Shown: positions 1 to 64,000 of the stretch, piece by piece
How positions within the stretch are numbered: position 1 is the first letter of the stretch
How the letters are laid out: each line of letters starts with the position of its first letter
NCBI RefSeq assembly: GCF_001660485.1
Contig: NZ_CP013979.1
Location: 4,030,001 to 4,094,000 of the forward strand
Length of the DNA stretch: 64,000 nt
Origin: Agromyces aureus
Lineage (GTDB): Bacteria > Actinomycetota > Actinomycetes > Actinomycetales > Microbacteriaceae
Direction of reading: 5' to 3'
Translations under genes and position numbers: made by a program
Notes under the pieces: generated by a model
Database searches by the model: none
What the model was told of the DNA's origin: nothing
The model's input: only the letters and a program-made list of their open reading frames with translations

Positions 1-5275
<5,275 letters not shown>

Positions 5276-5292
5276 GCCGACCGCTCGAACAC

Positions 5293-5332
5293 GCGAGCAG
5301 GGCCCGTTCCAATCGGAACGGGCCCTGCTCGC
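5293..5332 (+). terminator. argG terminator hairpin
   Basis: A perfect 18-bp stem (5293-5310 with 5315-5332) encloses a four-base AATC loop. It starts 18 bases after the argG stop. No T-run follows, as is common in high-GC actinobacteria. It also lies downstream of the convergent small gene ending at 5370, so it may act in both directions. Confidence 0.85.
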
Positions 5333-5369
5333 GTCGGTGGCCGGGCGCGCGCTCAGGCAGCGCTGCCCG

Positions 5370-5714
5370 TCACTGCGGCGGACCTCCGTCGTCCTCGCAG
5401 CCGCTCGCGATGAAGTCGTCGCGACCGGATCCGGCGAACGAGATCACCTCACCCTTCGACGTGTAGCTGAACGCCGGCCAGACGTCCTCTTCGTCCTGGT
5501 GCTTGAAGTGCGCTCGGACGACCGCGATCTTGTCGGTCTCGATGTAGACGTACGGGTTCTTCTCGCTGTGCGTGGCGTGGCAGAACGCGATCCTGTGCTC
5601 GCCGTCGGGTGTCGGCTTCGACGCGTTCGCCGCGACGGACGCTCCGAACACGCTCACGGCAACGAACGGGACTGCTGCCAGGATCGCCGTGATCCTGCGC
5701 TTCGATGCGTGCAT
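5370..5714 (-). CDS. Small secreted protein with FCHAT motif
   Basis: A 114-residue protein with a signal peptide (MHASKRR, hydrophobic core, cleavage after VAANA). The mature part reads HRIAFCHATHSEKNPYVYIE, then HFKHQDEEDVWPAF, and ends in an acidic tail with a second cysteine. Secreted actinobacterial proteins often carry a similar FCHATGS..NPY motif followed by a His-rich HxxH segment, but I know no established function. The two cysteines could form a disulfide, and the His and acidic residues could bind metal; both are inference. The ATG has a good upstream ribosome binding site (GAGAGGAG). It is a single gene, convergent with argG. Confidence 0.75.
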   Translation of the reverse strand: MHASKRRITAILAAVPFVAVSVFGASVAANASKPTPDGEHRIAFCHATHSEKNPYVYIETDKIAVVRAHFKHQDEEDVWPAFSYTSKGEVISFAGSGRDDFIASGCEDDGGPPQ

Positions 5715-5854
5715 GATGAACTCCTCTCAGTTCTGCGCCACATCCAACTCCTTTCGCGGCGCAACGGCAGCCCTCGTGCGCCATTCGGCACTCGGCGCGC
5801 TCCCCCAGTCAGGGGGTCAGCCGCATGGCCGCCCGCCCAGCACACGGGCGACAC

Positions 5855-5890
5855 GGCGAGGGGTGGATGCCGCGGCATCCGCCCCTCGCC
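5855..5890. repeat. Palindromic GGATGCC/GGCATCC hairpin element
   Basis: A 36-base inverted repeat has arms GGCGAGGGGTGGATGCC and GGCATCCGCCCCTCGCC that meet at a central CGCGGC dyad. One G-T wobble interrupts the pairing. Unlike the other copies in this window it sits between divergent genes, so simple transcription termination does not explain it. Confidence 0.8.
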
Positions 5891-5973
5891 CGGTACCGCG
5901 GTGCCATACTCGGCGTATCGCCCGCCGAGCGCCGCTCCGAGCCGCGCGCAGGCCCGATCTTCGAGGAGCCCCG

Positions 5974-6015
5974 ATGACCGCACCCGCCTCGATCGCGACG
6001 GAGCCCCTCCGATGA
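5974..6015 (+). CDS. Thirteen-codon leader ORF coupled to cardiolipin synthase
   Basis: ATG at 5974 encodes MTAPASIATEPLR and its TGA overlaps the cls ATG as ATGA. A GAGGAG ribosome binding site lies five bases upstream, stronger than the site for cls itself. The peptide is unlikely to have its own function. The arrangement suggests translational coupling or a leader that sets expression of the downstream gene. No attenuator hairpin was found in it. Confidence 0.5.
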   Translation: MTAPASIATEPLR

Positions 6016-7508
6016 GCACCGAACTCTCGACGTTCATCGGCGTTCTGCTGGTGCTGGCCGATCTCGCCATCCGCATCGCCGCCCTCATCATCGTGCCGCG
6101 CGACCGCAAGCCGACCGCGGCGATGGCCTGGCTGCTCGCGATCTTCCTGATCCCGTTCGTGGGCATCGTGCTGTTCCTCCTCATCGGCAACGTGAAGCTC
6201 TCGAAGCGACGGCGGGCGAAGCAGGCCGAGATCGATCGCGTGCTCCAGGAGCGCGCTTCGGTACTCGCGCCGGAGCCGGATGCCGCGTGGCCGGCGTGGT
6301 TCGCGACGACCGTCGAGCAGAACCGCCGCCTCGGCGCCCTGCCAGCGGTGGCGGGCGAGTCGGCCGAGCTCATCGGCGACTACGGGGCGTCGATCGCGGC
6401 GATGACCGCCGACCTCGACACCGCTGAACGGTACGTGCACGTGGAGTTCTACATCGTCGCGTTCGACGACGTGACGAAGGACTTCTTCGCGGCCATGGAG
6501 CGCGCGGTGGCCCGCGGTGTGACCGTACGCCTCCTGCTCGACCATGTCGCGTCGCGCCGGGTCAGCGTGCACGAGGCCACCTTCGCCGAACTCGACCGCA
6601 TCGGCGTGCAGTGGCACTTCCTGCTGCCGTTCCAGCCGTTCAAGGGCAACTACGAGCGGCCCGACCTGCGCAACCACCGCAAGCTCGTCGTCGTCGACGG
6701 GCGCGTCGCCTACACGGGCTCGCAGAACCTCATCTCGCGCGACTACGACTCCCCGAAGAACCAGAAGCGCGGGCTCATGTGGCAGGAGCTCGTGGTCCGC
6801 CTCACCGGGCCCGTGGTGCGGTCGGTCGATGCGGTGTTCCGCTCCGACTGGTACGCCGAGACCGACGAGCTGCTCGATGCGGTGGGTGGCGCCGATGCGC
6901 CGCCAGCCGTCGAGACGCCAGCGCACGCCGACGGCGGCGCGGCCGCGGCATCCGCCCCCCTGGTGTGCCAGGTCGTGCCGAGCGGGCCCGCCTACGAGGA
7001 CGAGAACAACCTGCGGCTGTTCCTCTCGCTGGTCGCCTCGGCACAGGAACGCGTCATCATCACGAGCCCGTACTTCGTGCCCGACGAGGCCATGATGTAC
7101 GCGATCACGTCGGCGAAGCTGCGCGGGCTCGACGTGCAGCTGTTCGTCTCGGAACTCGGCGACCAGGGGTCGGTCTGGCACGCGCAACGCTCGTACTACG
7201 GGGCGCTGCTGCGGGCCGGCGTGCGGATCTGGCTGTACCCGGCGCCGTACATCCTGCACGCGAAGCACCTCTCGATCGACGACGACGTCGCGGTCATCGG
7301 GTCGAGCAACATGGACATCCGCTCGTTCAACCTCAACTACGAGATCTCGCTCATGGTGCGCAGCGCCTCGTTCGTCGCCGACATGCGCCAGGTCGAGCAG
7401 GGGTACCGGGACGCCGGGCGCGAGCTCACGCTCGAGGAGTGGAATCGCGAGCCGCTCTCGCGGACGTTCTTCGATGGGGTCGCGCGGCTCACGTCGGCGC
7501 TGCAGTAG
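6012..7508 (+). CDS. cls: Cardiolipin synthase, phospholipase D family
   Basis: A 498-residue membrane enzyme that forms cardiolipin from phosphatidylglycerol (or PG and CDP-diacylglycerol). Two N-terminal transmembrane segments (about residues 8-28 and 38-60, the PLDc_N region) precede two PLD domains. The HKD motifs are HRKLVVVDG at about residue 222 and HAKHLSIDD at about residue 416, each followed by the GS.N signature. A linker near residues 305-320 reads AAAASAPL and is encoded by a GCGGCATCC half-site of the window-wide palindrome. The frame is open well upstream. The ATG at 6012 is chosen because the first membrane segment begins right after it. Confidence 0.92.
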   Translation: MSTELSTFIGVLLVLADLAIRIAALIIVPRDRKPTAAMAWLLAIFLIPFVGIVLFLLIGNVKLSKRRRAKQAEIDRVLQERASVLAPEPDAAWPAWFATTVEQNRRLGALPAVAGESAELIGDYGASIAAMTADLDTAERYVHVEFYIVAFDDVTKDFFAAMERAVARGVTVRLLLDHVASRRVSVHEATFAELDRIGVQWHFLLPFQPFKGNYERPDLRNHRKLVVVDGRVAYTGSQNLISRDYDSPKNQKRGLMWQELVVRLTGPVVRSVDAVFRSDWYAETDELLDAVGGADAPPAVETPAHADGGAAAASAPLVCQVVPSGPAYEDENNLRLFLSLVASAQERVIITSPYFVPDEAMMYAITSAKLRGLDVQLFVSELGDQGSVWHAQRSYYGALLRAGVRIWLYPAPYILHAKHLSIDDDVAVIGSSNMDIRSFNLNYEISLMVRSASFVADMRQVEQGYRDAGRELTLEEWNREPLSRTFFDGVARLTSALQ

Positions 7509-7526
7509 GGGTCGTGCGGGGGCGCT

Positions 7527-7564
7527 GGTCTCGAGACGCTCCTGCGTCGCTCCTCGACCGGCGG
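7527..7564. repeat. REP-like element, copy A
   Basis: The sequence runs from GGTCTCGAGACGC to GCTCCTCGACCGGCGG just after cls. It matches the element at 30173-30205 (inverted) and both halves of 62062-62148. TCTCGAGA is itself palindromic. It lies outside genes, as expected for a dispersed extragenic repeat. Confidence 0.75.
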
Positions 7565-7583
7565 AGTCCGCATCCGAATAACT

Positions 7584-7614
7584 TGCACATGAGTGTGCAC
7601 GTTTGTTGTACGAT
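7584..7614 (+). promoter_or_regulatory. Operator and -10 for the TetR gene at 7621
   Basis: A TGCACA-TGAG-TGTGCA inverted repeat (7584-7599) sits just upstream of TACGAT (7609-7614), a TANNNT -10 element six bases before the ATG. The position suggests autorepression by the TetR protein. GGTGGG between the -10 and ATG could serve as a ribosome binding site if transcription starts elsewhere. Confidence 0.6.
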
Positions 7615-7620
7615 GGTGGG

Positions 7621-8274
7621 ATGCCGACCATCACCGACGAGGTTCGACGCGCTCCCCGTCGGGATGCCGCCGCGAACCGCCAAGCCCTGCTGACCGCAGC
7701 CGCCGAAGCCCTGGGCGAGAACCCCGACGCCTCGCTCGAGGCCATCGCGAGCGCCGCCGGCCTCACCCGTCGCGCGCTGTACGGGCACTTCGCCGGCCGC
7801 GACGAACTCGTGGCCGCGCTCATCGAGTCGGGTGCGACGCGGATCAACCTCGTCGCGACCCAGACCGATCACCCCGACGCCCCGACCGCCCTCGCGATGC
7901 TCGGCGCCCGCCTCTGGCATGCGATCGGCCACGTGCGCCTGCTCGCCGCGATGGCCGTGCGCGAGCCGCACGTCGACCAGGTCGCCGCCGCGCTCGCGCC
8001 GGTGCGCGAACGCCTCGACGCGATCGTCGCGCGCGGCGTCGCCGACGGCGGCATCCGGCCAGACATCGCGCCAGGGACGCTCGCCAGGCTCATCGAGCGG
8101 TCCGCCATCGCCGTGCTGCTCGAGGCATCCGTCGCCCCGCTCACCGATGCCGAGGGCCACCGACTCGTCATGGCCTCGGTGCTCGGCACCGCCGGTCTCG
8201 GGTGGCGCGAAGCGGGAGCGCTCATCGACTCGACCCCCGAACTCTCGATCGAGCGCATGGAGGCCCTCGTATGA
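7621..8274 (+). CDS. TetR family transcriptional regulator
   Basis: A 217-residue protein with an N-terminal TetR helix-turn-helix (ASLEAIASAAGLTRRALYGHFAGRDELVAAL, residues about 40-70). A ligand-binding alpha-helical C-terminal domain follows. Its TGA overlaps the ATG of the next gene, so it is co-translated with the ATPase-like and YhgE-type proteins and is likely their repressor. The ATG at 7621 is preferred over an upstream in-frame TTG because the latter overlaps the -10 region. The ligand is unknown. Confidence 0.88.
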   Translation: MPTITDEVRRAPRRDAAANRQALLTAAAEALGENPDASLEAIASAAGLTRRALYGHFAGRDELVAALIESGATRINLVATQTDHPDAPTALAMLGARLWHAIGHVRLLAAMAVREPHVDQVAAALAPVRERLDAIVARGVADGGIRPDIAPGTLARLIERSAIAVLLEASVAPLTDAEGHRLVMASVLGTAGLGWREAGALIDSTPELSIERMEALV

Positions 8275-8939
8275 GGATCGAACTGCAGGCTGTCGCCAAG
8301 GGCCGTCGCGCCCACGTGCTGCCGACCACGACCGTCGCCTTCGAATCCGGCCGGGTCACGCTCGCGCGTGCCGAGACCGAGCAGCGACCGACCGTGCTCG
8401 GGCTCATCGCCGCGGGGCGCATGCGGCCTGAGTCCGGCGCCGTGCTCATCGACGGCCGAACGGATGCCGCGGCGATCCGCCGACGCATCGCCCTCGTCGA
8501 TGCTCCGAGCGTCAGCGACCCGGCACCCGACATCACGGTCGCGGGCGTCGCCGCCGAGGAGCTCATGTTCGCCGGCGTCGCGTCGCACCCGATCGCGGTC
8601 GCGAACCGGCTGAGCGACCTCGGGCTCTCGGAGGTCGCGCGCATCCCCATCTCGAACGTCGACCCGCGCGAACGGCTGCGACTGCTGACCGAGCTCGCGA
8701 TCCTCCGCGACGGGGTCGAGGGGCTCGTGCTCGTCTCGCCCGACCGGCACGGCGGCGACCCCGTCGAGTGGTGGAACCTGGCGGGCTCGCTCGCCGACCG
8801 CGGCTTCGCCGTGCTCGTCATCGCGGGCGACGCCTCGGCCGCCGCACTCGCCGCCGACGCGATGCTCGAACGCATGCAGGGCGACGAACCCGACGAGGCC
8901 GTCGAACACGAGGTCATCGCCGAGGGAGGCCTCGCATGA
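8271..8939 (+). CDS. ABC-ATPase-like partner of a YhgE/Pip protein, degenerate
   Basis: A 222-residue protein with the general outline of an ABC ATPase. It has an N-terminal strand region with VLGLIAAGRMRPESGAVLIDGR, where a Walker A and the following segment would be, and LAILRDGVEGLVLVSPDRHGG in the Walker B region. The GxxGxGK[ST] loop is absent, so ATP hydrolysis by the classic mechanism is doubtful. It overlaps its neighbours by ATGA on both sides. Such degenerate ATPase genes often precede YhgE/Pip membrane genes in actinobacteria, which suggests a regulatory or structural subunit of that transporter. Confidence 0.65.
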   Translation: MRIELQAVAKGRRAHVLPTTTVAFESGRVTLARAETEQRPTVLGLIAAGRMRPESGAVLIDGRTDAAAIRRRIALVDAPSVSDPAPDITVAGVAAEELMFAGVASHPIAVANRLSDLGLSEVARIPISNVDPRERLRLLTELAILRDGVEGLVLVSPDRHGGDPVEWWNLAGSLADRGFAVLVIAGDASAAALAADAMLERMQGDEPDEAVEHEVIAEGGLA

Positions 8940-10795
8940 AGGTTCCGCAGATGATCGCCGCCGAGTTCCGGCGCCTGTTCTCGACGCGCATGTCGGTGAT
9001 CGCGCTGATCGCGCTCGTCGCCGTGCCCGTGCTCTACGGCGGGCTCTACCTCTGGGCCAACCAAGACCCGTACGCGAAGCTCAACGAGGTGCCGGTGGCC
9101 CTCGTCGTCGCCGACGAGGGCACGCCCGCCACCGACGACGCCCCCGCCCGCAACGTCGGCGACGAGGTCGCCGACGAGCTCATCGACGGGAACGCCTTCG
9201 AATGGCATCGCGTGTCGGCCGAGGAGGCCGAAGCCGGCCTCACCGACTCGAGTTACGACTTCGTCATCACGCTGCCCGCCGACTTCAGCGACGCGCTCGC
9301 GTCGATCCAGACCGACGAACCGCGGCAGGCCGAGATCATCCTCGAGACGAGCGACGCCAACAGCTACCTCGCCGGCACCATCGGCGAGCAGGCCGTGAAG
9401 ACCATCCGCACGACCGTCGCCGAACAGGTTGGGCGCGAGGCGGCGTCGCTGCTGCTCGACTCGATCTCGACGATCCGCGGCAAGCTCGTCGAGGCGGCCG
9501 ACGGTGCGCAGCAACTCGTCGACGGCACCGCGACGGCGATCGACGGCTCCTCGAAGCTCGGTGCCGGCGCGTCCGCGCTGGCCGACGGCAATGCCGCCCT
9601 CGCGACCGGAACGCAGCAGCTCGCCGAGGGCAGCGCCACGCTCGCCGACGGTGCGCAGCAGGTCGCCGACGGCAACGCGCAGCTCGCGACCTCCGCCGAT
9701 CGCGTCGGGTCCGTCGTGGGTCAGGCTGCCGCGTCGGTGCCGCAGGCGCGCGCCGAGATCCAGGCCCGACTCGCCGCCGCGGGCGTCGACCAGGCCACGA
9801 TCGACGACGTGCTCGCCCGCCTCGATCCCGTCGCCGACGACATCGCGGCCGGCAACGATCGCGTGCAGGAGGTCGTCGGCCAGATCGATCAGCTCGCCGC
9901 GGGCAGCGCCCAGGTGGCGAGCGGGTCGGCGACGCTGGCCGCCGGAGCGCAGACGGCCGCTGACGGGGCGTCGGCCGCGGCATCCGGAGCGGCGACGCTG
10001 CGCGACGGCATCGGCACCCTCGGCGACGGACTCGGCACGCTCGAGGCCGGCACGCAGACCCTGCACACCGGCCTCGCCGACGGCGCCGCGCAGATCCCCG
10101 ACTCCGACCAGGCCACGCGCGACGCGCAGGCGAAGACCATCGCCGACCCCGTCTCGCTCGAGACCGACGCCCTGACCGAGGCCGGCAACTACGGCGCGGG
10201 CCTCGCGCCGTTCTTCGCCGCGCTCGCGGGTTGGATCGGCATCTACGCGCTCTTCCTCATCGTGAAGCCGATCTCGCGGCGCGCGATCACGGCCCTGCAC
10301 TCGCCGATCCGGGTGACCCTCGCCGGCTGGCTGACCCCCGGCATCCTGGGCGCCGTGCAGATGATCGGCCTGTTCACGGTGCTCGCGGTGACGCTCGGGT
10401 TCCCGATGACGCATCCGCTCGGCACGCTCGGGGTCATGGTGCTCGCGTCGGCGACGTATGCGGCGATCATCCTCGCGCTGAACGTGTGGCTCGGCTCGGT
10501 CGGGCAGTTCCTCGGGCTCGTGCTCATGGTGCTGCAACTCGTGACCGCGGGCGGCACGTTCCCCTGGCAGACCCTGCCCGCACCGCTCGCCGCGCTGCAC
10601 CACGTGCTGCCCATGGGCTACGTCGTCGACATGATGCGCCAGTTCATGTACGGCGGCGACCTCGGGCGGGCCGCGTCCGACGCGGTCGTGCTGCTCATCT
10701 GGATGGTCGGCGCCCTCGTGCTCGCCGCCATCGGCGTGACTCGCATGACGCACTTCCGCACGCTGCGCGACCTGCAGCCCAGCCTCATCGGCTGA
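8936..10795 (+). CDS. YhgE/Pip family membrane protein (ABC-2-like)
   Basis: A 619-residue protein. One transmembrane helix lies near the N-terminus (about residues 18-40). A long extracytoplasmic region follows, then five or so C-terminal helices (about residues 425-610). The central part (about residues 190-400) holds repeats of seven residues such as LADGNAA, LATGTQQ, LAEGSAT, LADGAQQ and VADGNAQ, the YhgE/Pip N-terminal and coiled hallmark. The family is related to phage infection protein and to type VII secretion accessory proteins, and its function is export or envelope related. It is the last gene of the TetR operon. A hairpin terminator follows 36 bases after the stop. Confidence 0.88.
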   Translation: MKVPQMIAAEFRRLFSTRMSVIALIALVAVPVLYGGLYLWANQDPYAKLNEVPVALVVADEGTPATDDAPARNVGDEVADELIDGNAFEWHRVSAEEAEAGLTDSSYDFVITLPADFSDALASIQTDEPRQAEIILETSDANSYLAGTIGEQAVKTIRTTVAEQVGREAASLLLDSISTIRGKLVEAADGAQQLVDGTATAIDGSSKLGAGASALADGNAALATGTQQLAEGSATLADGAQQVADGNAQLATSADRVGSVVGQAAASVPQARAEIQARLAAAGVDQATIDDVLARLDPVADDIAAGNDRVQEVVGQIDQLAAGSAQVASGSATLAAGAQTAADGASAAASGAATLRDGIGTLGDGLGTLEAGTQTLHTGLADGAAQIPDSDQATRDAQAKTIADPVSLETDALTEAGNYGAGLAPFFAALAGWIGIYALFLIVKPISRRAITALHSPIRVTLAGWLTPGILGAVQMIGLFTVLAVTLGFPMTHPLGTLGVMVLASATYAAIILALNVWLGSVGQFLGLVLMVLQLVTAGGTFPWQTLPAPLAALHHVLPMGYVVDMMRQFMYGGDLGRAASDAVVLLIWMVGALVLAAIGVTRMTHFRTLRDLQPSLIG

Positions 10796-10830
10796 TCGAC
10801 GAAGCGGGCTCGACTGATCCGAATTCGCTC

Positions 10831-10867
10831 TGCCAGTTCCGCCTCAACCGATGAGGCGGAACTGGCA
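10831..10867 (+). terminator. Terminator of the YhgE operon
   Basis: A perfect 16-bp stem (TGCCAGTTCCGCCTCA with its complement) closes a five-base loop and is followed by TTGCGTTT. It is positioned just after the yhgE-type gene. Confidence 0.85.
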
Positions 10868-10940
10868 TTGCGTTTCAGCGGAAGTCGAACCTGGCGTCGC
10901 GTCGGCCGACGAGCGCGTCGCCGTGCGCGGGTCATGAGTC

Positions 10941-10970
10941 GAGGGGCGGATGCCGCGGCATCCGCCCCTC
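10941..10970. repeat. Perfect 30-bp palindromic hairpin element
   Basis: The arms are GAGGGGCGGATGCCG and CGGCATCCGCCCCTC, a perfect palindrome without a loop. It lies between the YhgE operon and the convergent gene ending at 11004. It may terminate the leftward operon as well as being a member of the window-wide repeat family. Confidence 0.85.
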
Positions 10971-11003
10971 TTCCGCACCGTCGCGGGTGCTCGGCCACCG
11001 AGC

Positions 11004-11696
11004 TCAGAGCGGGAACAGCAGGGCGACGCCCGTGCCGACGAGCCACACCGACCAGGCCATGTAGGCGAACGGCGTGACCGCACCCGCGAGCCGCCAGCCG
11101 CGCTCCTCGAAGCCGCCGACGAACTCGAGCGAGCAGAGCGCCAGCACAGCGCCGACGAGGATGCCGGCGAGCCCGATCCACCACGGCACCGTGGCGGATT
11201 GCATGATCGCGACGCCGACGAGGATCGTCCACGCGCCGCTGAAGAGGTAGCCGAGGTGCTCGCCCACGGCGACGCCCAGGTAGCGGTTGAACGACTGGAA
11301 CACGATCTCGATCGCCTCGCGGCGCGCGGGGGACGCATCGGGGTCTGCGCTCTCCCTCGCCAGGTACGGAACGAGGAACGGCCAGCGCACGAGGCCCAGG
11401 AACTGCACCGCGGCCGCGAGCACCCCGATGACGAGGCCCGTCGCGACGAGCGTCGCATCGGCGCCGACCAGCGTGCCGGCGACGAGCACGGAGGCCGGAG
11501 CGAGCAGCACGGCCGTCATCGCGAAGAACCACCAGAGGAGCACCAGCGACGACCCGCCCTCGCGGAAGCGCTCGAGCACCTCGCGCGTGGGCCTGCGCAG
11601 GATGTCGGGGTACGAGAACCGCGCGGCGAGGGCCGCGAACGCGACGTTGAACGCGATCGGGAGCACGATCAACAGGATGCCGGTGGCGATGCGCAT
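11004..11696 (-). CDS. DUF4386-like membrane protein
   Basis: A 230-residue integral membrane protein with about six hydrophobic segments. It has a cytoplasmic stretch YPDILRRPTREVLERFREGG near residue 30, a phrase I associate with the DUF4386 family, whose function is not known. The start at 11696 is taken because the upstream extension is Arg/Pro-rich shadow sequence. It begins four bases after the stop of the preceding membrane protein gene, so both form one operon divergent from the TetR gene at 12376. Confidence 0.7.
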   Translation of the reverse strand: MRIATGILLIVLPIAFNVAFAALAARFSYPDILRRPTREVLERFREGGSSLVLLWWFFAMTAVLLAPASVLVAGTLVGADATLVATGLVIGVLAAAVQFLGLVRWPFLVPYLARESADPDASPARREAIEIVFQSFNRYLGVAVGEHLGYLFSGAWTILVGVAIMQSATVPWWIGLAGILVGAVLALCSLEFVGGFEERGWRLAGAVTPFAYMAWSVWLVGTGVALLFPL

Positions 11697-11700
11697 CACG

Positions 11701-12282
11701 TCAGGCCTCCGTCGTGGCGAGGTCGGCCGGGGAAGCCTGCTGCGCGGGCCGGGACTGTGACTCGCGCCGCTTCGGTCGCGGGCCGAGGATCCAGCGGAGC
11801 ACCAGACCGGTGAGCACCATCGCGACGACCGCACCACTCGAGCCGAAGACGACGTGGCCCCGGTCGAGGTCGACGATGACGAACGACGTGATGACCCACG
11901 CGGCGGCCCAGGAGAGCGCGACGACCGCGGCCCAGAGCATGCCGACGCGAAGACGCGCGCCGAGCACGACCGCCTGCGCCGCCCCCACCAGGAGGCCGGT
12001 CACGAGCCCGGTGAGCGCAGCCGCCACCGGGGCGACGGGCGGCCCGAACAGCGCTGCCGACAACGCGGATCCGGCGCCGAACGCGACCGTCGTCGCGACG
12101 GGCCAGCGCCAGTCGACGGTGCGCCCGAGCGCGAGCCACTGGGCGCCGCCGAGGATCGCACCGGCGATCACTCCCGCCGCGAGCGCCGTCATCGAGTCGG
12201 TCACCGATCCGACGGCGAGCATCGCGAGCAGGCCGCCGAGCGGAAAGGCGAGGAACGTGGGAATCCAGCGAAGGAAGGACAT
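11701..12282 (-). CDS. Hypothetical integral membrane protein
   Basis: A 193-residue protein with five to six transmembrane segments rich in Gly, Ala and Val (for example LAFPLGGLLAMLAVGSV, AAGVIAGAILGGAQWLAL and ALTGLVTGLLVGAAQAVVLG) and a basic, polar C-terminal tail. The repeated G-A-Q-W/A-L pattern suggests internal duplication of a two-helix unit. I do not recognise a characterised family. Its start lies 18 bases from the large near-palindrome at 12300-12344, which makes it and the DUF4386-like gene the probable targets of the divergent TetR repressor. Confidence 0.75.
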   Translation of the reverse strand: MSFLRWIPTFLAFPLGGLLAMLAVGSVTDSMTALAAGVIAGAILGGAQWLALGRTVDWRWPVATTVAFGAGSALSAALFGPPVAPVAAALTGLVTGLLVGAAQAVVLGARLRVGMLWAAVVALSWAAAWVITSFVIVDLDRGHVVFGSSGAVVAMVLTGLVLRWILGPRPKRRESQSRPAQQASPADLATTEA

Positions 12283-12299
12283 GCGGTACTCCGATCTGC

Positions 12300-12344
12300 G
12301 TTGCGTACGTCGTACGTTATCGCATAATGTACGATGTACGCAAC
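12300..12344. promoter_or_regulatory. 45-bp near-palindromic operator between divergent genes
   Basis: GTTGCGTAC at the left end pairs with GTACGCAAC at the right end, and inner GTACG/CGTAC units repeat the symmetry with few mismatches. The site lies between the membrane gene start (12282) and the TetR start (12376). It probably binds two TetR dimers and controls both directions. Confidence 0.75.
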
Positions 12345-12375
12345 ATATCGAGACACCTGGCATCGAGGAGCACGG

Positions 12376-13020
12376 ATGACCGACACCACCGCCCCACGCG
12401 AACGGCGGCGCCGCAACTCCCTCACCGAAGACGAGATCCTCGACGCCGCCGAGGCCGTCGCCGCAGACGGGTTCGCGGCCCTGACCATCCGCGCGGTCGC
12501 CGACGCGCTCGGCGCGTCGCCCATGGCGCTCTACCGCTACTTCGCGACGAAGGACGAGCTCGTCGACGCCCTGCTCGACCGCGTGCTCGGGCGCTTCGAG
12601 TTCGGCGACGAATCCGGCGCATCCGGTGATCCCCGGGCCGACCTCGACGACTTCGCGCACCGGCACCTCGCGCTGCTGCTCGAACACCCGTGGGCCGTCG
12701 CGGCGCTCGTCGCGCACCCGTTGCCGGGCCCCAACGCCTTCCCGATCGGCGAGCGCGCCCTCGCGATCCTCGAGCGCGCGGGCATCACCGGCGACGACGC
12801 GGTCGCCCTCTTCAGCGGCATCCTCGCGCTCAACTACGGGTGGGCCTCGTTCGCGGTCTCGCGCGACGAGCCCGACGCGGCCTCGAGCATGGCGCGCCTC
12901 TTCGCCGCCACGGCGCCCGGCCTGCCCCGCACCGCCGCGGTCGCCGCCGAAATGCAGCGCTACGGCAGCGAGGACCACTACGACCGCGTGATCGCGCGCC
13001 TGCTGCACACGGTCGGCTGA
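12376..13020 (+). CDS. TetR/AcrR family regulator with TetR_C-type effector domain
   Basis: A 214-residue protein with a helix-turn-helix at about residues 17-60 (ILDAAEAVAADGFAALTIRAVADALGASPMALYRYFATKDELVDAL). The C-terminal domain is of the kind found in TetR-class repressors. The ATG at 12376 has GGAG five bases upstream; an earlier in-frame ATG inside the operator is rejected. The gene diverges from two membrane protein genes across a large palindromic operator, so it is a likely local repressor that responds to an unknown ligand. Confidence 0.88.
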   Translation: MTDTTAPRERRRRNSLTEDEILDAAEAVAADGFAALTIRAVADALGASPMALYRYFATKDELVDALLDRVLGRFEFGDESGASGDPRADLDDFAHRHLALLLEHPWAVAALVAHPLPGPNAFPIGERALAILERAGITGDDAVALFSGILALNYGWASFAVSRDEPDAASSMARLFAATAPGLPRTAAVAAEMQRYGSEDHYDRVIARLLHTVG

Positions 13021-13062
13021 GCCGACGGCTGACCCGCCGACCCACCAACGCGCGGCACGACG

Positions 13063-13094
13063 AGAGGGGCGGATGCCGCGGCATCCGCCCCTCT
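13063..13094. repeat. Perfect 32-bp palindromic hairpin element
   Basis: The arms AGAGGGGCGGATGCCG and CGGCATCCGCCCCTCT form a perfect palindrome. It lies between two convergent genes ending at 13020 and 13117, a position suited to bidirectional termination. Its core is identical to the 10941-10970 copy. Confidence 0.85.
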
Positions 13095-13116
13095 GGAGGT
13101 TCGCGTCGAGCCCGCG

Positions 13117-13485
13117 CTACGCGGGCGTCTGCTGGTGCGCCGCCACGTGCCAGGCGCCGTCGTCGTAGACGTACGTGGTCGACATGCGGAGGTTCGCGGT
13201 GTCGTCGCCACGGCGGGCGACCGCCCGGTAGACGACGATGCCCGCGCGATCGCCGAGACGGATCACCGCGGGCTCGTGCAGTTCGTAGGACTCCCACGGC
13301 GGCGTCGCGCGGAAGCGGGCGAGGATCTCGTCTCGACCGAGCGTCGCCCCCTCGACGACCATGAGGGCATCGCGGGTCATCGAGCGTTGGTAGTGCTCGC
13401 CGCCGCGACCGTCGAGGATCGCCTTCCATCCGGCGTGCTCTTCGTGCAACAGACGGGCGGGCAGATCATCGGTGATCTCGGTCAT
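13117..13485 (-). CDS. NTF2-like protein (DUF4440/SnoaL type)
   Basis: A 122-residue protein with the cone-shaped NTF2-like pattern. An N-terminal helix with HEEHAGWKAILDGRGGEHYQ is followed by LMVVEGATLGRDEILARF, and a C-terminal beta region ends in TTYVYDDGAWHVAAHQQTP. Members bind or convert small hydrophobic molecules or act as stress-induced proteins; the substrate here is unknown. It is a single gene that shares the palindrome at 13063 with the convergent TetR gene. Confidence 0.78.
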   Translation of the reverse strand: MTEITDDLPARLLHEEHAGWKAILDGRGGEHYQRSMTRDALMVVEGATLGRDEILARFRATPPWESYELHEPAVIRLGDRAGIVVYRAVARRGDDTANLRMSTTYVYDDGAWHVAAHQQTPA

Positions 13486-13655
13486 GGCGACAACGCTAAC
13501 CGCGATCGGATGCCGCGGCTAGGGCGTTCTCGACCCTGCCCCGGAGATTCTCGGCGACACGCCGATCCGGACCGGCGCCACGCCAGAGCGCCAGCGCGGA
13601 TCCGGAGTTCGGGCGGCGTCGGCGCCCGGCCGCGGCATCCGCCCCGCTGCCCTTC

Positions 13656-14672
13656 CTACAGCCAGCCCTTGCGCTTGAAGAGGCCGTAGAGCACGCCCGC
13701 GAAGGCGAGCATGAGTGCGAGGGCGAACGGGTAGCCCCAGGGCTCGTCGAGCTCGGGCATGTGCGTGAAGTTCATGCCGTAGATGCCGGCCACGAGGGTC
13801 GGCGCGAAGATGATCGCCGCCCAGCTCGACACCTTCTTGGCCTGCTCACTCTGGGCGACGGCCGCCTCGGAGAGCACCTTCGTCTCCTCGTTCTGGCGCT
13901 GCGCCACGAGCGTGGAGTGCACCTGCAGCGCGTTCTGCAGCAACTGGCGGAACGTGTCGCCGTGCTCGACGATGCGCAGCACGTGGTCCTTCACGTCGCG
14001 CAGGTACCGCTGCAGTTCGAGGTCGACCGCGTACTTCTCGAACCCGCGCTCGAGCGCGTCGAACATGCCGACGAGCGGGCGCGTCGCGCGCTGGAACTCC
14101 ATCACCTCGCTCGCAAGGTCGTAGATGCGACGCGTCACCTCGGGGTCGCCGGAGAAGAGCTGCTCCTCGATCTCGTCGATGTCGTTCTCGAGGCCCGCGT
14201 CGACGGGCGCGTACTCGTCGACGACCTCGTCGAGCACGGCGTAGAGCACCGCTTCGGGCCCCCTCGCCAGCAGCTCGGGCGAGGATTCGAGGCGGCGACG
14301 CACCTTCGCGAGGTCGGGCGACTCGGCATGACGGATCGTGATCGCGTAGTCGGGGCCGGTGAACACGTGCAGCTCGCCGAACTCGACCTGCTCGACGTCG
14401 TCGAGGTAGCGGGCCGGGCGCAGCACCACGAAGAGCGAGTCGCCGTAGCGCTCGAGCTTCGCGCGCTGGTGCCCCTTGCGGGTGTCCTCGACGGCGAGCG
14501 GGTGGAGGCCGAACTCGGCCGCGAGCGCGTCGAGTTCGGCGTCGGTCGGCCGGTAGAGCCCGATCCACACGAACCCGCCGTGCGACTCATGGGTCTCGAA
14601 GGTCTCCTCGAGCGAGGCGGGGGTGGCGACCCGGAGGCCGTCCTTGTAGATCGCATTGTCGACGACGGGCAC
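13656..14672 (-). CDS. corA: CorA-type magnesium/cobalt transporter
   Basis: A 338-residue pentameric channel for divalent cations, mainly Mg2+. A long cytoplasmic domain is followed by two C-terminal transmembrane helices, and the signature YGMNF ends the first of them (about residue 298). The protein ends with the basic GLFKRKGWL. The GTG at 14672 is chosen because the family begins with VVDNAIYKDG-like sequence, while upstream in-frame ATG codons would add an untypical Arg-rich leader. CAGACT lies six bases before this GTG, a weak -10-like match. The gene is divergent from the ebo operon. Confidence 0.92.
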   Translation of the reverse strand: MPVVDNAIYKDGLRVATPASLEETFETHESHGGFVWIGLYRPTDAELDALAAEFGLHPLAVEDTRKGHQRAKLERYGDSLFVVLRPARYLDDVEQVEFGELHVFTGPDYAITIRHAESPDLAKVRRRLESSPELLARGPEAVLYAVLDEVVDEYAPVDAGLENDIDEIEEQLFSGDPEVTRRIYDLASEVMEFQRATRPLVGMFDALERGFEKYAVDLELQRYLRDVKDHVLRIVEHGDTFRQLLQNALQVHSTLVAQRQNEETKVLSEAAVAQSEQAKKVSSWAAIIFAPTLVAGIYGMNFTHMPELDEPWGYPFALALMLAFAGVLYGLFKRKGWL

Positions 14673-14755
14673 CGCGTCAGTCTGCCACCTGACCCCGCGC
14701 GACGAGCGCCCGTTCGTCGGAACGGCGGCCTTCGGCGCCAGTGATCTTTTGCACC

Positions 14756-14806
14756 TGAACGTACGAATGTCGTTCATTGACACTGCGACTTTCTGCGAAG
14801 TAGTCT
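14756..14806 (+). promoter_or_regulatory. Promoter and upstream inverted repeat of the ebo operon
   Basis: TTGACA (14777-14782) and TAGTCT (14801-14806), with an 18-base spacer, form the best sigma-70-type promoter in the window. Directly upstream, TGAACG-N9-CGTTCA (14756-14776) is an inverted repeat that could bind a regulator next to the -35 element. The leader to the first gene is about 105 bases and shows no recognised riboswitch. Confidence 0.65.
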
Positions 14807-14920
14807 GCACATCAGATCGCAAGGCGGCGAAACCGAGGTGGGTTCAGCACTCTCGTCACCGGTGCGATCCGGGCCGGCACCCGCTGGCATCCGCACCGGT
14901 CGACGACGACGGAGGTCTGC

Positions 14921-16045
14921 ATGCTCCCCGCCCCGGTGATCGCTGCCGCCCTCGAACCAGCGCTCGAGCAGGGCCTCGAAGAACGCATCGACGACGCCCT
15001 CGGCGACGTCACCGCCCTCGCCGGCGCCCACTGGAACGAGATCGGGCGCCGCACCGAGATCGCTGGGCCCGAGATGGCGGACCTCGTTGCCGGCGCCCGG
15101 GCCGCCGACGGCGGCAAGTACCTGCGGCCCCGACTCGCGGCGGCCGCGTTTCTCGCGCACGGCGGCACGGATGTCGCGCTGCTGCGGCACGTCGCCGGCG
15201 CAGTGCAGCTCGTGCACCTCGCCCTCTGCGCCCACGACGACGTCATCGACGGCGATCGGGTGCGCCACGGCCGCCCGAACGTCATCGGCCGCACCGAGGC
15301 GAACACCCTCGCGGCCGGGCTCGGCGCTTCGGCCGCGATCCGCCAGGGCGAGGCGTCCGGCCTGCTCGCGGGCGACCTCGCGCTGAACGCCGCCGCCATC
15401 GCGCTCATCACGGCGCCCGCGCAGGACCGCGTACGCCTGCGTCTCGCGGCCGTCGCGCTCGACGCGATCGAGCAGACCGTCGCTGGCGAGCTGCTCGACG
15501 TGCGCAGCGAGACCCTGCCGCCCGAGCAGAGTCGGCCGCTGCTCGTCGCTCGGCTGAAGACGGCCGCATACAGCGTGACGCTGCCGTTGCAGCTCGGCGC
15601 GATCGCGGCGGGCGCCGACGGTTCGAGCACCGGCGACCCGGCGGAACTCGACCGTATCGAACGGGTGGGAACCGCGCTCGGCATCGCCTACCAGCTCGGC
15701 GACGACGACCTCGGACTGTTCGGCGCGACCGAGACGACCGGGAAGTCGACGATCTCCGACCTGCGCGACGGCAAGCGCACGGAGCACATCCGGCTCGCCC
15801 TCGAACGCGCCGCGCCGGCCGACCGCGCGCGCATCGTGCAGGCGCTCGGCTCGCCCGAGGCCGACGAGGAGGACGCCCGACGGGTCCGCGAGATCGTGAC
15901 GGCGACCGGTGCCCGCGCCTCGGTCCACGAGCTGATCCGCACCCACCTCGAGCTCGGCATCCGCACCGCCAGGGCAGAGCTGCCGGCCCAGCTCGCCGAG
16001 TATCTCGCCGGGCTCGCCCTGTCGCTCAGGCACCGCACGAGCTGA
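14921..16045 (+). CDS. Polyprenyl diphosphate synthase of the ebo cluster
   Basis: A 374-residue trans-isoprenyl diphosphate synthase. It has GGKYLRPRL for IPP binding (about residue 65), a first aspartate-rich motif HDDVIDGD (about residue 107) and a second, GDDDLG, near residue 265, followed by GKSTISDLRDGKRTEH. It condenses IPP with an allylic diphosphate. Ala at the fifth position before the first motif fits a product of C20 or longer (inference). As the first gene of the operon it would supply the prenyl donor for the UbiA enzyme encoded at 17560. A palindromic hairpin and a T-poor spacer follow. Confidence 0.9.
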   Translation: MLPAPVIAAALEPALEQGLEERIDDALGDVTALAGAHWNEIGRRTEIAGPEMADLVAGARAADGGKYLRPRLAAAAFLAHGGTDVALLRHVAGAVQLVHLALCAHDDVIDGDRVRHGRPNVIGRTEANTLAAGLGASAAIRQGEASGLLAGDLALNAAAIALITAPAQDRVRLRLAAVALDAIEQTVAGELLDVRSETLPPEQSRPLLVARLKTAAYSVTLPLQLGAIAAGADGSSTGDPAELDRIERVGTALGIAYQLGDDDLGLFGATETTGKSTISDLRDGKRTEHIRLALERAAPADRARIVQALGSPEADEEDARRVREIVTATGARASVHELIRTHLELGIRTARAELPAQLAEYLAGLALSLRHRTS

Positions 16046-16076
16046 GGATGCCGCGGCGCCAGCCCGCGACATCCGC
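16046..16076. repeat. Hairpin copy of the GGATGCCGCGG repeat inside the ebo operon
   Basis: GGATGCCGCGG and CCGCGACATCC face each other across a short loop immediately after the polyprenyl synthase stop. One C/T difference separates the arms. It is a diverged member of the palindrome family and might attenuate transcription into the rest of the operon. Confidence 0.65.
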
Positions 16077-16080
16077 AGGC

Positions 16081-16240
16081 CGCGAAGCACGACCCGCCAG
16101 GTACGACGCACGACCGAACAGACCAGAAGAACGCACCAGAAGAACAGACCGAAGACCAGACCAGACCAGACCAGAAGCCAAGCGAACACCGGCACCGGGC
16201 CCGCCCCGGACGCACGACCCCTCGATCGAAGGAGACCGAC
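16081..16240 (+). other. T-poor, A/C/G-rich spacer with CCAGA tandem repeats
   Basis: In these 160 bases only three are T. Four consecutive CCAGA units occupy 16156-16175, and AACAGACC/AGAAGAAC words recur around them. The RNA would be almost free of U and probably unstructured. It holds no gene and ends in the AAGGAG ribosome binding site of the inositol synthase gene. Confidence 0.75.
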
Positions 16241-17563
16241 GTGGAGCACCACGCCCAGCACGAGCCCGCCGCCCAGCCGACCGAGGCCGACGGGGGCGCC
16301 CGCGCCACCGAGTGGACCAGGGGTCGCGTGGGCCTCTGGTTGATCGGAGCACGCGGGTCGGTCGCGACGACCGTCGCGGTCGGCGTGCACGCCCTCGGCG
16401 CGCGCATCGCGCCGCCGACCGGCTGCACGACGTCGGGCCCGGGGTTCGCCGAGGTTCCGCTGCCCGGGTTCGACGAGATCGTCATCGGCGGGCACGACCT
16501 CAGCACCACGCCGGTCGGGCTGCGCGCCGAGCAGCTCGCCGCCGCGGGCATGATCCCCGCCGCGATCGTCGCGGCGGTGCGCGACGAGCTCGACGCCGTC
16601 GATGCCGAGGTACGGCCCGGCTACGACCCGTCGACCCACACGGGCAGCCAGTCCGAGGCCGTCGCGCGGCTCGCCGCCGACCTCGTCGACTTCCGCGAGC
16701 GGAACGGCCTCGCACACGTCACGGTCGTCGACGTGTCGTCGACCGAGCCGCTGCCGGCCGACCGCCCCGAGTTCCACGACCCCGCGCTGCTCGCGGCCGC
16801 CATCGCCGAGCCCGGGGCCGCCGTGCTGCCGCCCAGCTCGATCGCGGCCCTCGCCGCGGTCGAGGCCGGCGCCTCGTACGCCTGCTTCACGCCCTCGGCC
16901 GGACTCGGCCTGCCGGCGCTCCGCGCCATCGCCCGACCGCGCATCGCGTTCGCCGGGCAGGACGGCAAGACCGGCGAGACCCTGCTGCGCACGGTGCTCG
17001 CGCCCATGTTCGTGGAGCGCGGCATGCACGTGCTCTCGTGGGCCGGCGCGAACCTCCTGGGCGGCGGTGACGGGCAGACGCTCGCCGACCCCGAGGCCGT
17101 GCGAAGCAAGCTCGCGTCGAAGACGCGCGGCCTGCACAGCCTCGTCGGCGAGCACGTCGTCGCCCCGCTGCACATCGACAACGTGCCCGACCTCGGCGAC
17201 GTGAAGACCGCGTGGGACCACGTGCACGCCGAGGGGTTCCTGTCGAGCCGCATCACGCTGCAGACCACGTGGACCGCCTACGACTCCATGCTCGCCGCGC
17301 CGCTCGTGATCGACCTCGCGCGCCTGCTGTCGCTGGCCGGGGCCGCCGGGGTGCGCGGCGTCGTGCCGGCGCTCGGGAGCTTCTTCAAGGACCCGTGGGG
17401 CAGCGAGGTGCACGCGTTCGCCGACCAGTCGACGGCGCTCAAGTCATGGGCGGCCGACCTCGGCGAGCAGGTCGCGGGGCAGGATGCCGCGGGCGCCGCC
17501 GAGGGCCAGGCCGGCGCTGCGGCGCCCGGCGCCGACCCGGTGCCGATCGGCGGGGTGCGGTGA
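16241..17563 (+). CDS. Inositol-3-phosphate synthase (ebo-cluster type)
   Basis: A 440-residue NAD+-dependent enzyme expected to cyclise glucose 6-phosphate to inositol 3-phosphate. It shows an N-terminal nucleotide-binding loop LIGARGSVATT (about residue 34), FAGQDGKTGETLLRTVLAPMF, SWAGANLLGGGDG and DNVPDLGDVKTAWDHV, all inositol synthase signatures. The N-terminus differs from the ~360-residue actinobacterial Ino1 (VGNCAASLVQG-like loop), so this is probably not the housekeeping enzyme. GTG at 16241 has AAGGAG upstream. Its TGA overlaps the GTG of the prenyltransferase gene. In this operon it occupies the role that the EboD sugar-phosphate cyclase has in other ebo clusters (inference). Confidence 0.85.
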   Translation: MEHHAQHEPAAQPTEADGGARATEWTRGRVGLWLIGARGSVATTVAVGVHALGARIAPPTGCTTSGPGFAEVPLPGFDEIVIGGHDLSTTPVGLRAEQLAAAGMIPAAIVAAVRDELDAVDAEVRPGYDPSTHTGSQSEAVARLAADLVDFRERNGLAHVTVVDVSSTEPLPADRPEFHDPALLAAAIAEPGAAVLPPSSIAALAAVEAGASYACFTPSAGLGLPALRAIARPRIAFAGQDGKTGETLLRTVLAPMFVERGMHVLSWAGANLLGGGDGQTLADPEAVRSKLASKTRGLHSLVGEHVVAPLHIDNVPDLGDVKTAWDHVHAEGFLSSRITLQTTWTAYDSMLAAPLVIDLARLLSLAGAAGVRGVVPALGSFFKDPWGSEVHAFADQSTALKSWAADLGEQVAGQDAAGAAEGQAGAAAPGADPVPIGGVR

Positions 17564-18453
17564 CGACCGTCTCCGACGTCCTCGAACTGGTGCGCGCGCC
17601 GGCCGCGCTCACCGTGCTCGGCGACACCGCGGCGGGCGCCCAGGTCGCCGCAGGCGGCTTCGACCGGCGCGGATGGATGCTGCCGCTCGCCTCGGTCGCG
17701 ATCTACAGCGGCGGCATGGCCCTGAACGACTGGGCCGACCGCGACCTCGACGCCGTCGAACGGCCGGAGCGGCCGATCCCGTCGGGGCGGATCAGCCCCC
17801 GGCGAGCACTCGCGGTCGCCGCCGGGCTCGGTGCGGTCGGGCTCGCGTTGGCCGCGGCCGGCGGCGGGCGACGCGGACTCGCGGTCGCGGCGCCGCTCGT
17901 GGCATCCGTCGCGCTGTACGACCTGGTCGCGAAGCCCACCACGGCCGGCCCGCTCGCGATGGCCGCGTGCCGCGGACTCGACGTGCTCCTCGGCGCCGGC
18001 GGGTCGCCGCGGGCGCTGCCGGCGGCACTCGCGATCGCCGTGCACACGCTCGGCGTCACCGCGCTCTCCCGCGGCGAGGTGCACGGCGGCTCGGCCGCCG
18101 ACACCGCACTCTCGCTCGTCGCGACGGGCGCGGCCGCGGCCGCCGTCGACTCGGTGGGCCCCGGCGTGCAGACCGCTGCCGCGCGGCTCGGCGGTGCCGC
18201 CGGGTCGGCCGTCTACCTCGCCGCGGCACTGCCGGGGCAGTTGGCCGTCGTCGACGACCCCACGCCGAAGCGCGTACGCGATGCCACCCGGGCGGGCATC
18301 GGGTCGGTCGTGCCGTTGCAGGCGGCCATCGTCGCGCGGGGCGGCTCGCTCGCCATCGCGGCCGGCCTGATGGCGGTGCATGCGACGATCCGGCAGCGCG
18401 GCCGTCGTGGCCGGAAGCCCGGCACCGGGCCCGCCCGCGGAGACGTCACGTGA
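17560..18453 (+). CDS. eboC: EboC-like UbiA prenyltransferase
   Basis: A 297-residue integral membrane protein of the UbiA superfamily, which transfers a prenyl group to a polar acceptor. The first Asp-rich motif NDWADRDLDAVERPERPIPSGR lies at about residues 56-76, and the second (YDLVAK) near residue 125. Seven to eight hydrophobic helices follow. The phrase LTVLGDTAAGAQ and TALSRGEVHGG match my memory of EboC proteins. GTGA overlaps on both sides show translational coupling. The likely donor is the product of the polyprenyl synthase at 14921; the acceptor may be a cyclitol phosphate (inference). Confidence 0.88.
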   Translation: MTTVSDVLELVRAPAALTVLGDTAAGAQVAAGGFDRRGWMLPLASVAIYSGGMALNDWADRDLDAVERPERPIPSGRISPRRALAVAAGLGAVGLALAAAGGGRRGLAVAAPLVASVALYDLVAKPTTAGPLAMAACRGLDVLLGAGGSPRALPAALAIAVHTLGVTALSRGEVHGGSAADTALSLVATGAAAAAVDSVGPGVQTAAARLGGAAGSAVYLAAALPGQLAVVDDPTPKRVRDATRAGIGSVVPLQAAIVARGGSLAIAAGLMAVHATIRQRGRRGRKPGTGPARGDVT

Positions 18454-19334
18454 GCACGGACCTGCCCGGGGGCCTGCCCGATGCGCGGTTCACGCTCGGC
18501 TACGGCACGAACGGGTTCACGGATCATCCGCTCGACGACGCGATCACGGTGCTCGACGCGCTCGGTTACCGCGGTCTTGCGCTCACCCTCGGGCATCCGC
18601 ACCTCGATCCCTTCGCGAGCGACGCCGACCGTACGGCCGCGCGAGTGCGGCGCCGGCTCGACGATCTCGGCTGGCGGGTCGTGATCGAGACGGGCACGCG
18701 GTACCTGCTCGACCCGTTCCGCAAGCACCGCCCCAACCTGCTCGACGACGACGCGAGCCTGCGCGAGGCGTTCCTGCGCCGCGCCATCGACCTCGGCGCG
18801 ATCCTCGGCGCGGACTGCGTGTCGCTCTGGTCGGGCGTGCTGCCAGAGGGCGTCGAGCCGGGCCGGGCTCACGACCGCCTCCGCGTGCGCCTCGACGGGC
18901 TGGTCGACCAGGCCGCCGATGCGGGCGTCCCGCTCGCGTTCGAACCCGAGCCCGGCATGCTCGTCGAGACGGTCGCCGACGCCCTGGCGCTGCGCACCGA
19001 TCTCGGCGACCCGGATGCGCTCGGCCTCACGGTCGACCTCGGCCACTGCGTCGTCGTCGAGCCCGAAGGGGTCGTCGGCGCCCTGCGCGCCGCAGGTGCG
19101 CTACTGCGCAACGTGCAGGTCGACGACATGCTGCCCGTCGCCCACGAGCACCTCGAACTCGGCCGCGGGACGCTCGACCTCACCGCTGCCCTGCGCACGC
19201 TCGACGAGCTCGACTACCGCGGCCTCGCCGCCGTCGAACTCCCCCGCCACGCGCACGACGCCCCCGGCGTCGCCGCCCGATCGATGACCGCACTCGAGAA
19301 CGCCTGGAGGCACGATGCAGCACACGTGGACTGA
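18450..19334 (+). CDS. Sugar phosphate isomerase/epimerase-type TIM barrel
   Basis: A 294-residue protein of the xylose-isomerase-like (AP endonuclease 2) TIM-barrel superfamily. Metal-binding residues appear as LAFEPEPGMLVE (Glu, about residue 167), VDLGHCVVVEP (Asp-His, about residue 195), NVQVDDML and AAVELPR near the C-terminus. It probably isomerises, epimerises or dehydrates a sugar or cyclitol in the ebo pathway. Its start overlaps the eboC stop by GTGA, and its last 20 bases overlap eboA, so it belongs to the same translation unit. Confidence 0.85.
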   Translation: MSTDLPGGLPDARFTLGYGTNGFTDHPLDDAITVLDALGYRGLALTLGHPHLDPFASDADRTAARVRRRLDDLGWRVVIETGTRYLLDPFRKHRPNLLDDDASLREAFLRRAIDLGAILGADCVSLWSGVLPEGVEPGRAHDRLRVRLDGLVDQAADAGVPLAFEPEPGMLVETVADALALRTDLGDPDALGLTVDLGHCVVVEPEGVVGALRAAGALLRNVQVDDMLPVAHEHLELGRGTLDLTAALRTLDELDYRGLAAVELPRHAHDAPGVAARSMTALENAWRHDAAHVD

Positions 19335-20067
19335 CGATGCCGTGCGGCAGATCGCCGCAGACCCCGACCGCATCGCGGAGCTGTTCCCCGCCGCGGGCCG
19401 CGAGGTGGGGCGCGCGCCGCTCGCGCCGGAGACCGATCCCCTCGGGCTCACCGCCGGCACCGAAGACGACCTCGCCCGCGAGGCGCTCGTCGCGGCGCTG
19501 CTCGACGCACTCCCGCCCGCCGAGGCGGCGGCCGAGCTCGCCGACCTGTACCGCTACGGCGACGACGCCGAGCGGCGCGGGGTGCTGCGAGGGCTCGGTG
19601 CGGCCGAGGCCGCCGGTGAGTTCGCGACGATCGATGCGGCAGTCATCGAGCGTGCGGATGTCTCGGGCGGTGCGGATGTCGCAGGCTCGCCGCCCGCGGC
19701 ATCCGCACCGCCTGCGAACCTCGACCCCGTCGTCGCGGCCGGCCTGAGCCTGGTCGCCGAGGCGCTGCGCTCGAACGACCCGCGCCTGGTGGCCGCAGCA
19801 CTCGGCCCGTTCGCCGCCGCGCACCTCGACCAGCACGCCTGGCGGCACGGCGTGCTGAAGGCGCTGTTCATGGGCATCCCACTCGACGCCGTGACCGACC
19901 TCGACCGCCGTGCCGACGCCGAGGTCGCCCGCATGGCCGCCGGCCTCGTCGCCGAGCGCCGCGCGGCATCACGAGACGTGACCGACGACATGACCCGGCT
20001 CGCCGCCGGGTACGAGTCGGCGACCACCGAGAACACCCCGAACACCACCGACCCTACGGAGGACTGA
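19315..20067 (+). CDS. eboA: EboA domain protein
   Basis: A 250-residue protein. The C-terminal part, SNDPRLVAAALGPFAAAHLD, then AWRHGVLKALFMGIPLDAV and RADAEVARMAAGLVAERRAA, is the diagnostic EboA segment. A low-complexity linker near residues 113-132 (ADVSGGADVAGSPPAASAPP) is encoded by three copies of the GGATGT/GCATCC repeat word. No catalytic motif is known. EboA is the family that defines ebo clusters. The gene begins inside the end of the TIM-barrel gene and ends one base before eboB. Confidence 0.9.
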   Translation: MQHTWTDDAVRQIAADPDRIAELFPAAGREVGRAPLAPETDPLGLTAGTEDDLAREALVAALLDALPPAEAAAELADLYRYGDDAERRGVLRGLGAAEAAGEFATIDAAVIERADVSGGADVAGSPPAASAPPANLDPVVAAGLSLVAEALRSNDPRLVAAALGPFAAAHLDQHAWRHGVLKALFMGIPLDAVTDLDRRADAEVARMAAGLVAERRAASRDVTDDMTRLAAGYESATTENTPNTTDPTED

Positions 20068-20068
20068 C

Positions 20069-20950
20069 ATGCGCATCTTCGACCCGCACATCCACATGAC
20101 CTCGCGCACGACGACCGACTACCGCGCCATGTACGCCGCGGGTGTGCGCGCGCTCGTCGAGCCGTCGTTCTGGCACGGCCAGCCGCGCACGAACGTGGGC
20201 AGCTACACCGACTACTTCGACGCGCTCATCGGGTGGGAGCGGTTCCGAGCGGCGCAGTACGGCATCCGGCATCACGCCACGATCGGCCTGAACCCGAAGG
20301 AGGCGAACGACCCGCGCTGCCGCGAGGTGCTCGACGTGCTGCCCCGCTACCTCGCGAAGGACGGCGTCGTGGCCGTCGGCGAGACGGGCTACGACTCGAT
20401 GACGCCCGAGGAGGACGAGGTCTTCGCCCGCCACCTCGAGCTCGCACTGAAGCACGGCCTGCCCGCGCTCGTGCACACGCCGCACCGCGACAAGGCCGCC
20501 GGCACGCGCCGCACGCTCGACGTCGTGCGCGAGTCGGGCCTGGCACCCGGCCTGGTCGTCGTCGACCACCTCAACGAGACCACGGTGGCGGATGTCGCCG
20601 ACAGCGGCTGCTGGATGGGCTTCTCGATCTACCCCGACACGAAGATGGACGAGCACCGGTTCGTGGCGATCCTGCGCGAGTACGGCACCGAGCGGATGCT
20701 GGCGAACAGCGCAGCCGACTGGGGGCACTCCGACCCGCTGAAGACGCTCGCGACCGCGCACGCCATGCTCGACGCCGGGTTCACCGCCGACGACGTCGAC
20801 CTCGTGCTCTGGCGCAACCCGGTCGAGTTCTACGGGCAGAGCGGGCGGCTGAACCTCGACCCGGTGCCCGGGTTCGAATCGAGCGATGCGGATGCCGCGG
20901 GGCCGGTGTCGTTCGAGGGCAACTCCGTGCTGCGGGGGGTGCCGGCCTGA
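20069..20950 (+). CDS. eboB: TatD-like metal-dependent hydrolase EboB
   Basis: A 293-residue amidohydrolase-fold protein. The metal ligands are visible as DPHIHM at residues 5-10, GETGYD (Glu, about residue 111), LVHTPHRDK (His), VVDHLNE (His) and SAADWGHSD (Asp), the order seen in TatD enzymes. The substrate is not established. It starts one base after eboA and its TGA overlaps the eboE ATG. Residues near the C-terminus (SSDADAAGP) are encoded by another GGATGCCGCGG repeat word. Confidence 0.9.
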   Translation: MRIFDPHIHMTSRTTTDYRAMYAAGVRALVEPSFWHGQPRTNVGSYTDYFDALIGWERFRAAQYGIRHHATIGLNPKEANDPRCREVLDVLPRYLAKDGVVAVGETGYDSMTPEEDEVFARHLELALKHGLPALVHTPHRDKAAGTRRTLDVVRESGLAPGLVVVDHLNETTVADVADSGCWMGFSIYPDTKMDEHRFVAILREYGTERMLANSAADWGHSDPLKTLATAHAMLDAGFTADDVDLVLWRNPVEFYGQSGRLNLDPVPGFESSDADAAGPVSFEGNSVLRGVPA

Positions 20951-22182
20951 TGGAACTCTCGTACTGCACCAACGTGCACCCGGCCGAGGATCTCGACGGC
21001 GTGCTCGACCAGCTCACCCGGTATGCGGGCCCCGCGCGCCGTGCCGCGGACCTCGACCGGCTGGGTGTCGGCCTCTGGCTGCCCGCGCCCCTCGCACGCC
21101 GACTCGCGACCGACGCCGCCGCGCGCGACCGCCTGCGCACCGGACTCGAGGCCGAGGGACTCGAGGTGCGCACGATCAACGCGTTCCCCTACACCGCGTT
21201 CCACGCCGAGATCGTGAAGCTCGACGTGTACCGACCCGACTGGACCGACCCCCGGCGGGCCGAGTTCACGCTCGACTGCGCTCGGGTGCTCGCGGACCTG
21301 CTGCCGGAGGGCGCTGACGGCAGCATCTCCACCCTGCCCCTCGGTTGGCGGTTCCCGTGGACGCCCGTCGAGGACGACCGGGCCACCGCGGCGCTCTCGC
21401 GCGTCTCAGTAGAGCTGCGGGGGCTGCGCGAACGCACGGGCCGCACGATCCGCCTCGCGATCGAGCCCGAGCCGGGCTGCGTGCTCGACACCGTCGACGA
21501 CATCCTCGGGTGGCTGGCCCCGCGCCTCGGCCCGACCGCCCTCGGCCGCATCGATCCCGAGTTCGTCGGCATCTGCCTGGACACGTGCCACCTCGCGACC
21601 TCGTTCGCCGACCCGATCGAGACGGTGCGGCGGGTGGGCGCCGCAGGCATCCGCATCCCGAAGATCCAGGCTTCGGCCGCCCTGCACATCGACGACCCGG
21701 CGGCTCCCGAGGCGCGCGAGGCGCTGCGAGCGTTCGCCGAGCCCCGCTACCTGCACCAGACACGGGCGCTCGCACCCGACGGCGTCGTGATCCGCGTCGA
21801 CGACCTGCCCGACGCGCTCGACGAGGCCGACGGGCTCCGCACCGACGGCCCATGGCGCGTGCACTTCCACGTGCCACTGCACCTCGAGCCCGACGAGCCG
21901 CTCGCCTCGACGACCGACGTGCTGCGCCGCGCGGTGGCCGCGGTGCGCGAACTGCCCGACGGCGACTCCGCCCACCTCGACGTGGAGACGTACACGTGGT
22001 CCGTGCTTCCCGGCGGCGCCGGCGACCTCGTCGAGGGCATCGCCGCCGAGCTGCGCTGGGCGACGGAGGAGCTGCTCGGCGGCCGGCAGGAGACGGAACC
22101 AGCCGAAGCGGAACCCGCCGAGACGCGCACGACCGACGCCGGCCGTGCCGCGGCATCCGCCCCTCGGATGGCGACGGCATGA
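20950..22182 (+). CDS. eboE: Metabolite traffic protein EboE
   Basis: A 410-residue TIM-barrel protein. The opening MELSYCTNVHPAEDLDGVL and the segments RTINAFPYTAFH, STLPLGWR, LAIEPEPGCVLDT and GICLDTCHLATSF are characteristic of EboE. Glu in EPEP and Asp-His in DTCH are probable metal ligands, as in xylose-isomerase-like enzymes. The C-terminal 30 residues are low complexity and end with AAASAPRMATA, encoded by a CCGCGGCATCC repeat at 22148, so the repeat extended or replaced the tail. ATGA overlap with the next gene. Confidence 0.9.
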   Translation: MELSYCTNVHPAEDLDGVLDQLTRYAGPARRAADLDRLGVGLWLPAPLARRLATDAAARDRLRTGLEAEGLEVRTINAFPYTAFHAEIVKLDVYRPDWTDPRRAEFTLDCARVLADLLPEGADGSISTLPLGWRFPWTPVEDDRATAALSRVSVELRGLRERTGRTIRLAIEPEPGCVLDTVDDILGWLAPRLGPTALGRIDPEFVGICLDTCHLATSFADPIETVRRVGAAGIRIPKIQASAALHIDDPAAPEAREALRAFAEPRYLHQTRALAPDGVVIRVDDLPDALDEADGLRTDGPWRVHFHVPLHLEPDEPLASTTDVLRRAVAAVRELPDGDSAHLDVETYTWSVLPGGAGDLVEGIAAELRWATEELLGGRQETEPAEAEPAETRTTDAGRAAASAPRMATA

Positions 22183-23582
22183 CCCGGGTGCTGCTGCTCG
22201 ACGTCGTCGGGCTCACCACCCGTGCGCTGTCGCACATGCCGCGGCTTCGAGCGCTCGCGGCCGGTGGGACGACCGCGAAGCTCGGCACCGTGCTGCCCGC
22301 CGTCACCTGCAGCGTGCAGTCGACCATGCTCACGGGGCTCGCTCCGGCGCAGCACGGCATCGTCGGCAACGGCTGGTACCACCGCGACATCGGCGAGGTG
22401 AACCTCTGGCGCCAGCACAACGCGCTCGTCGAGGGCGAGAAGGTGTGGGAGACCGCCCGCCGGCGCGAACGGGGCTTCACGACCGCGAACGTCGGCTGGT
22501 GGTACGCGATGGGCGCGAGCACCGACGTGACCGTGACCCCGCGGCCGATCTACCACGCCGACGGACGCAAGTCGCCCGACGCGTACACCCGGCCGCCCGC
22601 GCTGCACGACCGGCTCGTGGGCGAGCACGGCGAGTTCCCCCTCTTCCAGTACTGGGGGCCGACCGCGTCGCTCGCCTCGACGCGGTGGATGGTCGAGGCG
22701 ACGCGATCGGTGCTGCGCGACGAGGGGTCCGACCTCGTGATGGCGTACCTGCCGCACCTCGACTACGACCTGCAGCGCTTCGGGCCGGACTCTCCCGAGG
22801 CCGACCGGGCGGCCGCCGAGCTCGACGCGGTGCTCGCTCCCCTGCTCGACGATGCGGTCGCGGCCGGCGCGACCGTCGTCGCGGTCGCCGAGTACGGCAT
22901 CGCGCCGGTCGACACGCCCGTCGACGTCAACCGCGCGCTGCGTCGCGCCGGGCTGCTCGAGGTGCACACTCAGCAGGGTCGTGAACTGCTCGATCCGATG
23001 ACCTCGCGCGCGTTCGCGGTCGCCGACCACCAGGTGGCGCACGTCTACGTCGCCGATCAGGCCGACGTGCCGCGCGTGCGCGACCTGCTGCGGGGGCTCG
23101 ACGGCGTCGACGAGGTGCTCGACCGTGAGGCCCAGGCGCGGTACGGCCTCGACCACGCGCGCTCGGGCGAACTCGTCGTCGTCGCCCGGCCCGGCGCCTG
23201 GTTCACCTATTACTACTGGCTCGACGACGCCCGGGCGCCCGACTTCGCGCGCGGCGTCGACATCCACAAGAAGCCCGGCTACGACCCGGCGGAGCTGTTC
23301 TTCGACCCCGCCGACCGGTTCGCGAAGGCCCGCGCCGGGCTGGGGCTCGTGCGCAAGAAGCTCGGCCTGCGCTACTCGATGAAGGTCGTGCCGCTCGACG
23401 CGACGCACGTACGCGGCAGCCACGGGCGACTGCCCGAGCACGAGGCCGACACGCCGCTGCTCATCTGCTCGGATGCCGCACTGCCCTTCTGGGATGCGGC
23501 ACCCGAGCTCGTGCCCGCCGCGCGCGTGCGCGACCTCGTGCTCGAGGCGGCCCGGGTGCCCGAGCCGGCGGCGGCGACGTGA
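22179..23582 (+). CDS. eboF: EboF-like phosphodiesterase/nucleotide pyrophosphatase
   Basis: A 467-residue member of the alkaline phosphatase superfamily (type I phosphodiesterase/nucleotide pyrophosphatase). Motifs in order are LLLDVVGL (Asp), VLPAVTCSVQSTMLTG (Thr/Ser nucleophile), MAYLPHLDYDLQRFG (Asp-x3-His type), VVAVAEYGI and THVRGSHG. It may hydrolyse a phosphodiester or diphosphate intermediate of the pathway. It overlaps eboE by ATGA and idi by GTGA. The symbol rests on family and cluster position; I could not compare it directly with cyanobacterial EboF. Confidence 0.82.
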   Translation: MTRVLLLDVVGLTTRALSHMPRLRALAAGGTTAKLGTVLPAVTCSVQSTMLTGLAPAQHGIVGNGWYHRDIGEVNLWRQHNALVEGEKVWETARRRERGFTTANVGWWYAMGASTDVTVTPRPIYHADGRKSPDAYTRPPALHDRLVGEHGEFPLFQYWGPTASLASTRWMVEATRSVLRDEGSDLVMAYLPHLDYDLQRFGPDSPEADRAAAELDAVLAPLLDDAVAAGATVVAVAEYGIAPVDTPVDVNRALRRAGLLEVHTQQGRELLDPMTSRAFAVADHQVAHVYVADQADVPRVRDLLRGLDGVDEVLDREAQARYGLDHARSGELVVVARPGAWFTYYYWLDDARAPDFARGVDIHKKPGYDPAELFFDPADRFAKARAGLGLVRKKLGLRYSMKVVPLDATHVRGSHGRLPEHEADTPLLICSDAALPFWDAAPELVPAARVRDLVLEAARVPEPAAAT

Positions 23583-24139
23583 TCGGCGAAGGCCTCGTCG
23601 AGGAGGTCGTGCTCCTCGACGTGGCCGGTTCGCCGATCGGCACGTTCGACAAGGCCCTCGTGCACGGCCCCGACACCCCGCTGCACCTCGCGTTCTCGTG
23701 CTACGGCTTCGATCAGGACGGGCGGATGCTGCTGACCCGCCGTTCGCTCGCCAAGCGCACGTGGCCCGGCGTCTGGACCAACGCGTGCTGCGGGCATCCA
23801 CTGCCCGGCGAGGATCCGGTGGATGCCGTGGCCCGCCGCGTGCGGACCGAGCTCGGCGTCGAGCCGCGCGACGTCCGGCTCGTGCTGCCCGACTTCCGAT
23901 ACCGGGCCGTCGATGCGAGCGGCGTGGTCGAGCACGAGGTCTGTCCGGTGTACCTCGCCGAGCTGTCGACCGACCTTGCGCCCGACCCCGCAGAGGTCGT
24001 GTCGTGGGAATGGATCGCGCCGAGCGACTTCCTCACCGCCGCCGAGACGGCGCCGTTCCTGCTCAGCCCGTGGAGCGTGCTGCAAGCGGCCGAGTTCCGC
24101 CGATCGGGGCTCCTCGGCCAGCGCCGAGCGTCCGGCTGA
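23579..24139 (+). CDS. idi: Isopentenyl-diphosphate delta-isomerase, type I
   Basis: A 186-residue Nudix-fold enzyme that interconverts IPP and DMAPP. The catalytic cysteine lies in TNACCGHP (residues about 68-75) and the catalytic glutamate in EHEVCPVY near residue 120; SWEWI and FLLSPW complete the family pattern. It starts with GTG overlapping the eboF stop, so it is the ninth gene of the operon. With the polyprenyl synthase at the other end, it shows that the operon carries its own supply of prenyl donor. Confidence 0.93.
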   Translation: MIGEGLVEEVVLLDVAGSPIGTFDKALVHGPDTPLHLAFSCYGFDQDGRMLLTRRSLAKRTWPGVWTNACCGHPLPGEDPVDAVARRVRTELGVEPRDVRLVLPDFRYRAVDASGVVEHEVCPVYLAELSTDLAPDPAEVVSWEWIAPSDFLTAAETAPFLLSPWSVLQAAEFRRSGLLGQRRASG

Positions 24140-24237
24140 TCGGGCGGGGGCTGGGGAGAAGAACCCGTCGGCGTCGGTGGGCGTGGAGTACGCTGGACCG
24201 CCGGTCAACCCAACCTGTTCCGGCAGATGGAGTAGCC

Positions 24238-26166
24238 GTGGACCCGGCCCAACTCGCCCTGGACCCTGCGGAGCTCCACCGACTCGCAGAATGCGCGAAG
24301 GAGCCGATCCGCACCCCTGGCTCGATCCAGCCGCACGGAACCCTGTTCGGGGTGGACCTCTCCGGAGTCATCTCGGTCGCGAGCGAGAACGCGAGCGAGT
24401 GGTTGGGGCACCGAGTCGGCGAGATCGGCAATGAAGAGCTCGAGTACGCGGTGCGCACCGGTCGCGCCATCGACCCCGTACGGATCACATGGAACGACGT
24501 CGTCTCCGACGCGATCGTGCACCGTGCCGACGGACTGACCCTGGTCGAGATCGAGCCGCTGCCCGAGGGCGACGAGTACGCCCGCACCGCAGTCGTGGGT
24601 GCCATCATCCGCGCCTCGCGCGCGACCTCCGAAGCCGAGCTCCGAGAGATCGTCGCCGCCGACATCCGCGAGATCACCGGCTTCGATCGGGTCATGATCT
24701 ACCAGTTCCACGACGACGGGCACGGCGAGGTCGTCGCCGACGAACGAGCCGACGACCTCGACTCCTACCTCGGACTCCACTTCCCGGCCTCGGACATCCC
24801 GACCCAGGCACGCGCGCTGTACATCTCGAAGATCGGCCGCACGATCGCGAGCACGGACCCCACGGGCATCCCGCTCCTCGCGCTCGCAGACGATCCGCAG
24901 ACCATCGACCTGTCGGATGCCGAGCTGCGGAGCGTCTCGCCGTACCACCTGCAGTACATGCGCAACATGGGGCAGGCCTCGACGTTCTCGCTCTCCATCG
25001 TCGAGAACGACCGGCTCACCGGCATGATCACCTGTGCGCATCGCAGCGAGCGGCGCCTGCCCGTGCTGCTGCGCCGCGCCCTCGAGGTGCTGGCCGGGCA
25101 GATCGCCCTCCAGCTCACGTCGATGCACGAGATCAACCGGCTCCAGCACATGGTCGACGTGCGATCCAGACGCGCAGCGCTCCTTGCGCCGCTCTACGCG
25201 TCCGACGACATCCACACGGCCCTGCTCGGCGGGGTCGACACCGTGCTCGACCTCGTGCCCGCCGACGGCGTGCTCGTGCGCATCGGGGGCACCTCCAGGA
25301 TGAAGGGCGAGGTTCCCCCGCTCACGGCGATCCTCCGGGTGATCGATCGACTGGCGGGCGCGCCGTTCGCGTCCGAATGCCTCCGCACCGACCGGCCCGA
25401 CATCGCCGACCTGCTGCCCGGGGTCGCCGGGCTCCTGATCGTGCCGTTGGTCGAGACCGGCGACGCACTGGTCTTCTTCCGCGGCGAGGTCGTGCACGAC
25501 ATCTCGTGGCTCGGCGACCCGAGCGGTGGCAGCCGACCCGACGGGCTCTCGCCTCGCACCTCCTTCGCCGCGTGGAAGCGCACGGTGCGGGATCGCAGCG
25601 ATGCCTGGGGCACCCTCATCGAGGAGACCTCCGAACTCGCCCATGAGCTCGAGATCGCGCTCCAGCGGCGTGCCGAGGCCAGATTGGCCGAACTCGCGAT
25701 GCGCGACGCCCTGACGGGCCTCTACAACCGTCGCTACCTCGTCGAGCGGCTCGCGACCCGTGGCCCGGTCGGCGAGGGGGGCAAGGCGATGCTGTTCGTC
25801 GACCTCGATGACTTCAAGATGGTGAACGACACGCACGGCCACGATGCCGGCGACGCGGTCATCCTCGAGGTCGCCAGGCGTCTCGTCGAGTCCTCGCGCG
25901 GGCAGGACGACGTGGTGCGGCTCGGCGGCGACGAGTTCGTGGTGCTCCTCGACGGCGTCGTCGGCGAAGACGTGGAGCAGATCGCCCAGCGCCTCGTGCA
26001 GTCGATCGCGCTGCCGATCTCGACGAACCGCGGGTGGGTCTCCATCACCGCCTCGTGCGGGGTCGTGGTGGCCGATCCGGGTTCGCCGCGCGGCGGACTC
26101 CTCGAGGCCGCGGACGCGGCGATGTACCGGGCGAAGCACGCCGGACGCAACCGGGTCTCGCACTGA
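24238..26166 (+). CDS. Bacteriophytochrome with GGDEF output
   Basis: A 642-residue red/far-red photoreceptor coupled to a diguanylate cyclase. PAS (about 15-110) contains Cys19 in ECAKEPIRTPGSIQPHG, the usual biliverdin attachment site. GAF (about 130-300) carries PASDIP near residue 186 and SPYHLQYMRNMG with His237. PHY (about 310-470) has the tongue motifs WLGDP and LSPRTSFAAW. The C-terminal GGDEF domain (about 480-642) has an intact RLGGDEF at 563-567 and should make c-di-GMP. GTG at 24238 has TGGAG upstream. No heme oxygenase gene is nearby, so biliverdin must come from elsewhere. An EAL gene lies 0.7 kb downstream. Confidence 0.93.
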   Translation: MDPAQLALDPAELHRLAECAKEPIRTPGSIQPHGTLFGVDLSGVISVASENASEWLGHRVGEIGNEELEYAVRTGRAIDPVRITWNDVVSDAIVHRADGLTLVEIEPLPEGDEYARTAVVGAIIRASRATSEAELREIVAADIREITGFDRVMIYQFHDDGHGEVVADERADDLDSYLGLHFPASDIPTQARALYISKIGRTIASTDPTGIPLLALADDPQTIDLSDAELRSVSPYHLQYMRNMGQASTFSLSIVENDRLTGMITCAHRSERRLPVLLRRALEVLAGQIALQLTSMHEINRLQHMVDVRSRRAALLAPLYASDDIHTALLGGVDTVLDLVPADGVLVRIGGTSRMKGEVPPLTAILRVIDRLAGAPFASECLRTDRPDIADLLPGVAGLLIVPLVETGDALVFFRGEVVHDISWLGDPSGGSRPDGLSPRTSFAAWKRTVRDRSDAWGTLIEETSELAHELEIALQRRAEARLAELAMRDALTGLYNRRYLVERLATRGPVGEGGKAMLFVDLDDFKMVNDTHGHDAGDAVILEVARRLVESSRGQDDVVRLGGDEFVVLLDGVVGEDVEQIAQRLVQSIALPISTNRGWVSITASCGVVVADPGSPRGGLLEAADAAMYRAKHAGRNRVSH

Positions 26167-26233
26167 GTCGAACGAGCGGCCGCTGATTCGACGTGCGTCC
26201 CTGCTCGACGAGCGGGGCTCCTGAGCTTCGGGG

Positions 26234-26521
26234 CTACTGAGGTTCGGGCGAGATGCGCATTCCCGCCGCGCCGTTCGCCGAGTCGATCAGCTCTTCGAGC
26301 CAGACGCGGTTGATGTCTCCGGGGGCGCCGTCGAACTCGAACCGGAGCACGGACGAAGGATTGATCCACACCTGCTGACGGCTTTCGCCGTCGCCGTCGA
26401 TCGAGAGCGCGAACGCCTCTTTGCGGCGCAGCTTCGCGAGCACGACGAACTCGAGGTGCGCGAGCGTCCGATCGGGAATCGCGAATGAAGCCGGCGGCGA
26501 GCCGTAGTGGAGGTGTCCCAT
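26234..26521 (-). CDS. DUF7882-type small protein, paralog 1
   Basis: A 95-residue protein MGHLHYG...RTLAHLEFVVLAKLRRKEAF...QVWINPSSVLRFEF...RVWLEELIDSANGAAGMRISPEP. It aligns over its whole length with the products at 27806 and 28136. Such Microbacteriaceae proteins appear in databases under a DUF7882 name, or as a supposed ATP-dependent DNA ligase, which nothing in the sequence supports. The function is unknown. An earlier in-frame ATG at 26533 lies within a perfect TATGAT -10 element, so the ATG at 26521 is chosen; it also matches the paralogs' MG start. Confidence 0.78.
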   Translation of the reverse strand: MGHLHYGSPPASFAIPDRTLAHLEFVVLAKLRRKEAFALSIDGDGESRQQVWINPSSVLRFEFDGAPGDINRVWLEELIDSANGAAGMRISPEPQ

Positions 26522-26528
26522 CGGTCCG

Positions 26529-26555
26529 ATCATACGGGCATGCTGGGGGTAGCCT
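26529..26555. promoter_or_regulatory. Divergent leaderless-type -10 elements
   Basis: On the minus strand TATGAT (26529-26534) lies seven bases from the ATG at 26521. On the plus strand TAGCCT (26550-26555) lies six bases from the GTG at 26562. The two promoters overlap back to back, with no room for a 5' leader on either side. Confidence 0.55.
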
Positions 26556-26561
26556 GATCCG

Positions 26562-26828
26562 GTGACCCTTGTGCATCGACTGACCGTTGACGGCCGCGAC
26601 TACTTCCTGCCCGACCCCGTGACCGAGTTGAAGCAGCAGGTCCTCGAGGCGATCCGGGCCGGAGGCGGCTACGTCAACATCCCGCCGCTGCGAGGCGGTC
26701 CGGGCATCGACATCCTCTTCTCCCCCGGCATGCCGGTCACCTGGTCTCAGATCGACGTCGGAGGCGACCTCTCCGACCGCGATCAGGAGAAGGCCGGCGG
26801 CGCGCCGGGCGACGAGATCGTCCTCTGA
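26562..26828 (+). CDS. Small hypothetical protein
   Basis: An 88-residue protein from a GTG: LVHRLTVDGRDYFLPD, then TELKQQVLEAIRAGGGYVNIPPL, then DILFSPGMPVTWSQIDV and an acidic tail. The pattern (a strand pair, an LKxQVLxAIRxGGG helix, more strands) recurs in small actinobacterial proteins I cannot name. It is divergent from a DUF7882-type gene with overlapping promoters, and its -10 element lies six bases before the start codon, consistent with leaderless translation. Confidence 0.65.
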   Translation: MTLVHRLTVDGRDYFLPDPVTELKQQVLEAIRAGGGYVNIPPLRGGPGIDILFSPGMPVTWSQIDVGGDLSDRDQEKAGGAPGDEIVL

Positions 26829-26882
26829 ACTGAGACGGGAGGTACCTCCCGTCTCCCCGCTCGGCCGAGTGGCCGCGGTCGC

Positions 26883-27662
26883 CTAGACCGTCGCGAGCAG
26901 TCGTTCCACCTCGTCGGCCGGCACGGCCGGTGAGAAGAAGAACCCCTGTCCGCGGTCGCATCCCCAGGCTCGCGCACGGTCGAGGTCCTGCGCGGTCTCG
27001 ATGCCCTCGGCGACCACGATGGCATGACGCGACCTGGCGACTCCGACAGCCTCCAGGGCCAGTGCGTCGGCCCCGGGGGTCGAGTTCCGCATGAGTGAAC
27101 GGTCGATCTTCACCTCGGTGAAGGGCATCCGCCTGAGCGCCTCGATCGACGTGAAGCCGGCCCCGAAGTCGTCGACCGAGACGCCGACCCCGCCGTCGAT
27201 GAGGGCCTGCATGGTCTCGACCTCCTCGCAGGTCTCGCTCAGCGCGGGGGTCTCGGTGATCTCGGCGGTCACGGTGCGATCCGGAAGGCCGAGGGCGCGC
27301 ACGAACTCCACCATGGTCGAAGCGAACTCCGGACGCAGCTGTGAGGGGGAGACGTTCACCGCGAGACCGATCCGCCGCCCGCGGCGGTGCCATTCGGCGA
27401 CGCGGCGACCGGCCTGCTCCAGGATCGTGCGACCGAGCTCGGCGATCAGGCCGGTGCGCTCCGCCACGTCGATGAACCGATCCGGCATCACCAGGCCTCG
27501 GTCGGGATGCATCCATCGAGACAATGCCTCGAAGACCACGGGCTGCCCGGAGGCGAAATCGTACTGCGGCTGGAAGTAGGGCACGAGCTCCCCCCGCCTG
27601 ACGGCACGCCGCAGTTGGTCGGCCGAATTCTCGGGTTCGGTGCTCGATGCGCGATCTTTCAC
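26883..27662 (-). CDS. EAL domain c-di-GMP phosphodiesterase
   Basis: A 259-residue stand-alone EAL protein. Catalytic signatures are intact: FEALSRW (E45-A46-L47), NVSPSQL, EITET, VDDFGAGFTS, VKIDRSLM, VAEGIET and GQGFFFSP. It should hydrolyse c-di-GMP to pGpG. No sensory or membrane domain precedes it, so it is cytosolic and may be controlled by level or by a partner. Its closeness to the phytochrome-GGDEF gene suggests that synthesis and breakdown of c-di-GMP in response to light are linked (inference). It is convergent with the small gene ending at 26828. Confidence 0.93.
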   Translation of the reverse strand: MKDRASSTEPENSADQLRRAVRRGELVPYFQPQYDFASGQPVVFEALSRWMHPDRGLVMPDRFIDVAERTGLIAELGRTILEQAGRRVAEWHRRGRRIGLAVNVSPSQLRPEFASTMVEFVRALGLPDRTVTAEITETPALSETCEEVETMQALIDGGVGVSVDDFGAGFTSIEALRRMPFTEVKIDRSLMRNSTPGADALALEAVGVARSRHAIVVAEGIETAQDLDRARAWGCDRGQGFFFSPAVPADEVERLLATV

Positions 27663-27792
27663 ACCCCAAGAATCCCGATACCGAGTCTCGCGTGCAAGGT
27701 TGCGTCATTCACAGGAGCGGGGTGTACCCTCCGGCTTCACCTTTCCGAGGCATGCGGGCCAGCGGCCCGAAGGGCTGGAGCGTTCGAGCCGG

Positions 27793-27798
27793 TATCCT
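27793..27798 (+). promoter_or_regulatory. -10 element for the gene at 27806
   Basis: TATCCT ends seven bases before the ATG, the same spacing seen at several other genes in this window. Confidence 0.45.
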
Positions 27799-27805
27799 TC
27801 GGGTG

Positions 27806-28129
27806 ATGGGAACACTCACCTACGACTCCAAGCTGGTCGCCTCCTTCGACGACCGCGTGCTCGCCCACCTGCAGGCGGTGATCTGGGCGAAACTCCGTCG
27901 AGGCGAACCGTTCGCCTTCACGTGGACCGAGGCGACGGCCTCGAGCGGGTTCGGCCGCACCTCGGTCTGGCTCTCGCCGGCCATCCCGGTCGCGTTCGAG
28001 TACTTCGGCGGGCGCGCGCCGCGCCTGAACGCGTCATGGGTCAAGGCGTTGAACCGGTCGGCGAACTCAGCCGTCGGCCTGACCATCGTGCCGGAACCGA
28101 CCGAAGCCGGGCCGGAGCCCGGCGCCTGA
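27806..28129 (+). CDS. DUF7882-type small protein, paralog 2
   Basis: A 107-residue protein: MGTLTYDSKLVASFDDRVL, then AHLQAVIWAKLRRGEPFAFTW, then SVWLSPAIPVAFEYF and NRSANSAVGLTIVPEP. It is closest to the product at 28136, and both share the LNRSANS segment; the 26234 product is more distant. No catalytic motif is visible. The predicted fold is a mixed alpha/beta domain with a basic KLRRGE helix end that might contact nucleic acid or a membrane surface (speculative). It is convergent with paralog 3, with only six bases between the stop codons. Confidence 0.78.
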   Translation: MGTLTYDSKLVASFDDRVLAHLQAVIWAKLRRGEPFAFTWTEATASSGFGRTSVWLSPAIPVAFEYFGGRAPRLNASWVKALNRSANSAVGLTIVPEPTEAGPEPGA

Positions 28130-28135
28130 GGCTGC

Positions 28136-28459
28136 CTACTCCTGCGGGGTCGGCGCCTGCGCCGCTTCGGGCTCCGGCACGAGTACGAGGCCCGTCGGCG
28201 AGTTCGCCGAGCGGTTCAGCTCCCGGAGCCATCGCGGGTTGAGCGGGATCTCCCGGCTGTCGAAGAACTCGAAGACGACCGGGATGTCGGGCCCGAGCCA
28301 GATGGAGTTCCTGCCGCTGCCACGATCGACCGAGACCTCCCACGAGAACGCGAAGGACTCGCCGCGCCGGATCTTCGAGTGGATCACGTTTCGGAGATGG
28401 GCCAGCGACCGATCCTCGATCTCGATGGCTCGGATGTTGCGATAGGTCAGGATGCCCAC
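28136..28459 (-). CDS. DUF7882-type small protein, paralog 3
   Basis: A 107-residue protein from a GTG at 28459, chosen because GILTYRN aligns with the MGTLTYD start of paralog 2; the longer open frame upstream is Arg/Pro-rich shadow sequence. Conserved blocks are RSLAHLRNVIHSKIRRGESFAFSW, SIWLGPDIPVVFEFF and NRSANSPTGLVLVPEP. Three copies within 2 kb, in both orientations, show local duplication and divergence. The function is unknown. Confidence 0.75.
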   Translation of the reverse strand: MGILTYRNIRAIEIEDRSLAHLRNVIHSKIRRGESFAFSWEVSVDRGSGRNSIWLGPDIPVVFEFFDSREIPLNPRWLRELNRSANSPTGLVLVPEPEAAQAPTPQE

Positions 28460-28527
28460 TGCACCAGCATGCCATCCGAAGCCGACACCCCGCACCAGAT
28501 CGCGGCTCCGCCGGATCCGGACGCCGG

Positions 28528-29421
28528 TCAACGCCGTCCCCGCGGCGACTTCGAGGGGGTGCGGATGTCTCGCAGCATCGATCGGAGCTCGGTACCGAGC
28601 TCGGCCGCGGTCGGGCGGCGTTCCGGCTCTGCCGCCGTCATCCGCTGCAGGAGGGAACGCCACGGCTCGGGAACGACCTCGGCGGGCATGTCGGGGCCAC
28701 TGAGGAGACGGGCCATGGCCGAGGGGAGCGGCGCACCCGGGAACGCCATCGCCCGCGTGAAGCACTCGAGCAGCACCAGGCCGAGTGAATAGATGTCGGA
28801 TGCCGTCGCCAGCGGTTCGTTGCGCACCTGCTCGGGGCTCAGGTACGGCGCGGTTCCGGAGATGTTCTCGGATTGGAACCCGGCGTCGGCCGCCTCCACG
28901 GCGAGGCCGAAGTCGGTGAGCATCGCGCGCTCCCGCGAATGCTCGGTGCCGTAGTTCACGATCATGATGTTCGACGGGGTGATGTCCCGGTGGATCACGT
29001 TCTGCGCGTGGATGTATTCGAGCGCCTCGGCCACCTCATAGCCGATCTCTCCGATCTCGCGCGGCGAGATCGGCCGCTCGGCCACGCGCTCGCGCACGGT
29101 GGTGCCCCGCACGAGCTGCATCACGAGGAACGGACGAGGGTCATCGGGGGATGACGTGTCGACGCCGGCGTCGATGATGGAGACGACGCCGTGATGATTG
29201 AGCGAGGCGAGCATACGGAGTTCGGCCCGGTACGTCTCGACGTGCTCGTCGTTGCCCCCGCCGAACACCTTGATGGCGACGTCGCGCCCGAGGTACTCGT
29301 CGTGACCTCGGAAGACGAGCCCCATGCCGCCGCGACCGATCCGGGCGAGCGGCCGATAGCGGTCGAGCAGCAGCGGTGCCGAGTACGTGGGAAGCAGGTC
29401 ACCTGAACGCGCCGTCTCCAT
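28528..29421 (-). CDS. Cytosolic serine/threonine protein kinase
   Basis: A 297-residue kinase consisting of the catalytic domain only. The glycine loop GRGGMGLV lies at about 29-36, with the catalytic Lys in VAIKV (K51). The catalytic loop is HRDITPSN (D146), with Thr148 in place of the usual Lys of HRDxKxxN. The metal-binding loop is TDFGLA, followed by the PYLSPEQ activation-segment end. No membrane segment or PASTA repeat is present. The ATG at 29421 directly follows GGAGGA, and TACGGT sits six bases upstream as a possible -10. Target proteins are unknown; the neighbouring DUF7882-type gene might be one (speculation). Confidence 0.9.
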   Translation of the reverse strand: METARSGDLLPTYSAPLLLDRYRPLARIGRGGMGLVFRGHDEYLGRDVAIKVFGGGNDEHVETYRAELRMLASLNHHGVVSIIDAGVDTSSPDDPRPFLVMQLVRGTTVRERVAERPISPREIGEIGYEVAEALEYIHAQNVIHRDITPSNIMIVNYGTEHSRERAMLTDFGLAVEAADAGFQSENISGTAPYLSPEQVRNEPLATASDIYSLGLVLLECFTRAMAFPGAPLPSAMARLLSGPDMPAEVVPEPWRSLLQRMTAAEPERRPTAAELGTELRSMLRDIRTPSKSPRGRR

Positions 29422-29508
29422 TCCTCCACCGTAGATACGGGGGCAATCGCGTGCAGGCGGTGGACAGGGTCGGGATTCCTCCCTATCATTCACCCCCGAG
29501 GTCGCCGG

Positions 29509-30159
29509 TCACCGCCGTGCGTGCCGGCGCACCCACTCGTGCATGACGATCGCGGCCGCGGCACTCGCGTTGATCGAGCGCGTCGAGCCGTACTGCGTGA
29601 TCTCGACGACGAGGTCGGAGGCCGCGATCGCCTCGTCGCTGACCCCAGGGCCCTCCTGCCCGAAGAGCAGCACGCACCGTTCGGGCAGCTCGACCGCGTC
29701 GACCGGCTCCGAGCCCTCGACGTTGTCGACCGCGATGACCGGCAGGCCCTGCGCCTCGGCCCAGGCGACGAAGTCGGCGACATCCGGATGGTGCAGCACG
29801 TGCTGGTAGCGGTCGGTGACCATGGCGCCGCGCTTGTTCCAGCGGCGGCGACCGATGATGTGCACGGTCTCGGCCGCGAACGCGTTGGCGGTGCGCACGA
29901 TCGAGCCGATGTTCATGTCGTGCTGCCAGTTCTCGATGGCGACGTGGAACGGATGCCGGTGCAGGTCGAGGTCGGCGACGATCGCGTCCATGCTCCAGTA
30001 GCGGTAGCGGTCGATGACGTTGCGGGCGTCGCCGTGCTCGAGCAGGTCGGGGTCGTAGTGCGGCTCGTCGGGCCACTCCTCGCGCCCGCCTGGCCACGGC
30101 GGAACGCCGTGCGGCAGCGTCGGCTCGGGGTGCTCGGGCTCGGGCAGGTCGTCGGTCAC
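29509..30159 (-). CDS. SpoU/TrmH family RNA 2'-O-methyltransferase
   Basis: A 216-residue SPOUT methyltransferase. The three family motifs are visible: NIGSIVRTANAFAAE (motif 1), LLFGQEGPGVSDEAI (motif 2) and ITQYGSTRSINASAAAAIVMHEW (motif 3). They form the trefoil knot that binds S-adenosylmethionine. The substrate is probably a ribose in tRNA or rRNA. The N-terminal 50 residues are Pro/acidic and specific to this subgroup. It is a monocistronic gene, followed by the kinase gene in the same direction. Confidence 0.88.
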   Translation of the reverse strand: MTDDLPEPEHPEPTLPHGVPPWPGGREEWPDEPHYDPDLLEHGDARNVIDRYRYWSMDAIVADLDLHRHPFHVAIENWQHDMNIGSIVRTANAFAAETVHIIGRRRWNKRGAMVTDRYQHVLHHPDVADFVAWAEAQGLPVIAVDNVEGSEPVDAVELPERCVLLFGQEGPGVSDEAIAASDLVVEITQYGSTRSINASAAAAIVMHEWVRRHARR

Positions 30160-30172
30160 GGCATCACGCTAC

Positions 30173-30205
30173 CCGCCGGTCGAGGAGCGAAGCGTCTCGA
30201 GATCC
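30173..30205. repeat. REP-like element, copy B
   Basis: CCGCCGGTCGAGGAGCG, then AAGCGTCTCGAGATC, is the inverted form of copy A at 7527-7564. It lies between the SpoU methyltransferase start and the mntH promoter. Confidence 0.75.
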
Positions 30206-30210
30206 AAGGT

Positions 30211-30238
30211 TTCGGCTTACCTAAATATTGACTAGGAT
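30211..30238 (+). promoter_or_regulatory. mntH promoter with possible MntR operator
   Basis: A locally AT-rich island contains TTACCTAAATATTGACTAGG, with CCTA/TAGG symmetry. TAGGAT (30233-30238) is a -10 element six bases before the GTG. A DtxR-family regulator gene follows mntH, so this element is a good candidate for its metal-dependent operator. Confidence 0.5.
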
Positions 30239-30244
30239 TTCGGT

Positions 30245-31564
30245 GTGCCGAAAACCCTCGACGATGAGACCACGCGACCCTCGGAGCCCGAGCGACCCGA
30301 AGCGACGGCGACGGATGCCGCGGCCGGGCGTGCCGCGACATCCGCCCCCCGTCTCGCGTGGCTGATCGGGCCGGCCCTCGTGGCTGGCGTCGCGTACCTC
30401 GACCCCGGCAACGTCGCGAGCAACATGACCGCCGGGGCCCAGTACGGCTACCTGCTGGTCTGGGTCGTCGTGATCGGCAACGTCATGGCGTGGCTGATCC
30501 AGTATCTGTCGGCCAAGCTCGGCGTGGTCACGGGCAAGAGCCTCCCCGAGGTGCTCGGCGAGCGCATCGGCAACCGGTGGGGCCGCCGGGCGTACTGGTT
30601 GCAGGCCGAGGCCGTCGCCATGGCGACCGACATCGCCGAGGTGATCGGCGGCGCGGTGGCGCTGAACCTGCTGTTCGGCGTGCCGCTCGTGTGGGGCGGA
30701 CTGATCACGGGCTCGGTCTCGCTCGTGCTGCTCGTGATCCAGTCCAAGCGCGGTGCTCGGCCGTTCGAGTTCGTCATCATCGGGCTGCTCGTGATCATCG
30801 CCGTGGGCTTCAGTGTCGGCGTCTTCGTCGCACCGCCCGACCCGGCCGGCGTGCTCGGCGGGCTCGTGCCGCGCTTCGAGGACGCGAACTCGGTGCTGCT
30901 CGCGGCCTCGATCCTGGGCGCGACGATCATGCCGCATGCGATCTACGCGCACTCGGCCCTCGCCCGCGACCGCTTCGCCCCCAACCGTCGCGCCGAGACG
31001 AACGCCGTGCCGACCGCACGGCTGCTCGTGGCCACCCGGTGGGACGTCACGATCGCCATGGCCATCGCCGGCACCGTGAACCTCTGCATCCTGCTGCTCG
31101 CGGCCGCGAACCTCGCGGGCGTCGAGGGCACCGACAGCCTCGAGGGCGCCCACGCGGCCCTGCAGGTCTCGCTCGGGCCGATCATCGCGACCCTGTTCGC
31201 CGTCGGACTGCTCGCCTCGGGGCTCGCCTCGACCTCGGTCGGCGCCTACGCGGGGGCCGAGATCATGCACGGACTGCTGCACGTGCGCGTGCCGCTGATC
31301 GCCCGCCGGCTGGTGACCCTCGTGCCCGCCCTCGTGATCCTCGCGCTCGGGTTCGACCCGACGCTCTCGCTCGTGCTGAGCCAGGTCGTGCTGTCGTTCG
31401 GCATCCCGTTCGCGCTCATCCCCCTCATCTCGGTCACCGCGAAGCGCGGCGTGCTCGGGCGGTTCGCGAACCACTGGGCGACGACGGCGGCGGGCATCGC
31501 GGCATCCGTGTTCCTCATCACGCTGAACGGCGTGCTGCTCTGGCTGGTGTTCACCGGGGCGTGA
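30245..31564 (+). CDS. mntH: Nramp family manganese/divalent metal transporter
   Basis: A 439-residue proton-coupled Mn2+/Fe2+ importer with eleven predicted membrane helices. The metal-binding DPGN sits in YLDPGNVASNMTAG (helix 1, about residue 57), and MPHAIYAHSA (helix 6, about residue 228) supplies the Met ligand. The N-terminal tail of about 38 residues contains TDAAAGRAATSAP, encoded by a complete but diverged copy of the window palindrome (30313-30343). The repeat is therefore translated in frame ahead of the first helix. The GTG at 30245 fits a leaderless transcript. Confidence 0.92.
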   Translation: MPKTLDDETTRPSEPERPEATATDAAAGRAATSAPRLAWLIGPALVAGVAYLDPGNVASNMTAGAQYGYLLVWVVVIGNVMAWLIQYLSAKLGVVTGKSLPEVLGERIGNRWGRRAYWLQAEAVAMATDIAEVIGGAVALNLLFGVPLVWGGLITGSVSLVLLVIQSKRGARPFEFVIIGLLVIIAVGFSVGVFVAPPDPAGVLGGLVPRFEDANSVLLAASILGATIMPHAIYAHSALARDRFAPNRRAETNAVPTARLLVATRWDVTIAMAIAGTVNLCILLLAAANLAGVEGTDSLEGAHAALQVSLGPIIATLFAVGLLASGLASTSVGAYAGAEIMHGLLHVRVPLIARRLVTLVPALVILALGFDPTLSLVLSQVVLSFGIPFALIPLISVTAKRGVLGRFANHWATTAAGIAASVFLITLNGVLLWLVFTGA

Positions 31565-31609
31565 CGCGTCGCCGCACTGCATCACGCGACCACGCCCGAT
31601 GCCGCCCGA

Positions 31610-31615
31610 TATCCT
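31610..31615 (+). promoter_or_regulatory. -10 element of the DtxR/MntR gene
   Basis: TATCCT ends seven bases before the ATG at 31623, so the regulator can be expressed separately from mntH. Confidence 0.45.
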
Positions 31616-31622
31616 GAGTGCG

Positions 31623-32276
31623 ATGCCTGCCACCAGCCCTGCGATCGAGGACTACCTCAAGACGGTGTACGCCCACACCGAGTGGCAGCCCGACCCGATC
31701 ACGCCCAAGGTGCTCGCCGACAAGCTCGGTGTGGCCCCGTCATCCGTCACCGAGATGGTGAAGAAGATGGCGGCCAACGGGCTCATCTTGCACGTGCCCT
31801 ACGGCCCGTTGCGACTCACGGATGCCGGCAGGGCCCGCGCCCTCGCGGTCGTGCGACGGCACCGGCTCATCGAGACCTGGCTCGTGGCCGAGATGGGCTA
31901 CTCGTGGGACGAGGTGCACGACGAGGCCGAGGTGCTCGAGCACTCGCTGAGCGACCGCCTGCTCGAGGCCATCGACGCACGTCTCGGACGGCCGAGCCGG
32001 GACCCGCACGGCGACGCGATCCCGTCGGCATCGGGCGACGTCGCGAGCGAGCCGTTCGTGCTCCTCTCCGAGGCGCCGATCGCGCACGCGGGCCGCGTCA
32101 TCCGCATCAGCGACCGCGACCCCGAGGTGCTCCGCGAACTCGAGCGACGCGGCATCCGCCCGGGTGTCGAAATCGCAGTGACGGATGCCGCGGGCGAACT
32201 CGTGACCCTGCAGGCCGCGGGCGAGGTGGGCGAGCTCTCGCAGGAGGTCGCCGCCGCGATCTGGGTGACCGCCTGA
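31623..32276 (+). CDS. mntR: DtxR/MntR family metal-dependent repressor
   Basis: A 217-residue protein. The N-terminal winged helix (about residues 5-65: AIEDYLKTVYAHTEWQ, then PKVLADKLGVAPSSVTEMVKKM) is followed by a dimerisation and metal-binding domain with HRLIETWLVAEMGYSWDEVHDEAEVLEH (about 80-107), which supplies the His/Glu/Cys-type ligands. A C-terminal SH3-like FeoA domain occupies about 150-217. It lies 58 bases after mntH and presumably represses that transporter when Mn2+ (or Fe2+) is plentiful. The metal specificity is not decided by the sequence. Confidence 0.85.
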   Translation: MPATSPAIEDYLKTVYAHTEWQPDPITPKVLADKLGVAPSSVTEMVKKMAANGLILHVPYGPLRLTDAGRARALAVVRRHRLIETWLVAEMGYSWDEVHDEAEVLEHSLSDRLLEAIDARLGRPSRDPHGDAIPSASGDVASEPFVLLSEAPIAHAGRVIRISDRDPEVLRELERRGIRPGVEIAVTDAAGELVTLQAAGEVGELSQEVAAAIWVTA

Positions 32277-32280
32277 CGCG

Positions 32281-32333
32281 ACGCCCGACGGCGCGGCTCA
32301 CGTCGGGGGTGACGCCCGACGGCGCGGCTCACG
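32281..32333. repeat. Direct repeat of 22 bases, period 31
   Basis: ACGCCCGACGGCGCGGCTCA, plus the next two bases (CG), occurs at 32281-32302 and again at 32312-32333, downstream of the mntR stop. A small segment was duplicated; no gene is affected. Confidence 0.8.
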
Positions 32334-32442
32334 CCGAGGTGGCTTCGACGCCGTGAGGTCGAACCGATCCCGCCGCACCGCGTCGAACCTCACTCGGGCG
32401 AGCCGATCCCGATCTCGATGCGGGTTTCGGCCGCAACTTTGC

Positions 32443-32448
32443 TAGCAT
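32443..32448 (+). promoter_or_regulatory. -10 element of the serine hydrolase gene
   Basis: TAGCAT ends six bases before the GTG at 32455, the leaderless-type spacing found repeatedly in this window. Confidence 0.45.
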
Positions 32449-32454
32449 CCCGCG

Positions 32455-33795
32455 GTGCGCATTCTCCGCCGGACAATGGTCGTCCTCCTCGTCATCGTGC
32501 TCGTTCTCGTGGCGGGGGTCGTCGCCGTCTACTGGTGGCAGCGGCCGATGCTGCTCACGGGCACCGGGTACGCGGCGCACAACGCATGCGCCGTCACCGA
32601 GGTGGGCGGGCGCGAGGACCCCGCCGCCGACCTGCCGCCGAACCCGCTCGTGCCCTACCTGCGCTACGCCACCGACGATGGGGAGACCACCGGCTCGCTC
32701 CTCGGCGTGCTCGCGGCGCAGCACGCCTGGTACACCGACGGCTTCGGCTGCACGCTCGACGGCGAGCGCCCCGACCTCGGCACCGCGACGCCCGTGATCT
32801 CCGACGGCAACCCGTTCACGAACGCCGCGACGCCGATCGCCGACCCCGCGCTCGATGCGGCGGTCGCGCACGCGTTCGGCGACGACCTTCCGCCCAGCGT
32901 GGCCGAGTCGCTCGGCACTCGCGCCGTGGTGATCGCGAAGGGCGGCGTGCTCGTCGCCGAGCGCTACGCCGAGGGCTTCGACGCCACGACGCCGCAGCTC
33001 GGCTGGTCGATGTCCAAGAGCGCGACCGAGCTCATGACGGGCATGCTCGTGCAGCAGGGCGTCGTGTCGCTCGACGACGACCACCTGCGCCCCGAGTGGA
33101 CCGACGAACGCGCCGACATCACCGTCGAGCAGCTGCTTCGCATGACGAGCGGCCTCCAGTGGGACGAGACCTACGACCTCGGCACGCCGATCACCCAGAT
33201 GCTGTACGGCGAGCGCGACATGGGCGCCTACGTCGCGGGCCTGCCCCTCGAGAGCACGCCCGGCACCGTGCAGGAGTACTCGAGCGGCAGCACGACGCTG
33301 CTCTGCTCGGTGCTCGCCGAACGCACGGGCCTCGGTGCCGACCTGCCCCGTCAGCAGCTGCTCGCGCCCCTCGGGCTGTCCTCCGGCATCTTCGAACCGG
33401 ATGCCGCGGGCACGCCGGTGTGCTCCTCGTACCTCTGGGCGACGCCCCGTGATTGGACCGCACTCGGCCAGTTCGCCCTGCAGAACGGCGAGTGGAACGG
33501 CGAGCAGCTGCTGCCCGTCGACTGGATGGAGCAGACGCTCACCGTCGCCGACGTCACCACGACCGACGACCCCGGCTACGGCATGGCCTGGCGCATCAAC
33601 GTGATGCCCGACGGCAGCCTCCGCTGGCCGAACCTGCCGCCCGACACGTTCTACGCCTCCGGCCACGACGGCCAGAAGGTCATCGTCGTGCCGTCGGAGG
33701 ACCTGGTCGTCACCCGTCTCGGCTTCACCCCCGAGGCCGACGACGAGCCCTCCGAGGTGCAGCTCGTGGCCGACGCGATCGCCGCGCTCGGCTGA
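32455..33795 (+). CDS. Membrane-anchored serine hydrolase of the beta-lactamase fold
   Basis: A 446-residue protein with one N-terminal membrane helix (about residues 8-27), so the catalytic domain is extracytoplasmic. The nucleophile motif is SMSK (about residue 183), the second motif YSSGST (about 280) takes the place of YxN, and HDGQK near residue 400 replaces KTG. This pattern fits class C beta-lactamase-like hydrolases such as esterases, DD-peptidases and 6-aminohexanoate-oligomer hydrolases. A true beta-lactamase role is unlikely given the HDG box. A repeat-filled hairpin separates it from the convergent glycosidase gene. Confidence 0.85.
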   Translation: MRILRRTMVVLLVIVLVLVAGVVAVYWWQRPMLLTGTGYAAHNACAVTEVGGREDPAADLPPNPLVPYLRYATDDGETTGSLLGVLAAQHAWYTDGFGCTLDGERPDLGTATPVISDGNPFTNAATPIADPALDAAVAHAFGDDLPPSVAESLGTRAVVIAKGGVLVAERYAEGFDATTPQLGWSMSKSATELMTGMLVQQGVVSLDDDHLRPEWTDERADITVEQLLRMTSGLQWDETYDLGTPITQMLYGERDMGAYVAGLPLESTPGTVQEYSSGSTTLLCSVLAERTGLGADLPRQQLLAPLGLSSGIFEPDAAGTPVCSSYLWATPRDWTALGQFALQNGEWNGEQLLPVDWMEQTLTVADVTTTDDPGYGMAWRINVMPDGSLRWPNLPPDTFYASGHDGQKVIVVPSEDLVVTRLGFTPEADDEPSEVQLVADAIAALG

Positions 33796-33831
33796 GCCGG
33801 CGCGCCGCGATGCGCGGTTCGCCCATCCGGA

Positions 33832-33873
33832 GCTCGCACCGGGCGCTCGGGCGCTCGGGCGCTCGGTGCGAGC
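33832..33873. terminator. Bidirectional hairpin with triple GGGCGCTC loop
   Basis: GCTCGCACC (33832-33840) pairs with GGTGCGAGC (33865-33873). The loop is three exact copies of the octamer GGGCGCTC. It lies between the convergent serine hydrolase and GH43-like genes. Confidence 0.75.
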
Positions 33874-33881
33874 GGGCGGAA

Positions 33882-35591
33882 TCAGCGCTTGGTGATCACC
33901 ACATCGTCGAGCGAGAGCCACTTGCCGGCGGCGCCATTGGCGTAGAAGCCGAACCGCACCTTCTCACTGCTCACGTCGAAGTCGAGGCTCACCGTCGTCC
34001 AAGAGTTCGCAGCAGTGTTGACCGTCGCGTGCTGTTCGCCGACACCGTGGTTCTTCACGAACAGGTAGGCGTCGTTGAATCCACCGCTGCCCTTCATCTT
34101 GAAGCTGATGCGGTACGAGCCACGTTCCAGCCCGACCTCCTGCGCCACCGACGCGCTGAATGCCGTCGCGCCCTGGAACTTCAGCTGGCGATCGTCTGCG
34201 GCATCGGTCCGCTCCTGGACCTTGACCGCCGCGGTCGTCCCCGACACGATCCACCGAGGCACGAACCGGTACGCCGTGGCTGGGTCGTAGGTCGCCGAGT
34301 CGGCGAGCGCCGGAATATACGTCTCGAAGGGCGCTCCTTGGCCGAAGCCGCCGTTAGCCACCGGGTTCCAGCTGAGCGTGCCGGCCGCGGCGTTCACATC
34401 GACCTGGGTCGCGCCGTGCAGGGTCGGAACGCCGGCCGCGTCGAACGTGACCGGGTACCAGGCGTTCCGGCCGATGCCGGCCGGCGCGGGGTCCTTGCCT
34501 CCGAAGAACTGCGAGTACCGGTCGCCGTTGTACAGGTACGACGTGGTCGTTCCGTCGGTGCTCGTCACCGGGAAGACCTGCTCGAACTGTGTGCCGTACG
34601 AGCGGACCAGATCGTTGCCCGACCCCTCCTTCACCGGGTTGGTCGTCATTTTCGTCCACGTCCTCCCCGTCCAGTTCGTCGGGTCGGTGCTCGTGCGGTA
34701 ATAGGTGTCGGTGCCGTCCCAATACCGCTTCTTCGAGGCGAACATGTAATAGGTCGACCCGATTTTCGTGATCGCCGGCGCCTCGTACTCGGCCACCGTG
34801 TCGTCGTGAGTGTGCGGCAGGATCGTGCGCCAGTCCGCGCTCAACGGCGCCACGCGGACACCCTCGACGTTCCTCCAAGTCTTGCTGTCGCCCACGTAGA
34901 CGAGGTACGCGTTCGCACCGTCGACGTAGAGGCTGCCGTCGCCTCGGGTCAGTCCGTCGGGGTCGGACGAGGTCACGTCGACGTATTGCTTCTGGAGGTA
35001 GGTGAACTCTCCCTCGATGCCGGTGGTGCTCTCGAAGAAGCCCGTCGCATTTCCGAGCCCGCCGGCAGTGCTGGTGCGGTTTCCACCGACTTCGAGGGTC
35101 AGGATGAATCGGCCGTCGGGGTGGCGCGCCAGCTGCGGGCGTCCGAGCCATTTCCCTGCCGTCAGGTCGCCGGCGGGGTCACCGCCGGGGACCGGGCTCT
35201 GGGCGTTCGGGACGTCCGCCGTGCCGTCATCATCGAGGTCGTTGTCCCACTGGGTCACCAGCGCGCGGACGAACTCCCAGTTCTCGAGATCGGTCGACTT
35301 GTAGAGGTTGACCGCCTTCGCCGGCGCGACCGGCGCAGAACCCTTCGGATCCATCGCCGTGCCGACCCAGTAGTAGGTCGGTCCGACCTTCAGGACGTTC
35401 CCGCCCTGAGCTTTGATGGGGTTGCCCTGGGTGTCGTGCCAGACGGTGTCATTGTTGATGGCGGTGTTGGCAACCGCGGTCACCGCCGGCTCGGCCGTCG
35501 CGGGCGTGAGACCGATGGCGACGGATCCGACAGCGACGCCGATCGCTCCGACGATCGCTGCAAGGCGGACAGTACTGGTTCGAGACTTCAT
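33882..35591 (-). CDS. Secreted GH43-like glycoside hydrolase with C-terminal carbohydrate-binding domain
   Basis: A 569-residue exported protein. A signal peptide (MKSRTSTVRLAAIV to TPATAEP, about 1-34) is followed by a five-bladed-propeller-type domain. In order it shows WHDTQGNPIKAQGGNVLKVG, YYWVG, LYKSTDLENWEFV, GRPQLARHPDGRF, GDGSLYVDGANAYLVYVG, EAPAITKIGSTYYMFAS and EQVFPV. This matches GH43-type exo-galactanases or related enzymes (subfamily 24-like). A jelly-roll domain (about 430-569, ending WLSLDDVVITKR) probably binds carbohydrate. AAGGAG precedes the ATG at 35591. Codons such as TAT and ATT, and an AT-rich upstream region, differ from neighbours and suggest transfer. Confidence 0.7.
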   Translation of the reverse strand: MKSRTSTVRLAAIVGAIGVAVGSVAIGLTPATAEPAVTAVANTAINNDTVWHDTQGNPIKAQGGNVLKVGPTYYWVGTAMDPKGSAPVAPAKAVNLYKSTDLENWEFVRALVTQWDNDLDDDGTADVPNAQSPVPGGDPAGDLTAGKWLGRPQLARHPDGRFILTLEVGGNRTSTAGGLGNATGFFESTTGIEGEFTYLQKQYVDVTSSDPDGLTRGDGSLYVDGANAYLVYVGDSKTWRNVEGVRVAPLSADWRTILPHTHDDTVAEYEAPAITKIGSTYYMFASKKRYWDGTDTYYRTSTDPTNWTGRTWTKMTTNPVKEGSGNDLVRSYGTQFEQVFPVTSTDGTTTSYLYNGDRYSQFFGGKDPAPAGIGRNAWYPVTFDAAGVPTLHGATQVDVNAAAGTLSWNPVANGGFGQGAPFETYIPALADSATYDPATAYRFVPRWIVSGTTAAVKVQERTDAADDRQLKFQGATAFSASVAQEVGLERGSYRISFKMKGSGGFNDAYLFVKNHGVGEQHATVNTAANSWTTVSLDFDVSSEKVRFGFYANGAAGKWLSLDDVVITKR

Positions 35592-35642
35592 GAAACTCCT
35601 TCGTTCCGGTGAAGAACATGTTGGCCGAACAGCAACGCAATT

Positions 35643-35655
35643 GCAAAATCTTTGC
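35643..35655. promoter_or_regulatory. Possible operator upstream of the GH43-like gene
   Basis: GCAAA-ATC-TTTGC is an inverted repeat in an AT-rich island about 50 bases upstream of the glycosidase start. Wider ACAGCA/TGCTGT symmetry surrounds it. Substrate-responsive LacI-type control would fit, but no such regulator gene is adjacent. Confidence 0.4.
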
Positions 35656-35812
35656 TGCTGTCTCGAACAGTTGCTTCTCTGGTGCAAAAGAGTTCGGCAC
35701 GGAGTCTGTGCTCCCTCGCGTCGTTCTACGCCCCGTTGCCTCGTAGCGAGCGGGATCACCGTTGAACCGGCGCCCGACCGCGAGGCCTACCGGCTGAACA
35801 TCGCGAACAGAG

Positions 35813-35950
35813 CTAGGCGGGTTCGGTCACGCGCACCAGACCGCAGTTCACGCACGACCACGCCACGAGGAAGCGCTCGTCGTCGAGGATCTCGAACGAG
35901 AGCGGGTCGCCGCAGGTCGGGCAGTCCGGTCGCGGCGCCGGCTCAGCCAT
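35813..35950 (-). CDS. Small CxxC zinc-ribbon protein
   Basis: A 45-residue protein, MAEPAPRPDCPTCGDPLSFE then CVNCGLVRVTEPA. Two CxxC knuckles 20 residues apart should bind one zinc ion. Its ATG lies eight bases inside the end of the preceding gene (35943-35950), so the two are co-translated. The role is unknown. The very small size and acidic core suggest an adaptor rather than an enzyme. Confidence 0.65.
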   Translation of the reverse strand: MAEPAPRPDCPTCGDPLSFEILDDERFLVAWSCVNCGLVRVTEPA

Positions 35951-36614
35951 CGGTGTCGGGCCAGGCGGCGATGTCCACGCCGTGGTTCTCGGGCGACGCG
36001 AGCGACCACCAGTCGGGGGCGTGCGAGTCGTCGACGAGTCGGCCTCCCACGGCGAGCGCGGCATCCACTCGCGCTCGGGCGTGATCCGCCGGCACGAAGA
36101 CGTCGAAGTGCGTGCGGCCACGCGAGGGGGCGTCGCCGGCGATGGGGTTGAACGCGAGCTGCGGGCCACTCCGCAGCGGGTCGACGGCATCCGTATCACC
36201 GAGCGGGTCGTAGCCGAGCGCAGCGAGGAAGAACGGGCGCGCGTCGGCCTGCGAATGCTGCGCGACGTAGATGCCGACCGACTGCACGAGCGACGGATCG
36301 GCGGTCAGCCCCAGTTCGGCCGCCGCCTCGGACACGGCCGCGGCGAACCCGGCCGCCGCCGCGGGGATGCCGTCGAAGCTCCGGTCGGGGATGCGCACCA
36401 CGACCCCCTCCGGCCGCACGTCGACGTCGGGCAGGACACCGAACAGCTCCGCCGCGGCGACCGTCGGGGCGACGAGGCCTGCCGCCTGCGAGAGGGAGGT
36501 CGCGGTGAAGACGGCCTGCGGCCCGGTGGCCGTGACCCGCCAGTCCGTGACGCCGGGCGCCTGATGGAAGGCGGCCGGGGTGATCCATTCCGTTCCGCTC
36601 GTCGATTCGACCAC
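35943..36614 (-). CDS. Pterin dehydratase-like / VOC two-domain protein
   Basis: A 223-residue protein. The N-terminal half (about 15-105: WRVTATGPQAVFTATSLSQA, then HPDV-like LPDVDVRPEGVVVRIPD) resembles 4a-hydroxytetrahydrobiopterin dehydratase folds. The C-terminal half (about 110-220: VQSVGIYVAQHSQADARPFF, RTHFDVFVP, GVDIAAWPD) is a VOC/glyoxalase-type domain. Such fusions are frequent in actinobacteria; the reaction is not known. AAGGAG lies five bases before the GTG at 36614, which decides this start over an earlier ATG. It overlaps the zinc-ribbon gene. Confidence 0.75.
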   Translation of the reverse strand: MVESTSGTEWITPAAFHQAPGVTDWRVTATGPQAVFTATSLSQAAGLVAPTVAAAELFGVLPDVDVRPEGVVVRIPDRSFDGIPAAAAGFAAAVSEAAAELGLTADPSLVQSVGIYVAQHSQADARPFFLAALGYDPLGDTDAVDPLRSGPQLAFNPIAGDAPSRGRTHFDVFVPADHARARVDAALAVGGRLVDDSHAPDWWSLASPENHGVDIAAWPDTDG

Positions 36615-36717
36615 GGGAACTCCTTCGCTCGCTGTCGAGCCCCGCACCGTCGAGGAACGGGACCTCACGCGGCCACCACGGTACTCGGATGTCGCGACGC
36701 CCCGCCAGTGCAGTCGG

Positions 36718-36753
36718 TCCGGATGCCGCGGGCCTCAACCTGCGGCATCCGGA
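36718..36753. repeat. Hairpin copy of the palindromic repeat with a 12-base loop
   Basis: TCCGGATGCCGC and GCGGCATCCGGA form a perfect 12-bp stem around GGGCCTCAACCT. It lies just downstream of the DUF1772 gene (leftward) and upstream of the VOC gene. Confidence 0.8.
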
Positions 36754-36776
36754 ACCGCCTGGTAGGTCGCCGCCCG

Positions 36777-37250
36777 TCACACGGCGAACACGAGCAGCAC
36801 GAATGCCGCGATGCTGGTCGCGGCGCGCACGTGGTTCCACCGGTTCCATCGTTGCTCGAAACGGTCGCGGGCATCCGCCCGCTGTCGCGCGTCGTCGCTC
36901 GGAGCGGCGTCGAGCGCGTTGTTCAGCGGCACGTTGACGAGTGCCGTCACCGCGAAGGCGAACAGCGCGAGCACCAGACCGGCGACGACGAAGGCCGAAG
37001 AGCTCTGGCTCGGTGCGGCGAGGTGCAGCGCCGTGGCTGCCGCGGTCGCGAGCGGAGCTCCCAGGAACACGACCATGAACACCGGATTGACGATGCGCCG
37101 GTTGATGGCGCGGAACACGGTGAGGTACGTCAGGTCGTCGACGCGGCGCAGGCCGGGGCTGACGCCGCAGCTGAAGGCGAGGAACACCCCCGCGAGGAGT
37201 CCGTTGCCGACGATCGCGGCGATCAACGTCGCATCTGAGAAGCCGTTCAT
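36777..37250 (-). CDS. DUF1772 (anthrone oxygenase-like) membrane protein
   Basis: A 157-residue protein with four hydrophobic helices: an opening IAAIVGNGLLAGVFLAFSCGVSPGLRR, then FRAINRRIVNPVFM, and NVPLNNAL in the third loop. These are DUF1772 hallmarks, a family related to anthrone oxygenase-like proteins. The gene starts 16 bases after the NAD(P)-binding reductase gene and forms an operon with it. Together they look like a small oxidation/reduction unit under the divergent AraC regulator (inference). Confidence 0.82.
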   Translation of the reverse strand: MNGFSDATLIAAIVGNGLLAGVFLAFSCGVSPGLRRVDDLTYLTVFRAINRRIVNPVFMVVFLGAPLATAAATALHLAAPSQSSSAFVVAGLVLALFAFAVTALVNVPLNNALDAAPSDDARQRADARDRFEQRWNRWNHVRAATSIAAFVLLVFAV

Positions 37251-37266
37251 GTGGGGACTCCTTCGA

Positions 37267-38136
37267 TCAGGCGGCGGCCGGGCCGGCGATGAGACCGGCG
37301 ATGGTGGCCTCGATGGGGGTGTCGACGTGCACGGCGCGATCTCCGCGGGGGGCCAGCAGACCCTGCTCGTCGGCGCGGGACAGCTCGGCGAGGCTCTCGG
37401 CCACGTGCGGTCGGTAGCCCGCCTCGATCAGTTCGGGCGCCCATGCGTCCTCGGGGAGCACGACGACCTCGAGTTCTCGGTTCAGCGCCGCCCCGAGCAC
37501 GGCGGCCACCTGTCGTTCGGAGTACGCGGGCCCGAGCACGTCGATCGAGGTGCTCGCCGTGTCGGGCGACAGCAGCGCACGCGCGGCGGTCGCGCCGAGG
37601 TCGCGGGTCGCCGCCATCGGGAGCGGAACATCGGCCGACGCGGCGAAGACCGGGTAGACCCCACCCCGAGCGGCCTCGATCAGGTCGCCGACCTTCTCCT
37701 GGAAGTGCCCGGACCGGAGCGCGGTCAGCACGGTGCCGGTCCCCCGCAGCGCCTGTTCCATGCGGTACAGGCCCGCGATCGGCCCGGTGCCCTCGGGGAG
37801 GTCTGCGCCGCCCGACGAGAGCAGCACGACGTGCGGGATCCCGCTGTCGGCGACGGCGCCGGCGACCGAGCTCGCGAGCGCCTCGGCATAGGCGCCGAGG
37901 TCGTCGACCGTGAGGTCGAAGGGCATCATGACGAAGAGCCCGTCGCAACCGGTGATCGCGTCGCGCAGCGCGGCACGATCACCGAGGTCGGCCACTCGGG
38001 ACTCTGCGCCCCGCCTGATCCATTCCTCGCCTCGTTCGCGGTCTCGAACGAGCACCCGCACGTCGGAACCGCTCGCGATGAGCTCGTGCGCCGTCGCCGA
38101 CCCCACCCGCCCGGTTGCTCCAGCTACTGCATACAT
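37267..38136 (-). CDS. NAD(P)-binding NmrA-like oxidoreductase
   Basis: A 289-residue Rossmann-fold protein of the atypical SDR/NmrA group. VAGATGRVGSATAHEL (about 4-19) is the GxxGxxG nucleotide loop, VLVRDRERGEEW recognises the cofactor, and MEQALRGTGTVLTALRSGHFQE is typical of quinone-reductase-like or sensor members. AGGAGA precedes the ATG. The 5' region carries three tandem heptamers. It is divergent from an AraC family gene, the probable regulator. Confidence 0.85.
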   Translation of the reverse strand: MYAVAGATGRVGSATAHELIASGSDVRVLVRDRERGEEWIRRGAESRVADLGDRAALRDAITGCDGLFVMMPFDLTVDDLGAYAEALASSVAGAVADSGIPHVVLLSSGGADLPEGTGPIAGLYRMEQALRGTGTVLTALRSGHFQEKVGDLIEAARGGVYPVFAASADVPLPMAATRDLGATAARALLSPDTASTSIDVLGPAYSERQVAAVLGAALNRELEVVVLPEDAWAPELIEAGYRPHVAESLAELSRADEQGLLAPRGDRAVHVDTPIEATIAGLIAGPAAA

Positions 38137-38154
38137 CGTGGTTCTCCTCTTGTT

Positions 38155-38175
38155 GGTGTTCGGTGTTCGGTGTTC
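38155..38175. repeat. Three tandem GGTGTTC heptamers
   Basis: Exact copies lie at 38155-38161, 38162-38168 and 38169-38175 in the leader of the NmrA-like gene. Direct repeats close to two turns apart between divergent genes could bind the AraC-type regulator, or could be a slippage product. Confidence 0.7.
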
Positions 38176-38296
38176 GCTTCACTGATCCGACGATAAGAGC
38201 CAGCGACGGGCGTATCCATGTCGTTCTCTCTGCATTTCTTGCTCATTCGTCCTGTTCGACGCGACGTTCACTCGGCACCTGAGGCACGATGGGGGA

Positions 38297-39265
38297 ATGG
38301 ATGCGACACCATGGGCGGGCCGCGACCGCGTCGCCAGAGTTCTGCAGACGCTCCGGATGCGCGGGGTGTTCTACTGCCGGTCGGAGCTCACCGAGCCCTG
38401 GGGCCTCGAGATGCCGGCCGTCGCCGACTCGGTGAGCTTCCACGTGCCGACCGTCGGTTCGTGCTGGCTCAGCGTCGACGGCGCGCCACCCGTCGAACTG
38501 CGTGCCGGAGATCTCGCCCTCGTGCCGCACGGCCGCGGGCACGAGATCCTGAGTTCGCCCGACATCCGGAGGCCACCGCGAGTCGACCTGCTCCCCCAGC
38601 ATTTCGTCGGACCGCACTACTCCGTGCTCGAGCACGGCGGCGGCGGACGAACGACCAGGCTCATCTGCGGGGTCGTCGCGTTCGACGACCCCGCAGCCCG
38701 AGAACTCGTGCGCGGCCTGCCGCGCACGCTGACCGTGCGTGGCGACGACCCCGTGATGGCGTCGTCGATCCGCGACACGCTGCGCCTCCTGGCCGATGAA
38801 CTGACCCGCTCGCAGCCCGGCGCCGAAGCCGTCGCCACGCGCCTCTCCGACATCCTCGTGGTGCAGGCGATCCGCGCGTGGCTCGCGAACGAGCCGGCCG
38901 AGCGCGACGGCTGGCTGCGGGCCCTCCAAGACGATCGGATCGGCAGCGCGCTCGAGGCGATGCACGCCGACCCCGGGGGCGACTGGAGCCTCGAGCGACT
39001 CGCACGCACCGCCACGATGTCGAGGTCGGCGTTCAGCGCGCGCTTCACCGGCATCGTGGGCGAGGCCCCGATGGCCTACCTCACCCGCTGGCGCATGAAC
39101 CTCGCGGCCAACCGTCTGCGCGAAGACCGTGCGACCGTCGCGCAGGTGGCCGCCGACGTCGGCTACCAGTCGGAGGCGGCGTTCACCCGCGCGTTCGCCC
39201 GCACCATCGGCGTGACCCCGGGCGTGGTGCGACGGAGAGCGCAGACCGAGCCAGACACCGACTGA
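38297..39265 (+). CDS. AraC family transcriptional regulator with cupin domain
   Basis: A 322-residue regulator. The N-terminal cupin (about 20-190: SFHVPTVGSCWLSVDG, RAGDLALVPHGRGHEI) fits the AraC_binding_6 group. The C-terminal double helix-turn-helix (about 215-315: WSLERLARTATMSRSAFSARF, then ATVAQVAADVGYQSEAAFTRAF) has the usual GxxPMxYLxxWRM linker. CACGAT lies six bases before the ATG as a weak -10. It probably controls the divergent NmrA/DUF1772 pair. A 16-bp tandem duplication spans its stop codon. Confidence 0.88.
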   Translation: MDATPWAGRDRVARVLQTLRMRGVFYCRSELTEPWGLEMPAVADSVSFHVPTVGSCWLSVDGAPPVELRAGDLALVPHGRGHEILSSPDIRRPPRVDLLPQHFVGPHYSVLEHGGGGRTTRLICGVVAFDDPAARELVRGLPRTLTVRGDDPVMASSIRDTLRLLADELTRSQPGAEAVATRLSDILVVQAIRAWLANEPAERDGWLRALQDDRIGSALEAMHADPGGDWSLERLARTATMSRSAFSARFTGIVGEAPMAYLTRWRMNLAANRLREDRATVAQVAADVGYQSEAAFTRAFARTIGVTPGVVRRRAQTEPDTD

Positions 39266-39279
39266 GCCAGACACCGACT
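39248..39279. repeat. 16-bp tandem duplication across a stop codon
   Basis: GAGCCAGACACCGACT occurs twice head to tail. The first copy, with the next bases, gives the C-terminal EPDTD and stop of the AraC protein; the second copy is just outside it. Confidence 0.85.
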
Positions 39280-39324
39280 GAGCCCGCGTTCACCGCTTCG
39301 GTCGTGAACCGTCGGGCCGCCTTC

Positions 39325-39351
39325 CGCGCGTCGGGCGAGCTCCGACGCGCG
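39325..39351. terminator. Hairpin between convergent AraC and hydrolase genes
   Basis: CGCGCGTCGG and CCGACGCGCG form a perfect 10-bp stem with loop GCGAGCT, between stop codons at 39265 and 39357. It is suited to terminating both genes. Confidence 0.7.
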
Positions 39352-39356
39352 CGGCG

Positions 39357-40058
39357 TCAGGTCGTCGCGGTGTTCGGGGCCGGAGCGAGCGCGTCGCTGA
39401 CCGCCGCGGCGACCGCCTCGGGGTTGGTGAGCATGGGCAGGTGTCCGTCGTCGAGTCGAATGGTCTGATGAGGGGCGAGCCGTTCGGCGAACCGGTCCTG
39501 GAGTGCGGGCGGGAGTTCGGCGTCGTTCGCGGACACGAGGTAGCGCCTGACGGTCGCGGCGCGCAGCGCCTCGTTCGAGCCGACCCGCGACGTGAAGTAC
39601 GTTCTCGGCTCGGGAACGAGGTCGGCGACCAGCCGTCGCGTGGTCTCCTCGTCGACATCCGCCGCCAGGCCCTTGCGAACGGCGGACTCGGGCGGGCGGG
39701 TGCCGGCCACGCGCAGCACGGCGGGCAGGACGATCTTCTGCGGGAACGGCAGCGAGGAGACGAACGATCCGCCCGTGGCCGGGATCACCGCGGCGACGGC
39801 GACGACTCCGGTCATCCGGGCCGGGGGCGCCAGGCGGGCGAGCTCGGTCGCGACGACCCCGCCCGCGGAGTGCGCGACGACGAGGAACGGCCCGGGCGGC
39901 AGCGCGTCGATCGCAGACCGGGCGTAGTCGGAGACGGTCGCGTTCGGCTGCACAGGTCGAGGTGCGATGACGGACGTGGTGGTCAGGCGTGCGCGGACGT
40001 CGTCCCACAGCCAGTCGGGGAGGCCGGCGCCGGGCAGAATCAGAACGGTTGTGGTCAT
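39357..40058 (-). CDS. Alpha/beta hydrolase
   Basis: A 233-residue alpha/beta-hydrolase fold protein. An oxyanion-side motif LPGAGLPDWLWDDV lies at about 8-21, the nucleophile elbow AHSAGG at about 63-68 (Ser65), and the catalytic His probably in DDGHLPMLTNPE near 206. It is an esterase or hydrolase of a small substrate, not assignable further. TAGCAT (40066-40071 on this strand) lies seven bases before the ATG, a leaderless-type promoter. It is divergent from a DeoR-like helix-turn-helix gene. Confidence 0.85.
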   Translation of the reverse strand: MTTTVLILPGAGLPDWLWDDVRARLTTTSVIAPRPVQPNATVSDYARSAIDALPPGPFLVVAHSAGGVVATELARLAPPARMTGVVAVAAVIPATGGSFVSSLPFPQKIVLPAVLRVAGTRPPESAVRKGLAADVDEETTRRLVADLVPEPRTYFTSRVGSNEALRAATVRRYLVSANDAELPPALQDRFAERLAPHQTIRLDDGHLPMLTNPEAVAAAVSDALAPAPNTATT

Positions 40059-40108
40059 ACGAGAAATGCTAGAAAGAGAAGCCGACTAGCAGGAGACGGG
40101 TATTCGAC

Positions 40109-40516
40109 ATGGCGTTCTCGAAGTCCACCGACCCGCACCTGACGTTGCGTCGCATCGAACGACAGCATGCCCTGATCGAGGAACTGCGCCGACGACGCGG
40201 CGCGCCGCGATCGGCCGAGGCGCTCGCCGACGCCCTGGGCGTGACGGCGCGCACCGTCGAGCGCGATGTGGCGCGCATGCGCGAGAGCGGCATCCCGATC
40301 CGCGTGCAGCGCGGCCCCGGTGGCGGATATCTCTTCGACGTTCGATCGCAGCTCGAACCGGTCGCGCTCGAGCCCGACGAGGTCGCAGCGCTGCTCGTCG
40401 CACTGGTCGCGCTCGGACCCACCGCGACCGAGTCGGCCCGATCGAGCATGCACAAGCTCACGGCCGCCCTCGTCGACTCGGCGCAGGCCGCCGTGCAACC
40501 GCGATCCATTCATTGA
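40109..40516 (+). CDS. HTH_11/DeoR-type regulator, apparently truncated
   Basis: A 135-residue protein. The N-terminal winged helix (RRIERQHALIEELRRRRGA, then SAEALADALGVTARTVERDVARMRESGIPI) and QRGPGGGYLFD match the start of WYL-type regulators. The following LEPDEVAALLVALVALGPTATESA is the beginning of their linker. The usual 100-200 further residues with the WYL effector domain are missing. An AGGAGA site precedes the ATG. It may still bind DNA. It is divergent from the alpha/beta hydrolase gene. A fragment of an unrelated regulator follows immediately. Confidence 0.75.
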   Translation: MAFSKSTDPHLTLRRIERQHALIEELRRRRGAPRSAEALADALGVTARTVERDVARMRESGIPIRVQRGPGGGYLFDVRSQLEPVALEPDEVAALLVALVALGPTATESARSSMHKLTAALVDSAQAAVQPRSIH

Positions 40517-40617
40517 ACCCCTCGGCGCACATCCACGTGCTCGAAGACGCAGGCCTCGTCGCGACCGAGAAGGTCGGTCGCACGCGTCAGTTCGCGTACC
40601 TCGAGCAGCACTCCTGA
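40516..40617 (+). pseudogene. Remnant of an ArsR-type winged-helix regulator
   Basis: Read from 40516 the frame gives NPSAHIHVLEDAGLVATEKV, then GRTRQFAYLEQHS and a stop. This is the recognition helix end and wing of an ArsR-like repressor (compare HLRVLxDAGLVxxxxxGRxxxY). It has no start codon and no first helices, and it lies in another frame than the gene before it. It appears to be what is left after a deletion that also shortened the preceding regulator. Confidence 0.65.
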
Positions 40618-40674
40618 TCCTCCGCGCCCGAGCGTCAGAGCGCCATCCCCTTGCCGACCGCTCGCCTCGCCGAA

Positions 40675-40704
40675 GGCGCCGGCGCCGGCGCCGGCGCCGG
40701 CGCC
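40675..40704. repeat. Five tandem GGCGCC hexamers
   Basis: GGCGCC is repeated five times without interruption between the ArsR remnant and the soxR stop. It is a perfect microsatellite made of a self-complementary hexamer, so it can also fold on itself. Confidence 0.85.
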
Positions 40705-40714
40705 GGCTCAACCC

Positions 40715-41155
40715 TCAGATGCGGCGCGGCCCCGGGCCGTCATCGCCGAGCGCGTCTTCGGGGTTGAGCAGGCGGCAGGCCTTGAGCGAGAGGCATCCGC
40801 AGCCGATGCAGCCGGTGAGCTCGCGCTGCAGGTGGTCGAGCTGCGTGCGGCGCACCTCGAGCTGCGCTCGCCAGAGCTGCGCGACGCGGCGCCAGTCGCG
40901 CTGCGAGGGCGGGTCGTCGAGCGGCAGGCTCTGGAACACCTCCTGCACGTCGCTCAGCGGGATGCCGAGCCGCTTCGCGACCACGATGAGCGAGATCCGC
41001 CGCAGCATGTGCCGGCGGTACCTGCGCTGGTTGCCCGTCGTGCGCGTGGACGCGATCAGGCCCAACTGCTCGTAGAAGTGCAGAGCGGATGCCGCGACGC
41101 CGGTGCGCCGCGTCACCTCGCCGATCGCGAGCAGATCGTCGGGTTCCAGCGACAT
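40715..41155 (-). CDS. soxR: SoxR-type redox-sensing MerR regulator
   Basis: A 146-residue MerR family protein. The N-terminal winged helix (IGEVTRRTGVAASALHFYEQLGLI, about 11-34) and dimerisation helix lead to the [2Fe-2S] cluster motif CIGCGCLSLKAC, with cysteines at 116, 119, 121 and 127, diagnostic of SoxR. It activates target promoters when the cluster is oxidised, in actinobacteria usually by redox-cycling compounds. The ATG at 41155 has GAGGAGG upstream. The sox box lies between it and the MFS exporter gene. Confidence 0.93.
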   Translation of the reverse strand: MSLEPDDLLAIGEVTRRTGVAASALHFYEQLGLIASTRTTGNQRRYRRHMLRRISLIVVAKRLGIPLSDVQEVFQSLPLDDPPSQRDWRRVAQLWRAQLEVRRTQLDHLQRELTGCIGCGCLSLKACRLLNPEDALGDDGPGPRRI

Positions 41156-41167
41156 CCGCACCTCCTC

Positions 41168-41198
41168 TTGACCTCAAGTTTACTCGAGGTATTAGCGT
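41168..41198 (+). promoter_or_regulatory. Sox box and 19-bp-spaced promoter of the MFS gene
   Basis: CCTCAAGTTTACTCGAGG (41172-41189) is a near-perfect 18-bp sox box. It sits between a -35 TTGACC (41168-41173) and a -10 TAGCGT (41193-41198) separated by exactly 19 bases, the over-long spacer that MerR-family activators require. It points toward the MFS transporter at 41271. Confidence 0.85.
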
Positions 41199-41270
41199 GA
41201 CGACAGACCCCGGGAGACGGGGCTGCGGCGGCGACCGACGCCCCGCACGACGCGCGAAGGACGACGCCCA

Positions 41271-42764
41271 ATGACCCAGACCCCAGTGCGCATCGACCGG
41301 GCCGGGAGCTGGCGCGAGCTGCTCGGCAGCCGGTACGCCCCGATCGCCTCCGTACTCGCCGGCGGCGTGCTGCTCGAGGCGAGCAACGTGTACCTCACCA
41401 CGAGCCTGCTGCCCACGATCGTCGGAGAGATCGGCGGCGCCGAGTTCTACGCGTGGACGATGACCACCTTCCTGCTGGCGTCGGTGGTCAGCTCGATGCT
41501 CGTGAGCCGGATCCTCACCCGGCACGGCGCCGTACGCGCCTACCTCCTGGCGCTCGGGCTCTTCGGCCTCGGCTCGGTGCTCTGCGCGGCCAGCCCGTGG
41601 ATGGCGGCGCTGCTGTTCGGGCGCGCGGTGCAGGGTCTCGGCGGCGGGCTGCTCGCGGGCCTCGGCTACGCGCTCATCCAGCGCGCACTCCCCAAGCGGC
41701 TGTGGGCCCGAGCCGCAGCGCTCGTCTCGGCGATGTGGGGCGTCGGCAACATCGTCGGCCCGGTCGTGGGCGGCGTGTTCGCCCAGCTCGACGCGTGGCG
41801 CTCGACGTTCCTCGGGCTCGCCGTCGTCTCGATCCTGATCGGCGTCGTCGCGGTCAGGTCGCTGCCGAGAACCGCGCGCAGCCGCACGAGCGCTCCGGTG
41901 CCGGCCGCATCGCTCCTGCTGCTCGCCGGCGGCGTGTGCGCCGTGGGCATCGCGAGCGTGCTTCCCTCGGAGGCCGGCACCGCGATCGCGGTCGTCGTGG
42001 GCCTCGCGCTCGTCGCCTGGTTCCTCCGGCACGAGCGTCGCAGCGGCAACGGCATCCTCCCCCGCGTCACCTTCGCCGCCGGCTCGTCGCTCGGGTGGGT
42101 GTACCTGACCGTCGCGGTGCTGGCGTTCGCGATCGGCACCGAGGCGTTCATTCCGCTGTTCGGCCAGGAGATCGGCGGCCTGAGCCCGTTCGTCGCCGGA
42201 CTCCTGGGCGCCGCGCTGTCGCTCGGCTGGTCGGTGACGCAGATGTTCACCGCGAACGCGGCCGGCATCCGCTCCCGACGCGCGCTCATCACCGTCGGGC
42301 CGCTCGTCGTCGCGAGCGGACTGGCGGCCTACGGCCTGCTCCAGCACGACGCGCCGTCGACCATGGTCGTCGCGCTGTGGTTCATCACCCTGTTCGCGGC
42401 GGGCGCCGGCATCGGGCTCGGGTTCCCGCACCTGACCGTGACCGCACTCGGCAGCACCGACGACGAGGAGGAGGGGGCGAAGGCGGCAGCCGCCGTGAAC
42501 ACCGTCTTCATCATCGCGAGCGCCTTCAGCGCGGCCTTCGCCGGGGTACTGGTCAATCTCGCCGCACCGGACCACGTCGCCTCGGCCCAACTGCTCATGC
42601 TCGTGTTCGCCGGCGTCACCGCGCTCGGCGTGTTCGTCGCGCGCGGGGCCAGTCGAGGCATCGGCCTCCGGACCGTTGCGGACGACGAGACGGATGGCGA
42701 CGGCTCGGACGGCTACGCGCCCGACGGCACCGACCCCGGCCCGACCGGGTCGAGCGCCGCCTGA
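41271..42764 (+). CDS. MFS drug exporter under SoxR control
   Basis: A 497-residue protein with about fourteen membrane helices, of the DHA2-like proton-driven exporter group. Typical sequences are ASNVYLTTSLLPTIVGEIGG in helix 1, LVSRILTRHGAVRAYLLAL (motif A-like loop) and GRAVQGLGGGLLAGLGYALI. The C-terminal tail is acidic (DDETDGDGSDG). The upstream sox box and 19-bp spacer imply induction by redox-active compounds, so the likely substrate is such a compound (inference). It is the only gene between the sox box and the flavoprotein gene. Confidence 0.88.
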   Translation: MTQTPVRIDRAGSWRELLGSRYAPIASVLAGGVLLEASNVYLTTSLLPTIVGEIGGAEFYAWTMTTFLLASVVSSMLVSRILTRHGAVRAYLLALGLFGLGSVLCAASPWMAALLFGRAVQGLGGGLLAGLGYALIQRALPKRLWARAAALVSAMWGVGNIVGPVVGGVFAQLDAWRSTFLGLAVVSILIGVVAVRSLPRTARSRTSAPVPAASLLLLAGGVCAVGIASVLPSEAGTAIAVVVGLALVAWFLRHERRSGNGILPRVTFAAGSSLGWVYLTVAVLAFAIGTEAFIPLFGQEIGGLSPFVAGLLGAALSLGWSVTQMFTANAAGIRSRRALITVGPLVVASGLAAYGLLQHDAPSTMVVALWFITLFAAGAGIGLGFPHLTVTALGSTDDEEEGAKAAAAVNTVFIIASAFSAAFAGVLVNLAAPDHVASAQLLMLVFAGVTALGVFVARGASRGIGLRTVADDETDGDGSDGYAPDGTDPGPTGSSAA

Positions 42765-42859
42765 TCGCGACCCGAGAACGGCCGCCCGCGGCATCCGCTC
42801 GCCGTTCGGATCTCGAACCGACCCTCCCGGGAACGGCCGACGTCGTGCACGATGGAGAC

Positions 42860-44524
42860 ATGGGAGCCGCAGGAACCCGAACAGTCCCCGAACCGACCGA
42901 CGAGCAGTGGGAACGGATGCTGCGCTACGGCGCGCCGACCCGAACCGAGACGGGCGACGTACTGTTCGCCGCGGGCGACCGCTGGTACGACCTCGTGCTC
43001 GTCGAGTCGGGCGCCGTCGACATCGTGCGCGAGCCGCTGAAGTGGATCGAGGAGACGCGCATCGCCACGCTCGGCCCCCGGTCGTTCGCGGGCGAGCTCG
43101 GGCTGCTCAACGGGCAGCGCGCGTTCCTCACGGCGCGCGTCTCGGAACCCGGCCTCGTGCACCGCATCGACCACGAGGCGCTGCAGCGCATGATGGCCGA
43201 GGACGACGAGCTGTGCGACCTCATGCTCCGCACCCTGTGGGCCAGGCGCGAGCAGCTGCGTCGGGGCCCGGCCGCGTGGACCCTGAAGATCATCGGCTCC
43301 GGCCGTTCGCGCGACGCGGTGGCGCTGCGGCGATACGCCGAGCGCCTCGACCTCGTGCACACGTGGGCCGATGTCGACGACCCCGAGGTCGCGACCGCCT
43401 ATGCGAAGCACGGATTCTCGCACGACGACCTGCCCGTCGCGATCGTGCAGGGCGAGAACCTGCCGAACGCGACCCCCGGCGAGCTCGCCGAGGTGCTCGG
43501 GCTCGCCTACGCGGCCGAGGACGACGCGACCGTCGACCTCGCGGTGGTCGGCGCTGGGCCTGCCGGGCTCGCCGCCGCGATCTACGGCGCCTCCGAGGGG
43601 CTGCAGACCGTGCTGCTCGACGCGGTCGCGCCCGGCGGCCAGTCGTCGGCGACCTCGCGCATCGAGAACTACCTCGGCTTCCCGTTCGGGGTCAGTGGCG
43701 ACGAGCTCACGGCGCAGGCGTCGCTGCAGGCGATCAAGTTCGGTGTGCACGTCATCGCGCCGTGCGAGGCCGTGCGCCTCGATCCGGGTGCCGGCCTGCT
43801 CGAACTCACCCTGGCCGACGGCGCCGTCGTGCGGGCGCGGGCCATCGTCGTCACGACGGGCGTCGCGTACCGGTCGCTCGACCTCGATCGCTGGAAGGAG
43901 TTCGAGGGCGCGGGCATCCACTACGCGGCCTCGACGCTCGAGCTGCGGCAGGTCGCCGGGGGCGAGGTCGTGGTCGTGGGCGGGGCGAACTCGGCCGGGC
44001 AGGCGGCGCTCGCCCTCGCAGCCAGCGGATGCCGCGTGCGGCTCGTCGTGCGCGCCGACGACCTCGGGCGGCAGATGTCGAGCTACCTCGTCGACCGCAT
44101 CACCGAAGACGTGCGCATCGACGTGCACACCGGCACCCGGGTGACCCGGCTCGACGGCGGAGGCGTGCTCGAGCGCGTCACGCTCACGGGCTCGGGTGCG
44201 GGTGGTGGCGCTACTGAGCAGACCGTCGACTGCCGCGGCCTCTTCTGCTTCATCGGCGCCGAGCCCGCGACCGAGTGGCTGGGTGCCCTCGAACGCGACG
44301 AGGGCGGGTTCCTGCACACGGGCGCCGATGTCGTCGGCCTCGGCGACGACTGGCGCGCGCTCGGCCGCATGCCGCTGCCGTTCGAGACCTCGGTTCCGCG
44401 GGTCTTCGCCGCGGGCGACGTGCGTCGCGGCTCGATGAAACGCGTGGCCGCCGCCGTGGGCGAGGGGTCGAGCGCGGTCGCCTCGGTGCACCGGGCGCTC
44501 GCCGCTGCGGAGGTGTTCGCATGA
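42860..44524 (+). CDS. Cyclic-nucleotide-domain flavoprotein, thioredoxin reductase-like without CxxC
   Basis: A 554-residue protein. A cyclic-nucleotide-binding-like domain (about 15-135: GDVLFAAGD, FAGELGLLNGQRAFLTA) is joined to a thioredoxin-like segment (about 140-215). A FAD/NADPH reductase domain follows from about 228, with VVGAGPAGLAAAIYGASEGL, IENYLGFP, VVGGANSAGQAALALA and FAAGDVRRGSMKRVA. Where thioredoxin reductases have the redox CATC, this protein has YAAS (residues 355-358), so it cannot reduce thioredoxin by that route. CACGAT lies six bases before the ATG. Its TGA overlaps the ATG of a UBP zinc-finger gene. Confidence 0.88.
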   Translation: MGAAGTRTVPEPTDEQWERMLRYGAPTRTETGDVLFAAGDRWYDLVLVESGAVDIVREPLKWIEETRIATLGPRSFAGELGLLNGQRAFLTARVSEPGLVHRIDHEALQRMMAEDDELCDLMLRTLWARREQLRRGPAAWTLKIIGSGRSRDAVALRRYAERLDLVHTWADVDDPEVATAYAKHGFSHDDLPVAIVQGENLPNATPGELAEVLGLAYAAEDDATVDLAVVGAGPAGLAAAIYGASEGLQTVLLDAVAPGGQSSATSRIENYLGFPFGVSGDELTAQASLQAIKFGVHVIAPCEAVRLDPGAGLLELTLADGAVVRARAIVVTTGVAYRSLDLDRWKEFEGAGIHYAASTLELRQVAGGEVVVVGGANSAGQAALALAASGCRVRLVVRADDLGRQMSSYLVDRITEDVRIDVHTGTRVTRLDGGGVLERVTLTGSGAGGGATEQTVDCRGLFCFIGAEPATEWLGALERDEGGFLHTGADVVGLGDDWRALGRMPLPFETSVPRVFAAGDVRRGSMKRVAAAVGEGSSAVASVHRALAAAEVFA

Positions 44525-44913
44525 GCGGCATCGGGCGCGAGTTCGGCCGCGACGCCGGGCCCGAGTTCGACGACGAGTCCGGCGACGCGCGTGCCCCCGC
44601 ACCCACGGGCGCCGGCTGCACCGACTGCATCGACGACGGCGGATGGTGGTTCCACCTGCGCCGCTGCGTCGACTGCGGCAACGTCGGATGCTGCGACTCC
44701 TCGATCGAGCAGCACGCCCGTCGCCACTCCGAGTCGACCGGTCACCGCGTCGCGACGTCGTTCGAGCCGGGCGAGCACTGGTTCTGGGACTACGTCGACG
44801 AGCGGGCCGCCGCCGCCGTGCCGCTCAGCCCGCCGTTCTCCCGCCCCGAGGGCCAGCCGGCGCCCGGCCCAGAAGGGCGTGTGCCCGAAGGCTGGCGCGA
44901 ACTCCTGCACTGA
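44521..44913 (+). CDS. UBP-type zinc finger protein
   Basis: A 130-residue protein. Residues about 31-100 form a ZnF-UBP domain: GCTDCIDDGGWWFHLRRCVD, then CGNVGCCD, then HARRHSESTGHRVATSFEPG and WFWDYVDE, with Cys and His ligands in the order seen in eukaryotic ubiquitin-binding fingers. Bacteria of this group have no ubiquitin, so a small modifier tail or another C-terminus may be the ligand (inference). It overlaps the flavoprotein gene by ATGA and so is its likely partner; the two genes often travel together in actinobacteria. Confidence 0.88.
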   Translation: MSGIGREFGRDAGPEFDDESGDARAPAPTGAGCTDCIDDGGWWFHLRRCVDCGNVGCCDSSIEQHARRHSESTGHRVATSFEPGEHWFWDYVDERAAAAVPLSPPFSRPEGQPAPGPEGRVPEGWRELLH

Positions 44914-44933
44914 GCCGCGCCGGTCGCGCATTC

Positions 44934-45011
44934 GGCGAGCGGATGTCTCGGGGCGGCGGATGCCTCGGGGCGGCGGATGTCTCGGGCGGCCGCCCGCGGC
45001 ATCCGCTCGCC
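44934..45011. repeat. Composite palindromic repeat with three GGCGGATGYCTCGGG units
   Basis: GGCGAGCGGATG at the left and CGGCATCCGCTCGCC at the right form outer arms. Between them are tandem units GGCGGATGTCTCGGG, GGCGGATGCCTCGGGG and a third GGCGGATGTCTCGGG-like unit. It appears to be an expanded member of the window palindrome family, after the zinc-finger gene. Confidence 0.8.
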
Positions 45012-45045
45012 TTCCGCTCGTCACCACTCCGTGACCTCGGCGGCA

Positions 45046-45051
45046 TAGTGT
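45046..45051 (+). promoter_or_regulatory. -10 element of the HAD phosphatase gene
   Basis: TAGTGT ends seven bases before the ATG at 45059, and no ribosome binding site lies between, which supports a leaderless transcript. Confidence 0.5.
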
Positions 45052-45058
45052 TGAGCGC

Positions 45059-45856
45059 ATGGGACGACGCGAAGAAGTCGAGTGCTGGCTGACCGACATG
45101 GACGGCGTGCTCGTGCACGAGAACCACGCACTGCCCGGTGCCGCTGAACTGCTGCAGCAGTGGGAGGACGCCGGCACGCCCTACCTCGTGCTCACGAACA
45201 ACTCCATCTTCACCGCGCGCGACCTGTCGGCGCGGCTGCGTTCGAGCGGCCTCAACGTGCCTGAAGAGCGCATCTGGACCTCGGCCCTCGCGACCGCCGA
45301 CTTCCTGAAGTCGCAACTGCCGGGCGGCACCGCGTTCGTGATCGGCGAGGCCGGCATCACGACGGCGCTGCACGAGGCCGGCTTCATCATGACCGAGACC
45401 GACCCCGACTACGTGGTCGTCGGCGAGACGCGCAACTACTCGTTCGACGCGATCACCAAGGCGATCCGCCTGATCGGCGCCGGCGCGCGCTTCATCGTCA
45501 CGAACCCCGACGCGACCGGCCCGTCGAAGGACGGCCCGATGCCGGCGACCGGCGCCGTCGCAGCCCTCATCACGAAGGCGACCGGCATGGAGCCGTACGT
45601 GGTCGGCAAGCCGAACCCGATGATGTTCCGCTCGGCGCTCAACAAGATCGGCGCGCACTCCGAGAACACGGCCATGATCGGCGACCGCATGGACACCGAC
45701 ATCGTCGCCGGCATCGAAGCCGGCCTGCACACGATCCTCGTGCTGACGGGCATCAGCGACCAGGCCGAGATCCAGAAGTACCCGTTCCGGCCCGACGAGA
45801 TCCTCACGGGCGTGCACGAGTTGCTCCGCTCGGAGCCGGCCGAGACCGAGCTGTGA
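45059..45856 (+). CDS. HAD-IIA family phosphatase (NagD-like)
   Basis: A 265-residue phosphatase. Motif I LTDMDGVLVHEN (about 11-22) holds the nucleophile Asp and general acid; motif II is LTNNS; motif III/IV lies in VVGKPNPMMF, then MIGDRMDTDIVAGIEAG with the Mg2+-binding acidic residues. The C2-type cap between them is typical of NagD/4-nitrophenylphosphatase enzymes, which dephosphorylate small phosphates such as sugar or glycolate phosphates. The stop codon lies near the start of the next gene, suggesting co-translation. Confidence 0.88.
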   Translation: MGRREEVECWLTDMDGVLVHENHALPGAAELLQQWEDAGTPYLVLTNNSIFTARDLSARLRSSGLNVPEERIWTSALATADFLKSQLPGGTAFVIGEAGITTALHEAGFIMTETDPDYVVVGETRNYSFDAITKAIRLIGAGARFIVTNPDATGPSKDGPMPATGAVAALITKATGMEPYVVGKPNPMMFRSALNKIGAHSENTAMIGDRMDTDIVAGIEAGLHTILVLTGISDQAEIQKYPFRPDEILTGVHELLRSEPAETEL

Positions 45857-45879
45857 AGGATATCCCCGAGGAGGACGGC

Positions 45880-46332
45880 ATGATCGAACTCACCGACATC
45901 GACCTCGACGAAGACGGCGAGCTCAGCGCCGTCGTCTCGCTGCCTGGCGATCGTCAGGCCGCAGTGCTCTTCGCGCTCGACGACGACGAGCGGTTCGACG
46001 CCACCGAGATGCTCGCGATCACGCAGCGCGCGCTCGTGCCGCTCACCGGCGAGGTGCTCGACAACCTCGAAGACGAGATCGTGCACGAACTCGTCGACTC
46101 CGACTTCGAGGGCGACGCCGACACTCCCGAGGCGTCCGACTACGCGCTCCTCGCCGGCGAGCTCGACCTGCAGGGCGCGATCGTGTCGAGCGATGCGACC
46201 CTCGTGCTCGTGTACGACGCACCCTCGCAGTATCCGGGCCTCGCGATCTACGCCGAGCTCGACGATGCGCTCGCGATCGAGGTGCTGAGCGTGGCCGAGA
46301 CCGACGACGACGAGGTCGAGCAGCTCGACTGA
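45880..46332 (+). CDS. Acidic protein of unknown function
   Basis: A 150-residue, strongly acidic protein (MIELTDIDLDEDGELSAVV, ALDDDERFDATEML, ELVDSDFEGDADTPEASDYA, AETDDDEVEQLD). It alternates strand-like and helical stretches, with no known motif. A longer form could start at a GTG at 45853 overlapping the HAD stop. The ATG at 45880 has an excellent GAGGAGG five bases upstream, so I prefer it. It lies in an operon with the phosphatase. Confidence 0.65.
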   Translation: MIELTDIDLDEDGELSAVVSLPGDRQAAVLFALDDDERFDATEMLAITQRALVPLTGEVLDNLEDEIVHELVDSDFEGDADTPEASDYALLAGELDLQGAIVSSDATLVLVYDAPSQYPGLAIYAELDDALAIEVLSVAETDDDEVEQLD

Positions 46333-46403
46333 CCGTGCACGGCCGCGACGGCCGCTTGGCGGCGCCGAACCTCGGCTCGCATCGACGGGACCCGCCGGTC
46401 AGC

Positions 46404-46437
46404 CGAGTCCGCTGGTCAGGCGAGTCCGCTGGTCAGG
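46404..46437. repeat. 17-bp tandem duplication at a gene end
   Basis: CGAGTCCGCTGGTCAGG occurs twice head to tail. The second copy covers the stop codon of the nucleoside hydrolase gene. It resembles the 16-bp duplication across another stop at 39248. Confidence 0.85.
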
Positions 46438-47365
46438 CGAGACGCGAGACGGCGTCGGTGAGGCCCGCCCAGAACCGGTCGACGTCGAGGCCGACCGCGA
46501 CCCAGGCGTTCGGCTCGCGCCCGAGCATGCCGTCGAAGTCGACGCTCGTCGCCCCGGTGGTCTCGGTGCCGACGAGCTCGATGTCGAGGCGGGTGCGCCG
46601 CAGCTCGACGACGCCCGGGTCGGCGAGCACGGCGACCGCGACCGGGTCATGCAGCGGCCCATCGGGCATGCCGAACACCTCGTCGTTCGTTCGGCAGAAG
46701 AACTCGAGCAGTTCGTCGCCGAATGCCGAGGTGCGCGTGCCGACATCGGCGAGCCGGGCCCGCACGGCCGGCGTCACGAGCGCCAGGTGGGTCACGTTGA
46801 GCCCGACCATCGTGAAGCGGATGCCGCTGCGCAGCACCAGGTCGAGCGCCTCGGGGTCGACGAGGGCGTTGAACTCGGCATACGGGGTCGCGTTGCCTCG
46901 CTCGGTCGAGCCGCCCATCCAGACGACCTCGCGGATGCGCGGCACGAGGTCGGGCCGCGCGCGGATCAGGGCGGCGACGTTCGTGATCGGCCCGGTCGCG
47001 ATGATCGCGACGGGCTCGTCCGAGGCCTCGAGCACGTCGGACATCAGCTCGGTCGCCGTGCGAGGGTCGAGCGGTACGGTCGGTTCGGGCAGCGCAGGCC
47101 CGCCGAGGCCGTTCTCGCCGTGGATCCACTCCGCCGTCACGAGCGGGCGCTCGAGCGGACCCGAGGCACCGGCCGCGACCGGCACGTCGACAACGCCCGC
47201 GACCGAGAGCACGATGCGCGCGTTGCGGCTCGTGTGCTCGATCGGCACGTTGCCGCCCACCGTGGTCACGGCGCGCAGGTCGAGCGCCGGGTGCCCGGCG
47301 GCGAGCCACAGGGCGAAGACGTCGTCGTGACCGGGGTCGCAGTCGACGATGACCGGGATGCTCAT
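46433..47365 (-). CDS. Inosine-uridine-type nucleoside hydrolase
   Basis: A 310-residue calcium-dependent ribonucleoside hydrolase. The N-terminal DCDPGHDD (about 8-15) supplies the Ca2+-binding aspartates, and VVWMGG, ATPYAEFNALVDPEAL and the C-terminal LHDPVAVAVL contain further ligands and the active-site residues of the IU-NH family. It salvages nucleosides by releasing the base. It starts ten bases after the stop of the large membrane protein gene, in the same direction, so it may be the last gene of the pyrE unit. Confidence 0.9.
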   Translation of the reverse strand: MSIPVIVDCDPGHDDVFALWLAAGHPALDLRAVTTVGGNVPIEHTSRNARIVLSVAGVVDVPVAAGASGPLERPLVTAEWIHGENGLGGPALPEPTVPLDPRTATELMSDVLEASDEPVAIIATGPITNVAALIRARPDLVPRIREVVWMGGSTERGNATPYAEFNALVDPEALDLVLRSGIRFTMVGLNVTHLALVTPAVRARLADVGTRTSAFGDELLEFFCRTNDEVFGMPDGPLHDPVAVAVLADPGVVELRRTRLDIELVGTETTGATSVDFDGMLGREPNAWVAVGLDVDRFWAGLTDAVSRLA

Positions 47366-47375
47366 GCCCGCGTGA

Positions 47376-50300
47376 TCAGGCGGACGGGCCGGGGCCGGCG
47401 ATCGAGCCGGTGATGGCCTCGCCGCCCGATCGGTTGGCGAAGCAGTAGTACGTGCGCTCGCCCGCGGCCCACTGCTCCTCCGTCACCGGGTAGCTGCCCT
47501 GCACCTGCAGGTCGGGGATGCCGGCGGCCGCCGCCACGTCGACGATGCCCGCCGCCGTGCACAGCGTGCTCATCTGCTCGCCGAGCGGCCCCTCGCCGGG
47601 GAACGCCGCTGCCGGGTCGCCCGGGAGCGTGCCGCGGTAGACCAGCTGCGCGGCGTGCGGGGCCGCGCAGTCGACGACCGTGTACTCGTTCTCCCAAGCC
47701 GAGGGGAACGGGTCGAGGCACTCGCCGCCGAACAGCGTGTTCCAGGCGTGCACTCCGGCCGGTTGCGGGGCCGTGGGCGCCGCGACCGGCGTCTCGGACG
47801 CGGCATCGCTCTGACTCGCGGACGGCGTCGAGGCCGCTCCGGAGCCGGCGCCGAAGAACTGCTTGCCGAAGAAGAAGAGCCCGGCCAGCACGACCAGCAC
47901 GACCAGTCCGCCGGCGACCCAGATCAGGGGCTTCGCCGGGCCCCGTCCGCCGGAGCCGCTGCCGGATCCGCCCGACGATCCCGAACCGCTTCCACCTGGC
48001 GCACCGGATCCGCTTCCGGGGCGCCCTGCGCCGCCCGAGTTGCCGGCGGAACCGAAGCCGCCGTTGCCGGAGGCGCCGCTCCCGGAGCCGCCGTACGAAC
48101 CGGCGCCCGAACCGGTGCGGCCGTTGCCTGCACCGCCCGCGGGCGTGCCGGATGCCGCACCGAACGCCGCGAAGCCGCCCGCCGAGGCACGACCGGAGGC
48201 AGCGGCTCCCGCCGCAGCACCGGCGAAGGCACCGGCCGAAGCCGCGTATCCGGCACCGGCACCAGCGGTGACCTTGACCGGACCGGTCGGGTCGAAGAGC
48301 GAGGCGAACGGGTTGTCGTCGGGCTCGTCGGCCTCGACGTGCTGGTCGGTCGCGGAGTACTGCTGCCAGGGATCGGCGGGGGCGACGGGCAGACGCCGGG
48401 TCGCGCCCTGCTCAGGGGCGAAGGGGTCGTTCGGCTGCGCGTCGGCGAATGCGAACGGGTCGTTCGAGAACGCCTCGCCCTGGTCGGACTCGGCGTGGTC
48501 GGGCACGACCTGCAGCATCGCGGTGGCCGCCGGCGGCTCTTCGGGGGCCGGTGCGGAGAACCAGCCGCCATCGGTGTCGGGGTCGGCGTGGGCGTCGGTC
48601 GAGTCGTCGCTCCACTCGGCCGGTCCGAAGGGGTCGTTCGCGGCGAACGGGTCGTTCGCCGAGATCGGCTGCACGGGCGGCGCGGCCGGCTGACGCAGGA
48701 TGCCGGGGGTACCGGATGCCGCGGCGGCGGTCGCTGCCGCGGCGAAACCGGTCGCCGCAACGCCGGCGGCCGCCCCTCCGAACGCGAGCGCGCGCAGGGG
48801 CGAGCCGTGCGGCTCGTCGGCCCGGGGGTCGTCGGCGGTCGGATCGGGGCGAATGCCCCACTGGTAGGCGGGCTCCTCCTCGTCGGCGGCAGGCGACTGC
48901 TCGGCGGACCACTCGTCGGCGGGCACGGCCGACCACGCACGCGCGGTGCCGTACTGCGGCACGAACGGAGCGTCGTCCTGCCGGTCGTCACGGACGTCCT
49001 CGTCGTCGTCGAACGCGAGGCCGAGTCCGGCGAGGCCGTCGTCTTCGGCGGCGGACGTCGGCTCGTCGGCCCGCGCCACCGCGAACGACCGCTCGTCGAG
49101 CTGCGGTGACGACACCGGACGGGAGGCCGCGAACGGCGTCGTCTCGGCGGCGAAGGCCCCGAAGCGACCGTGGTCGGGTGCGACGGGTTCGGGCCGCGCC
49201 TGCTCGAACGCGGTCGCCGCAGCACCGGCACCGAGCGCGGCGAGCAGGTCGTCGACCGGCTGCGCGGGCTGGGGTATGACCGGGGCGGATGCCGCGGTTG
49301 CCGTTGCGAACGCCGGGAACGGCGTTCGTGGTCCGCCGAGGTCGGCCGGCGGCGTCACCGTCGGGAGGGCGCGCGTCCGGGCCGCGAGGAACTCCGCCTC
49401 GGCTGCGGCTTCGGCAGCGGCATTGGCCTCCGCTCGGGCCTGCGCCTCCGCGGCCGCGCGGGCGTCGGCGGCTGCGCGGGCATCGGCCGCAGCGCGCATC
49501 TCGGCCTCCGCCTCGGCCTCGGCAGCGGCCTTCGCCTCGGCGAGCGCGTGAGCCGCGGCAGCAGCCCGCGCCTCGGCGAGCGCGGTCGCCTGCGCTTCGG
49601 CCTGCGCCGCGGCCTCCGATTGGGCCTGAGCCTCGGCCTGCGCCGCAGCCTCGGCCTCGGCGTGCTGCTGCTCGAGCACGAGCCGTTCGCGGCGCGTGAG
49701 TTCGGCTGCGGCGGGCGCGGCGGGCGCGACGGCGGCGACGGGCTCCTGAAGCGCCGACCAGAGATCCGCCTCGTACTCGGCGACGGGTGCGGGAGACACG
49801 GGCGTGAAGGAGCTGCGCGACACGGGCGGCGGCGCGAACCCGGCGAAGGGGGATGCGTCGGCCGCGTCATCCGTCGTCGGGTCGAACGCGGTCGGCTGGT
49901 CGAACGCGGTCGGCTGGTCGAACGCCGACGCGACGGGCACCACGGGCGAGACCGGACCAACCGTCGGCACCGGAGCGACCGGCGTCGCGGGCGTGGTCGG
50001 GGCCGCGGGCGCGGCGGCGTCGGGCTGCGACAGCCGACGGAAGGCGTCGCGGAGCGCGTCTTCGGAACTCAGCGCGGCGCCGGCGCCGTCGGGCTCGCCC
50101 CAGGTGAGGGCGAACGGGGCGGTCGGCGTGGCCGGCCCAGGGACGACCGGCGGCGTCGGCTCGGGCGCGCGCGGCGCGGCAGCGGGAGCCTCGGGCCGAG
50201 AGTCCCAGGGGGACGACGGCGGCTGGCCGAAGGGCTGTGCCGCTCGCTGAGGCCCGACGGGCGGCTCCACGGTGAGCGGCGGGTGCGAGGCCGGGGCCCC

Positions 50301-50858
50301 GGCGGAGGGTGAGGTCTGCGGGGCGACGGGCACCGCGGGCTGATTCCAGCTCGGGAAGGGCGACGCCTGCGGTGCGGGCGTCGGAGCTGCGGGAGCTGCG
50401 GGAGCTGCGGGCGCAACGGGCGCTGCGGGTGGGACTGCGGCAGGCGGCCACGCCGCCGCAGCGGGCGGGGCTGCGGATGCCGCGGCCCCCCACGTCGGCG
50501 GTGCGACGGGCCGCTGCGGCGCGGCCGGGAACGACTGGGGATACGCCGGGGCCGCCGAACCCTGCTGAGCGAGCGGCTCGCCGACGATCGGCAGGGCACG
50601 GGTCGCCGTGTCACCCGCGGGCGGCTCGGCGAGGGAGAACCAGTCGAGCACCTCGTCGTTGCGACGGGGCGCCGGCTCGGCCGTCGGAACCCCAGAGGTG
50701 TGACCGGATGAAGGCGGGGCGACCGGGGCGCTGGGCGCCGAGGGCTGCGCGAACGACGGCGGCGTCACGGGGTGCTGCGGGCGCGGCTCGCCGCCGCCCG
50801 CCGCGAGCTGCGCGAGGAGCCAGTCGGCGTCGTTGCCGCCCAGACGGTCGCCCGACAT
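47376..50858 (-). CDS. Large Ala/Pro-rich membrane protein with septum-formation-type C-terminal domain
   Basis: A 1160-residue protein. The first ~370 residues are Pro/Ala-rich and probably disordered. An Ala/Glu heptad region (about 385-500: LEQQHAEAEAAAQAEAQAQ, AADARAAADARAAAEAQARA) should form a long helix or coiled coil. Acidic and Gly/Ser-rich stretches lead to one membrane helix (about 1005-1027). The last ~120 residues lie outside: GVHAWNTLFGGECLDPFPSA, ENEYTVVDCAAPHAAQLVYRG, PGEGPLGEQMSTLC and YYCFANRSGG, a Septum_form-like (PF13845) domain with four cysteines. A role at the cell envelope or division site is plausible. Its ATG overlaps the pyrE stop. Confidence 0.8.
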   Translation of the reverse strand: MSGDRLGGNDADWLLAQLAAGGGEPRPQHPVTPPSFAQPSAPSAPVAPPSSGHTSGVPTAEPAPRRNDEVLDWFSLAEPPAGDTATRALPIVGEPLAQQGSAAPAYPQSFPAAPQRPVAPPTWGAAASAAPPAAAAWPPAAVPPAAPVAPAAPAAPAAPTPAPQASPFPSWNQPAVPVAPQTSPSAGAPASHPPLTVEPPVGPQRAAQPFGQPPSSPWDSRPEAPAAAPRAPEPTPPVVPGPATPTAPFALTWGEPDGAGAALSSEDALRDAFRRLSQPDAAAPAAPTTPATPVAPVPTVGPVSPVVPVASAFDQPTAFDQPTAFDPTTDDAADASPFAGFAPPPVSRSSFTPVSPAPVAEYEADLWSALQEPVAAVAPAAPAAAELTRRERLVLEQQHAEAEAAAQAEAQAQSEAAAQAEAQATALAEARAAAAAHALAEAKAAAEAEAEAEMRAAADARAAADARAAAEAQARAEANAAAEAAAEAEFLAARTRALPTVTPPADLGGPRTPFPAFATATAASAPVIPQPAQPVDDLLAALGAGAAATAFEQARPEPVAPDHGRFGAFAAETTPFAASRPVSSPQLDERSFAVARADEPTSAAEDDGLAGLGLAFDDDEDVRDDRQDDAPFVPQYGTARAWSAVPADEWSAEQSPAADEEEPAYQWGIRPDPTADDPRADEPHGSPLRALAFGGAAAGVAATGFAAAATAAAASGTPGILRQPAAPPVQPISANDPFAANDPFGPAEWSDDSTDAHADPDTDGGWFSAPAPEEPPAATAMLQVVPDHAESDQGEAFSNDPFAFADAQPNDPFAPEQGATRRLPVAPADPWQQYSATDQHVEADEPDDNPFASLFDPTGPVKVTAGAGAGYAASAGAFAGAAAGAAASGRASAGGFAAFGAASGTPAGGAGNGRTGSGAGSYGGSGSGASGNGGFGSAGNSGGAGRPGSGSGAPGGSGSGSSGGSGSGSGGRGPAKPLIWVAGGLVVLVVLAGLFFFGKQFFGAGSGAASTPSASQSDAASETPVAAPTAPQPAGVHAWNTLFGGECLDPFPSAWENEYTVVDCAAPHAAQLVYRGTLPGDPAAAFPGEGPLGEQMSTLCTAAGIVDVAAAAGIPDLQVQGSYPVTEEQWAAGERTYYCFANRSGGEAITGSIAGPGPSA

Positions 50859-51430
50859 CAGGCCAGGCCCAGGTCGTCCAGGTAGATCGCCGCGAGGTAC
50901 GGCACGCCGGCGGCCTCGATGACCTCGCGTGCCCCGGTGGCACGGTCGACCACGACGGCGACGGCGACGACCTCTGCGCCGACCTTGCGGAGCGCCTCGA
51001 TGGCCTTGAGCGGCGAACCGCCCGTGGTCGAGGTGTCCTCGAGGACGATCACGCGCTTGCCCGCGACATCCGGCCCCTCGACCTGACGGCCGCGGCCGTG
51101 GTCCTTCGGCTCCTTGCGCACGACGAACGCGTCGTACTCGAGGCCGCGCGCAGCACCCTGGTGCAGCACGGCGGACGCGATCGGGTCGGCGCCCATCGTG
51201 AGACCGCCGACCGCGGCGACATCGGGGATGTCGGCGATGAGGTCGATCATGACCTGGCCGATGAGCGGCGCCACGCGGTGATCGAGGCTGACCTTGCGGA
51301 GGTCGACGTAGTACGTCGCCTTCTTGCCGCTGGTCAGCGTGAAGTCGCCGTGGAACACCGCATCGGCGGAGATGTGGTCGATGAGCTGCTGACGGATGTC
51401 GGCGCTGCTCTGGGGGTCTGTGAGCGTCAC
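50858..51430 (-). CDS. pyrE: Orotate phosphoribosyltransferase
   Basis: A 190-residue enzyme that makes orotidine 5'-phosphate from orotate and PRPP in pyrimidine synthesis. The PRPP-binding motif VIVLEDTSTTGGS lies at about 125-137, and VVRKEPKDHGRGRQVEG is the flexible catalytic loop with its Lys and His. The GTG at 51430 is supported by TAGAGT (51437-51442 on this strand) six bases upstream, a leaderless-type promoter. The stop codon overlaps the start of the 1160-residue membrane protein, so the two are co-translated. Confidence 0.95.
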   Translation of the reverse strand: MTLTDPQSSADIRQQLIDHISADAVFHGDFTLTSGKKATYYVDLRKVSLDHRVAPLIGQVMIDLIADIPDVAAVGGLTMGADPIASAVLHQGAARGLEYDAFVVRKEPKDHGRGRQVEGPDVAGKRVIVLEDTSTTGGSPLKAIEALRKVGAEVVAVAVVVDRATGAREVIEAAGVPYLAAIYLDDLGLA

Positions 51431-51436
51431 CCGAAT

Positions 51437-51442
51437 ACTCTA
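51437..51442 (-). promoter_or_regulatory. -10 element of pyrE
   Basis: TAGAGT on the minus strand ends six bases before the GTG start. The short ATTCGG between has no ribosome binding site, so leaderless initiation is likely. Confidence 0.5.
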
Positions 51443-51481
51443 CGGCGCACTCGCCTGAGAGGAAGGTCCGGATTTTCGCGT

Positions 51482-52879
51482 TCAGCGCTCGGGGCGCCGG
51501 TCATCGGCCTCCGCCTGCGCACCGGCATCCGCCCGCCGCGGCTTCGGACGACGACCCCAGAACGACCGCGGCGTGCCCGGCAGGATGCGCGCCCAGAACG
51601 GCGGCTCCTCGGCCTCGGCGAGGGCCGCGGGCACGTCGATGTGGAACTGCGCGATCTCCTCGGCGCCGTGGTGCACGACCCGGTACAGCGCGGTGCCGAT
51701 GAGCACGCCGAGCGCGATCGACATGACCGAGGTGAGCGCGCTCGCGAAGCTCTCCAGCCCAGCGCTCGAGCCGACGGCCTCGGTGATGCCCACGAGCCCT
51801 GCGGCACCCGGCACGAGCAGCCAGAACGCCGGGAGGAAGGTCAGCTGCGAGGGCGCGCCGTGCCGCAGGGTCGCGATCCAGAGCACGACGGGCGTCATCG
51901 CGAGCGCGCCGATGAATCCGCTCACGGCCTGTCCGACGAGCACGATGCCCACCTGCTGGCCGGTGAACGCGACGAGCAGCGTGAGGAGCACCCAACCGAA
52001 GGCCCCGCGCGGCGCCGAGAAGTGCAGGTAGTTGCCGATCGCGAACAGCAGCACGCCGCCGAGCGGCACCCACCAGGGCAGGGCGGCGGATGTCTCGAGC
52101 GGCACGTACGTCGAATCGTCGACGCCGATGAGGGTGCCCGCCGCGAGGATGCCGAACGCGAGGAGGGCGAGCTGCACCAGCCCGAACACGAGTCGGGAGG
52201 CGCCGGCCACCATCTGGCCGGCCGCGAGTTCGACGGTCGCCGTGGTCAGCACGCCGCCGGGCAGGAACGTCGCGAGGGGCGCGATGAGCAGTCGGATCGG
52301 GTCGCCGATCTCGATGTACGGCGCGAGGAGGAACACGCTCAGCGCGCAGACGAACGCGGCGAACACGGGGAACACGAGCTGCAGCGTCGGCGACCGCACG
52401 AGTTTCAGCAGGCCGATGAGGGCGCCGAGCGCGAACGCGACCAGCGCACCCTGCCAGGTGGGCGCGAGGAGCAGGGCGAGGCCCGTCGTGAGCACCGCGT
52501 GCCCGAAGACGCGCACCGGCCAGCCGAAGCGCTGGTGCATCGCGCCGATCTCGTTGAGCCGGTGGATGCCGTCGAGGGGGTCGATCATGCCGGCCCTCGC
52601 GACCTCGATGAGGCGGTACAGGGCGGCGATCTGGTCGAAGCGGAACGACACGTTGATCGCCGAGCGGATCGCGACCCGACCTTCTTCGGCCCCGCCCGTC
52701 TCGATGAGCACGACGGTCGGCAGCACGACGACATCGGTGTCCGCCCGGCCGTACGCCTTCGACACGGCGGTCATCGTCTCGCCGATCTTGTCGACGGACT
52801 CCCCTGCGGCGTTCATGCCCTCGGCGAGACCGAGGAGGAATCGGCGCAGCACCGCCTGGTCGGCGACGACGTCGGTCAT
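51482..52879 (-). CDS. thrE: Threonine/serine exporter family protein
   Basis: A 465-residue protein of the ThrE family. The N-terminal cytoplasmic domain (about 1-125: LLGLAEGMNAAGESVDKIGE, VVVLPTVVLIETGG, LYRLIEVARAGMIDPLDGIH) is typical of DUF1212-type exporters. About ten membrane helices follow (125-410). It should export threonine or serine, although related proteins move other small molecules. GGGGGAG directly precedes the ATG. Two hairpins separate it from the small gene upstream. Confidence 0.87.
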   Translation of the reverse strand: MTDVVADQAVLRRFLLGLAEGMNAAGESVDKIGETMTAVSKAYGRADTDVVVLPTVVLIETGGAEEGRVAIRSAINVSFRFDQIAALYRLIEVARAGMIDPLDGIHRLNEIGAMHQRFGWPVRVFGHAVLTTGLALLLAPTWQGALVAFALGALIGLLKLVRSPTLQLVFPVFAAFVCALSVFLLAPYIEIGDPIRLLIAPLATFLPGGVLTTATVELAAGQMVAGASRLVFGLVQLALLAFGILAAGTLIGVDDSTYVPLETSAALPWWVPLGGVLLFAIGNYLHFSAPRGAFGWVLLTLLVAFTGQQVGIVLVGQAVSGFIGALAMTPVVLWIATLRHGAPSQLTFLPAFWLLVPGAAGLVGITEAVGSSAGLESFASALTSVMSIALGVLIGTALYRVVHHGAEEIAQFHIDVPAALAEAEEPPFWARILPGTPRSFWGRRPKPRRADAGAQAEADDRRPER

Positions 52880-52995
52880 CTCTCCCCCTCGCGTCTCACG
52901 GGCTCGCGTCGAGGCTCACGGTATCCGCCGGATCGGCTCCGGGCGGCGAGCACACGCGGTGGCGGATGCCGCGGGCCGGCGCCGAGCGGGCGACG

Positions 52996-53036
52996 GCGGC
53001 GCATCGGCATCCCCCCAGCGCATGCCGATGCGCCGC
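52996..53036. terminator. Hairpin with perfect 15-bp stem
   Basis: GCGGCGCATCGGCAT (52996-53010) pairs with ATGCCGATGCGCCGC (53022-53036) around an 11-base loop. It lies between the leftward small gene (stop 53124) and thrE, next to a second hairpin at 53050. Confidence 0.65.
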
Positions 53037-53049
53037 GGGCACACGATGA

Positions 53050-53089
53050 AGGGCCGCCCGGCGGAGTGTCCCTCTCCGTGGGCGGCCCT
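53050..53089 (-). terminator. Terminator hairpin of the small membrane protein gene
   Basis: AGGGCCGCCC pairs with GGGCGGCCCT, and an inner CGGAG/CTCCG stem extends the structure. It begins about 35 bases after the stop at 53124. Confidence 0.75.
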
Positions 53090-53123
53090 GGACCCGGCGA
53101 TGCCGGGGGTGTTCGCGCGACCT

Positions 53124-53243
53124 CTAGACGGTGCGCGCGAAAGTCTCGTTCGGCTGACGGCGGTAGCCGTCGCGGGTGGCGAGAACGATCGTGCCGACGA
53201 TGCCGGCGACGGATGCTGCTGCGACGAAGATGAGCGTGGCCAT
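53124..53243 (-). CDS. 39-residue single-helix membrane protein
   Basis: MATLIFVAAASVAGIVGTIV continues to LATRDGYRRQPNETFARTV. One transmembrane helix (about 3-22) is followed by a basic cytoplasmic tail. AAAGGGA precedes the ATG, the same site used by the gene at 54804. Similar very short proteins occur in related genera, but no function is known. Its own terminator shows that it is a separate transcription unit, divergent from the LysR gene. Confidence 0.72.
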   Translation of the reverse strand: MATLIFVAAASVAGIVGTIVLATRDGYRRQPNETFARTV

Positions 53244-53371
53244 GATGGTTCCCTTTCGAACGGTGACGGCTGAGTGATCGAGCGGATCGTTGCGCCGTTG
53301 CAACCCTTCGATGGCTCTATTCTCCTCCTCCAAACGATGCAGCACAAGCTCACAGAACTGCAATGAATATG

Positions 53372-53377
53372 TAGGCT
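53372..53377 (+). promoter_or_regulatory. -10 element of the LysR gene
   Basis: TAGGCT ends six bases before the ATG. The enclosing GTAGGCTGGCTAC has dyad symmetry that could serve autoregulation. Confidence 0.45.
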
Positions 53378-53383
53378 GGCTAC

Positions 53384-54328
53384 ATGGACGTGAACCGGCT
53401 CGACCTCCTCCGAGAACTCTCGGAGCGCGGCAGCGTGACCGCGGTGGCCGAAGCGACCGGGCGCACCCCGTCGGCCGTCTCGCAGCAACTGAAGGTGCTC
53501 GAGCGCGAGGCCGGCATGCCGCTGACCGAGCGCAGCGGCCGGGGGCTCGTGCTCACGAGTGCCGGCCACGCGCTCGCCCGCAGCGCGGCCGACGTCGCCA
53601 TCGCGCTCGAACGCGCGACCGCCCTGTGGGACGAGTTCCGCAACCACCCGAGCGGTGAGGTCACGCTGCTGACCTTCCCGACGATCGGAGCCAGCCTGCT
53701 GCCCGGTGTGCTCACCGACCTGGCGAGCGTCGCCGGGCTCGTGGTGCACTGCACCGACCTCGATCCGGAACTCGCCGGATTCCCCGACCTGACCTCCGAC
53801 TACGACATCGTGCTCGCGCACTCCATGCCGGGCGAGCTGCCGTGGGGCGGTCGCGGACTCAAGGTCGTGCCGCTGCTCACCGAGCCGCTCGACGTCGGCA
53901 TCCCGAGCGACCACCGCCTCGCCGGACGCTCCCACGTCACGAGCGCCGACCTCGTCGACGAGACCTGGCTCGGGGTTCCGCTCGGCTTCCCGTTCGAGCG
54001 CATCCTGCACTCCATCGAACAGCAGGGCGGCAAACGCGTGCACGTCTCGCAGCGCTTCAGCGACATGCGCATCATCGAGGCGTTCATCGCCGCGGGCCAG
54101 GGCGTGGCGTTCGTGCCGCGCTTCACCTCGGGCGCGGTGCCGGAGGGGGTCGTGCTGAAGCCGATCCGAGGGGTCACCTCGGCCAGGCAGATCGTCGCCC
54201 TCGTGCGACCGGATGTCGCGGAGCGGCTCGCCGTGCGCACGGTGCTCGACGTACTGACGGCCCGAGCCTCCCGGCTCGAGCAGTCCTACGCCCATCCGTC
54301 GCGCGGGCCTCAGCCGGCCGCGGACTGA
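53384..54328 (+). CDS. LysR family transcriptional regulator
   Basis: A 314-residue protein. The N-terminal winged helix (LDLLRELSERGSVTAVAEATGRTPSAVSQQLKVLEREAGMPLTERSGRGL, about 6-56) is followed by two periplasmic-binding-like subdomains (about 90-295) for a small effector. It is divergent from the 39-residue membrane protein gene, which may be a target. ATG follows a leaderless-type -10 element. The effector is unknown. Confidence 0.9.
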   Translation: MDVNRLDLLRELSERGSVTAVAEATGRTPSAVSQQLKVLEREAGMPLTERSGRGLVLTSAGHALARSAADVAIALERATALWDEFRNHPSGEVTLLTFPTIGASLLPGVLTDLASVAGLVVHCTDLDPELAGFPDLTSDYDIVLAHSMPGELPWGGRGLKVVPLLTEPLDVGIPSDHRLAGRSHVTSADLVDETWLGVPLGFPFERILHSIEQQGGKRVHVSQRFSDMRIIEAFIAAGQGVAFVPRFTSGAVPEGVVLKPIRGVTSARQIVALVRPDVAERLAVRTVLDVLTARASRLEQSYAHPSRGPQPAAD

Positions 54329-54411
54329 CCCGCGCCGACCACGACGCGAACCGGGGTTCGGGCGGCGACGCGCGACATCCGCAATGGTGATGGGCGCGCC
54401 GCCGGCCGGAC

Positions 54412-54804
54412 TCAGCCGTTCTGCAGTGCCTTCGCCTTCAGCGCGTCGAACTCGGCCTGCGTGATGGTTCCCGAGTCGAGGAGGCGCTTGCCCGACTCGA
54501 TCTCGGAGGCGGCGGAGGACCCGCCGGACGACCCGGCGACCGTCCTGATGTACTCGTCGCTCTGCGCACGGGCGGCCTGCACCTCGGCGAGCTTGCGCTC
54601 ATTCATGCCGCGTCCGCGTGCGATGAGGTAGATGAACGCCGCCAGGAAGGGCAGGAAGATGAGGAAGACCACCCAGAGCGCCTTCGCCCACCCGTTGAGC
54701 GTGGGGTCGCGGAAGATGTCGACGATCACCGTGATGAAGACCCAGATGCACGCGATCAGCACGTAGAACCAGAACAGCCAGACGAAGAAATCCCAGAGGT
54801 TCAC
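54412..54804 (-). CDS. PLDc_N and SHOCT domain membrane protein
   Basis: A 130-residue protein. Two N-terminal membrane helices (NLWDFFVWLFWFYVLIACIW and the VFLIFLPFLAAFIYLIARGRG region) are of the phospholipase D nuclease N-terminal type. A polar linker leads to a C-terminal SHOCT domain (KRLLDSGTITQAEFDALKAKAL). GTG at 54804 has AAAGGGA upstream, and related proteins begin with an MNxWDF sequence, so this start is preferred to the ATG ten codons earlier. The function is unknown; SHOCT domains promote oligomerisation. Confidence 0.82.
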   Translation of the reverse strand: MNLWDFFVWLFWFYVLIACIWVFITVIVDIFRDPTLNGWAKALWVVFLIFLPFLAAFIYLIARGRGMNERKLAEVQAARAQSDEYIRTVAGSSGGSSAASEIESGKRLLDSGTITQAEFDALKAKALQNG

Positions 54805-55058
54805 GGTGGTCCCTTTCGATCCGGGCGTGCTCATCACGCCCGCGTGAGCACGACCGTATTGTCGGCGCCGCCCGCACGCATCACCCTGAACGGATGACTC
54901 CGACGCCGCCGTGATGCGCCGGAGGCCGGCTCGCACACCCCGAATCGGGGGTCGGGGGGCATTCGCATCGGCTCCCGCCGGTGTCATACTGACCGGGTGT
55001 CGACCGACACGCGTCTGCCGGGGAGCGAGCAGCCTCGGTCGACAGTCGGGCGGGACGC

Positions 55059-57746
55059 ATGGTCGAACAGGTGTCGGCGGAATACCTCGTGGAACGCCCC
55101 GACCTGCTGCGCAGGCTGGACCACGCACGGGACCTGCCGCTGACGATGATCGTCGCCCCCGCCGGCGCCGGCAAGACCGTGCTGCTCCAGCAGTGGGCCG
55201 CGGCGACGCCCGGACTCGCCATGGCATGGATCGGCATCGAGCCCGACGACGACGACCCGATGCGCTTCTCGCGTCGGCTGCTCGCGGCGCTCTCCGCCGT
55301 CCGCACGCGGATCGGCGGGCTCATGCGCCTGTCGGCGCTCGGCGCGGGCGGGCTCGGCGACCCGTTCCTCGACCACCTGGCCACCGAACTCGCGTCGTTC
55401 CCCGAGACGGTCATCGTGCTCGACGATCTCCACCACCTCTCCAATCGCACGCTCCTGGCCGACATCGGTCGCCTCGTCGCCGCGATCCCGCCCAACGTGC
55501 ACCTCGTGATCGCCACGCGCTCCGATCCGCCCATCGCCTGGAGCCGCCTGCGGCTGCGCAACCGCATGCACGAGCTCCGCCAGCTCGACCTCGCCATGAC
55601 CCGTGACGAGTCGGCGGAGCTGCTCGCCCGGATCACGCGCCGCGACATCGGGCCCGACGCGGTCGACGCGATCGCCTCCAGGACCGAGGGCTGGGCGGCC
55701 GGACTGCAGCTCGCGGGACTCACGCTGAAGTTCCAGGGCGAGTCGGAGGAGTTCGTCGCGGAGCTCAGCGGCAGCGACCGCCTCATCGCCGAATACCTCA
55801 CCGAGGAGGTCCTCGACGCCCTCTCCGACAGCACGAGGACCCTCCTGCTCCGGATGTCGGCGCTCGACGTGATGACCGCCGAGCTCGTCGACCACGTGCT
55901 GGGGCGCACCGACGCCCAGCAGCTCTTCGAACAGCTCGAGCACGAGTCGATGTTCCTCGTGGCGATCGACCAGCGTCGCACGAGGGTCCGATTCCACCAC
56001 CTGTTCCGGGACCTCCTCCGCTACCGGCTGCGCGCCGAGGATGCCGCCGAGGAACGGCGCCTGCTCGTCGCGGCGGCCGATTTCCACCTTGCGCACGGCG
56101 AGCTGACGCCCGCGGTCGAGTACCTCCTCCGCTCACGCGAGTGGGACCGCGCGCTCGATGCGATCATGTCCCGCGGCAGCGACGTCTTCGAGCGCGGCGA
56201 GATGCACACCGTGATCCGCTGGATCACCGCCGTCCCCGAGCACGCGCGCGCCGACCGCCTCGACGTGCAGCTCGAGCTCGGCATCCTGGTGGGCATGCAG
56301 GGCGAGAGCATCCGGGCCGCCGACGCGTTCCGGCGGGTGGCGGACGACCCGCGGGCGACGAACGGCGAGCGCGCGATCGCCGATGCGTGGATCTCCGCGA
56401 CGGCGCAGTGGTGCACGTCGCCCGACGAGACCCTCCGAGCCGCCGAGCGCTTGCTCGCCCGACTCGAGCTCGAGTCGATCGACACTCCCGACCTGATGGG
56501 CCTCACGACTCCCGAGCTCCTTCGGACGCTCGCGACGGGATCCGGCGGGCGATCGCACTTCCTCCTCGGCGACCTCGTCGAGGCCGAGGCGTGGATCGAA
56601 CAGGGCCTCGCCACCGACGGCGTCGCGTACCCGCCCTATCGCGTGGGCCTGCTCGGATCGCTCGCCCTGCTCCACGCATGGTCGGGCCGACTGGCGGATG
56701 CCGAGCTGCTCGCCGCCGAGGCGATCGAGACGGCCGCCGCGGCGGCGCTCGTGATGCATCCGATCATCGCCGACGCCTACCTCGCCCAGGCGCTCGTCGC
56801 CCACGAGCGCGGGCGCCCTGAAGCCGCCGCCCGCCCGCTCGAGAACGGCGTCATCGCCGCGGAGTCCAACCACCGCTCCCAGCTGTCGTGGATCGCTCGG
56901 TACGAGGCCGCTCTCGCCGCCGGACTCGAGGGTCGGTTCGAGGACGCCCTCGAGCTCACCGAACTCGTGCCGCACGACGCCGACGGCGCCGCCGGCGCCG
57001 GCCGGATTCCCGCTTCCGCCCCCGCGCCAGTTCCGGCTCCGGCTCCGGCGGTCCGCGACCGGCTCGTCGCGGCCCGCATGAGCGCCCTGCGCCGGAGCGG
57101 TCGCGCCGAACAGGCGCTGCACCTCTACCCTGCGGACCGCCGCGGCCTCGGCGCGGCGCCGTCGATCGCCCTCGAGGCGGTGGCCGCGTCCCTCGCGCTC
57201 GGCCAGGTCGACGCGGCGAAGGCGCTGCTCGCCGACTCGACCGACCGGTTCAGGACCGAGCCGCCACGAGGGGCGGTGCAACGACTCCTGCTCCGCGCCT
57301 GGGCCGCCGCCCTCGAGGGGTCGCGCCATGCAGCCCTGGAGTTCGTCGACGCAGCACTCGCACGGGCCGAGCCCGAGGGCCTGGTCGCGCCGTTCCTCGA
57401 ATCGGACGATGTCGTGCTCGATCTCGTGGCGGACCTCGCACCGGTTCGGGGCGGTCTCGCCGGCACGGTCGTCGCGCTCGACGGGCGGCGGATTCCCGCG
57501 CGTGCGAACGCCACGCTCGCCGAGCCGCTCACGGACCGCGAACTCGAGATCCTCGGGCACCTTCCCGATCACTCGACCACCGCCGAGCTCGCGGGCATGT
57601 GCTTCGTCTCGATCAACACGATCAAGACCCATACCGCGCACATCTACCGCAAGCTCGGCGTCACCGGGCGGAGCGCGGCGATCGCCAAGGCACGCGAACT
57701 CGGCCTGCTCGCCCCGCTCAGTCGGGCCGATCACCTACGTGCGTGA
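55059..57746 (+). CDS. MalT-type LuxR family ATP-dependent regulator
   Basis: An 895-residue STAND-class regulator. A P-loop APAGAGKT (about residues 33-40) and a Walker B segment (VIVLDDLHHL, about 119) form the NTPase module, and RTRVRFHHLFRDLLRYRL is the usual winged-helix end. A TPR-like helical region (about 320-800) contains a Pro/Ala linker (ASAPAPVPAPAPA). The C-terminal LuxR helix-turn-helix is LTDRELEILGHLPDHST, then SINTIKTHTAHIYRKLGVTGRSAAI (about 825-890). It should activate transcription on sensing an inducer. Its end overlaps the convergent small gene by 29 bases. Confidence 0.92.
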   Translation: MVEQVSAEYLVERPDLLRRLDHARDLPLTMIVAPAGAGKTVLLQQWAAATPGLAMAWIGIEPDDDDPMRFSRRLLAALSAVRTRIGGLMRLSALGAGGLGDPFLDHLATELASFPETVIVLDDLHHLSNRTLLADIGRLVAAIPPNVHLVIATRSDPPIAWSRLRLRNRMHELRQLDLAMTRDESAELLARITRRDIGPDAVDAIASRTEGWAAGLQLAGLTLKFQGESEEFVAELSGSDRLIAEYLTEEVLDALSDSTRTLLLRMSALDVMTAELVDHVLGRTDAQQLFEQLEHESMFLVAIDQRRTRVRFHHLFRDLLRYRLRAEDAAEERRLLVAAADFHLAHGELTPAVEYLLRSREWDRALDAIMSRGSDVFERGEMHTVIRWITAVPEHARADRLDVQLELGILVGMQGESIRAADAFRRVADDPRATNGERAIADAWISATAQWCTSPDETLRAAERLLARLELESIDTPDLMGLTTPELLRTLATGSGGRSHFLLGDLVEAEAWIEQGLATDGVAYPPYRVGLLGSLALLHAWSGRLADAELLAAEAIETAAAAALVMHPIIADAYLAQALVAHERGRPEAAARPLENGVIAAESNHRSQLSWIARYEAALAAGLEGRFEDALELTELVPHDADGAAGAGRIPASAPAPVPAPAPAVRDRLVAARMSALRRSGRAEQALHLYPADRRGLGAAPSIALEAVAASLALGQVDAAKALLADSTDRFRTEPPRGAVQRLLLRAWAAALEGSRHAALEFVDAALARAEPEGLVAPFLESDDVVLDLVADLAPVRGGLAGTVVALDGRRIPARANATLAEPLTDRELEILGHLPDHSTTAELAGMCFVSINTIKTHTAHIYRKLGVTGRSAAIAKARELGLLAPLSRADHLRA

Positions 57747-57939
57747 CCGCCTCGATCTCGACGTTCAGGCTGCGGAGGAGGTCGAGCACCCCGAGCAGGC
57801 GGGCCTGATCCGGCACCTCTCCGCGAAGCCGGGTCGAACCCGGACCGCTCGCGACCACGTCGAAGTCGACGAGCTCATCGGTGATCATCGGTCCGAGCTC
57901 ACCGCGCACCAGGATGTCGAACGTCTCCCGGCCCCCCAT
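57718..57939 (-). CDS. Small ACT-like protein of unknown function
   Basis: A 73-residue protein: MGGRETFDILVRGELGPMI, then DFDVVASGPGSTRLRGEVPD, then QARLLGVLDLLRSLNVEIEAV. The beta-alpha-beta pattern with FxIxVRGxLG and LxGxLPDQAxLxGVL is common in short actinobacterial proteins. A GGAGG site lies five bases before the ATG at 57939, so the longer start is rejected. Its 3' end runs antisense into the LuxR-type gene. Confidence 0.7.
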   Translation of the reverse strand: MGGRETFDILVRGELGPMITDELVDFDVVASGPGSTRLRGEVPDQARLLGVLDLLRSLNVEIEAVTHVGDRPD

Positions 57940-58013
57940 ACGCACCTCCGGACTCGCACGACGTCGTGCATCGCGCCTCGTGCTTCTTCGCTTCGATCGG
58001 GCAGAGGGCGCGA

Positions 58014-58175
58014 CTAGATGCGGCGACGTCGCCCGGGGGTGACGGCTGCTCCGATCACCGCGGCCTTCGCCACCGGCGCCGGACCCGGACGGACCGCGGC
58101 GCCGACGACCGCGGCCTTGGCGACGGGGGCGCCGATGACGCCGACCCGTCCGATTCGTGCTGGCCTCAGCGGCAT
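58014..58175 (-). CDS. 53-residue basic Ala/Val-rich protein with internal repeat
   Basis: MPLRPARIGRVGVIGAP is followed by VAKAAVVGAAVRPGPAP and VAKAAVIGAAVTPGRRRRI. The 17-residue unit is duplicated, and both ends are rich in Arg. It starts one base after the stop of the DUF6325-type gene and is therefore translated with it. A short hydrophobic or amphipathic helix could associate with membranes (inference). The small size and basic ends suggest an accessory peptide. Confidence 0.65.
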   Translation of the reverse strand: MPLRPARIGRVGVIGAPVAKAAVVGAAVRPGPAPVAKAAVIGAAVTPGRRRRI

Positions 58176-58176
58176 G

Positions 58177-58635
58177 TCACGCTCCTGTCGTCTCGAATGG
58201 CTCGTCGGCCTCGATGGAGGCGAGGATCGCCTGGATCGGGATGCGGCCGTTGGCGATGAGCTGGCCACCTGCCCGCCGCGTTGCGGCCGCGAACGGCCCC
58301 GCCCAGATGTTCTCGTAGACGATGACTCCGGCGACGCTGCCCGGGTCCATCGCAGCGGCGAGGTTCACGACGTCGTCGGCTGCGAGCAGCTCGGCGAGAT
58401 CTGCTTCGAGGGCGACGAGCGGACCCAGGTCGCCGGCGTCGGCGAGCTCCACCGCCTCGATGTCGCCGTTCTCGTCCTTCGCCAGGACGATCGCATCGAT
58501 GAGCCGGATGGTGCCGGCCTCGACGAGGTTCACGAGTTCCTTCGCGATCTCGCCCGTGAAGGTCTGATGGCCCGCGGGGAACTCGATGACGAGGTAGTCC
58601 ACCGGTCCCAACTCGTCCAGTCCGTGCTCGGCCAT
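58177..58635 (-). CDS. DUF6325-type protein
   Basis: A 152-residue protein: LGPVDYLVIEFPAGHQTFTG, then IRLIDAIVLAKDENGDIEAVEL, then SVAGVIVYENIWAGPFAAATRRAGGQLIANGRIPIQAILAS. This is the DUF1269/DUF6325 pattern of actinobacteria, function unknown. The ATG at 58635 has AGAGGACGG upstream; the longer open frame is not needed. It is co-translated with the 53-residue basic peptide and divergent from the arylsulfatase gene. Confidence 0.8.
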   Translation of the reverse strand: MAEHGLDELGPVDYLVIEFPAGHQTFTGEIAKELVNLVEAGTIRLIDAIVLAKDENGDIEAVELADAGDLGPLVALEADLAELLAADDVVNLAAAMDPGSVAGVIVYENIWAGPFAAATRRAGGQLIANGRIPIQAILASIEADEPFETTGA

Positions 58636-58830
58636 GTCAACCGTCCTCTGCTTCACGCGTTCCCCCGAACGATGCGGTGCCGCATCGAAGGTCACGATCC
58701 TCGCGAAGGCCTCCGGGGGCATCACCCGATAGGGATGATTCGGTCACCACGTCGGTTCGGTACCGTGTGGCCGTCGACCCGCGGCGGCCCGATGGCGCCC
58801 GCCGGTCGCGATCCGAGGGGGAGAACGAGC

Positions 58831-61200
58831 ATGAGTCCTGATCGCCACGCCCGCACGATGCTGCCGATCCCCGATCGGCAGCCGCCAGGACTGACCACGT
58901 ACGACGCGAAGGACCCGCAGACCTCCTATCCGCCGATCGAGGTGCTGCTCCCGCCGGAGGGTGCGCCCAACGTGCTCGTGGTGCTCATCGACGACGTCGG
59001 GTTCGGCGCCTCGAGCGCCTTCGGCGGGCCATGCGAGACTCCCAACTTCGAGCGGCTCGCCGCCGGCGGCCTGAAGTACAACCGGTTCCACACGACAGCG
59101 CTCTGCGCGCCGACTCGGCAGGCCATGCTGACCGGGCGCAACCACCACTCGGTCGGCATGGGCAGCATCACCGAGACCGCGACCTCGGCGCCCGGCAACA
59201 GCTCGCTGCGGCCCAACACCAAGGCGCCGCTCGCCATGACCCTGAAGCTCAACGGGTACTCCACGGCGCAGTTCGGCAAGTGCCACGAAGTACCCGTCTG
59301 GCAGACCTCGCCGATCGGGCCGTTCGACGCCTGGCCGTCGGCCGGCGGCGGCTTCGAGACGTTCTACGGCTTCATCGGCGGCGAGAACAACCAGTGGGAT
59401 CCGGCGCTCTACGACGGCACCACCCCCGTCGAACCGCCGAAGACGCCCGAGGAGGGGTACCACCTCACCGAGGACCTCGCCGATCGCGCCATCGGCTGGA
59501 TCCGCACCCAGAAGGCCCTCGCGCCCGAGAAGCCGTTCTTCGTCTACTTCGCGCCCGGCGCGACGCACGCGCCGCACCACGTGCCGAAGGAGTGGCCCGA
59601 GAAGTACGCCGGCGCGTTCGCCGACGGCTGGGACGCCCAGCGCGAGAAGACCTTCGCGCGCCAGAAGGAGCTCGGCGTCATCCCGGCCGACGCAGAGCTG
59701 ACCCCCCGGCATGCCGAGATCCCCGCGTGGACCGACATGCCCGACGACCTCAAGCCCGTGCTCGAGCGCGAGATGGAGGTCTACGCCGGATTCCTCGAGC
59801 ACACCGACCACCACGTGGGCCGGGTGCTCGACGCCATCGAGGCGCTCGGGGTCATGGACGACACGCTCATCTACGTCATCATCGGCGACAACGGGGCATC
59901 CGCCGAGGGCACCGTCAACGGCGCCTTCAACGAGATGGCGAACTTCAACGGCATGGCCGCCCTCGAGACCCCCGAGTTCCTGCGGTCGAAGATGGACGAG
60001 TTCGGGTCGCCCACCTCGTACAACCACTACGCGGTCGGCTGGGCGTGGGCGATGGACACGCCGTTCCAGTGGACGAAGCAGGTCGCCTCGCACTGGGGCG
60101 GCACCCGCAACGGCACGATCGTGCACTGGCCGAACGGCATCGCCGAGAAGGGCGGCCGACGCTCCCAGTTCACGCACTGCATCGACGTCGCACCGACCAT
60201 CCTCGAAGCGGCCGGGCTGCCGGAGCCGACCATGGTCAACGGCGTACTGCAGTCGCCCATGGAGGGCACGTCGATGCTGTACTCCTTCAACGACGCGGAT
60301 GCCGCCGAGCGCCACGACCTGCAGTACTTCGAGATGTTCGGCAACCGCGGCGTCTACCACCAGGGGTGGAGCGCGGTCACGAAGCACCGCACCCCGTGGG
60401 ACATGGGCGGCGGCGCGACGATCGCGTTCGACGACGACGTCTGGGAGCTCTACGACGGCGCCGGGGGCGACTTCAGCCAGTCGCGCGACCTGTCCGCCGA
60501 GCATCCCGAGAAGCTGCACGAGCTGCAGCGCCTCTGGCTCATCGAGGCCGTGAAGTACAACGTCCTGCCGATCGACGATCGCACCGGCGAGCGCCTCAAC
60601 TCGGACCTCGCCGGGCGTCCGACGCTCGTGCGCGGAGACTCGCAGCTCTTCTTCCCCGGCATGGGTCGGCTCACCGAGAACAGCGTGGTGAGCATCAAGA
60701 ACAAGTCGTGGTCGATCACAGCCGAGCTCGACGTGCCGGAGGGCGGGGGGAACGGCGTCGTCATCGCACAGGGCGGACGCTTCGGCGGATGGAGCCTGCA
60801 CCTGCACGAAGGGCGGCCGAAGTTCACCTACAACCTGCTCGGCATCCGCTCGTTCGAGACCGAGGCGACCGAGACCGTGCCGGCCGGCATCCACCAGGTG
60901 CGCATGGAGTTCGCCTACGACGGCGGCGGCCTCGCCAAGGGCGGTGGCGTCACGCTGTACGTCGACGGCACGTCGGTGGCCACGGGACGCGTCGAGGCCA
61001 CCCAGGCGATGATCTTCTCGGCCGACGAGACCACCGACATCGGCTACGAATCCGGCACGACCGTGAGCCCCGACTACACCGCCGGCACGAGCCGCTTCAC
61101 CGGACGCATCGAGTGGGTGCAGCTCGACCTGGGTGACGACGACCACGACCACTTCATCGACCCCGACGAGCGGATGCGCGTCGCGATGGCCCGTCAGTAG
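58831..61200 (+). CDS. Arylsulfatase
   Basis: A 789-residue type I sulfatase. The metal site VLIDDVGFGASS lies at about 51-62. The nucleophile motif CAPTRQAMLTGRN (Cys92) must be oxidised to formylglycine for activity. FGKCHEVP, APHHVPKEW and GDNGASAEG hold further active-site residues. The C-terminal ~200 residues form a separate beta-sandwich. No signal peptide is visible, so it is cytosolic or exported after modification by another route. No formylglycine-generating enzyme gene is in the window. GGGGGAG precedes the ATG at 58831. Confidence 0.93.
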   Translation: MSPDRHARTMLPIPDRQPPGLTTYDAKDPQTSYPPIEVLLPPEGAPNVLVVLIDDVGFGASSAFGGPCETPNFERLAAGGLKYNRFHTTALCAPTRQAMLTGRNHHSVGMGSITETATSAPGNSSLRPNTKAPLAMTLKLNGYSTAQFGKCHEVPVWQTSPIGPFDAWPSAGGGFETFYGFIGGENNQWDPALYDGTTPVEPPKTPEEGYHLTEDLADRAIGWIRTQKALAPEKPFFVYFAPGATHAPHHVPKEWPEKYAGAFADGWDAQREKTFARQKELGVIPADAELTPRHAEIPAWTDMPDDLKPVLEREMEVYAGFLEHTDHHVGRVLDAIEALGVMDDTLIYVIIGDNGASAEGTVNGAFNEMANFNGMAALETPEFLRSKMDEFGSPTSYNHYAVGWAWAMDTPFQWTKQVASHWGGTRNGTIVHWPNGIAEKGGRRSQFTHCIDVAPTILEAAGLPEPTMVNGVLQSPMEGTSMLYSFNDADAAERHDLQYFEMFGNRGVYHQGWSAVTKHRTPWDMGGGATIAFDDDVWELYDGAGGDFSQSRDLSAEHPEKLHELQRLWLIEAVKYNVLPIDDRTGERLNSDLAGRPTLVRGDSQLFFPGMGRLTENSVVSIKNKSWSITAELDVPEGGGNGVVIAQGGRFGGWSLHLHEGRPKFTYNLLGIRSFETEATETVPAGIHQVRMEFAYDGGGLAKGGGVTLYVDGTSVATGRVEATQAMIFSADETTDIGYESGTTVSPDYTAGTSRFTGRIEWVQLDLGDDDHDHFIDPDERMRVAMARQ

Positions 61201-61242
61201 TCGGACATCGACAACCGCGTTCGATCGTCGAGGCGACCGGGC

Positions 61243-61248
61243 TAGACT
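61243..61248 (+). promoter_or_regulatory. -10 element of the enoyl-CoA hydratase gene
   Basis: TAGACT ends eight bases before the ATG at 61257, and the gap contains no ribosome binding site. Confidence 0.4.
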
Positions 61249-61256
61249 CCCCGACC

Positions 61257-62039
61257 ATGAGCGAAGACGCCCTCCTGTTCGACGTGCGCGACGGTCTCGC
61301 GCACCTCACCCTGAACCGCCCCGAGCGCCTCAACGCCGTCGGGCCCGACGCGATCGCGCTCTGGCACCGGTACGCCGGCGAGATCGCCGATCGCGACGAT
61401 GTCCGCGCCGTGCTCTTCGACGCGAACGGGCGAGCGTTCTGCGCCGGCGGCGACGTTCGGGCCATGTCCGAGCTCGGCGGCGACGGCACCTCGGCGGGTC
61501 AGGTCGTCACCGAGCTCGCCGACGCGATCCACGCAGGGCACCGGATGCTGCGCGAGAGCGCCAAGCCCATCGTCGCCGCCGTGCAGGGCCCCGTCGCGGG
61601 CGGCGGGCTCGGCTTCATGCTCGTCGCCGACGTCATCGTGGCATCCGACCGGGCGACGTTCGCGAGCCGCTACGCCGATATCGGGCTCACGCCCGACTGC
61701 GGCGTGAGCACGCTCCTGCCGGAGGCCGTGGGCACGCGCCGGGCACTCGAGCTCACGCTGACCTCGCGCACGCTCTCGGCCGCCGAGGCCCTCGACTGGG
61801 GCCTCGTGACCGAGGTGGTGCCGGCTGATGAGGTCGCCGGCCGCGCGCGCGCGATCGCCGAGACGTGGCTGTCAGGGGCATCCGCCGCCTACGGCCAGGC
61901 CAAGCGCCTCGTGCGCTCCGGCCTCACGCGCGACTTCCAGGCCGCGCTCGACGACGAGGCCCGCACCATCGGTGCCGCGTTCGACACCCCCGAGGCCGCG
62001 GCGCGCGTCGCGGCGTTCGCCGGGCGCAGCGCGCGCTGA
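61257..62039 (+). CDS. Enoyl-CoA hydratase/isomerase family protein
   Basis: A 260-residue crotonase-fold enzyme. FCAGGDVRAM (about 62-71) forms the first oxyanion-hole loop and GPVAGGGLGFMLVADVIVAS (about 111-130) the second; ADIGLTPDCGVSTLLP lies where the catalytic Glu pair of true hydratases is found, with Asp at one position. The exact reaction is undecided (hydratase, isomerase or 3-hydroxyisobutyryl-CoA-type). The neighbouring convergent mmsA-like gene suggests a place in branched-chain amino acid or beta-alanine breakdown (inference). Confidence 0.87.
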   Translation: MSEDALLFDVRDGLAHLTLNRPERLNAVGPDAIALWHRYAGEIADRDDVRAVLFDANGRAFCAGGDVRAMSELGGDGTSAGQVVTELADAIHAGHRMLRESAKPIVAAVQGPVAGGGLGFMLVADVIVASDRATFASRYADIGLTPDCGVSTLLPEAVGTRRALELTLTSRTLSAAEALDWGLVTEVVPADEVAGRARAIAETWLSGASAAYGQAKRLVRSGLTRDFQAALDDEARTIGAAFDTPEAAARVAAFAGRSAR

Positions 62040-62061
62040 CCCCACACGCGTTGCCGGGGTA

Positions 62062-62148
62062 CCGCCGGTCGAGGAGGCGCGCCAGCGCCGTCTCGAGACC
62101 AGCGGAGCCCGCGCGAGGGTCTCGAGACGCTCCGCTCCTCGACCGGCG
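62062..62148. repeat. Paired inverted REP-like element, copy C
   Basis: The left half (62062-62100) runs CCGCCGGTCGAGGAGG to GTCTCGAGACC. The right half (62118-62148) runs GGTCTCGAGACGC to GCTCCTCGACCGGCG in the opposite sense. The two halves can fold into a large hairpin. It lies between two convergent genes, like a BIME of enterobacteria. Confidence 0.8.
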
Positions 62149-62168
62149 AGCAGCCGGGCGCGCGGCGG

Positions 62169-63665
62169 TCAGTCGTGCTGCGGGAACCCCAGGTTCAGGC
62201 CGCCGTGGCTCGGGTCGAGCCAGCGTGACGTGACCGCCTTCTCCTGCAGGAAGAAGTCGAACCCCTTGGGGCCGTACGCCTTCGCGTCGCCGAACAGCGA
62301 ATCCTTCCATCCGCCGAACGAGTGGTACGCCACGGGCACCGGGATCGGCACGTTGATGCCGATCATGCCGACCGTCACCTCTCGCTGGAACCGGCGTGCG
62401 GCGCCGCCGTCGTTCGTGAAGATCGCCGTGCCGTTGCCGTACCGCGAGGCGTTGATGATCTCGACGCCCTGCTCGTAGCCGTCGACGCGAACGATCGAGA
62501 GCACCGGGCCGAAGATCTCGTCCTGGTAGACGACCGATGACGTGGGCACCCGGTCGATGAGCGTCGGACCGAGCCAGAAGCCGTCGGCGGCGCCGTCGAT
62601 CTCGACCTCGCGCCCGTCGACCACGAGGGTCGCGCCGTCGTCGACCGCGACGTCGAGGTAGCCGGCGACCTTGTCGCGGTGCTCGCGCGTGATGAGCGGC
62701 CCCATGTCGCACCCGCGCGTGCCGTCGCCGGTCGTGAGCCGCGACATCCGCTCGCTCACCTTGGCGACCAGCTCGTCGGCGATCGCGTCGACCGCGAGCA
62801 CGACCGACACCGCCATGCAGCGCTCGCCCGCCGAGCCGAAGCCCGCGTTCACGGCGGCGTCGGCCGCGAGGTCGAGGTCGGCGTCCGGCAGCACGAGCAT
62901 GTGGTTCTTCGCGCCGCCGAGGGCCTGCACGCGCTTTCCGTTGGCCGAGGCCGTCTGGTAGATGTACTGGGCGATCGGGGTCGAGCCGACGAACGAGATC
63001 GAGCGCACGACCGGATGCTCCAGCAGCGCGTCGACCGCGACCTTGTCGCCGTGCACGACGTTCAGCACGCCGTCGGGCAGGCCGGCCTCCTTCATGAGCT
63101 CGGCCATCCAGACGGCGGCCGACGGGTCCTTCTCGGACGGCTTCAGCACGACCGTGTTGCCGGCCGCGATCGCGAGCGGGAAGAACCAGAGCGGCACCAT
63201 CGCCGGGAAGTTGAACGGGCTGATGATGCCGACCACGCCGACCGGCTGCTTCAGCGTGTACACGTCGACGCCCGTCGAGACGTTCTCGGAGTACTCGCCC
63301 TTCGTGTAGCCGGGCATCGCGCAGGCGAGCTCGACGACCTCGAGTCCGCGGGCGATCTCGCCCCCGGCATCGGAGAGGACCTTGCCGTGCTCGCTCGTGA
63401 GGATCGCCGCGAGTTCACCGGATCGAGCGTTCAGCAGTTCGCGGAACCCGAACATGACCTGCTGGCGCTTCGCGATCGAGGTGTCGCGCCAGGCCGGGAA
63501 CGCGCGGGCGGCCGATTCGACCGCCGTGTCGACGTCCTCGGTCGAAGCGAGGCGCACGCGCTTCTGCTCGACGCCGAGCGCCGGGTTGTAGACCGGGCCC
63601 GTCCGTTCGGATTCGCCGGTGGCGGGTGCGCCGTCGATCCAGTGGTCGATGGTGGTGGTGGCCAT
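62169..63665 (-). CDS. mmsA: CoA-acylating methylmalonate-semialdehyde dehydrogenase
   Basis: A 498-residue aldehyde dehydrogenase. GVVGIISPFNFPAMVPLWFF (about 135-154) and SFVGSTPIAQYIY form the NAD site, ALGGAKNHMLVLPDA is specific for the MmsA group, and the catalytic cysteine lies in GFGSAGERCMAVS (about 283). It oxidises methylmalonate or malonate semialdehyde with CoA to propionyl- or acetyl-CoA. It starts two bases after the aminotransferase stop, and together they convert beta-amino acids or beta-alanine to acyl-CoA. Confidence 0.93.
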   Translation of the reverse strand: MATTTIDHWIDGAPATGESERTGPVYNPALGVEQKRVRLASTEDVDTAVESAARAFPAWRDTSIAKRQQVMFGFRELLNARSGELAAILTSEHGKVLSDAGGEIARGLEVVELACAMPGYTKGEYSENVSTGVDVYTLKQPVGVVGIISPFNFPAMVPLWFFPLAIAAGNTVVLKPSEKDPSAAVWMAELMKEAGLPDGVLNVVHGDKVAVDALLEHPVVRSISFVGSTPIAQYIYQTASANGKRVQALGGAKNHMLVLPDADLDLAADAAVNAGFGSAGERCMAVSVVLAVDAIADELVAKVSERMSRLTTGDGTRGCDMGPLITREHRDKVAGYLDVAVDDGATLVVDGREVEIDGAADGFWLGPTLIDRVPTSSVVYQDEIFGPVLSIVRVDGYEQGVEIINASRYGNGTAIFTNDGGAARRFQREVTVGMIGINVPIPVPVAYHSFGGWKDSLFGDAKAYGPKGFDFFLQEKAVTSRWLDPSHGGLNLGFPQHD

Positions 63666-63667
63666 GA

Positions 63668-64000
63668 TCAGTTCTCCCCTACGGTGCTCAGCACCTCGTC
63701 GTACACGGCCACCGCTTCGGCGACCTCGTCTGCGGTGACCACGCACGGCGGCACCACGTGGATGCGGTTGTCCTGCACGAACGGCAGGAGTCCGCGTTCG
63801 ACCATCGCGCCCTTGAGCCTGCCCATCGCCGCTGCCGCCAACGGCTCGCGCGTCTCGCGGTCGGCGACGAGCTCCATGGCCCAGAACACGCCCTCGCCGC
63901 GGACCTCGCCGATGACGTCGTGCTTCTCGGCCAGCCCGGCGAGCGCCGGTCCGATCGCGGTCTCGCCGATCGCACGGGCGTTCTCGACGATGCCCTCCGA
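63668..64000 (-). CDS. Class III aminotransferase, C-terminal part (cut by right edge)
   Basis: The last 110 residues of a PLP-dependent omega-amino-acid aminotransferase: EVRGEGVFWAMELVADRETREP, GLLPFVQDNRIHVVPPCVVT and EAVAVYDEVLSTVGEN. RGEGVFWAMELV and the C-terminal VPPxxxT are typical of this group. The PLP lysine and the N-terminus lie outside the window. The two-base gap to mmsA shows a common operon, so the enzyme probably supplies malonate semialdehyde or a related aldehyde. Confidence 0.88.
   Translation of the reverse strand, partial: SEGIVENARAIGETAIGPALAGLAEKHDVIGEVRGEGVFWAMELVADRETREPLAAAAMGRLKGAMVERGLLPFVQDNRIHVVPPCVVTADEVAEAVAVYDEVLSTVGEN

Follow-up and report, generated by a model that had tools for sequence, protein, structure and literature searches.

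Nine genes, all on the + strand, lie at 14921-24139 of the window (the whole 64,000-nucleotide stretch of the chromosome of Agromyces, a soil actinobacterium, that was analysed), and family scans identified them as a variant of the ebo operon. The first encodes a polyprenyl diphosphate synthase (14921..16045, 374 aa; PF00348, 122 bits) and is followed by a cyclase of the myo-inositol-phosphate-synthase type (MIPS; 16241..17563, 440 aa; PF07994, 139 bits, and PF01658, 103 bits), a UbiA-superfamily prenyltransferase of the SCO3242/EboC type (17560..18453, 297 aa), a xylose-isomerase-like TIM barrel that accompanies MIPS (18450..19334, 294 aa; PF01261, 113 bits) and an EboA-domain protein (19315..20067, 250 aa). 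EboB, of the TatD-like metal-dependent hydrolase family (20069..20950, 293 aa; PF01026, 55 bits), the TIM barrel EboE (20950..22182, 410 aa; 430 bits, NCBIfam cut-off 250), the alkaline-phosphatase-superfamily protein EboF (22179..23582, 467 aa; PF01663, 213 bits) and a type-1 isopentenyl-diphosphate (IPP) isomerase (23579..24139, 186 aa; 251 bits, cut-off 127) complete the operon. The common direction of the nine genes agrees with the initial annotation, which had also described most junctions as ATGA/GTGA overlaps; such a 4-bp overlap occurs at only four of the eight junctions. Of the other four, two are overlaps, of 20 bp and of 1 bp, and two are gaps, one of 1 bp and one of 195 bp that separates the prenyl synthase from MIPS. 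The order MIPS-EboC-TIM-EboA-EboB-EboE-EboF was seen again in 16 of 19 loci around EboE matches in other actinobacteria, a recurrence that places it beyond chance.

The assignment to ebo is also reflected in the presence of both EboB and EboF in the cluster; no curated NCBIfam model for EboB or EboF was matched. The EboA protein passed the EboA domain model (137 bits, cut-off 50) and fell below the full EboA-family model (56 vs 320). In EboF, the usual metal ligands of the superfamily were absent from all 73 sequences compared. Taking phosphonoacetate hydrolase as the reference pattern, with positions set by alignment, the equivalent of His 215 is Q in 71 sequences and L in two, that of Asp 250 is E in 73/73 and that of His 251 is Y in 73/73 (Q199, E238 and Y239 in the window), while the Thr nucleophile is kept in 72/72 rows with a letter at that position. 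It had been proposed that the product is released by EboF-type hydrolysis; with the metal site rebuilt in all 73 sequences this is unsafe and, as stated, unsupported, and the result cautions against calling EboF a standard phosphodiesterase.

Upstream of the operon there is a perfect 6-bp inverted repeat, TGAACG-(9)-CGTTCA (14756..14776), a possible candidate operator. Position 14756, where the operon had been taken to begin, is the first base of this repeat and not a gene start. The region can be aligned with A. allii and one further genome (G268), and among the six sequences compared the repeat is perfect only in the window. A promoter and terminator scan of 13400-24500 gave no promoter-like site, including none of the sigma-70 type, and no terminator-like site.

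The cyclase, its TIM-barrel partner and EboC

Besides carrying both Pfam domains, the MIPS of the operon keeps the four catalytic lysines known from archaeal Ino1 (1u1i, of Archaeoglobus fulgidus): K290, K294, K322 and K383 align with Ino1 positions 274, 278, 306 and 367, and these lysines are invariant in 15/15 aligned ebo MIPS. The protein scored 197 bits against 1u1i and 38 bits against 1gr0. The actinobacterial housekeeping Ino1 (TIGR03450) was considered as its identity and rejected, as the protein reached 24 bits where that model's cut-off is 638, and the two fall in separate clades.

EboD (PF01761) is absent in and near the cluster. The alternative of an EboD elsewhere in the genome, within another ebo cluster, was also discarded: the only PF01761 gene is located at 2.14 Mb, 1.9 Mb away, and there is a single EboE genome-wide. 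The xylose-isomerase-like TIM barrel pairs with MIPS and not with EboD, being present in 17/17 MIPS-form genomes and in 0/5 EboD-form loci, a point that the initial annotation had missed. In one locus (L040) it is fused to EboA, and a second ebo copy in another genome (G128, locus L025) has the order EboC-TIM-A-B-E-F with no MIPS within the fetched 19 kb.

The UbiA-superfamily assignment of the prenyltransferase held, but its identification as EboC in the strict sense did not, since it fell below the EboC model (144 bits, cut-off 250) and passed the SCO3242-type model NF045897 (319 bits, cut-off 260). The Asp-rich motif N-D-x-x-D-x-x-x-D of UbiA proteins is present, with N56, D57, D60 and D64 invariant in 17/17 aligned sequences. 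The closest solved relative of the EboC profile, and thus the nearest structure, is digeranylgeranylglyceryl phosphate (DGGGP) synthase 6m31 (E 6e-12), a partial-length match over residues 5-136 only. In an unrooted tree, from which three outgroup rows were left out, EboD-form EboC made one clade (support 100/100) in which one actinobacterial EboD-form sequence lay among proteobacterial ones. The haloarchaeal MIPS-form EboC stood apart from the actinobacterial MIPS-form, nearer the EboD-form side, so EboC is not cleanly split by cyclase.

Distribution and prenyl donor genes

Among 396 actinobacterial genomes, 18 had EboE above the cut-off; 17 of these have MIPS beside ebo and the 18th has EboD. 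The MIPS form is thus the usual actinobacterial form of ebo and not special to this genome, which had likewise been missed. The ebo-linked MIPS of the 17 genomes scored 290-949 bits, the next MIPS reaching 195, and the MIPS form was also found in one Gemmatimonadota and in haloarchaea. In the tree, which was built by a quick method with SH-aLRT only from 75 chosen rows (34 taken from the 80 MIPS loci that scored highest among 579, 13 from the 16 ebo loci that had been fetched, 11 further MIPS, seven Ino1, nine plasmid-borne sequences and the window), the actinobacterial ebo MIPS formed one clade of 48 members, far from Ino1, of which 40 are ebo-linked and eight have no adjoining ebo genes. Family scans, alignment, genome survey and tree all agree with the earlier claim of an inositol-synthase-type cyclase tied to ebo; it neither groups with the housekeeping enzyme nor is rarely near ebo genes. 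This variant is widespread and apparently undescribed.

Elsewhere the genome encodes three polyprenyl synthases and one type-1 IPP isomerase, to which the operon adds one of each. The suggestion that it brings its own prenyl supply proved real for the genus: the prenyl synthase is the opening gene in 18/18 further Agromyces loci (these 18 were fetched out of 23 further loci above the cut-off, and at least two of them, L290 and L302, look like the contigs of L092 and L094 over again), and the isomerase is present in 12 of the 18. By tblastn, 14 of 63 complete loci had the prenyl synthase; a stricter gene-cluster count gave 9/63 versus none of 20 random windows, which came from five genomes and included one picked by hand in place of a window overlapping an ebo locus. 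The locus-linked synthases derive from several synthase lineages in a tree where long branches meet and joins are hence weak. Outside Agromyces, ebo loci seldom have an isomerase gene nearby; a type-1 gene was near ebo in one of the best-scoring 80 of 579 MIPS loci, that one being Agromyces, and in an EboD-form locus (L028) a type-2 isomerase (score 320, cut-off 281) overlaps EboF. Prenyl-synthase and IPP-isomerase genes have been recruited more than once. The residue preceding the first Asp-rich motif of prenyl synthases is linked by a rule to product chain length; it is A or G in the aligned Agromyces rows and F in Micromonosporaceae.

A putative pathway and its alternatives

The ebo-tied MIPS clade, the pairing with the TIM barrel, the grouping of EboC and the repeated recruitment of prenyl genes make a pathway dedicated to building a prenylated cyclitol, with MIPS and the TIM barrel replacing EboD, the best reading of the operon, to which we give a probability of roughly 60%. 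Weighing against it are the eight clade members away from ebo genes, the ebo copy L025 with no MIPS in its 19 kb, the position of the haloarchaeal EboC, the farnesylation of quinolines by classical EboC homologues in vitro (PMC9235831) and the scarcity of ebo-linked isomerase genes in other genera. From gene content, synteny, clade structure and conserved active-site residues we infer the substrates, step order, product and role as follows. MIPS would convert glucose 6-phosphate to inositol phosphate or a near isomer, and the TIM barrel would rework the ring. EboC, in the membrane, would attach a prenyl chain, perhaps as an ether like its closest solved relative, with the donor secured by the prenyl synthase and the IPP isomerase encoded alongside. 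Completion of the head group would fall to EboB and EboE, EboA may keep the pathway proteins together, and EboF would handle a phosphate- or lipid-bearing intermediate through its non-standard site. The product may be a membrane or carrier lipid, often made beside sugar uptake and oxidation genes.

These sugar genes raise the alternative that the cluster belongs to sugar oxidation, its lipid or isomerases serving extracellular sugar uptake or oxidation and not a secreted natural product, which we regard as conceivable but rather doubtful. At least two of six sugar families, among them a ROK regulator, a ribose-type ABC transporter, Gfo/Idh/MocA and a glucose/sorbosone dehydrogenase, were found in 37 of 63 complete loci from 10 actinobacterial families and in none of the 20 random 20-kb windows, the families having been defined on the ebo loci themselves. 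Of the 18 loci from Agromyces, 11 have such genes, arranged in two different ways, and similar ones adjoin two haloarchaeal loci (L234 and L235); they are missing in the other 26 complete loci and in the window, and cyanobacterial ebo affects scytonemin (PMC6282210). These neighbours of the relatives lay outside the view of the initial annotation.

It appears unlikely that EboC prenylates an aromatic acceptor, with the cyclitol as a separate part such as a later polar group or cofactor. In membrane assays, three EboC homologues of the flavobacterial type transferred a farnesyl group to 8-hydroxyquinoline-2-carboxylic acid, but the acceptors described in the available text of that work are themselves aromatic, with no cyclitols among them (PMC9235831). 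Moreover, NCBIfam places the actinobacterial EboC in a different subfamily, and no aromatic-pathway gene recurred in the 19 + 80 clustered loci among families found in at least five loci. Similarly improbable is that the MIPS-like protein makes another ring, be it some other isomer of inositol or a cyclitol phosphate with a five-membered ring. A five-membered-cyclitol-phosphate synthase (6k96) is in the same superfamily, and clade members in Micromonospora (L113) adjoin DegT-type aminotransferase and AMP-ligase genes, which places these members in specialised metabolism; however, 6k96 scored 27 bits, and the protein is much closer to archaeal Ino1 and keeps all four lysines. That MIPS is the ordinary cellular inositol supply, in the operon by accident, is already disfavoured and highly improbable: it is the sole MIPS of this genome, but MshA (best 149, cut-off 462.5) and PI-phosphate synthase (at most 31, cut-off 170) both fell below cut-off in the genome, 14 of the 17 MIPS-form genomes have a second MIPS elsewhere, and an Agromyces genome without EboE (G225) gave no MIPS match to the window's MIPS query.

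The ebo operon received its name in 2016. Returning to the prenylated cyclitol, the exchange of one ring-forming enzyme for another to which it is unrelated, in an otherwise conserved operon, independently supports a product that contains a cyclitol. The MIPS form names inositol as a precursor open to labelling and feeding, and since it is common in culturable actinobacteria, deletion and lipid analysis should be straightforward. As a tentative extension, ebo clusters might be modular lipid factories with exchangeable cyclases (EboD in one lineage, or MIPS with the TIM barrel in actinobacteria, one Gemmatimonadota and haloarchaea), the MIPS form leading to a prenyl-ether inositol lipid, made like archaeal membrane lipids and acting at the membrane's outer face in sugar uptake or oxidation. 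If true, this would join the reported link of ebo to scytonemin-precursor export with the sugar genes.

Comparison with known systems

Archaeal Ino1 (1u1i) and ebo MIPS are alike in fold family and in the four lysines, whereas sequence identity is about 35-40% in related loci and the genomic setting differs. Actinobacterial Ino1 (TIGR03450) shares the Pfam domains and belongs to a different clade. In Streptomyces coelicolor, SCO3242 is listed as a putative transferase and SCO3243 as a myo-inositol phosphate synthase, both counted as calcium-dependent-antibiotic genes (PMC3610822). Because NF045897 is named after SCO3242 and SCO3243 is listed as a MIPS, this organism probably has the EboC-MIPS pair, and the MIPS form is thus probably present there under another label.

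The ebo operons of eustigmatophyte plastids, Bacteroidetes and cyanobacteria likewise unite EboA, EboB, EboE and EboF with a UbiA protein resembling EboC, and an isoprenoid-cyclitol product was already put forward for this EboD form (PMC5133447, PMC6282210); the word "inositol" gives no match in the available text of either paper. The classical operon has EboD, a sugar phosphate cyclase (PF01761), whereas that of Agromyces has MIPS and the TIM barrel instead, an EboC of the SCO3242 type, and a prenyl synthase and IPP isomerase built in.

Operon organization and identity of the cyclase

The window belongs to a complete chromosome of 4.37 Mb, and all nine genes of the ebo operon described in the initial annotation are present, co-oriented on the + strand and spanning 14921-24139. 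Their order is polyprenyl synthase, MIPS (the myo-inositol-phosphate-synthase-type cyclase), the UbiA-superfamily EboC, a xylose-isomerase-like TIM barrel, EboA, EboB, EboE, an EboF-like protein and IPP isomerase. The 4-bp overlaps, attributed in the initial annotation to most of the genes, occur at four of the eight junctions. The segment 5' of the prenyl synthase (14740-14830) resembles its counterparts in A. allii and in genome G268, and includes a 21-bp inverted repeat. On the same strand, 3' of the operon (24238-26166), a gene encodes a GGDEF-domain protein of phytochrome type (PAS_2, GAF, PHY).

The assignment of the cyclase to the inositol synthase type was borne out. Both MIPS domains are present, and the nearest solved structure is the archaeal Ino1 1u1i (197 bits), with 1gr0, the M. 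tuberculosis enzyme, remote (38 bits). The catalytic lysines 274, 278, 306 and 367 of Ino1 correspond to lysines 290, 294, 322 and 383 of the window MIPS; the latter are unchanged in all 15 ebo MIPS aligned, and deposited Ino1 variants carry Ala at two of these positions. Within the 80 top-scoring loci, out of 579 related ones, no named MIPS is nearer than the A. allii one, at 91% identity.

It had to be considered that this cyclase is simply the housekeeping enzyme. Against the actinobacterial Ino1 model it scores 24 bits (cut-off 638), and in a quick, unrooted tree the ebo MIPS stand apart from seven housekeeping Ino1 sequences, which lie behind a very long branch (100). Forty ebo-linked actinobacterial MIPS and eight without ebo genes form one set (support 98); the eight nest among the others at three or more points, suggestive of loss of the ebo genes or reuse of the enzyme. 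Ebo-clade MIPS without ebo genes are found at L113 (Micromonospora tulbaghiae), L109 and L114; at L113 the gene adjoins a DegT-type aminotransferase, AMP-binding ligases and a carrier domain (Pfam), possibly an aminocyclitol pathway. In this unrooted tree the haloarchaeal and Gemmatimonadota ebo MIPS are not part of the actinobacterial set, so that MIPS may have been recruited to ebo on more than one occasion.

A second MIPS is encoded elsewhere in 14 of the 17 genomes with the MIPS form of the cluster, the exceptions being the two Agromyces genomes and G318, which is 82% complete. In the genome of the window, the operon MIPS is the sole PF01658 gene. MshA was not found above cut-off there (best match 149 bits, cut-off 462.5), nor was PI-phosphate synthase (best score at most 31, cut-off 170). 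Three CDP-alcohol transferases are present: one PgsA-like (143, cut-off 109), one ClsA-like (212, just under 240) and one unassigned. Within these searches, no component of the genome apart from ebo is known to require inositol, the third transferase being a loose end. An unassigned 339-aa CDP-alcohol-phosphotransferase-like protein is encoded at 1.77 Mb.

Linkage of MIPS with ebo genes

The possibility that MIPS is rarely adjacent to ebo genes was weighed in 396 genomes of the actinobacterial phylum, 99 of which gave some match to the MIPS query and 18 an EboE above cut-off. The top 17 MIPS matches (290-949 bits; the next, 195 bits) were all in EboE-positive genomes, one in each of 17, less than 5 kb from EboE, and no PF01761 match was found at these ebo loci. 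In the eighteenth, G381, the cluster carries a PF01761 sugar phosphate cyclase (EboD form) instead of MIPS. A nineteenth genome (G279) has a decayed ebo locus with EboE broken into two matching pieces; neither MIPS nor the TIM barrel turned up in its 19 kb. A separate scan covered the 80 highest-scoring of 579 related loci: 63 have the complete set of EboC, TIM barrel, EboB, EboE and EboF plus MIPS, 65 have four or all five of these partners of MIPS, and six have none, several remaining loci being cut contigs; EboD was found in none of the 80. EboC follows MIPS in 69 loci at a median spacing of 21 bp. A second ebo copy in G128 reads EboC-TIM-A-B-E-F without MIPS, near genes for an FAD oxidoreductase and for a member of the inositol-monophosphatase family.

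Of the 63 complete loci, 37 contain two or more out of six sugar families (ROK, ribose-type ABC ATPase, permease, binding protein, Gfo/Idh/MocA, glucose/sorbosone dehydrogenase), which were themselves derived from the ebo loci, versus 0 of 20 random 20-kb windows from five genomes. Pfam matches of neighbour representatives were ABC_tran, Peripla_BP_4, GFO_IDH_MocA, GSDH with PKD, ROK, and ThuA with 3-keto-disaccharide hydrolase. In Agromyces, 11 of 18 loci have sugar genes next to the operon, five upstream and six downstream; the six families are absent from the 64,000-nt window.

Prenyl supply, EboC and EboF

Of 60 Agromyces genomes, 25 encode an EboE that passes the cut-off. The proposal that the operon brings its own prenyl donor supply held in 18 further Agromyces loci, where a prenyl synthase gene always precedes MIPS and an isomerase gene comes after EboF in 12. 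Outside Agromyces some of the loci have a linked synthase (overall, 14 of the 63 complete loci), and the linked synthases are scattered over different parts of a synthase tree whose joins are weak, since long branches meet in it. In G381, a non-homologous type-2 IPP isomerase overlaps the end of EboF. The genome of the window encodes four polyprenyl synthases, five UbiA proteins and two type-1 IPP isomerases; an isomerase-synthase pair maps near 2.63 Mb.

EboC keeps N56, D57, D60 and D64 in 17 of 17 sequences aligned, and the nearest solved relative of its profile is DGGGP synthase 6m31 (E 6e-12); the 2018 paper (PMC6282210) likewise relates Nostoc EboC to DGGGP synthase. In a tree of 26 EboC, a branch with 100/100 support separates the five EboD-form sequences from the rest, and the actinobacterial one of the five, that of G381, lies among proteobacterial ones. 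The actinobacterial MIPS-form sequences and the MIPS-less G128 copy form another group (99/98), to which Gemmatirosa attaches (96/92). MIPS-form EboC of haloarchaea make up a third lineage closer to the EboD-form sequences, which speaks against a simple rule of EboC by cyclase; linked inheritance of whole operons would produce this pattern too.

For EboF, 73 sequences, bacterial and archaeal and from EboD-form as well as MIPS-form clusters, were compared by alignment with phosphonoacetate hydrolase, whose residue numbers are given for the positions compared. Asp 195, His 415 and the Thr nucleophile (in all 72 sequences with a residue there) are conserved; throughout, the metal ligand His 215 is replaced by Gln or Leu, Asp 250 by Glu and His 251 by Tyr. 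The first Asp position is D in 53, N in 12, L in three, C in two and a gap in three. An invariant D-H-Q motif at 283-285 may be part of the site. Section 3.4.3 of the 2016 paper (PMC5133447) proposes no more than a phosphate-containing substrate for EboF.

Distribution beyond actinobacteria and relation to known ebo clusters

EboE is present on Streptomyces, Embleya and Nonomuraea plasmid records (H1-H31), many also with MIPS, so the cluster can be plasmid-borne. A Gemmatirosa kalamazoonensis plasmid record holds EboE, EboB, EboF, EboC, MIPS and a TIM barrel 47% identical to an actinobacterial one. Four of five haloarchaeal MIPS regions listed in plasmid records were inspected: those of Halobaculum, Halocatena and Natronococcus contain EboB, EboC, EboF and two TIM barrels, with EboA absent and no EboE near cut-off, and that of Halomarina has none of the ebo genes. 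ThuA, ABC-transporter or PQQ sugar dehydrogenase genes are annotated next to two of the former three.

The TIM barrel, with E165, D196, H199 and E263 invariant in the alignment, occurs in all 17 MIPS-form genomes, and in five EboD-form loci no tblastn match to it attained 35-40 bits. Plasmid records with the EboD form come from Azospirillum, Ketogulonicigenium, Roseivivax and Mycetohabitans. A different sugar isomerase is annotated near the Ketogulonicigenium locus; in K. vulgare, which oxidises sugars in the periplasm, two Gfo/Idh/MocA genes lie directly upstream of the cluster. MIPS with a 44-49% identical TIM barrel and without ebo genes was found in Roseomonas, Hymenobacter and Methylobacterium. 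Of the loci with such a pair and no ebo genes (L233, L239, L240), the two annotated ones, L233 and L239, show YcaO, Gfo/Idh and PIG-L deacetylase alongside, L233 also a family-4 glycosyltransferase, a set that to us recalls mycothiol-type assembly.

Searches of an open-access collection yielded no paper joining inositol-phosphate synthase with ebo. The fusion of actinobacterial EboA to a xylose-isomerase-like domain, noted in the 2016 paper (PMC5133447), fits the TIM barrel of the window operon. A prenylated cyclitol is the most economical reading of the product; we infer its structure, the pathway steps and its role. The swap of the ebo cyclase for MIPS is solid, and the operon is a widespread variant of the known ebo system.
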